Positions 1 through 23,013 of a stretch of 23,013 bases of DNA are shown in pieces. This stretch comes from a virus. The first letter of the stretch is position 1; the number at the start of each line of letters is the position of its first letter. Under the pieces are notes generated by a model. That model did no database searches and was not told the origin of the DNA. It saw nothing but the letters and a program-made list of their open reading frames with translations. The stretch covers positions 1 through 23,013 of the IMG/VR virus record IMGVR_UViG_3300044682_000014; one strand, written 5' to 3'. The translations under genes and the position numbers were made by a program.

Positions 1-333
1 ATTGTGATTGGACACCTCCAACTCGTCGAAATGCCGGACAAAACCGTGAAGCTCTTCCCACAAGGTCCGGGGCAGAAGCTTTCACCAAAAATCCCCTCAT
101 ACTTTCCTTCTTTTGTGCTTTATTCTCAGAGCACCGATGGAAAACGCACAATCCACACCGCTTCCACACCGTTGATGGACCTTGCCACGCCGGCCCCGTT
201 TCTGATTGATAAATCCTATCCCGCAGAAACCGGCCTCGCGGCGATCTTCGCGGCGTTGAAAGAGAACCGTTCCGCAACAAAGGAGGAATCAAAGGTAGTA
301 CAAGCAACGCCGAAACTCTTACGGAGGACGTGA
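1..333 (+). CDS. C-terminal part of a probable Sak4-like RecA-family ATPase (5' truncated by window edge)
   Basis: The reading frame is open from the left edge, so this is the end of a longer gene; the GTG at 4 is probably not the true start. The visible ~110 residues contain the run GQKLSPKIPSYFP, then a strand-rich stretch (FVLYSQS, RTIHTAST) and PAETGLAAIF. From memory this pattern resembles the C-terminus of phage nucleotide-binding proteins of the Sak4/RecA-like type, which assist single-strand annealing and recombination and usually sit beside a phage ssDNA-binding protein. The Walker motifs would lie upstream of the window and cannot be checked. The stop overlaps the start of the next gene (GTGATGA), which suggests one operon with the replication genes that follow. 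Confidence 0.6.
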   Translation: MVIGHLQLVEMPDKTVKLFPQGPGQKLSPKIPSYFPSFVLYSQSTDGKRTIHTASTPLMDLATPAPFLIDKSYPAETGLAAIFAALKENRSATKEESKVVQATPKLLRRT

Positions 334-527
334 TGACAGAAACGACAACTCTTTCTATAAAAAATCTCAGCATCGCTGTTGAAGCGCTGTCGAGAGTTCA
401 AGCAGCGGAAGACCTGTTTGACAGGTTGAAAAAGCTACTTAAGGAGCAAATCTCAAAGATGGAACGTATCAGAGACTTTCAGGCCCCACTACCTCCTCCC
501 TACACCGATAACGATATCCCTTTCTAA
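333..527 (+). CDS. Small helical protein with SSB-like C-terminal tail (DNDIPF)
   Basis: A 64-aa protein. The ATG at 333 is preferred over the GTG at 330 because GGAGG (323-327) lies 5 nt upstream; it overlaps the preceding stop by one base. Residues ~10-48 look alpha-helical and charged (LFDRLKKLLKEQISKMERI). A short proline-rich linker (PLPPP) leads to the extreme C-terminus YTDNDIPF. That ending closely matches the acidic DDDIPF tail by which bacterial SSB recruits partners such as RecO, RecQ, PriA and exonuclease I. No OB fold fits in a protein this small. I infer a recruiting adaptor or tail mimic; the rest of the protein is not recognised. Confidence 0.7.
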   Translation: MTETTTLSIKNLSIAVEALSRVQAAEDLFDRLKKLLKEQISKMERIRDFQAPLPPPYTDNDIPF

Positions 528-538
528 GGAATTTGGTG

Positions 539-751
539 ATGGACGACGAGATACTTAACTGCTTAATTGACCGCATCATCGAACTCGCTAAGGAAATCGA
601 CCGATGTAAACAGGAAATGACGCGGGATCGTAACGCCTATCTCACTGATCTTAATTCCGTGCGCCAGGAACTAAAAGACGCCCACAACCGCATTAAATTA
701 CTAACGAAAGCGAATATAATACAAGAACCAGCCACAATAATCGAACGATAA
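539..751 (+). CDS. Small coiled-coil protein, function unknown
   Basis: A 70-aa protein. The ATG at 539 is chosen over in-frame TTG (533) and GTG (536) because TAAGGA at 525-530 is well placed, 8 nt before it. Most of the chain (residues ~5-58) is highly charged with regular hydrophobic spacing (LIDRIIELAKEIDRCKQEM, LNSVRQELKDAHNRIKLL), which predicts a long helix or coiled coil. It lies between the SSB-tail peptide and the 147-aa protein with only short gaps, so it is co-transcribed with the replication genes. I do not recognise the family. Confidence 0.65.
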   Translation: MDDEILNCLIDRIIELAKEIDRCKQEMTRDRNAYLTDLNSVRQELKDAHNRIKLLTKANIIQEPATIIER

Positions 752-763
752 GGAACCCCACCC

Positions 764-1207
764 ATGACCAACAGAATCACCTCCATACTCGACCGTTCCC
801 CCGCCTCCATCAAGCGCCCGAAGCCACTCCCGCCCGGCACCTATCTAACCGTCGTCCGCGGCCTCCCGCGTTACGATAAGTCCTCGAAGAAGCAAACCGA
901 GTTCGTTGAGTTCACTCTCGTGATCCAGAAACCCGCCGATGACGTCAACCCCGAAGATCTCGCGGCGATGGGTGGCTGTATCGGGAAGGAAATCAAAGCG
1001 ACATACTACCTGACCGATGACGCCGTGTACCGTCTTAAGGACTTCCTCGAGCATTGCGACTTCGATGTTGATTCCGATGAAGCCACGCTCCGCGAAATGT
1101 CCGAACAGGCCGCGGGATCGCAGGTCTGGGCTACGATTCGGCACGAATCTTCACAGGATGGTAAACAGATATTTGCCCGACTCCGGGATACGGCGAGGGT
1201 AGAGTGA
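764..1207 (+). CDS. Conserved phage replication-module protein, possible ssDNA-binding type
   Basis: A 147-aa protein with ATG 8 nt after AAGGA. The N-terminus (LDRSPASIKRPKPLPPGTYL) and the following KSSKKQTEFVEFTL recall small phage proteins that lie next to Sak4-type ATPases and polymerases. The alternating strands (YLTVVRGLPRYD, EFVEFTLVI, EIKATYYL, QVWATIRHE, QIFARLRD) and a central helix (YRLKDFLEHCDF) suit a small beta-barrel, possibly OB-like. It has no acidic SSB tail and ends ARVE, whereas the 64-aa protein two genes upstream has such a tail and no barrel. An SSB-like role is inferred from context and fold pattern, not from a recognised motif. Confidence 0.6.
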   Translation: MTNRITSILDRSPASIKRPKPLPPGTYLTVVRGLPRYDKSSKKQTEFVEFTLVIQKPADDVNPEDLAAMGGCIGKEIKATYYLTDDAVYRLKDFLEHCDFDVDSDEATLREMSEQAAGSQVWATIRHESSQDGKQIFARLRDTARVE

Positions 1208-1449
1208 TGGGTTTCTCACCAGGAGAGTTTACCGCGGGGCATATATGGGTTCGTGTGATTAGACTAGCCGTACTGGCCTGGGGCGAGCCCGCTTACGAAA
1301 CCAACGTCGTACATTGGGAGGCGAAGGACAGTAAAATTGTTCTGTGGTATCCCAAGGAGGAAGGTATAATCTTATCGTTAACCTTTGAGCAAGCACGAGT
1401 GGCATATAGACAACTCGGAACGGCCTTGTACTCAGTAGGAGAGGACTAA
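1207..1449 (+). CDS. Small hypothetical phage protein
   Basis: An 80-aa protein. ATG at 1207 overlaps the previous TGA (ATGA type) and has GAGGG at 1195-1199 as ribosome binding site; the frame opens one codon earlier with GTG. The sequence alternates strands and ends in a helix (LTFEQARVAYRQLGTALYSV), with several tryptophans (HIWVRV, LAWGEP, HWEAKD, VLWYPKEE). It resembles a compact alpha/beta protein. No family recognised. Tight coupling to the 147-aa gene upstream suggests related expression, but nothing shows its function. Confidence 0.55.
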   Translation: MGFSPGEFTAGHIWVRVIRLAVLAWGEPAYETNVVHWEAKDSKIVLWYPKEEGIILSLTFEQARVAYRQLGTALYSVGED

Positions 1450-1454
1450 TCAAC

Positions 1455-1586
1455 ATGGCGCACCTGTACATATCCCAGGCGCGCTATTTTTTCTGGCGGA
1501 AGGTTGAGCTTTGGGCTGCAACGCGTCGGTTCCAGGCTCAGCTTTCGGTTTTAGAGGCTGAGGATGTACTACGACATAGTAGATAA
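1455..1586 (+). CDS. 43-aa basic, aromatic microprotein
   Basis: An ORF of 43 codons that fills the gap between two longer genes. ATG at 1455 follows AGGAGAGG (1437-1444) by about 10 nt, and its stop TAA at 1584-1586 overlaps the AAGGA that serves the next gene. The product starts MAHLYISQARYFFWRK and continues with a helix rich in Trp, Arg, Gln and Leu (RRFQAQLSVLEAEDVL). It could be an amphipathic helical peptide that interacts with a membrane or a protein. It is supported only by ribosome binding site, position and lack of overlap. Confidence 0.5.
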   Translation: MAHLYISQARYFFWRKVELWAATRRFQAQLSVLEAEDVLRHSR

Positions 1587-1598
1587 GGATAATCGCCG

Positions 1599-2705
1599 AT
1601 GATTCCCCCAATCATCCTCCTAGGCGAAGCCTGGGGGGTTAACGAACAAGCAACCCGCGCCCCATTCTCCGGCCCGGCAGGAATCGAACTCTTTAACCTT
1701 CTTTCCGAGGCCGGCGTAATAACCCCGACCTCAACCGACTCCGATTACATCCGTAACTACTACAACCATGGCGACCCTCACCAACTCGACATGGTATGGC
1801 GACTTCACCCCGAAGTTGCCAGGCTCAACGTCTTCAATCTTCATCCACCTGGTAACAACATGGAGGCCCTTTGTGGACCACGAGAACATAGGCTCCCCGG
1901 TTATCCCGCATTGCTTAAAGGAAAATTCATCCACGCCGAATTCGCCCCACACCTCGAAGCCTTGGCCGAAGGGATCAATTCTCTCAATCCTAACCTTATT
2001 ATCGCTCTCGGCAACACTCCTCTTTGGGCTCTGTGCGGCCTCACAACAATTTCGAAATTTCGTGGTAGCACTCGTGTCTCTACACATACCGTAGCGGATT
2101 ACAAGGTTCTACCAACCTATCACCCGAGCTACATCCTCCGAGGGGGTTACTCTGATCGGGCGATCGTGATCATCGACTTAATGAAGGCGAAGAAGGAGAG
2201 CGAATATGCCGATATCAGACGCCCCGAACGAGAGATTTGGATCGAGCCCGGAAATGGAGATATACGCAGATTCATTGAGAATCACATTAGAAACTGCCAA
2301 CTACTATCTGTCGATATTGAGACGTCAGGCACACGTATTACATGCATTGGATTCGCACCATCCAGAAACCTTGGGATTGTTATACCTTTCGATGACAAAA
2401 GAGCAGCAGGAGGAAACTACCACGCTACTATTGTTAACGAGCGTGAGTGTTGGAGGCTTATACGAGAAGTTCTCGAAGATGGAAGCATTAAGAAGCTTTT
2501 CCAAAACGGACTCTACGACATTGCCTTCCTCTGGCGATCAATGAAGATCAAAGTCTACGGTGCGGTTGAGGACACGATGCTTCTCCACCACGCCCTGCAA
2601 CCGGAATCCCTCAAAGGACTCGAGTTCCTTGGGAGCCTCTACACCGACGAAGGATCGTGGAAGTCGGATCATCGAAAGTCAAAGACGATTAAGAGGGATA
2701 GTTGA
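1599..2705 (+). CDS. Uracil-DNA-glycosylase-like domain fused to 3'-5' exonuclease (N-terminal half of a split family A polymerase)
   Basis: A 368-aa protein; ATG follows AAGGA (1585-1589) by 9 nt. Residues 1-~200 match the UDG superfamily: GEAWGVNE at 9-16 (GExPGxxE in family 4), PFSGPAG at 22-28, LGNTP around 137-141, and YHPSYILR with His175. Residues ~230-340 match a DnaQ-type exonuclease: Exo I VDIET with Asp239 and Glu241, Exo II QNGLYD with Asn303 and Asp307, then EDTMLLHHAL with Asp325. The chain stops at TIKRDS before the Exo III YxxxD motif, which is found instead at the start of the polymerase ORF. Family-4 UDGs were once annotated as phage SPO1 DNA polymerase-related, so UDG and polymerase domains have a known link. 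Expected role: proofreading, perhaps uracil sensing, at the phage replication fork. Confidence 0.85.
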   Translation: MIPPIILLGEAWGVNEQATRAPFSGPAGIELFNLLSEAGVITPTSTDSDYIRNYYNHGDPHQLDMVWRLHPEVARLNVFNLHPPGNNMEALCGPREHRLPGYPALLKGKFIHAEFAPHLEALAEGINSLNPNLIIALGNTPLWALCGLTTISKFRGSTRVSTHTVADYKVLPTYHPSYILRGGYSDRAIVIIDLMKAKKESEYADIRRPEREIWIEPGNGDIRRFIENHIRNCQLLSVDIETSGTRITCIGFAPSRNLGIVIPFDDKRAAGGNYHATIVNERECWRLIREVLEDGSIKKLFQNGLYDIAFLWRSMKIKVYGAVEDTMLLHHALQPESLKGLEFLGSLYTDEGSWKSDHRKSKTIKRDS

Positions 2706-2706
2706 A

Positions 2707-2997
2707 ATGAAAATCGATATTCAAATAAACGAATTCAGTCCCAGCGATCCTGTACGTGTTGGGAATGTCTACCCTATTAAGGGAGGAAGAGGAATACGCG
2801 AAAAACATATGCAGATACTTATTGCTATGTCAGAAGCACGTGAGTATCATGGCATACACTGTCTGATGCTTGTTGTTACTAAGGAGGGGAAACCTATAGG
2901 AGTAAATGATTATGCGCTACACTATGTCGAAGAGCTTCAGCCGATTGCTTTTGTGGATGGATTAGAGGACATGACGCTAGTAATGCGATCACTATGA
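2707..2997 (+). CDS. 96-aa unknown protein lying between the exonuclease and polymerase genes
   Basis: ATG at 2707 lies 9 nt after GAGGG (2693-2697) and just after the upstream TGA; its own TGA overlaps the polymerase ATG (ATGA at 2994-2997). The product begins MKIDIQINEFSPSDPVRVG, has a basic glycine-rich turn (YPIKGGRGIREKHMQ) and then strand-like segments (ILIAMSE, LMLVVTKEGKPIGV). It vaguely recalls small accessory phage proteins with a 'VGDVYPxKGGRG' start. It has no HNH, GIY-YIG or LAGLIDADG motif, so it is not an obvious homing endonuclease. Hand-counted GC is about 42% (121 of 291), against about 57-60% in the first 120 bp downstream. It interrupts what is usually one continuous exonuclease-polymerase gene. 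Confidence 0.75.
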   Translation: MKIDIQINEFSPSDPVRVGNVYPIKGGRGIREKHMQILIAMSEAREYHGIHCLMLVVTKEGKPIGVNDYALHYVEELQPIAFVDGLEDMTLVMRSL

Positions 2998-4499
2998 AAA
3001 TCATCCGCACCCATGAAACCAGCCCCACTTCCCTTTCCGAATGGGAACGGGACCAAGTCTACAACGGCCTCGACTGTTGCGTCACCCGTGAAGTCTTCGA
3101 CGTAATCCATCCCGGCCTCGATAACCATACCGCCGCGACTTACGCATTCTCCAAAGACCTACAAGGGCCGGCCTTAGAGATGCGACTTCGCGGGGTTCTC
3201 GTCGATACCGCCCGCCGCGCTGAGGTCATCGACGAGATGCACGACCGCCTTGATAAACTTGAGCGGAACCTTGATCTGATCGTACTTGATGGCGTCGGTG
3301 CGGTTAAGTTCAATTGGCGAAGTAACGAAGACTTGAAGGAGATTTTCTATGGCAAACTTGGTATCCCGGAAATCAAAAGCAAGGGCCGCGTTAGTGTCGA
3401 TGTCAATGCTCTTGGTAAGCTTGAGCAGTACCTTATCGCAAGGCCGATCGTTTACCATATCACCGCGATGCGAGAATTGGGAAAGCGTATTGGTGTGCTT
3501 CGAACCCCATTGGACACAGACGGGAGGATGCGAACTAGCTATAACATCGCTGGCACCAATACCGGACGCTTTTCGTCCTCTGGTTCCGAATTTGGAACCG
3601 GAGGAAATCTACAAAACGTGGAAGAATCTCTGCGATCCATCTTCATCCCCGACCCAGGAATGAAGTTTGCGAAGTTTGATGCGAAGTCAGGCGAGTCATT
3701 CGTTGTTGGTGCAATAGAATGGAATCTGTTCAATGACCCAACCTACCTCGAAGCCTGTGAGTCTGGGGACCCTCATACAGCTGTTGCTCGTATCTGCTGG
3801 CCTGGATTGGGATGGACAGGAAACCTCCGTCTTGATAAAGAAATCGCAGAAAGACCATATTACCGACATTACTCTTACCGCTTCATGTGCAAAAAGCTCG
3901 GTCACGGTTCAAATTACGGCGGACAGCCTTTTACCCTTGCTCAACAATCCCACCTCCCCATCGGAGTTGTCCAACAATTCCAACCAAAATACTTCGACGC
4001 CTTCCCAGCCCATCGACGTTGGCAGGATTGGGTCGCTGATCAACTCCTTAGATATGGATATCTCGTCAATCTCACAGGCCGTAAACGCTGGTTCATGGGG
4101 CGGCGTAATGACGCAGCTACGCTGCGTGAAGCAATCGCTTATGATCCTCAGGGGTCTCTTGCCGACATCGTAAATCGTGCTATGCTCCGCATTTGGCATG
4201 CACGCGATGCAGCCCTCATGATGCATGACCACGATGCCCTAACAATCCAATACCCGGAGGAACGCGAAGATGAAATCATTCCCAAGATCATGGCGATTCT
4301 TACAGAGACTATCGAACTGGATCGCGGACGAACTTTACGAATATCATACGACTGTAAAGTCGGTTGGAACAAAGGAGACTACGACAAAGATCATCCTGAA
4401 CGCAACCCCCAAGGGCTAAAAGATTATGTCCCCAACGATAAACGGAAGCGGGAAGCGCGTCCTCACCTCTTGGATCGACCGCTACATCGAGTTAACTAG
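2994..4499 (+). CDS. polA-like: Family A DNA polymerase (polymerase domain plus Exo III motif)
   Basis: A 501-aa protein. Motif A lies at FAKFDAKSGES with Asp229. Motif B is RFMCKKLGHGSNYG, with Arg296, Lys300 and Tyr308 in the same spacing as R754, K758 and Y766 of E. coli Pol I. Motif C is MMHDHDAL with Asp412 (D882 equivalent). TNTGRFSSSG and NLQNV match the conserved region before motif A. The first 30 residues hold YNGLD (Tyr23, Asp27), the Exo III motif that belongs to the exonuclease domain encoded upstream. The F762 position is His304 and the E883 position is His413. ATG overlaps the stop of the 96-aa gene (ATGA) without a clear ribosome binding site, so translation is probably coupled. 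The 3' end overlaps the next gene by 74 bp. Confidence 0.93.
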   Translation: MKIIRTHETSPTSLSEWERDQVYNGLDCCVTREVFDVIHPGLDNHTAATYAFSKDLQGPALEMRLRGVLVDTARRAEVIDEMHDRLDKLERNLDLIVLDGVGAVKFNWRSNEDLKEIFYGKLGIPEIKSKGRVSVDVNALGKLEQYLIARPIVYHITAMRELGKRIGVLRTPLDTDGRMRTSYNIAGTNTGRFSSSGSEFGTGGNLQNVEESLRSIFIPDPGMKFAKFDAKSGESFVVGAIEWNLFNDPTYLEACESGDPHTAVARICWPGLGWTGNLRLDKEIAERPYYRHYSYRFMCKKLGHGSNYGGQPFTLAQQSHLPIGVVQQFQPKYFDAFPAHRRWQDWVADQLLRYGYLVNLTGRKRWFMGRRNDAATLREAIAYDPQGSLADIVNRAMLRIWHARDAALMMHDHDALTIQYPEEREDEIIPKIMAILTETIELDRGRTLRISYDCKVGWNKGDYDKDHPERNPQGLKDYVPNDKRKREARPHLLDRPLHRVN

Positions 4500-5640
4500 C
4501 AACCTCGAATCTCCCGTGATCTTTCGGCGTTGGGCTGCAATCTCTACCATCGGGGCGACTCTCGAACAAAAAGTCTGGATCGTAACCTCATCCCCGATGT
4601 ATCCCAACCTATTCGTTTTCCTCGTCGCCCCGCCAGGAGGGGGTAAGTCGCGAACGATTAACTTCTCAACCGCTCTTATCTTATCCCTGCCTAATCCCTA
4701 CATTGCCCCGACCTCGATTAACGCCGCATCGATTATCGACCACCTAAAAGAATGCAAACGTTCCATCGCTTTGCTGCCAGGGCCGGGCTTCGAATACAAC
4801 GCAATGGCGATTATGGTCGGAGAGTTCGGAACGTTCATGTCCCAATACGATGACGATCTCATGGCGATCCTGACCGACATGTTCAACGTTACGTCGTATA
4901 GCCAACGTCGTCGAGGCGGGGCACTTCACATCACCATAGACCGCCCATCACTTTCCCTTTTAATCGGCACCACCCCAGCGAACCTAATGAAGTTCATGCC
5001 CGAAGCCGCCTGGGGTCAGGGCTTCGCCTCTCGTATAATCTTTGTTTATTCTGAGGACAAAACAATCGTGGATGATTTCGCGGGGGAGACCGAAGCCGCC
5101 GCTCCCGCAGACCTAATCCATGATCTTAAGATCATCAACATGTTGACTGGGAAGTTCACAGTCACACCAGCTTATCGAGACCTCGTGAACAACTGGCGGC
5201 TAGTTGGGGAAACCCTTCCCTCTGCACCGAAGCCTTCCCACCCGCGCTTCCATCACTATAACGCCCGACGGAAAGAACAACTCTACCGCCTATCGATGAT
5301 CTCCGCGGTGAACCGAAGCAACACACTACTTTTAACCCTCGAAGATTTCAACACCGCTCTCGGCTGGTTAGCCGAAGCTGAGTTCTTCATGCCCGCGATC
5401 TTCCAAGACGCTTCGGATCGATCCGACTCCGCTGCGATGGACGATGTTACTCACTTCGTTTTGTCCCGACGGTCGGTGAATGAACAAACCTTAATCAACT
5501 ACGTTCGCCAGAAAGTCCCCGCTTATGCTGTTTTCCGCGTGATTGATTTACTAGAACGATCCGGGGCGATTGCGGTCGTTAGTATCGATAAGCGTACCGG
5601 CATTCGGACTTTCAGTGCGGGGGCATCAGACCTTCCGTAA
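4426..5640 (+). CDS. P-loop ATPase, DUF3987-like, probable replicative helicase/primase component
   Basis: A 404-aa protein. Residues ~15-45 (SWIDRYIELTSNLESP, then FRRWAAISTIGATLE) match the N-terminal segment common in phage DUF3987-like replication ATPases. Walker A is APPGGGKS with Lys74. A Walker B-like strand, AIMVGEFG, has Glu133. IGTTPANLMKFMPEAA and GQGFASRIIFVY fit the sensor and arginine-finger region of a ring ATPase. The C-terminal ~75 residues (FVLSRRSVNEQTLINYV, AVFRVIDLLERSGAIAV) look like a winged helix. The start at 4426 is needed to keep the conserved N-terminal segment, so its overlap with the polymerase gene is probably real. Its position after the polymerase supports a role in DNA unwinding or primer synthesis. 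The family name is from memory. Confidence 0.75.
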   Translation: MSPTINGSGKRVLTSWIDRYIELTSNLESPVIFRRWAAISTIGATLEQKVWIVTSSPMYPNLFVFLVAPPGGGKSRTINFSTALILSLPNPYIAPTSINAASIIDHLKECKRSIALLPGPGFEYNAMAIMVGEFGTFMSQYDDDLMAILTDMFNVTSYSQRRRGGALHITIDRPSLSLLIGTTPANLMKFMPEAAWGQGFASRIIFVYSEDKTIVDDFAGETEAAAPADLIHDLKIINMLTGKFTVTPAYRDLVNNWRLVGETLPSAPKPSHPRFHHYNARRKEQLYRLSMISAVNRSNTLLLTLEDFNTALGWLAEAEFFMPAIFQDASDRSDSAAMDDVTHFVLSRRSVNEQTLINYVRQKVPAYAVFRVIDLLERSGAIAVVSIDKRTGIRTFSAGASDLP

Positions 5641-5667
5641 CCACGATCCACCATCAGGTATGACCCT

Positions 5668-5979
5668 ATGATGCCCTATTGCGCCGTCCTACACTTCCGA
5701 ATCTGGCCGCCGATGGCCCGGCTCCGCATTAGACCCAATCCCGACCCCAGGGTCTTTTGTAGCGACTGTGGGACAAACACATGTGTCGCGGGCGGCGACT
5801 ATTACATGGTCGCGAACGATCTTTGGGAGGAGTTCGGGAATGGAGATGGTATGCTGTGCCTCACCTGTTTGAGTGCACGCGTTGGCCGGCCGCTCGCTAT
5901 TTACGATTTCACGGCGGCTCCGGTGAACAATCTGATCCGGTTCGGGTTTGCTCTTCGTGGGGGATCAGTCCTACCGTAA
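5668..5979 (+). CDS. Small zinc-ribbon phage protein, function unknown
   Basis: A 103-aa protein with two CxxC pairs: CSDC at 31-34 and CLTC at 64-67, framing YYMVANDLWEEF. These resemble phage proteins of the 'CxDCGxxT...YYMVxxxLWEE...CxxCLExRxGRxL' type, here ending ARVGRPLAIYDFTAAPVN. Such proteins are probably small zinc-binding folds; the biochemical role is not known to me. The start is uncertain: ATG at 5668 or 5671 follows a weak AGG, while ATG at 5713 (Met16) would give a shorter protein that still keeps both zinc knuckles. It is the last gene of the + strand module, and its 3' end overlaps the opposite-strand gene by 9 bp. Confidence 0.7.
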   Translation: MMPYCAVLHFRIWPPMARLRIRPNPDPRVFCSDCGTNTCVAGGDYYMVANDLWEEFGNGDGMLCLTCLSARVGRPLAIYDFTAAPVNNLIRFGFALRGGSVLP

Positions 5980-6249
5980 GTCGCTGTTGTGAACTTGAGG
6001 ATTGGCGCGCTCGGCGGCGATCCCGGCTGCGGTTCCCTCAGCTAGAGACTGGCCTTTTTCCGCTACAATCAACTGATGCAACTTACCATTGATATTGATC
6101 TCGACGCGCTCAAGATGCTCAGAGTTCTTTCGGGCAGTACGGCCGTTGAAATAGGTTCCAATAGCAGTCACAACGATCCCTAAGAAATTCAAACTAGCGA
6201 TCACGAGCGCGGCCTCGCCAACAGACAGTCTGTCAAGCATAGAAAACAT
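5971..6249 (-). CDS. One-TM membrane protein, candidate holin or lysis accessory
   Basis: A 92-aa protein. Residues ~10-34 are a hydrophobic membrane segment (EAALVIASLNFLGIVVTAIGTYF). The rest is charged and helical (KNSEHLERVEININGKLHQL) and ends with an Ala/Glu-rich stretch (GQSLAEGTAAGIAAERANP). Small one-TM proteins of this layout are common at the end of podovirus virion modules close to lysis genes, which suggests a holin-like or lysis accessory role. No endolysin is visible within the window, so the role stays tentative. The upstream ribosome binding site is weak (GAAAGAAA). It is the last gene of the - strand transcription unit. Confidence 0.65.
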   Translation of the reverse strand: MFSMLDRLSVGEAALVIASLNFLGIVVTAIGTYFNGRTARKNSEHLERVEININGKLHQLIVAEKGQSLAEGTAAGIAAERANPQVHNSDLR

Positions 6250-6278
6250 TGTGTGATTTCTTTCGCTTTATGGGGAAG

Positions 6279-6302
6279 CGCGCCCCAATTCCTCAGGGCG
6301 CG
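6279..6302. other. GC-rich inverted repeat (7-bp perfect stem, 10-nt loop)
   Basis: CGCGCCC at 6279-6285 pairs with GGGCGCG at 6296-6302. It lies in the 60-bp gap between two small - strand genes. On the - strand it is not followed by a T-run, so it is not a standard intrinsic terminator; an RNA-processing or attenuating hairpin is possible. Confidence 0.35.
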
Positions 6303-6309
6303 GTCCTTA

Positions 6310-6531
6310 TTAAGTCGACGCGGCGATATGCGCCGTCACAGCTGCGGTCGTGGCCGGAGTCGCAGTGACCGGTGCCCCGCTGAAAAAGTCCTTCACCGCA
6401 GCTGCGGCAACGGCTTCACCAGCCTCGATATCGATCGGGATATTGAGGCCTCCAGCGCCAGCCGCCGCTCCGATCTGGGCGAAAGGCAAGTCCTGAAGAA
6501 ATTGGAGAAAGTTTCCGAGAGTGAGGTTCAT
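6310..6531 (-). CDS. Small Ala-rich hypothetical protein
   Basis: A 73-aa protein starting MNLTLGNFLQFLQDLPFAQ, with AAGGAAA about 9 nt before the ATG. It has an Ala/Gly-rich middle (IGAAAGAGGLNIPIDIEAG) and a C-terminal tail of small residues (APVTATPATTAAVTAH). It could hold a weak hydrophobic or amphipathic helix. It sits between the giant ejection protein gene and the one-TM gene in the same direction. Not recognised; a minor virion or lysis-region protein is possible. Confidence 0.55.
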   Translation of the reverse strand: MNLTLGNFLQFLQDLPFAQIGAAAGAGGLNIPIDIEAGEAVAAAAVKDFFSGAPVTATPATTAAVTAHIAAST

Positions 6532-6583
6532 TTGCGTATTTCCTTTTCGTGGCCGCTCCCGCGCTAACCACTGGTGATAATAC

Positions 6584-6599
6584 CCGGTGCGGGAACCGG
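6584..6599. other. Short inverted repeat after the giant ejection protein gene
   Basis: CCGGT (6584-6588) and ACCGG (6595-6599) form a 5-bp stem with a 6-nt loop, just after the TAA of the 1794-aa gene on the - strand. The run after the stem is GTATTATC, so only a weak terminator or pause site could be argued. Confidence 0.2.
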
Positions 6600-6603
6600 A
6601 AGG

Positions 6604-9600
6604 TTATTTTGGCACCTCACTATGTACCCAATCGCTGAATGATTTGGTATGTCCTTTAGTCTGGCCGTATCGTAATCCAACTGTTTCTTGCCACGGCCCA
6701 GCTGGGTGTTCCTCCCCATGTTCTTCATCCCAAAGAAACTTTCCTGCATTACCTAAGGTTTGGTTGCCTACTCCAGTCAACAACCCCATCAACCCAGTAA
6801 AATGCTTGATAAAATTTCCAGCGGTATGGGGCGTAAACGCTCTATGTGAAGCGATATCGCGAATGGGATCAGAGATTTCTTTCATTGTAGCCGACAATAA
6901 CCCACCTTCTGGGTCACGCCCATTCAAGAGGGCATAAAGTAAATCCTTTACCGGGATGAAGCCACTACCAATCGCACCAGCAATGAGATTCATTCCTGTT
7001 TTAGTATAAGATTCTTTCTTATTCCCTGTACTAGAAAATAACATGTCAATCGTGGACGGTAAAATAGATGCGGTGAAGAATAATCCAGCGGCTATCTTAG
7101 CATTCCTCATTGACGAATCGGTAAGACCGCCTTTATAATTAGAGTACGCATCCTTAATGCGCCAAGCGGTTTCATATTGTTTCTGAAAATTCTCACTGAA
7201 GAAATTATAAAACAGAGTCCACCAACTAGCGAGACCGCTCGATCGTGCGATACCGGATTTATTCACAAATACCGATGACCCATGCGTTTGCCTAACGAAT
7301 CGATCCGCAAGAGACACAGCATCACCCTCCGACGCACCTTCGGCAACGGCCTTTTTATATGTCGCAAGCCACGCGGGGACAGATGACATCATATCAAAGA
7401 AGCCAATTGGATAACTACCAAGCCATTGCGATACGCTACGAATATTATTCATTATTGACAAAGTGTTACTCCGATAATTTCCTACCGATATTTGTTGACG
7501 AGTTGCTATGTCCTGGAAGTTCTTGAACCTGCGAGCGAGTTCATCACTCCTTCTCATTGCCATAGCCCAGTTTCGTTCCCCTGAACCATCCTTCATTTGT
7601 AGCGTAGCAAGCTCCCGGCTAAACGCTATCGGCATACTTAAAAAGGATTTAGCCGCTGCCGTCAATCCATGCTTGGCAATTGTTCCGGGGTTAGCGCCGA
7701 TTAATGTCGAAGCCATATTACTTCGAAAATAGTCCGAGACTCGCGATGCCCAGGCTTCATAAGAACTGTCATAGTTTTGTCTATTTGCTATATACGAAGC
7801 CCAATCCTTCAACTCATTATATGGATGTTCGCCGTAATGATGCTGCACCGCACTGGCAAATTCCTTATCGAATACGATCTTACTGATCTGATTGATCGCC
7901 GGGCGCATTGCAATATCATGGATCATCTGTGATATACGCGTAGGTATAATCTCTAGACCGAGAGGGATTTGGTAGACCGCATCGGTTCGCGCTTTGGCGT
8001 ACCCCGGTGTCTGTGGGGCGTCTGATCTGAGATAGCCCTTTTGTAACAACGCCTCTTTATCTCGTCGAATTCCGTATTGATTATCAAGAGAGTCTTCGTG
8101 TAAAGGATGATACCAACCATCCACTTCCCCGTGTGGTGTCTGCACTTTCCCCACATCGATTCTATCAATTCCGCGGTTATTATTTTCGTGACGAGACATG
8201 ACATCAGCATGGTCCAGGAGCTCATCAAAAATCTTCCCGAACTTTTGTGCCCGAGTAACTGCGGCTTTAGCTCCACCTGGCTCTTTCTCTAATTGATCCC
8301 ATAGCCACTTCATACCGACAGCTTCGTTGATTCGATACCCTTCAAATAACTTGGCTCGATTTCCGACGTTGCCGACATTCTGTAGGATTGACATTAAATG
8401 GCCACGATTGAGATCGTAAAGATTTCCTGTTTTATCTTTCCAAAGGTTATTTTCTATCTTCTTTCCAAGGTGCCCTATATCGCTCATAGCGTCACTAAAT
8501 TTACCGTTGTATTCTTTCGCTAGCCTATCGATATAGTTCGCTCCTTCTATAGCTGGCCGAAAGATTGTTTGGTTAAAGTTACCAAACCAATCACCTTTAT
8601 CGATCCGATTCGTGAACGATTCCGTATTGATATGGCGCCAAAAGGTTGCAGTGACGAATTGTCCCACAGTCTGCCGTTCGGCCGGATTTGGGTTGTACTT
8701 CTTTGGTGGACCCAAGTCAGCAAGCTGTTTCTTCATATCATTAATAAGCTCTTGCCGATCTACTCGCTCACCGCCTTTCCAGATTGTCATCTCATTACGC
8801 GCGTTCGTATCAAGATCGCGCATGAAGTCAGTTAGGTTAATAAACTCAGTCCCGGTAAGTTGATTAATGCTACGATTGAACCCTGAGTCTTGCAGAAAAT
8901 CAGGCGGAAACAGACTACGTCCCTGCCGGCCCTTACTAAACACGAAATCATTAATCGTAGCATATCCGTTTTTCAGCATTGAACGTTCAGCGTTCGTTAG
9001 GCTTCGCTTCGTGCGTTCGCCAATATTATTTAATAACGTGTGCATTACGTCTACATATTCCGGATCGCGCCCCTTTAGCTTTGGTGCGTCCGCGAGGCGG
9101 TTATAGAGTTTTTGTATCTTCTTAAATTGCTCTCCGGCCTTCTCAACTTTCATCGCCTCCCTGGCCATAGCGATGTTGAAATAATGTTGCTGACGTAAGC
9201 GAAATGCTTCACCTGGATCATTCTTAAGTAACGCTTCCTCGACTCCGCGCATGGCCCGCCCAGCGGTAGCCAACAACTTATCAGAAGAGATTCGGGGATA
9301 TAGCATATCCCCGACCATTTTCTTCGCAGCCGCTTGCACATCTTGTCGAGTAAAAGGGAGCTTTGGGTCACCAGGGCGAATTTGTGATAGTGCCTCTTCA
9401 AGTTGTGCGTGTAGGATGTCTAACTGCGTAATTGAAAGAATCTGATCCTTTGCGGCTTCGATAATATTTTGATCCAACTTACCGTACCGCGCCTGCATTC
9501 GAGATTCAGTTTCGGCATCAATAATGCCTCTCATATGCTCCTTCGGCGCCATTGTTCCGCGCTCAGCCGCAACACTTTGGAGGTCACGGATCATCGCGTC

Positions 9601-11988
9601 GCCAGAGTCGTAACCGAATATTTTACCAACGGCATCCGGGTCCTCTCCCCCACGCGTAATGTATTCCTTCGGCAAACCTTCCCGCTGAGAATCTGTCAGC
9701 GAATCGGCATCGAGCTTAAGTTTGCCTTCCCGCAAAGCTTTATCAGCCATATAACGAGGTTGTTGCGCTACTTCAGTCGCTACTTCTTCTCGAACCTCGG
9801 CTTTATTCTTATTCCACTCCGGGGTTTGGCGCTTACGCTCATCGGCAACGGCACGGCGTAAGGTCGCTTCATCGTACTCAGATTTTTGCTTTTCTATTAA
9901 AGTCATGTAACGTCTATGTAGGACTTCCTTAAGATCGATCGCCTTTCCGCTAGCGAGCGGTGAAGTTAATGGCTGTTCTACTCGAGGTTCCCTTGGAGTA
10001 GGCGGCTCAATTGGGGTCTTAATCGGCTCCCCAATTCGTCTGCCTGCCTCCTCAATCAAATCCCCGTGCCAATTCTTTTTCATAAAGGCATCGACTTCTT
10101 TAGTCAAGTCGATGTACCCGGTAACACGTTCATAAATCATCCGCCATGCATTAGCGATGCCTTTGAAAAACTTCTCAACAATGCCTTGAGGTTCAATCTT
10201 TTGTGTAATAAATCGCGACACCTGTTCCGCAAACCATTCGGAAAAGAGGTTATTATACGGCGTAACAGTACGCTCTTTTCCTGCCATGTCAATAGTAGAA
10301 ACTGGCCGATCCTGCTCCCATGTACGTTTTTCACGTCCACGCAGGGAGTCTTTCCAAGCTTGTTGTATTGCTTGCTTCACATCGTCTGTTTCATGGTCAA
10401 GTTTTTGATATTCCATCTGATGGCCAAATTCATGAATGGCGACGTTTACCGCTGCATTTTTACCTAGATCAGAACGTATAACAATATCGCCTGTGTGCCA
10501 ACTTGCTCCAAGAGTCCTTGCTCCCGGAATATTTTCACCTGCCCAAAGAATTGGCTTTGTTTGTAGTCCTAATTTAGTTGCCAGCTCTTGTACAGTTGCA
10601 TCTACATGATCGAACCAATCTGGCAGTGGCCCAGTTCCTACTTCACGATTGCGTGCATTACTAAAGAGCTTCTCAAAACCCACTAGAGGAGTTGGGGTAC
10701 GGGCTTCTTCTGGGCCCGACAGTCCCGAAGCCTCGCGTAAGGAATTGACTGCGTCGGTGTGGGGATCGCCGGTTGGTTCGTTAACAACAGAGGGCTTCGG
10801 AACCTCTTCCCCCTTCGTGATCCCTTCCGGCCGAACCCGAATCCTATCCTCAATTGCTTTGAATACCTCCGGGTCCATATGCGCAAGTAAGTCCGCTGTC
10901 GGTACCTGCACATCGGACCCGGTTGCCTTCGCGAGTTCTAGTTGCGAAGCCATGTCCGAAACGAAGCCGAGAAGGTTATCCCCAGGTTCAGGGATTTTAT
11001 CACCGTAAAGCTTAGTCGCCGCCTCAGCCGAGACTCCAACCGTGTCCTCACCGAAATGTTGTTCCGCAAACTTTTGGAAATACTCCGGGGACCGTGCCAG
11101 AGTTGCGGATTTCTGTGAAGTCTTCATCGCCTCTTGAAGGGCTTTGAGGTCCGCGTCGGATTCGGCTTTATTCAGTTCATCGACTTTCGGGTCGACCCCA
11201 ACCGGAACCGACTTACCAGATTTGATGAACGGCTTTGCTTTCTGGGCGGCACGGGCGATATCATTTAGCTCCGGGGGAATATGCGGCTTTCCCATCTCCC
11301 CAGCCATCGCGACTTGGGCCATTGAGATAAGATCGCGGGTTAGATCGCCAGCGGTACCTGGGTGCCCCGTTATCTGTTGATACGCAGCTTGCCCACCAAA
11401 CTTCTCATAAGCAGTACCGATTCCACCCGCTACAGCGTCAATCACGCCGCTGAAGGCTTGATTGGTAACGGTTAATCCAAATGCGGCTGGGCCAAGAAGA
11501 GTATTAACAAAGCCACGCCATACCGGAGAATCAACTAAGTTATATAGTTGATTCGCTTGTTCTTTTTGTCCTTGCCAATCGAAGCCCTCGGAGAAGCCTT
11601 TTGAAATCGATTGTTGAACATCATAAGCCCCTGCTACTCCCCGTGCTAGACTCTGAAAAATTCCCGGCTTCGCCACCTTCCCCATCGCCTCACTCGCGGC
11701 GTCGAGGTTGGCATAGTCATCAGAAGAGACCTTCGCGGCCATCGGGTCGGAGAGGAGGTACCTACTGATCTGCGGATTATTCGCGGTGATATCCGCCGCG
11801 GCTTTGCTTTTAATTCTATCCTCAAACCCTTCTACGTCGTTGTGTACCAACGGCGCTGGGACCCCGGTAAGTTTACCGAGTTGTACCGCCCGAGCCGCCT
11901 CATCGGGGTTACCGCCAGTCGAAGCCGCTGCGAGTCCTTGGGGATTCCCAAAGACATCTTGGACTGATAACGGTTGAAGGTCACTCAC
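6604..11988 (-). CDS. Giant ejection/internal virion protein (gp16-like) with HExxH metalloprotease domain
   Basis: A 1794-aa protein starting at GTG (11986-11988), with a GTGA overlap to the upstream stop. The N-terminus (DEAARAVQLGKLTGVPAPLV, then LLSDPMAAKVSSDDY) is like that of other podovirus ejection proteins from memory. Residues ~435-600 hold a zincin-like domain: AVNVAIHEFGHQMEY with His519, Glu520 and His523, and 60 residues later SEWFAEQ with Glu584 and Glu588 as possible third ligand. HExxH plus a downstream Glu is the gluzincin pattern. Residues ~700-1250 are mostly helical and charged. The C-terminal part (LASWWTLFYNFFSEN, QYETAWRIKDAY, AGLFFTASILPSTIDML) resembles large polyvalent phage proteins (LPD38-like) and may insert in the membrane. 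It is last in the gp14-gp15-gp16-like order, which fits the ejectosome. No transglycosylase motif was seen. Confidence 0.85.
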   Translation of the reverse strand: MSDLQPLSVQDVFGNPQGLAAASTGGNPDEAARAVQLGKLTGVPAPLVHNDVEGFEDRIKSKAAADITANNPQISRYLLSDPMAAKVSSDDYANLDAASEAMGKVAKPGIFQSLARGVAGAYDVQQSISKGFSEGFDWQGQKEQANQLYNLVDSPVWRGFVNTLLGPAAFGLTVTNQAFSGVIDAVAGGIGTAYEKFGGQAAYQQITGHPGTAGDLTRDLISMAQVAMAGEMGKPHIPPELNDIARAAQKAKPFIKSGKSVPVGVDPKVDELNKAESDADLKALQEAMKTSQKSATLARSPEYFQKFAEQHFGEDTVGVSAEAATKLYGDKIPEPGDNLLGFVSDMASQLELAKATGSDVQVPTADLLAHMDPEVFKAIEDRIRVRPEGITKGEEVPKPSVVNEPTGDPHTDAVNSLREASGLSGPEEARTPTPLVGFEKLFSNARNREVGTGPLPDWFDHVDATVQELATKLGLQTKPILWAGENIPGARTLGASWHTGDIVIRSDLGKNAAVNVAIHEFGHQMEYQKLDHETDDVKQAIQQAWKDSLRGREKRTWEQDRPVSTIDMAGKERTVTPYNNLFSEWFAEQVSRFITQKIEPQGIVEKFFKGIANAWRMIYERVTGYIDLTKEVDAFMKKNWHGDLIEEAGRRIGEPIKTPIEPPTPREPRVEQPLTSPLASGKAIDLKEVLHRRYMTLIEKQKSEYDEATLRRAVADERKRQTPEWNKNKAEVREEVATEVAQQPRYMADKALREGKLKLDADSLTDSQREGLPKEYITRGGEDPDAVGKIFGYDSGDAMIRDLQSVAAERGTMAPKEHMRGIIDAETESRMQARYGKLDQNIIEAAKDQILSITQLDILHAQLEEALSQIRPGDPKLPFTRQDVQAAAKKMVGDMLYPRISSDKLLATAGRAMRGVEEALLKNDPGEAFRLRQQHYFNIAMAREAMKVEKAGEQFKKIQKLYNRLADAPKLKGRDPEYVDVMHTLLNNIGERTKRSLTNAERSMLKNGYATINDFVFSKGRQGRSLFPPDFLQDSGFNRSINQLTGTEFINLTDFMRDLDTNARNEMTIWKGGERVDRQELINDMKKQLADLGPPKKYNPNPAERQTVGQFVTATFWRHINTESFTNRIDKGDWFGNFNQTIFRPAIEGANYIDRLAKEYNGKFSDAMSDIGHLGKKIENNLWKDKTGNLYDLNRGHLMSILQNVGNVGNRAKLFEGYRINEAVGMKWLWDQLEKEPGGAKAAVTRAQKFGKIFDELLDHADVMSRHENNNRGIDRIDVGKVQTPHGEVDGWYHPLHEDSLDNQYGIRRDKEALLQKGYLRSDAPQTPGYAKARTDAVYQIPLGLEIIPTRISQMIHDIAMRPAINQISKIVFDKEFASAVQHHYGEHPYNELKDWASYIANRQNYDSSYEAWASRVSDYFRSNMASTLIGANPGTIAKHGLTAAAKSFLSMPIAFSRELATLQMKDGSGERNWAMAMRRSDELARRFKNFQDIATRQQISVGNYRSNTLSIMNNIRSVSQWLGSYPIGFFDMMSSVPAWLATYKKAVAEGASEGDAVSLADRFVRQTHGSSVFVNKSGIARSSGLASWWTLFYNFFSENFQKQYETAWRIKDAYSNYKGGLTDSSMRNAKIAAGLFFTASILPSTIDMLFSSTGNKKESYTKTGMNLIAGAIGSGFIPVKDLLYALLNGRDPEGGLLSATMKEISDPIRDIASHRAFTPHTAGNFIKHFTGLMGLLTGVGNQTLGNAGKFLWDEEHGEEHPAGPWQETVGLRYGQTKGHTKSFSDWVHSEVPK

Positions 11989-13748
11989 TGTTTCGTTCCA
12001 CTACCAAGGGCCTTATTAAATAGATCGCGACGATACCACCTCTGAATTTCCTCATCGGTAGGGTCGCGGCCGAGGACTTGCTTAATCGCAGGGCGATTCT
12101 TCTCCGCGTATCCATCCGGAAGGTCCTCCACTTGGAATATCTTCTGATGATTCTGCCAATGATCTCCGAAGAGCGCGCCAGGCGTTGCGTGATCTTGCAA
12201 TAACGTTGTTGCGATTTTCACTCCATCCGCGGCAGATAAGACCTTACCAGAGACCTGATACTCGTGAACAATTTGTCCAAGGGCTCCCTTAAACTTATTA
12301 TAATCATCCGGGGTATCTTTACGAGATACCCCCGCACTCGACAACATACTACTTACTGATGGATTTCTCATTAATGATTCTAGGTTCGGATCATCCAGAG
12401 GTTTGTTAGTCTTAATAACTTGACTCTGTAATTCCACTGCGCGTTTACGATCACTTGCGGTGAGATCAATGTTACCAAGGTCGAGTTCACGAAACGCCGA
12501 AGTATCTTCGGAATGCGCCTGCCCGTAAATCTTCTGGAAGTTCGCAGTTCGTGCATCTGTTGGGACGTTACTCTCCTTCGTAGCCTGAGTGATCTCCATC
12601 TGCAATTTCAACAACGCGGTTCCGTTTGGTTTGTCCTTTGGCCCAGAGAGCGTATCAATCGCGGCCGCAACCTTCGAATCACTTGCGCGGAGGGCTTCGA
12701 TGCTCAACGCGGTCTTGCCAGACTCGATACCTTGTTGTAGAGCAGTTCGAACCGTATTCCAAGCGTCGTTCTGTGTGTTCTTCACGATCTCTTGATTATG
12801 AGCGTAATCTGACTCGATTTGGTTCCGGACGTAATCACCAATCAGTGGCTTATCCGGATAAGCTTCTTGGGCTTGCTTAATTCCTGCTGCTACTTGATCG
12901 CCGAGATTGGCATCCGGCATAGAGGCGGAGATACGTGACGCGACAGTCTTCGCTCCGACGGTGTAGGTTTTATTCGTAATCATCTCATCAGCGCGAGATA
13001 GGTCCTGGCCTATCATCTGTCCTTTTGTCTTATATCCTTGATAAGCCTGTTCCGCCTCGGCAACTTTACCGTCTCGAAGGAGTGCTTGGATTTGATCGAG
13101 ATAGACCCCGCTCCTAGCCGCCGCCACATTTACCGCGATGGCGTCGGGGCTTGACCCATTAATCGAACCATGAAATCTCTGTGCCTGTTCGTTTTGGGAT
13201 GCGGCCGCATCGACTTGACGTTGATTAGTTGGTTGAACCGTCGCGAGGTTCTTAGCTGCCGATGCTTGGGCGTTCGATGCCTCCAACGAATACTGTCGTA
13301 CCTGTTCACCCGAGTGTTGTGCAGCATTGAAGAATGTCCGTCCCATTGTCGAAAGGGATTCGTGATTGAAGTATTGCTGCGCCATCGGATTAGTCAAGGT
13401 CGATCCGACATCTTTACGAAGTTGTGAGACCTCTTGGCCATACTTAGCCAATGCATCGGGACCGGCATTTTCGCCGTATTGGGAAGTAAACTGCGCGTGC
13501 TTCACCGCAAGCTTTTGCATAAAGTCGGACGTGGCTTGATCCGCAACGCTTTGGTTGTGGAGTTCCTGCATCGCATTCGCGCGAGCAAATAATTCATTTC
13601 CAACCTGATCGCTGGTGGTTCCGAGAGTACTCAGCGCATGTCCGATATCCCCACCAAACGCCGCCAACGGAGTATCGACGTGGATATTTGGCGTCGGCTC
13701 AAACCGCGACGTAACATCAGGAATTGGTGTGTATGGGACCTGTGCCAT
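11985..13748 (-). CDS. Internal virion/ejection protein (gp15-like), long helical
   Basis: A 587-aa protein starting MAQVPYTPIPDVTSRFEPTP. After the Pro-rich start it is almost all helical, rich in Ala, Gln, Asp and Lys, with coiled-coil stretches (QELHNQSVADQATSDFMQKL, QVRQYSLEASNAQASAA, VAEAEQAYQGYKTKGQMI). There is no membrane segment or enzyme motif. The C-terminus (LGRDPTDEEIQRWYRRDLF) is charged. Its length, composition and place between the gp14-like and gp16-like genes fit the internal core protein that forms the periplasmic ejection tube in T7-like phages. The ATG overlaps the upstream TAA by one base (TAATG), and the stop overlaps the next gene by 4 bp, so the three ejection genes are translationally linked. 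Confidence 0.8.
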   Translation of the reverse strand: MAQVPYTPIPDVTSRFEPTPNIHVDTPLAAFGGDIGHALSTLGTTSDQVGNELFARANAMQELHNQSVADQATSDFMQKLAVKHAQFTSQYGENAGPDALAKYGQEVSQLRKDVGSTLTNPMAQQYFNHESLSTMGRTFFNAAQHSGEQVRQYSLEASNAQASAAKNLATVQPTNQRQVDAAASQNEQAQRFHGSINGSSPDAIAVNVAAARSGVYLDQIQALLRDGKVAEAEQAYQGYKTKGQMIGQDLSRADEMITNKTYTVGAKTVASRISASMPDANLGDQVAAGIKQAQEAYPDKPLIGDYVRNQIESDYAHNQEIVKNTQNDAWNTVRTALQQGIESGKTALSIEALRASDSKVAAAIDTLSGPKDKPNGTALLKLQMEITQATKESNVPTDARTANFQKIYGQAHSEDTSAFRELDLGNIDLTASDRKRAVELQSQVIKTNKPLDDPNLESLMRNPSVSSMLSSAGVSRKDTPDDYNKFKGALGQIVHEYQVSGKVLSAADGVKIATTLLQDHATPGALFGDHWQNHQKIFQVEDLPDGYAEKNRPAIKQVLGRDPTDEEIQRWYRRDLFNKALGSGTKQ

Positions 13749-14308
13749 TAGAAGCCTGATCCGCCGCTAAGGGGATTGGAGTTAAACAACCCCGATTGCT
13801 GTCCCTGCAACCACTTACTCGACACGCTCCCGGCGGTGCCTAAGACCGAGCTCGCAATGCCAATATCCCCGGCGGTTGTTGCGTTGGTACTAGCGGCTTT
13901 GTAAGCGCTAGCTTGCTCCCCCGCCTGTGTAGCCCCGATATCGTAGTCGTAGGCGGTTTTGGCAGCGTTGGAATGGATAGCGGTCTGTTCGGTATCCCCG
14001 ACGAGTTGTTGACCTTTCCTAACATCGACGTTGGTCCCTGTGTTGACATTAAAACCGCTCGCGGCCTGCGCTGTGGTGATTTGGCCCATACGATACCGGG
14101 TGGCCATCCCAGACTGCGCGGCTTGGTTTTCCCCAGTTTGTAGAGAATACTCGGCGTTTTGTTTATCGATCAACTGATTCTGTTGAGCAATCCCTGCTTG
14201 GTAGTTGTACATCGCCGACTGCGAAGCCGCGGATGTTCCCGCGCCCACCGCAGAGGCAACACCGCCAGCGATCGTGGCGCCTATACCAATTGCTGCTGGG
14301 AGGGCCAT
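13748..14308 (-). CDS. Internal virion/ejection protein (gp14-like)
   Basis: A 186-aa protein. The N-terminus is hydrophobic and glycine/alanine-rich (AAIGIGATIAGGVASAVGAG), suited to insertion in a membrane. It is followed by a Gln/Ala-rich helical region (NYQAGIAQQNQLIDKQNAEY, NQAAQSGMATRYRMGQ) and a second small-residue stretch near the C-terminus (IGIASSVLGTAGSV). This matches T7 gp14, the ejection protein that forms the pore in the outer membrane. The motif GFNVNTGTNVDVRKGQ is typical of phage gp14-like proteins in my recollection. It is the first of the three contiguous ejection genes. Confidence 0.8.
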   Translation of the reverse strand: MALPAAIGIGATIAGGVASAVGAGTSAASQSAMYNYQAGIAQQNQLIDKQNAEYSLQTGENQAAQSGMATRYRMGQITTAQAASGFNVNTGTNVDVRKGQQLVGDTEQTAIHSNAAKTAYDYDIGATQAGEQASAYKAASTNATTAGDIGIASSVLGTAGSVSSKWLQGQQSGLFNSNPLSGGSGF

Positions 14309-14310
14309 GA

Positions 14311-14673
14311 CTAGGCCTTAATCGTGAAGGTTAGATATTTGCCATCTTGCCCGACGATCGTCGCCCCGAGCCATTGGAGCCAATGGGTCTCTTTTTCACA
14401 AAGGCCGACGAGAATCGGGTACTCTCCGAGCATCTTCGCGACCGCGATCTTTGACAGCTTCACGAAAGACTTTCGGCACTTAAGCACCTTTGGTGTGGTC
14501 CAAGACCAGATATAAGCGCTGTCGGATAGGAGACTAGCGGGAACGACACCCCATACGACGACAAGATCGCCGTTGAAGAACCCAGCCCAAATCTTCCCTG
14601 CCCCAAGGAACATTGGATCGAGCGCGTTGAGGATCGGATCAGTCGCGGCGATTTCTCGAACTTCCGCTGTCAT
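14311..14673 (-). CDS. gp13-like GNAT-fold phage protein (DUF2833-type)
   Basis: A 120-aa protein starting at the ATG at 14671-14673. GGAGAT lies about 5-10 nt before it, and it overlaps the nozzle gene's TGA (ATGA), so this start is much better than a longer in-frame one. Features are typical of the GNAT-like T7 gp13 family: a helical start (VREIAATDPILNALD), WAGFFNGDLVVVWGVV, an IWSWTTPKVLKC strand, helix SFVKLSKIAVAKML, and LVGLCEKETHWLQWLGA near the end. T7 gp13 is needed for assembly of the internal core. Its position between nozzle and gp14-like genes supports this. No acetyl-CoA loop is obvious, so catalysis is doubtful. Confidence 0.75.
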   Translation of the reverse strand: MTAEVREIAATDPILNALDPMFLGAGKIWAGFFNGDLVVVWGVVPASLLSDSAYIWSWTTPKVLKCRKSFVKLSKIAVAKMLGEYPILVGLCEKETHWLQWLGATIVGQDGKYLTFTIKA

Positions 14674-17495
14674 CTGGTATCTCCTACGGCTAGCTGTGGC
14701 ACCACTCCCGTAATCGTCGCGGGGTACGGCAACGATTGTTGAATACAAAACTGCCCTGCGGTCTGCCAAAGTGGATCGAGGAAAGTTCGGGCATCGCCGG
14801 TGACGAGTCCGGTTACGACCTCGTTTGTCATCGATCCAACGCTGCCAAGGATAAGGTCGTGCATAGGAACAAGATTATCAAAGCTGGTCCCGATTTCGAG
14901 CCCGAGGGTGTCGACCACACGGATGGTCGACGCTGGAATTTTCTTCATCTTTGCTTGAATCGTCGGTTCGCCGGTATCTATCGAGAGGGTTTGGAGTAAG
15001 GCGTTAAAGCCGAGACCGACCGTAACGGTAGTGTATCCAGTCGCTCCTGCCGGGGCCGGTAGGTTAAACTCGCCGTTAATTGGCATGGTGAATGGGGAAA
15101 TAACCGATACGTTTCCGAGATTGTCGGTGGCCAACCCTGTGACGGTACAAGCGGCCAAATGGGAAGCTCCTTCGAAGGCAAGAGTCGCGGTTCCGGAATA
15201 CTGGATGCCGGCATCGACACACCACGCATCGGAACCGGTCACGCTAAAACTTCGCTCGACGAATCGTTCGATATATTGCAAGGACTGCCCATTAATTTCC
15301 CTCTGCACAACAACGTAGACCGCATCGACTACGCCAGAAGGAACGGTCTCCACAACCGTCGCAACAGATTTGAAGTAACCAAGGGTATTGTGATGTGCCC
15401 ACGCGATGAACTCTTGCTCCTTCGCAAAGGTCAACGATAGCATTGTTCCATCGTTTCGAACCAGCCACACAATCTTGAACGGCGCTTGCGCCCAAGCCCA
15501 TTCGGTTAGTTCGTAGCCGAAAAATAGGTGTGACGCGATAACGGAGGTGTCGCTACCGGTAAAAACCTGCGCGTAGTAATTATAAGTGGCATTGCGTACA
15601 ACTGGCCCTTTTCCATCCACATAGAGTACATCATAGTTATTGAGTATAGGAGGCATGTCATTCGCCCCGTTGTTGCTTTGCCTATTTGCAACAATAGACG
15701 ACGGGGAGATCGCTGTTCCAAGACCACCTCCGTTGACAAGCCATAAGGCTTTGTCGGTGAATACAATAAGCCCTGGAGCGGTCGAGAGAAGGGACTTAAT
15801 CGTCTCGAGTTGCCCCGAAGCGAGCGTGACCGAAATCGCATCGTCCGCCTGGATTGGATTGGAGATATCGAAGTTATACGGCGCACCAGGCTGGGAGAAG
15901 TTTAACTCCCCAGGGGAATTATTCGGGGCAGCAAGGATAAGGCGCTGTTGATGGAAACCCGGAACTCCTGGCGGGTTTGTGCCAACCATGGAAATATATG
16001 CTGTGGCGGCTGCGCTACCAGAACTAAACACTACCGTAGGCGCTGCTGTATAACCTGCCCCGTCGATTATCACCGCGACATTGGTCACGCCCCATACGGC
16101 GTTGAAGGAGAACCCTGTACCGTGACCAGAGGTTGTGAGTTGTGTAATAGGATTCGTGGGGGTCGATCCTGCACCAAGGTTACCGGAGTTGGTTAGTATA
16201 ATCGTATTCACCGTGCCAAGTCCGGTCACGCCTGAGACAGTAAAGACCGCACCATTTGGAAGGGTTATAGTATCGCCGATATTGTAATCGCCCCCGCCTG
16301 ATGCTAAGGTTCCGCCGGGAACGATCCCGAGACTCGGAGCGATCGCCCCTGAGATAACGGCCGATCCCGACAAGGTCGCGGTTGGGACGGTTGTGTAGGC
16401 CCCTGGGGCGGTGACTGTTATTGACGTAAGCGAGCCACCGACAAACGGGTCCTGCGCAATCGGTGGGGTTTGGGAATAATCGGGATCGAGATTGCTATCA
16501 ATCAGCGACGTCCCAGCAGTATTCCCGATAAAGCCGTAGGGAATCCCGACTGGTAAGGTACCGAAGTACGAGACATCGGATTTATACCAGTTAAACGAAG
16601 CGGCACCGGGAGTGGCGTTACAGGTTAACGAGTTCGATCCGGCCACGGTCCGGAGATCTTGATATGCGGACAGAGATACTGGTGCAGATGCACCACTTTC
16701 CTCGCCATCAGCGGATACAGAGGTGACTTGATAGGAATAGTAAACCGTTCCGGCAGATAGCGTCGTCGTGACTGTGAGTCCACTTGGAGACTGCGCAGAG
16801 GTGCCGTAGGTTATTGGAAGGAGAGTCCAGACATCCGCGGATACGAGGGTTAAGACCTGTGCCGGGTAGTTAGAGTGGGTCAGAATCAACGCGTTGACGT
16901 TTTGGGTGTACTTAAGTAACGCAAGGTCCCCGGCTGCGTAAGGTGTCCCGATAATGTAGACCCGAGCCGCAGTCCCGCCGGAGGTATAGGTCCCGAACGC
17001 GGTGGAATCGACAGGATTTCCGAACAGGTCCGCGAGGGTTATTGTTGATCCGGTTGCGGAGGTGACTTGGTAGTAGTTGCCGTTAAGCTGCGTCATCCCA
17101 CCAACACCTTGGATAAAAATCCAATCGCCGAGGTGGTAGGAGTTGGTTGCGGATAGTACACAAGGGTTCGCGCGCGTTGCGCCGGTGATGTTAATCGGGG
17201 ACTGTAGAACTGGCGCGCCGTTGTTGAAGAAACGGATATAGCCTTGACCAAACTCGAGGATATAGGATACCGCAAAGGAGGCTTGGAAGGGGATCAGACG
17301 AATTGGGTAACCGGACTGGTAGCCTTGGAGAACGTATCGGGTCCCCATCCGTGTCGAAGCCCCGCCTCGGTAGTCTACAAAGAAATTCTCGAGTAACGCC
17401 GCGCCGGAGTGGTACTTCTCGATATCGACACGGCTATACAGTTGAGGAGCCCATTCCCCAGAGTTAAAGGATTTCTGCATTACGGGCTGGGCCAC
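14670..17495 (-). CDS. Tail tubular/nozzle protein (gp12-like, stabilization protein) with inserted beta modules
   Basis: A 941-aa protein starting at GTG (17493-17495) after AAGGA, 10 nt upstream. The start (KSFNSGEWAPQLYSRVDIEK, then ALLENFFVDYRGGASTRMGT) is the classic signature of podovirus nozzle proteins. The C-terminal half has the family blocks GFHQQRLILAA, NSPGELNFSQPG and VRNDGTMLSLTFAKEQE. Between them are inserted beta-rich segments: a fibronectin III-like stretch around residues 235-275 (YYSYQVTSVSADGEES) and two repeats with Y-T-x-x-P-T (GAYTTVPTATLSG, GAGYTAAPTVVFS) joined by Gly/Thr-rich loops. T7 gp12 is 794 aa, so this form is enlarged by surface insertions. The nozzle forms the DNA channel at the tail tip and carries fibre contacts. 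Confidence 0.88.
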   Translation of the reverse strand: MAQPVMQKSFNSGEWAPQLYSRVDIEKYHSGAALLENFFVDYRGGASTRMGTRYVLQGYQSGYPIRLIPFQASFAVSYILEFGQGYIRFFNNGAPVLQSPINITGATRANPCVLSATNSYHLGDWIFIQGVGGMTQLNGNYYQVTSATGSTITLADLFGNPVDSTAFGTYTSGGTAARVYIIGTPYAAGDLALLKYTQNVNALILTHSNYPAQVLTLVSADVWTLLPITYGTSAQSPSGLTVTTTLSAGTVYYSYQVTSVSADGEESGASAPVSLSAYQDLRTVAGSNSLTCNATPGAASFNWYKSDVSYFGTLPVGIPYGFIGNTAGTSLIDSNLDPDYSQTPPIAQDPFVGGSLTSITVTAPGAYTTVPTATLSGSAVISGAIAPSLGIVPGGTLASGGGDYNIGDTITLPNGAVFTVSGVTGLGTVNTIILTNSGNLGAGSTPTNPITQLTTSGHGTGFSFNAVWGVTNVAVIIDGAGYTAAPTVVFSSGSAAATAYISMVGTNPPGVPGFHQQRLILAAPNNSPGELNFSQPGAPYNFDISNPIQADDAISVTLASGQLETIKSLLSTAPGLIVFTDKALWLVNGGGLGTAISPSSIVANRQSNNGANDMPPILNNYDVLYVDGKGPVVRNATYNYYAQVFTGSDTSVIASHLFFGYELTEWAWAQAPFKIVWLVRNDGTMLSLTFAKEQEFIAWAHHNTLGYFKSVATVVETVPSGVVDAVYVVVQREINGQSLQYIERFVERSFSVTGSDAWCVDAGIQYSGTATLAFEGASHLAACTVTGLATDNLGNVSVISPFTMPINGEFNLPAPAGATGYTTVTVGLGFNALLQTLSIDTGEPTIQAKMKKIPASTIRVVDTLGLEIGTSFDNLVPMHDLILGSVGSMTNEVVTGLVTGDARTFLDPLWQTAGQFCIQQSLPYPATITGVVPQLAVGDTR

Positions 17496-17498
17496 GAC

Positions 17499-17786
17499 TT
17501 AGCTGTCCTTAGTGAATTTATTAATCCATTCCTGCTTAATGATTTCAAGTCTTCCAATCATAGTAGTCGTCCAATCCTTCCCCTTGAAATCCCACATCCA
17601 CTCACCACTCGGTTCTCCTGCTATAATTACAATATTACGAATTCTACCCTCCCTTGCGTAGGCTAGATATTTCTCTAAGATAGCTATCGCCTCTTCCTGC
17701 TCTGAGGGCTGCGCTTGAATTCTCTTCGCGAGTTCTAATAAGGCTGCCAAGACGATCCCCAATCGAAGCCGGAGCTTCCTGTCCAA
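17499..17786 (-). CDS. Small conserved phage protein between adapter and nozzle genes
   Basis: Up to 95 aa. The only in-frame starts are TTG codons (17784-17786, 17760-17762, 17748-17750); the last has GGGGA close upstream and may be the true one, giving 83 aa. The longest form overlaps the adapter gene's 3' end by 52 bp. The chain has a helix (AIAILEKYLAYAREGRI), strands (IRNIVIIAGEPSGEWMWDF) and KGKDWTTTMIGRLEIIKQEW. The last part recalls small phage proteins with a W-x-x-KGDTTRMIGLLE block, often encoded near tail or replication genes. Function unknown. Confidence 0.6.
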   Translation of the reverse strand: MDRKLRLRLGIVLAALLELAKRIQAQPSEQEEAIAILEKYLAYAREGRIRNIVIIAGEPSGEWMWDFKGKDWTTTMIGRLEIIKQEWINKFTKDS

Positions 17787-18808
17787 TAATCGGAATAGAT
17801 CACCCCACGAATTCGGATGAAGTCTGGGGTAACGTCGTTGATAGTGAGACTTTCATTTGCATCAACCGCGCGTGCCTCGGCGATTACCGAGTTCGCGAGT
17901 TGAATTTTCGAGTTCGCGAGTTGTTTATCTCCAGTTAGCCCCATCGTCATAACCGCGCCGACGATATTATACAACGCCTTTTGGAACAGTTGATCCATCC
18001 CATTAGGGTCGGTGATCTGTCGGCAATAGGCGAGAGTGGCATATTCTTGATTAGTTAGGACCACCCGCTGATTTCCCCGCGGACCGAAGGTAAGATTGAA
18101 GGTTGCACCTGTGCCTGCCCCGGTGGTTGATCCTTGAGCCTGAGGCGTAGTCTGTGGGGTGAAGTAAGCCCCCCCAGTGGTTCCGTTGATGATCGAAGGG
18201 ACGACTGAGACTCCAATAACTGCCCCACTGGAAGAGACCGAAGTAACTTCAAGCTGTGCCGGCGCACCGATTGGAGGATTCGCGACTGGCCCGATGGCGA
18301 GGGTGATGTTGTCTTCTACTGCGTAACCGCTACCGCCCGTGACCGGACTCGCAGCCGTAACCCCATAGAACTGATCAATCGCGACATTGAACCGGATCGG
18401 CGGACCTTGTTGAGTCGTAGAATATCCGGTCGAGGTAGGGTAGATCGGCGGGCTTTGGATACCGGTAGAGAATTGCGGTACGATCCACAAAGCTCGAAGG
18501 CAATCGACGGGGTAGGCGTATTCATAGGTCCAAGGCGGTAACGGCAACCCCGAAGTCCATTGTAGTTGGTTCGCCGGGGTTGATTGGTTCTCCGGTGTCC
18601 CGGGCAGGGAGGTGATGTAGGTTAGGTTCACCATCCCTGTGGTGCAATCCCACTGTGCCATCCTCGCAAGTTCATCACGCACTTGAGCATAAGCAAGGTT
18701 GAACTGAATCGCCTCGTTAGTGGAACTGTTATTCAGTTCCGTTTGCGTGACGTTAGTTCGGGTACCGATGCCTTGTAGGGCGAGGTTACAGAGGGTAGGA
18801 AGGTCCAT
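17735..18808 (-). CDS. Tail adapter protein (gp11-like) with inserted beta module
   Basis: A 357-aa protein from the ATG at 18806-18808, which overlaps the previous TGA (TGATG) and has AGGGAAG upstream. A longer in-frame start at 18835 is not supported. The N-terminal helices (TLCNLALQGIGTRTNV, NEAIQFNLAYAQVRDELARM) and WTYEYAYPVDCLRALWIVP match adapter proteins that join the portal to the nozzle. Residues ~140-240 (PVTGGSGYAVEDNITLA, LEVTSVSSSGAVIGVSVV) are a Gly/Ser/Thr-rich beta insertion not found in T7 gp11 (196 aa). The family block resumes at RVVLTNQEYATLAYCRQI. The C-terminal helix (NSKIQLANSVIAEARAVDAN) is typical. Confidence 0.85.
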   Translation of the reverse strand: MDLPTLCNLALQGIGTRTNVTQTELNNSSTNEAIQFNLAYAQVRDELARMAQWDCTTGMVNLTYITSLPGTPENQSTPANQLQWTSGLPLPPWTYEYAYPVDCLRALWIVPQFSTGIQSPPIYPTSTGYSTTQQGPPIRFNVAIDQFYGVTAASPVTGGSGYAVEDNITLAIGPVANPPIGAPAQLEVTSVSSSGAVIGVSVVPSIINGTTGGAYFTPQTTPQAQGSTTGAGTGATFNLTFGPRGNQRVVLTNQEYATLAYCRQITDPNGMDQLFQKALYNIVGAVMTMGLTGDKQLANSKIQLANSVIAEARAVDANESLTINDVTPDFIRIRGVIYSDYWTGSSGFDWGSSWQPY

Positions 18809-19008
18809 CAGTGCTTCCCTTGGGTCCCGCAGCATCCATGGTTGGTATACTTCGGATCGGTATTAACCCGCCGTCCCTCAGTGGTCTTCGGGGGAGAATA
18901 CGGCATTGGCTTCGGCTGAACTACACCGCCGCCACCGTTAACGTTGAGATCGCCGCCGCCGCGAGTTGCGTTAGGCATCGGGATAGATTTGTTAAAGGGC
19001 CAGGGCAT
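18808..19008 (-). CDS. Small Pro/Gly-rich hypothetical protein
   Basis: A 66-aa protein from the ATG at 19006-19008, with AGGAG upstream and TGATG overlap to the previous stop; a longer ORF start at 19053 is less likely. The sequence is mostly disordered (MPWPFNKSIPMPNATRGGGD, VNGGGGVVQPKPMPYSPPKT) and ends CCGTQGKH. The CC pair and terminal His could bind metal, but this is a guess. It is the gene directly before the adapter in the same operon. Confidence 0.5.
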   Translation of the reverse strand: MPWPFNKSIPMPNATRGGGDLNVNGGGGVVQPKPMPYSPPKTTEGRRVNTDPKYTNHGCCGTQGKH

Positions 19009-19277
19009 CAAATTCTCCTGTATCCGTCCTCGAAGGCTTTCTTCGGGCACCACGAAAGATAACCATCTTCATATCGGACAATATATCCGCCACTTGATTT
19101 AAGGTCTGAGGAACGAGCTATTGGCGTCACCCATACCCCTCGCGCCATCTTTTCGATACGTTCGTAATCAGCTTCGGAAAGATCGATTCTCTCACCCCCT
19201 TCAAGTACGGCACAAGCGCCATCAAAATAGTTAAGAATTGCCGCCTCAACAATGCCGCGCTGTTGGTAACGATCCAT
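19008..19277 (-). CDS. Small conserved phage protein ending in a YEDGYLSWCPKKAFEDGY block
   Basis: An 89-aa protein; ATG follows AGGAGAT by about 5 nt. It has an N-terminal helix (RGIVEAAILNYFDGA), a helix SEADYERIEKMARG and a C-terminal block YIVRYEDGYLSWCPKKAFED. Similar ends (GYxSWSPKxxFxxAYR) occur in many short phage and prophage proteins of unknown function. It could be a host-interaction or counter-defence factor as readily as a tail assembly factor; nothing in the sequence decides this. It is cotranscribed with the tail genes. Confidence 0.6.
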   Translation of the reverse strand: MDRYQQRGIVEAAILNYFDGACAVLEGGERIDLSEADYERIEKMARGVWVTPIARSSDLKSSGGYIVRYEDGYLSWCPKKAFEDGYRRI

Positions 19278-19280
19278 TGG

Positions 19281-19517
19281 TTATCTCCTATACGTTGGCA
19301 AATCCGTCTCTTGCACCCCTGAGTCGGCGGGGAAGATCGGCGTCTTGGGCGCCGGAATCGCTTGGGGGCCGGTGTCTTTTCGTCGGTTCTGGGCTATTTC
19401 CTCATTGAGTTCCGAGAGTTCAGCGAGGGCCTGGGCACGGATCGCTAGGAGTTTCGGCTGTTCCCGAGTCCACTCCTCGATCTCGAGCAAGACGCGTATT
19501 TGTTCGACCTTTTCCAT
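19281..19517 (-). CDS. Small helical hypothetical protein
   Basis: A 78-aa protein with ATG about 7 nt after AAAGGAG. Residues 1-45 are a charged amphipathic helix (KVEQIRVLLEIEEWTREQPK, ALAELSELNEEIAQNRR), probably coiled coil. The last ~30 residues are Pro-rich and disordered (AIPAPKTPIFPADSG). No family recognised. It lies 3-4 bp from both neighbours, so it is part of the same operon. Confidence 0.55.
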   Translation of the reverse strand: MEKVEQIRVLLEIEEWTREQPKLLAIRAQALAELSELNEEIAQNRRKDTGPQAIPAPKTPIFPADSGVQETDLPTYRR

Positions 19518-19706
19518 TTATCGACTCCTTTGACTGCCCTTCGGGTGACTCGTGACTGAAGCCTTAGGCGCCTCAACTTTCCCCTTCCGCATCAACGGCG
19601 GTGGGGCCTGAGCGGTTCCCATTTGTGCCACCGCTTTCGGATTTGCCTGTTTCGTCACGAACCGATCCTTTCCGTGACTCGTTGTTTTCCCGCTTCCTTG
19701 TTTCAT
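19518..19706 (-). CDS. Small basic Lys/Gly/Ser-rich phage protein
   Basis: A 62-aa protein from the ATG at 19704-19706, preceded by AGGAG about 7 nt upstream; the longer form from 19778 lacks such a site. It starts MKQGSGKTTSHGKDRFVTK, is very basic and mostly disordered. Similar small 'SGKTTSHGKxRF' proteins occur near podovirus structural genes in my recollection; a minor virion component is possible. It overlaps the end of the upstream gene by 134 bp in another frame. Confidence 0.6.
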   Translation of the reverse strand: MKQGSGKTTSHGKDRFVTKQANPKAVAQMGTAQAPPPLMRKGKVEAPKASVTSHPKGSQRSR

Positions 19707-19860
19707 CCTCTTCACTCCTGATGATTTGTATGAGGCGGACATATCCCCGCTCGTATTCCCGGCCGAGAGTACGTCCACGGGTTAATGCGGCATCCTCACG
19801 TGACTCCATAAGCGCAAGGAGCCCGGTCAGGTAACTAACGAGTTCAGCCTTTTCGGACAT
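19573..19860 (-). CDS. Small helical protein with disordered tail
   Basis: A 95-aa protein, ATG 7 nt after AAGGG. Residues 1-50 are helical and look real (ELVSYLTGLLALMESREDAA, YERGYVRLIQIIRSEEDE). The remaining ~45 residues are low-complexity (RKRENNESRKG, SESGGTNGNRSG) and coincide with the out-of-frame overlap with the next gene, so this tail may be shaped by the other frame. Unknown function. It is the first small gene after the tailspike. Confidence 0.55.
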   Translation of the reverse strand: MSEKAELVSYLTGLLALMESREDAALTRGRTLGREYERGYVRLIQIIRSEEDETRKRENNESRKGSVRDETGKSESGGTNGNRSGPTAVDAEGES

Positions 19861-19875
19861 TAAGCGACCCTTCTG

Positions 19876-21618
19876 TTATCGGGTTTTCCAGTTTGTTCCA
19901 TCGCAAATAACAGTGGTGGGTACAGTCGCGCCAGGGACGTAGTTACCGCCATAAGTCGGAGTAGTCGCGTCAAAAACAAACATCTGTGAGTTAGCAACCG
20001 ATGTGCTGCATGACGGCAATAATCCGATATTTTGCCCCTCATACTGCACCGCACTTATTGAGCTACTTCGCGGCTTCGAATCGACTATTCTAATATTAGT
20101 CGCGTTGGCGCCGATATTATAGTCAGTTACTGCGGCTGTTATAGACGTGCCACCAGAAACTGTTTGGGAGTTCGATACAAGATAGGTACCTGTCCCACCT
20201 GTACCACAACCCCCTCCGCTGCAATACGATATGATCGTTCCGGCACTGGCGCCTGTGGCGATTGTTTGACCGTTTGTGATGATGCCGGCCGATACAGCAG
20301 ATACTGTCATAGTTGTTGAGGCTATACCGGCTGTAAATACCGCCTCTATATTATCGAAGACGTTATCCGACAACGTAGCAGCCGCGTTAATATTTGGTAA
20401 TACACTAATAGGCGACGACGAACCTTGGAAGGTATTATTGGCAAAAAGGCCGCCGCCCCCAAATGATGCGCCGATTAAGACACCTGTTCCGTTGGCATTA
20501 CCATAGAATTGGTTTCCGATTACTTGCGAATTATTACCTGCAGCTAATACACCAATACCATTTTGGTGCAGGAATAGGCTTCCAGTAACCAGCAGAGAAG
20601 AGAACTGCGGATCATTGATGCAAACGCCGCAGACATCCGTCGCCATTCCGACGCCGTTGATGATCAGCTCTGACTGTATGCCGGTACTAAGAGAGGTAGT
20701 GGCGACTCCGTTGTGACAAGCAACGATGTTGGTACCGGAACCGAGGACGACGCCTTGAGTAAAGTTACCATAAGAAACTGCGGTGGTACAGCCGTTAATA
20801 TTGGTCCCGATAATGTTGAAAATAACACCGTACTGTCCCGGCCCGGTTCCGGTACCTGTACCGGCAAAACTATAACAAGTACCTCGTTCAGCCCCATTAG
20901 CTTCGGTCGCACCGTTACAATCACCAAATAAAACATTGATGTTATTCAGTCCTAAAGTGGAAAGCCCAGTTCCCCAATAATCCGCGTCCGCTCCGTTGAA
21001 GTCATACCCCCGAAAGTCAACATTGATTAGGTTATTCGGTATCGCAACTTGGTCGCCATTGCCACCGTTGTAAGTTGCGGAGATAGCGGTTTGCGATCCG
21101 GTGGTGCTATCGGTTGTGATTGAGAGGTCATCAAACTCAAAACTGGAATACTGATCTCCCATGGTATAGTTAAAGCCGTTAATCGATCCCGAGAACCATA
21201 CAATAGAGCAACCAATCCCATCGCCTTTGACAGCGATATGTTTCCCTGCCGCGACTGTACCCGTCTGCGCCGCGGTTAGTTTGAACAATCCGCAAGGCAA
21301 ATGAATCATACCGCCTGCGAGCCCGCCAGTTAGGGCCGTGGCAAAGGCGGTATTAGATGTATTGGTTCCGGTTGGGTCCGCCCCTAGACCAACCACATCG
21401 TAAACCGGTGACGCGGTCACTGTAGAACCGTTATTACCAAAGATATATCCAGATAGGCCAGGAAATGTTGGAACTCCAACCGCACCTTGCACAAACTTAG
21501 TGCTCGCACAGGCGTTTGAGGAATCGCCTACTGGTCGCGTTGGGCATGTGTGATTCTGCGCATGTGCTGGGACAGACCATAGCGCGGCGGCCCCACTTAA
21601 GAGGAAAGCTTTAAACAT
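19876..21618 (-). CDS. Beta-helix tailspike-like protein with N-terminal signal peptide
   Basis: A 580-aa protein. Residues 1-21 form a textbook Sec signal peptide: basic start (MFK), hydrophobic core (AFLLSGAAALWSV) and an AHA cleavage site before QNH. Next comes CPTRPVGDSSNACASTKFV, which resembles the 'PxxPxGDxSxxxASTxFV' unit of phage tail fibres. Residues ~73-115 (YDVVGLGADPTGTNTSNTA, GGMIHLPCGLFKL) match the start of a pectate-lyase-3 type beta-helix, and repeated short strands continue to ~430. Residues ~425-500 hold a TxTVxxVxxGxIxxGQT...GTGGTGTYLVSxSQTV repeat. There are many cysteines. Likely a receptor-binding or polysaccharide-degrading tail protein; the signal peptide leaves export to the periplasm possible. 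The ribosome binding site is weak and it overlaps the upstream gene by 8 bp. Confidence 0.75.
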   Translation of the reverse strand: MFKAFLLSGAAALWSVPAHAQNHTCPTRPVGDSSNACASTKFVQGAVGVPTFPGLSGYIFGNNGSTVTASPVYDVVGLGADPTGTNTSNTAFATALTGGLAGGMIHLPCGLFKLTAAQTGTVAAGKHIAVKGDGIGCSIVWFSGSINGFNYTMGDQYSSFEFDDLSITTDSTTGSQTAISATYNGGNGDQVAIPNNLINVDFRGYDFNGADADYWGTGLSTLGLNNINVLFGDCNGATEANGAERGTCYSFAGTGTGTGPGQYGVIFNIIGTNINGCTTAVSYGNFTQGVVLGSGTNIVACHNGVATTSLSTGIQSELIINGVGMATDVCGVCINDPQFSSLLVTGSLFLHQNGIGVLAAGNNSQVIGNQFYGNANGTGVLIGASFGGGGLFANNTFQGSSSPISVLPNINAAATLSDNVFDNIEAVFTAGIASTTMTVSAVSAGIITNGQTIATGASAGTIISYCSGGGCGTGGTGTYLVSNSQTVSGGTSITAAVTDYNIGANATNIRIVDSKPRSSSISAVQYEGQNIGLLPSCSTSVANSQMFVFDATTPTYGGNYVPGATVPTTVICDGTNWKTR

Positions 21619-21970
21619 TAGAGTCCGTCACTGTTAAGGGATTTCCAGTTCCAGATAAGGCAAAGGCTTGCCATTGTCCCTGACATTCGCCAACGATAGT
21701 TCTGTCACCACCATTAGCGAAGACACGGTAACAACCCCCGAGAGCGGAAGTAGTTGGGGATAGGGCCACGTTCGAACCTGAATTTACGACATTTTGCGGC
21801 GCGACGAAGACATCAACCGATCCAGGATTATGGAAGTTAATCTGAAGCCGTGCCGGATTAGATGGAGCAACAATCGCCGGTGTGGTCGTTAGGTTATTAT
21901 ACGCATAGACCTTCCCTCCTGAGGTAGGGCCAACGGAACCAGGTGAACCAACACCGGAGAAAGTTGACAT
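21611..21970 (-). CDS. Small beta-rich phage structural protein
   Basis: A 119-aa protein with GGAGAT just before the ATG. It has a Gly/Ser-rich start (MSTFSGVGSPGSVGPTSGGK) and then strands (ARLQINFHNPGSVDVFVAP, GGCYRVFANGGDRTIVGEC, GQWQAFALSGTGNPLTV). The 'F-HNPGxxxVxVAPxN' and 'LGGCYxV...GECQGxWQAFA' pattern is familiar from small phage structural proteins encoded near tail fibre genes. I infer a fibre-associated or decoration role. Its two Cys may form a disulfide. Confidence 0.6.
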   Translation of the reverse strand: MSTFSGVGSPGSVGPTSGGKVYAYNNLTTTPAIVAPSNPARLQINFHNPGSVDVFVAPQNVVNSGSNVALSPTTSALGGCYRVFANGGDRTIVGECQGQWQAFALSGTGNPLTVTDSNV

Positions 21971-21973
21971 CGG

Positions 21974-22501
21974 TTATCTCCGATACGCCTGAGTGGGCTC
22001 TAACTTAGCCATCAGGAGTTTGTTCATCTCCATGATTGCCGCAGTCTGCGCTGTGAGAATCCCGACCTGATCTCTCAGGGAATCAACCTCAGAGGAACTC
22101 GGCTGCACGGTCGACTTGATCGCCCGAATGTCCTGCATGAGACTGCTAAGGTTTCCTTCGGCCGCGTGGTCAATTGGATTGGTCCATAGGTGGCTGACCT
22201 TACGGCTGATTTCTCCCGCTTCCTCATCAAGCGGAAACATATTCGGGCCAGGAACACCGGGACCACCATCCGGTGATAGGAAGATGATATCCTTCGAAAG
22301 GCCCTTTCCTTCGTGACAAATCGCGATCATCACCTCGGGATCACCCTTGTAGTTACAATCATCCAGGAACTCCGGATTGAGGTAGATCGGGACCTTATGG
22401 ACCACCTTCTTCGTCCGCCCTGAGGCGCCGGTCTCTTTGTACTCCCACTCGATATCAGGGGAGTAGATATAGTGAGCTTCCATGAGTTTCCAGCGGGCCA
22501 T
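21974..22501 (-). CDS. Conserved phage protein of the 'ARWKLMEAHYI' type, function unknown
   Basis: A 175-aa protein; ATG follows GGAGAA by about 8 nt. The N-terminus (ARWKLMEAHYIYSPDIEWEY, TKKVVHKVPIYLNPEF) and the block EVMIAICHEGKGLSKDIIFL are like small proteins encoded near capsid and tail genes of podoviruses. The middle (FPLDEEAGEISRKVSHLW) is helical and the last ~45 residues form a probable coiled coil (EVDSLRDQVGILTAQTAAIM). It may be a structural or assembly protein; function is not known to me. Confidence 0.6.
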   Translation of the reverse strand: MARWKLMEAHYIYSPDIEWEYKETGASGRTKKVVHKVPIYLNPEFLDDCNYKGDPEVMIAICHEGKGLSKDIIFLSPDGGPGVPGPNMFPLDEEAGEISRKVSHLWTNPIDHAAEGNLSSLMQDIRAIKSTVQPSSSEVDSLRDQVGILTAQTAAIMEMNKLLMAKLEPTQAYRR

Positions 22502-22504
22502 GGT

Positions 22505-23013
22505 TTAGTTCTCCTGCCATTCGAGCCAGATCGTTAGCGATCCGGTCGCGATTGTTGCACCGTTGAGGTTGATACAGAGTTGCTGTACAACCGTTCCAGC
22601 CTTAGAAATGTCCCAACCCTTGTTAAAGACGTCGATCCCAGTCGAGGAAAGGAATTGGACCGGCGTGTTGACGCCGGTGGTGGTTTGTAAACCGATCGTT
22701 ACCGCTCCGAGAAGGTTCGGCGTTGAATCGTTCACTGTTGGGTTTGCTGTGTAGGAGGTGAGAGTTGCGGACGCGGCGGTATCCGCAGAGCTCCCAGGCG
22801 CAGCCACGGGTAGGGCGATACCAGTAGCTGCGGTACCGCCTGTATCGAGGCTGTGATTGAGCTTGAGAACGATCGGAACGGTTATTGCGGTGCCAGCATA
22901 GCCCGATACTACAACCAGATCGAGATGGACCGTTTTAGTTGCTGAGCCGTTGAGGCACAGGATATCCGTCGCGGCCGAAGCCGGGACTAGCCCAACTGAG
23001 ATCGCGTGGTAGG
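22505..23013 (-). CDS. Beta-rich phage structural protein, 5' truncated by window edge
   Basis: Starting from the GTG at 22805-22807 would give 100 aa, but the frame is open up to 23013, which gives at least 168 residues and shows that the true start lies beyond the edge. The extra N-terminal part (AISVGLVPASAATDILCLNG, TKTVHLDLVVVSG) and the later TIGLQTTTGVNTPVQFL with the terminal GSLTIWLEWQEN form an all-beta protein. It resembles phage structural proteins with 'ATDIxxLxGSATKTVxVxRxxxSG' starts that lie downstream of the major capsid gene. I infer a head decoration or minor structural role. Confidence 0.65.
   Translation of the reverse strand, partial: YHAISVGLVPASAATDILCLNGSATKTVHLDLVVVSGYAGTAITVPIVLKLNHSLDTGGTAATGIALPVAAPGSSADTAASATLTSYTANPTVNDSTPNLLGAVTIGLQTTTGVNTPVQFLSSTGIDVFNKGWDISKAGTVVQQLCINLNGATIATGSLTIWLEWQEN

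Follow-up and report, generated by a model that had tools for sequence, protein, structure and literature searches.

The window, i.e., the whole stretch of DNA analysed (23,013 nucleotides), is an IMG/VR virus contig of 23 kb in which three genes, here called UE, INS and POL, follow one another on the plus strand (Table 1). INS begins at position 2707, one base past the UE stop codon, and its own stop codon overlaps the start of POL in the tetranucleotide ATGA (2994-2997). UE matched the Pfam families UDG (E = 4e-13) and DNA_pol_A_exo1 (E = 3e-9), and POL matched DNA_pol_A (E = 5e-33; 115 bits vs. a curated cut-off of 34). Both this domain score and the Klenow-type fold of a read-through relative (see below) identify POL as a family A DNA polymerase, with D229 (motif A), K300 (motif B), and H413 and D414 (motif C) invariant. 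INS matched no Pfam or PHROG family and, when modelled alone (pLDDT 61), gave no significant fold match. Its relatives, at 43–63%, occur in loci L081 and L082 and in Microcystis phage Mwe-JY08. INS relatives (L081, L082, L089) lie in other phage contexts, with no recognised polymerase adjoining, as for an accessory gene.

Table 1 Features of the split polymerase locus (positions in the window).
Feature	Position	Strand	Description
UE	1599..2705	+	ATG to TGA, 368 aa; uracil-DNA glycosylase and first part of a DEDDy 3'-5' exonuclease
Exo I D239/E241	2313-2321	+	within UE
Exo II N303/D307	2505-2519	+	within UE
K-R-D codons AAG AGG GAT of the UE tail	2691..2699	+	probable Shine-Dalgarno site for the following gene; arginine codon bias
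INS	2707..2997	+	96-aa cargo gene
POL	2994..4499	+	ATG to stop, 501 aa; last part of the exonuclease and family A polymerase domain
Exo III Y23/D27	3060-3074	+	within POL
DUF3987 / primase-type gene	4426..5640	+	downstream of POL; its junction with POL, seldom interrupted, served as comparison junction

A previous reading of the letters alone (the sequence-only reading) had placed the Exo I and Exo II motifs of one proofreading exonuclease on UE and Exo III on POL, with a third gene between them. The Pfam matches, the PHROG 17 profile and an alignment with the Klenow fragment (1dpi) bore this out, down to the residue numbers (D239, E241, N303 and D307; Y23 and D27), and the latter two also confirmed that the break falls inside the exonuclease domain, between Exo II and Exo III. 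On PHROG 17, UE covers profile positions 549-793 and POL positions 808-1252, so that only ~14 positions are absent at the break. Klenow itself matches the family profile with E = 7e-64, and in the alignment the DxET of UE corresponds to D355/E357, its NxxYD to D424 and the YNxxD of POL to Y497/D501 (E. coli numbering). The DEDDy set (four carboxylates D, E, D and D plus the Exo III tyrosine) is hence complete, yet spread over two chains: UE ends 61 residues past the Exo II aspartate and POL starts 22 residues ahead of the Exo III tyrosine. In unsplit homologues the same Y..xD serves as Exo III. We looked for an Exo III motif within UE, for homologues in which YNGLD is not the exonuclease aspartate and for a continuous ORF, the three observations that the sequence-only reading had set against its own claim, and found none of them.

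The same division recurs well beyond this contig. A scan of IMG/VR with POL retrieved 80 relatives (POL 63–80% identical) and, wherever enough upstream sequence was available among them, UE was an ORF of its own, with the end of UE and the start of POL at unchanged residues. Together with a wider scan, the Caulobacter phage Kuura and three MAG contigs, this made up a set of 156 loci, window included, in all of which the exonuclease is divided between UE and POL instead of lying on a single polypeptide, as is normal in family A polymerases. The UE proteins that share this break mostly end in ...TIKRD[x] and the POL proteins begin with M[KR]IIxT. Of the 130 loci whose upstream sequence extends for 2.5 kb or more, 129 have UE; the exception (L177) is a distant outgroup. 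Chance or an assembly error, the latter flagged for checking by the sequence-only reading, was rejected as the source of the split, since many separate assemblies contributed to the 156 loci and the break is identical in them. Relatives with and without an insert, a comparison proposed earlier, were both found and share the same break. The distance between UE and POL is below 60 bases in 43 of the 156 loci, mostly with stop and start codons overlapping by 4 bases or 1 base, and larger in the other 113. The gaps of the empty loci (−4 in 18 cases, −1 in 16, 0 or 3 in 6, and others) include all three frame relations.

Canonical PolA is a single chain, and single-chain relatives with a UDG, an exonuclease and a PolA domain in the same order as the split locus do exist (Microcystis phage Mel-JY34, MW202489 and 79 IMG/VR loci); Mel-JY34 even has the same DUF3987 neighbour as the window. 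The stretch that links Exo II to Exo III is shorter in them, by ~20 residues that the split proteins bear at their ends. A separate scan of the close relatives of Mel-JY34 and MW202489 showed, by a simple test, a single ORF in 79 of 80 loci; L211 is interrupted only further on, within the polymerase domain. We also built a tree of polymerases (86 non-redundant split, 50 unsplit) by a quick search with midpoint rooting, from loci that were the closest matches to the queries, and on it a single change of state suffices (SH-aLRT 99). Because canonical PolA is one chain and the tree requires one change, the split points to a single old fission in the ancestor of a large phage clade that includes Kuura, rather than to a one-off accident, although rare unsplit members may sit inside the split clade, as the sampling took the loci most similar to the queries.

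The break is also a place where genes come and go. Among the 145 loci in which both junctions could be measured, at least 100 bases were held between UE and POL in 106, vs. 9 between POL and the primase-type gene. The UE–POL junction is thus an insertion hotspot, or cargo slot. As to the comparison junction, the 74-base overlap of POL with the DUF3987 gene (4426-4499) has counterparts throughout the split clade, where such overlaps are common. The 176 insert ORFs, taken from a greedy ORF caller and some of them spurious, fell into 99 groups, 79 of them singletons; ~87% of their residues lie on the coding strand, and the joints on both flanks of the inserts are mostly −4, −1 or a few bases. Slot occupancy requires ~15 changes on a fast tree, with at least 11 on supported branches. 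Four relatives with POL sequences 94–97% identical illustrate this turnover, L019 being empty and L042, L051 and L056 holding three unrelated genes. The insert itself, to which the sequence-only reading had ascribed the split, can be discarded as its cause, since 43 loci are split without one, the break is fixed clade-wide and the insert varies even among these near-identical relatives.

Endonuclease genes are part of the cargo: the 91 inserts scanned included 12 of the HNH_3 family, 3 of Endonuclease_7 and 2 of LAGLIDADG_3. The window's INS belongs to none of these and showed no homing-endonuclease signature; in relatives, inserts of homing-endonuclease type are found at this very point. Other slot families are DUF7768, DUF7220 and methyltransferases; the commonest cargo is a DUF7768 or deoxyribosyltransferase-like group present in 24 loci (e.g., L113:4442-4954). 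It is plausible that an endonuclease invaded the ancestral gene and that this cargo was later replaced or lost, though the case for a homing-endonuclease origin of the split is circumstantial. About as likely, at a little under even odds, is that fission alone made the breakpoint and that endonucleases and other genes arrived later, as most inserts are not endonucleases and about a quarter of the loci are empty. A fission-first origin has to accommodate the HNH, LAGLIDADG and endonuclease VII genes in the slot as well as L249 (3962-6627), a member of the unsplit sister clade in which an HNH_3 gene (4587-4928) interrupts the protein after UDG and just ahead of Exo I. The latter is an independent split, and it indicates that genes of the HNH kind are able to break this polymerase family.

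The physical setting of the break was explored by structure prediction on L013, a locus in which a single TAG stop separates the UE and POL ORFs, both in the same frame. We modelled its exonuclease and polymerase as a single read-through chain, with the stop read as Gln and an alignment of 123 rows that combined trimmed polymerase rows with read-through rows and excluded those from the phage collection. Earlier mixed alignments had been dropped because polymerase-only rows stretched the junction and the UE tails were misplaced. The model had a pLDDT of 93.6 and a pTM of 0.91; its sole stretch below 50 pLDDT, residues 159-166, is at the break, and the Exo III helix is at ~96–98. The top PDB matches retrieved with Foldseek were Pol I/Klenow structures. 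These results place the break in a flexible loop at the surface of a fold that is normal elsewhere.

The residues of the divided site are strongly conserved. The full DEND|YD set is present in 151 of the 156 loci, and the other five comprise four truncated contigs and one D-to-E replacement. Estimated dN/dS was lowest in POL, at ~0.07 outside the Exo III helix and ~0.09 within it, and reached ~0.12 in the exonuclease part of UE; these are rough figures, with dS near saturation in many pairs, and both halves appear to be under purifying selection. Because the motif residues are invariant and selection acts on both halves, the data favour a working two-chain proofreading site over its loss. The sequence-only reading had left assembly of the two proteins and loss of proofreading side by side: its premise, that two chains are needed if the site is functional, stands, and the invariance of the catalytic residues favours assembly of the two outcomes. 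Invariant residues could in principle also serve an exonuclease role outside the polymerase. UE might be an independent repair exonuclease or have another partner, with Exo III retained in POL for structural reasons; a UDG domain makes a role in uracil repair possible. We consider this improbable, given that UE lacks an Exo III motif, that Y23 and D27, both invariant in POL, line up with the catalytic Exo III of Klenow and the unsplit relatives, and that in the unsplit sister clade a single chain contains every part. Still less probable is a loss of exonuclease activity through the split, with POL working in its absence. There are phage PolA lineages with an inactivated or missing exonuclease (divPolA1 and divPolA2; PMC11348598), but one would expect an inactive site to have degenerated over such divergence, whereas here the catalytic residues are invariant on both sides of the break throughout the clade and under purifying selection. 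That the two chains are joined by recoding (read-through or frameshift), intron splicing or a split intein is hardly credible: a few empty loci do have both ORFs in frame across one stop, but the empty loci occur in all three frame relations, the gap is larger in 113 loci, a search of 16 sources returned no Rfam intron, and the chain ends are too short for intein halves.

We therefore propose, with a probability of roughly 0.8 for the explanation as a whole, that this locus encodes a two-subunit family A replicase, that its gene was split once and ancestrally, and that the breakpoint turned into a cargo slot. UE would contribute the UDG domain, Exo I and Exo II, and POL would contribute Exo III and the polymerase. 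Made separately from one operon, the two proteins would then associate, the starting helix of POL completing the exonuclease fold and adding the fourth carboxylate and the tyrosine; we infer both this association and the resulting activity. The break in the ancestral gene would have fallen between Exo II and Exo III, in the flexible surface loop. If a second chain does complete the site, proofreading should be reconstitutable by mixing two proteins, and its effect on fidelity would be titratable. A further idea, which we regard as doubtful, is that proofreading is a separable subunit here, with UE docking on POL to complete the site, and that the strength of proofreading depends on a UE:POL ratio set by translation through the slot gene.

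The end of UE offers a possible explanation for how the slot stays usable. AGG or AGA encodes 77 of the 107 arginines of the conserved K-R-D, vs. 22% of those in the remaining UE. This codon choice yields AAGAGGGAY a few bases upstream of any following start codon, and the K-R-D codons of the UE tail probably also serve as a Shine-Dalgarno site for whichever gene comes next. In the window the site (2691-2699) precedes INS, and POL is joined to INS through the ATGA overlap, an arrangement that suggests translational coupling of POL to INS. A short ORF landing in the slot between these ribosome-binding codons and the stop/start overlap would thereby be translated and hand the ribosomes on to POL. 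The locus would then represent an old gene fission that has become a standing insertion slot in a replication operon, kept usable by a dual-coded sequence.

Split phage polymerases as such are already known. In the phages 25 and 44RR (gene 43A-43B, a split family B polymerase) and in Aeh1 (nrdA split by mobE), a replication enzyme is likewise encoded by two ORFs that mobile or intercistronic DNA separates (PMC2988022). The phage 25 43A/43B proteins co-purify with polymerase activity, the split NrdA of Aeh1 is active, and a seg gene may have entered a gene that was split beforehand (PMC2988022). The present case differs from these in that the enzyme belongs to family A, the break passes through the proofreading site and is fixed throughout a large clade, and many unrelated genes, or none at all, occupy the slot. 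The OM43 phages MEP401 and MEP402 have a two-ORF family A polymerase with a small unknown ORF between, an arrangement common in their group (PMC10580990); their break interrupts the polymerase domain and leaves the exonuclease whole, whereas here it lies between Exo II and Exo III. We came across no analysis of catalytic residues, empty slots or cargo for these phages. In Caulobacter phage Kuura, genes 029 and 026 have the same break as the window, with two small genes between; their proteins are only 36–37% identical to those of the window and gene 029 is annotated as hypothetical. In the open-access literature we came across no polymerase whose split runs through the proofreading site, which is weak evidence of absence. 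What differs here is this break through the proofreading site, clade-wide and with interchangeable cargo.

Several other loci depart from the usual architecture in different ways. In L086 (Vibrio phage VS-ABTNL-3; 3456-6590) the polymerase domain is split by an unknown 184-aa ORF, as in MEP401. L088 (MW202554; 1727-4364) has the exonuclease, Exo III included, apart from the polymerase ORF, with the break at the domain linker. The polymerase domain of L254 (3887-7282) contains ~290 extra residues in one open frame, possibly an intein. The POL residue aligned with E. coli position 762, H304 (3903-3905), is histidine in all 155 aligned relatives and not Phe, Tyr or Leu. Polymerase surveys have retained only F, L or Y at this position (PMC9069017), a filter that would omit the His-bearing split group. 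Elsewhere in the window, a 1794-aa protein encoded on the minus strand (6604-11988) matches PHROG 9880 (unknown function) and adjoins internal virion and tail proteins in a podovirus-like structural block.

Follow-up and report, generated by a model that had tools for sequence, protein, structure and literature searches.

A predicted zincin-type metalloprotease domain occupies an apparent exchange slot in a giant polyvalent phage protein

The 23,013-base virus record analyzed here (hereafter the window) encodes a 1,794-residue giant protein in which a domain with a strictly conserved HExxH site lies between two conserved blocks. Among relatives from the window's own subfamily, the slot between these blocks holds zincins of different types or lacks a zincin altogether, an anatomy that appears to be new. 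We propose, with about even confidence, that the slot encodes a working zinc metalloprotease of the gluzincin type, an exchangeable cargo of a probably ejected giant, and that this protease would act mainly in trans rather than on its own chain.

Results

A giant polyvalent protein encoded among ejection-type genes

The giant is the product of the largest open reading frame in the window, whose 5′ end overlaps the preceding gene by four bases (Table 1). A Pfam scan of the giant returns the LPD22 domain near its N-terminus and no other family above cut-off. A preliminary description of this DNA, made from the letters alone, had pointed to polyvalent phage proteins, and the LPD22 match bears this out. 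The same description saw an LPD38-like region toward the C-terminus, a suggestion that finds no support here: there is no such Pfam match at E-values up to 1, and none in 11 C-terminal blocks of the type found in Bordetella phage BPP-1. Residues 711-1778 instead match a PHROG of unknown function (phrog_9880, E 9.7e-111).

Table 1. Features of the window discussed in the text, in order of position
Feature	Positions	Strand	Details and evidence
Giant polyvalent protein, predicted ejection type	6604..11988	-	Open reading frame of 1,794 aa, GTG start
C-block, residues 650-1794, mostly helical	6607..10041	-	blastp, 44/44 window-type loci; AlphaFold2
Exchange slot, residues about 424-649 (boundaries approximate), zincin-filled in the window	10042..10719	-	Flanks conserved in 44/44; content varies or is absent in relatives
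SEWFAE, residues 583-588, with E584 as predicted third zinc ligand	10225..10242	-	E584 invariant, 21/21; in the model, on the helix that follows the one with HExxH
HEFGH, residues 519-523, with H519 and H523 as predicted zinc ligands and E520 as predicted catalytic base	10420..10434	-	Conservation
N-block, residues 1-423, common to window-type relatives irrespective of slot	10720..11988	-	blastp, 44/44 window-type loci
LPD22 domain, residues 24-97	11698..11919	-	Pfam PF18834, 50 bits against a cut-off of 28.6, E 3.6e-13
587-aa protein overlapping the giant's start	11985..13748	-	Open reading frame; BPP-1 gene at the same place carries a transglycosylase
186-aa putative internal virion protein, T7 gp14-like	13748..14308	-	phrog_418, E 1.5e-16; Pfam T7_gp14 weak, E 0.011
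152-aa putative internal virion protein	14311..14769	-	phrog_308, E 2.5e-9

The upstream neighbors of the giant are the gene for the 587-residue protein and two genes with matches to internal-virion-protein PHROGs. The C-terminal part of the giant matches 36 records in a phage collection, including Bordetella phage BPP-1, Cobetia phage Carin1, and Pseudomonas phages HU1 and AF. In these four phages the gene preceding the giant is annotated as a structural lysozyme, lysozyme or endolysin, and in AF and BPP-1 the genes ahead of this lysozyme-type gene are annotated as internal virion proteins. The gene order of the window cluster recurs in BPP-1, HU1 and AF, in agreement with the ejection-type reading made at the outset. 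LPD22 is also present in the giants of BPP-1, Carin1 and CP2, and PBECR nucleases are present in those of BPP-1 and Carin1. On the basis of LPD22 and the domains of relatives, the internal-virion-protein neighbors and the gene order, we class the window giant among the phage-type polyvalent proteins and its gene cluster as ejection-type. The gene order further points to a giant that would be packaged in virions and ejected together with the genome.

The gene preceding the giant bears on one conceivable role for the HExxH domain, in which the zincin would open peptide cross-links in peptidoglycan and thereby let the ejection tube cross the cell wall. In keeping with such a role, Pfam detects no lytic domain in the 587-residue window protein, whereas the corresponding gene carries an SLT domain in BPP-1 (E 5.8e-15) and a VanY domain in another relative, L033 (E 2.8e-6). 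However, BPP-1 and L033 have the lytic domain and the zincin together, so the zincin does not replace the lytic domain; as a substitute for the transglycosylase in particular, it is ruled out by the presence of both in BPP-1. Two further relatives (L034 and L035) resemble the window in having a zincin without a detectable lytic domain, such that the overall pattern is mixed. Peptidoglycan peptidases mostly have metal sites of other types, which we also count against this role, and we consider it very improbable.

A strictly conserved HExxH site

The preliminary description read two motifs of the minus-strand frame as a gluzincin pattern, HEFGH (residues 519-523) and SEWFAE (residues 583-588), and both are indeed found at these places. 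HExxH occurs once in the giant, compared with 0.05 occurrences expected from composition. When 21 giants are aligned from the zincin to the C-terminus, with the window sequence 16-33% identical to the remaining giants, 10 of 2,150 columns are invariant. Because H519, E520, H523 and E584 are among these ten, we judge that the motif is not a product of chance, and the gluzincin reading gains support. Both E584 and E588 had been put forward for the third ligand. The former is the only one of the two that is invariant among the giants; E588 is kept in the window's zincin type (14/14) and is replaced by other residues in BPP-1-type sequences, which rules it out by conservation. H519, E520 and H523 are also invariant in all 14 domains of the window's type, termed type III.

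HExxH is found within the giant in each of the 19 phage records opened among the 36 with a match. Relatives were also gathered from viral contigs with profiles that exclude the zincin, yielding 144 loci, of which 30 with less than 330 aa in frame upstream were left uncounted. Among the 114 that remain, HExxH is present upstream of the C-block in 108, lying in the first stretch in 105 and further upstream in three (L078, L161 and L167). Residue shuffles of the same stretch produce the motif in a mean of 1.2 (maximum 4) of 114 loci, compared with the 105 observed. Three further scans gave 68 loci, one of them without a match and 13 with too little upstream sequence, and HExxH is present in all 54 BPP-1-type loci left. 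At 90% identity the 114 loci form 92 clusters (53 BPP-1 type, 24 type I, 9 type II and 6 zincin-less) and the 54 form 22. The BPP-1-type scan (A4) comprises the top 80 among at least 567 relatives, a sample that leans to close relatives, and IMG/VR loci L142, L143, L167 and L183 are the same loci as L032-L035.

Inside every zincin type, the H, E and H of the motif and the downstream E are each conserved at 97% or more, in samples of 70 BPP-1-type, 27 type I, 11 type II, 14 type III and 7 N4-type sequences. Usaquen (L052) has an insertion following a second HExxH; L052, L043 and L050 were excluded from profile A2.

An exchange slot between two conserved blocks

Searches by blastp with residues 1-423 and 650-1794 give matches to both blocks in all 44 window-type loci, some of the N-block matches being partial. 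The segment between the blocks varies: 27 loci carry a type I zincin (HEAIH), 11 carry a type II zincin (HEAVH) and six carry no zincin. The type III zincin of the window itself is found in none of the 44. For comparison, BPP-1-type loci have a single zincin type (70/70, sampled from the top 80 among at least 567 relatives).

HMM searches over six-frame open reading frames of the six zincin-less loci, at E-values up to 1, reveal no degenerate zincin, and a search of the same loci for another convincing HExxH frame likewise returns none. Free loss of HExxH among homologs had been named earlier as an observation that would speak against a zincin. Decay of the motif is not seen, but the whole domain is missing in these six relatives, and thus the zincin is dispensable in part of the family.

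The distance from block to block, extrapolated from the blastp matches, ranges from about −18 aa (L146, an empty slot) to 620 aa. Five of the zincin-less loci have the shortest slots of all; in the sixth, L187, the slot measures 392 aa and matches ART-PolyVal weakly (21 bits; cut-off 31.2). The window slot, at ~227 aa, is the size of a zincin domain and has little else inside.

On a C-block tree, the five slot labels require at least 11 changes, compared with a minimum of 4 and a shuffled mean of 18.6, so the labels show some clustering but also frequent change. If only well-supported branches are counted, 8 changes are still forced for type I, 3 for type II and 5 for lack of a zincin. The tree was built rapidly (LG+G4, 47 rows, 4 of them BPP-1-type, with L164 and L188 unlabelled), and gain and loss are not distinguishable in these counts. 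One sister pair consists of L142, which has a type I zincin, and L145, which has none.

Polyvalent proteins with an N-terminal LPD22 and a zincin-like metallopeptidase, the kind to which the giant belongs, were already known (Iyer, Burroughs and Aravind 2017; PMC5512222). The available portion of that paper contains no description of a zincin-type exchange slot, and the accessible text of the literature searched likewise says nothing of exchangeable zincins housed in such giants. A review of ejection proteins stresses the mosaic exchange of lytic domains (PMC8954989); the words protease and metallo are not found in its main text as available to us, nor is a protease term found in the accessible part of the PhiM1 ejectosome paper (PMC11440229).

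Zincin types and the origin of the window domain

Comparisons by hhalign, each value referring to a single pair of alignments, give a probability of 97.5% (E 6e-12) for type II against the zincin of the N4 polymerase, 87.8% for type I against type II, and 59.7% for type III against type II. Type III scores 50.4% against the BPP-1 type (92%, E 6e-7, with another alignment pair) and 8.5% against the N4 zincin. The types are best described as distant zincins, a relationship that does not necessarily imply independent origin.

The nearest relatives of the window domain are standalone proteins of ~750 aa from uncultured phages, with 35-41% identity in the nine aligned, and one further near relative is found on a Bacteroidetes MAG contig. 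A search of the phage collection with the window domain returns no relative at E 0.01. The GC3 of the slot (0.358) is lower than that of the flanks (0.532 and 0.442) and is the sliding-window minimum, yet it is a modest outlier, and so lends weak support to transfer of the domain and is no proof of recent transfer.

Predicted structures

An AlphaFold2 model of the zincin domain (10 sequences, mean pLDDT 73.3, pTM 0.71) contains a helix at positions 37-50, strands at 58-64, 72-74 and 79-83, a helix at 88-109 that bears HExxH, and a helix at 160-173 that bears E584. This is the order of elements given for polyvalent zincins in the available text of Iyer et al. (PMC5512222). The best structural match is selecase (4qhi, Z 5.7, 101 residues), which is weak, and the other top matches (among them Wss1, HtpX and abylysin) are mostly zincins or peptidases, none of them strong. 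A predicted fold without a zincin core had also been named earlier as an argument against a zincin; the expected zincin elements are present in the model, and the structural matches, mostly zincins, do not exceed Z 5.7.

No Pfam metallopeptidase family reaches its cut-off with the window domain (Peptidase_M90, 15.7 bits against 26.2). In searches of PDB sequences, profile A1 returns no peptidase among its matches, profile A3 returns eight rows with one peptidase, FtsH (E 1.2), and the longer giant profile A2 returns two rows, both of them the SprT-like protease Spartan (E 2.9-3).

The metal site might have another chemistry, such as that of an HExxH alpha-ketoglutarate-dependent oxygenase, or might hold a structural zinc without catalysis. 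The HExxH domain of the oxygenase ChlB matches the model at Z 4.8 over 142 aligned residues, SjiH-Ni is the first PDB row in Foldseek (E 0.48; best E in the viral library 0.022), and the invariant E520 is also compatible with such a site. Nonetheless, the remaining top matches are mostly peptidases, and the order of elements is the one given for polyvalent zincins, such that we regard a non-proteolytic site as quite improbable.

The C-block, modeled with AlphaFold2 as residues 641-1794 (mean pLDDT 82.7), has no clear match in the PDB by Foldseek or VIA. The sole phage row among the VIA matches listed is the PhiM1 ejectosome protein 8vb2, a weak match (Z 4.5, 215 residues). A C-block sequence profile run against the PDB does not recover 8vb2, and its best rows are TALE-repeat proteins (E 0.0016), which we take as chance. 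A preprint on the N4 structure describes a zincin-type HExxH domain, C1, ahead of a large helical domain, C2, with a new fold (PMC12633501). For a possible homology of the C-block to C2, hhalign gives a probability of 1% and E 0.05, not significant with either 21 or 66 sequences, and Foldseek against the PDB has no clear match. VIA covers chains up to 3,000 residues, and the 3,500-residue N4 chain is outside its scope.

Discussion

Proposed function of the slot domain

Wherever the domain is present its metal site is strictly conserved, and elsewhere the domain is cleanly absent; together these two observations say that the site is used. H519, H523 and E584 would bind zinc, and E520 would activate water. 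The giant would be packaged in the virion and ejected along with the genome. Because the window slot holds little beyond the zincin, the zincin would itself be the cargo, seated between the two conserved blocks. After ejection it would cleave one or more proteins in trans, belonging to the host or perhaps to the rest of the ejection apparatus.

The junction of N-block and C-block is also a natural place for self-cleavage, by which the zincin would cut its own giant before packaging or after ejection and separate the N-block, plus any cargo, from the C-block. In the available text of Iyer et al., a zincin-like metallopeptidase is the commonest polyvalent-protein domain, present in 12 clades; processing or host targeting is proposed, with autoprocessing as the main proposal, and cutting of the own chain versus host proteins is left open (PMC5512222). 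P1 DdrB carries such a domain and is reported to undergo proteolytic processing ahead of packaging, whereas the N4 virion RNA polymerase, which also has one, is reported to be packaged unprocessed (PMC5512222). The BPP-1 giant has its HExxH at residue 797, shortly after a predicted nuclease, PBECR1, at residues 643-729. The main point in favor of autoprocessing is the universality of the zincin in the BPP-1 group (70/70 from the top 80 among at least 567 relatives, and 54/54 in the further scans), which accords with a built-in role in processing no less well than with an exchangeable effector.

Conversely, 6 of the 44 window-type relatives have fused blocks and no zincin, so self-cleavage that separates the blocks is not required by all. 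One of the six, L187, has other slot cargo, and the window giant has no separate cargo to release. In view of the use of the site, the zincin as cargo and the fused zincin-less relatives, we give cleavage in trans an even chance, and hold autoprocessing of the giant to be possible but rather unlikely.

More tentatively, the site might be a dedicated protease-effector slot, in which distant zincins are swapped at a fixed position and a host-matched protease is delivered before phage gene expression; we offer this as a speculative extension of trans cleavage. If it is true, zincin loss and exchange would track host defenses, and the occurrence of an N4-type zincin in the slot would link these phages to the N4 polymerase through its enigmatic HExxH domain.

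The window's subfamily offers one giant in versions with a zincin, with a swapped zincin and without any, a natural comparison for zincin function. It shows that N-block and C-block can stand without the protease, and matched pairs, such as L142 and L145, make the consequence of the domain testable. The HExxH domain of the N4 polymerase, in turn, gains relatives in a protein without a polymerase.

Comparison with known systems

The window giant resembles the phage-type polyvalent proteins with a zincin, as described in the available text of PMC5512222, in being a large multidomain protein with an LPD domain, HExxH plus a Glu in the next helix, and a place in a virion gene block. In contrast to these proteins, its domain lies below every Pfam metallopeptidase cut-off. 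Bbp10 of BPP-1 and its relatives share the gene order, LPD22, HExxH, the third Glu and C-block homology, but their C-block identity to the window is about 16-20%, they have one zincin type, and in BPP-1 the preceding gene carries a transglycosylase.

The standalone ~750-aa proteins (L002-L011, L015, L016, L027 and L031) have the window's zincin type; unlike the giant, they span 697-787 aa (open-frame lengths), too short for N-block plus C-block. The C-terminal domain of the N4 virion RNA polymerase, as given in the available text of PMC12633501, places a zincin ahead of a large helical domain within an ejected giant, and its zincin is matched by slot type II of window-type relatives. The window giant differs in having no polymerase family by Pfam and a type III zincin without an N4 match. 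T7 gp16-type ejection proteins are likewise large proteins encoded beside a gp14-like gene, but where they have a transglycosylase, none is found in the window giant by Pfam or PHROGs, and it carries a predicted zincin instead.

Variable modules in the giant protein and the preceding gene

In nine relatives belonging to the giant ejection-type protein's own subfamily (L143, L147, L154, L168, L171, L175, L179, L202 and L203), the zincin, an HExxH metallopeptidase-like domain occupying the slot between the conserved N- and C-terminal blocks, groups with its counterpart in the N4 virion RNA polymerase. Comparison of the N4-like slot zincin with the N4 domain by hhalign gives 97.5% (E 6e−12). The slot of relative L187 lacks a zincin and carries other cargo, a weak ART-PolyVal match below the cut-off, and that of L161 includes a weak GNAT domain, also below the cut-off, alongside its zincin.

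Like the giant, the gene that precedes it looks modular when sequences from the window, L033, L034, L035 and Bordetella phage BPP-1 are compared. Its lytic domain content differs, with a VanY domain in L033, an SLT domain in BPP-1 and no lytic domain detected in the window, L034 or L035.

Coordinates of slots and genes in the window and its relatives
Feature	Locus	Coordinates	Strand
Gene preceding giant	Window	11985-13748	
Gene preceding giant	L033	3418-5604	
Gene preceding giant	L042 (BPP-1)	2803-4965	
Slot without zincin	L187	4648-6012	
Slot with zincin	L161	3910-6009	
DNA polymerase A ORF	Window	1599-2705	+
DNA polymerase A ORF	Window	2994-4499	+
Tail-type protein, 941 aa	Window	14670-17495	-

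Other genes of the window

DNA polymerase A functions are split over two ORFs, one fusing a uracil-DNA-glycosylase superfamily domain (E 3.9e−13) with a 3'-5' exonuclease domain (E 3.1e−9), and the other containing the polymerase domain (E 4.7e−33). The tail-type protein includes a stretch resembling FCCH of ubiquitin-activating enzyme E1 (E 2.6e−6, slightly below the cut-off); one gene of Vibrio phage 1.185.O, from the same cluster, is likewise annotated as this domain.

Comparison with known phages

Additional HExxH motifs lie N-terminal to the main zincin in Pseudomonas phage AF (L039, HEVQH) and in Xanthomonas phage CP2 (L053) and Usaquen (L052), both HEVLH. These second motifs perhaps represent further metallopeptidase domains. 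Limnohabitans phage DC33 (L048, PQ492659.1) is recorded as Inoviridae, probably a labelling error; its genome is 39 kb, and its BPP-1-type giant adjoins other podovirus-like genes. Within the C-terminal block of the window's giant, residues ∼1118-1405 show a weak structural match to the PhiM1 ejectosome protein 8vb2 (215 residues, Z 4.5, rmsd 4.2).
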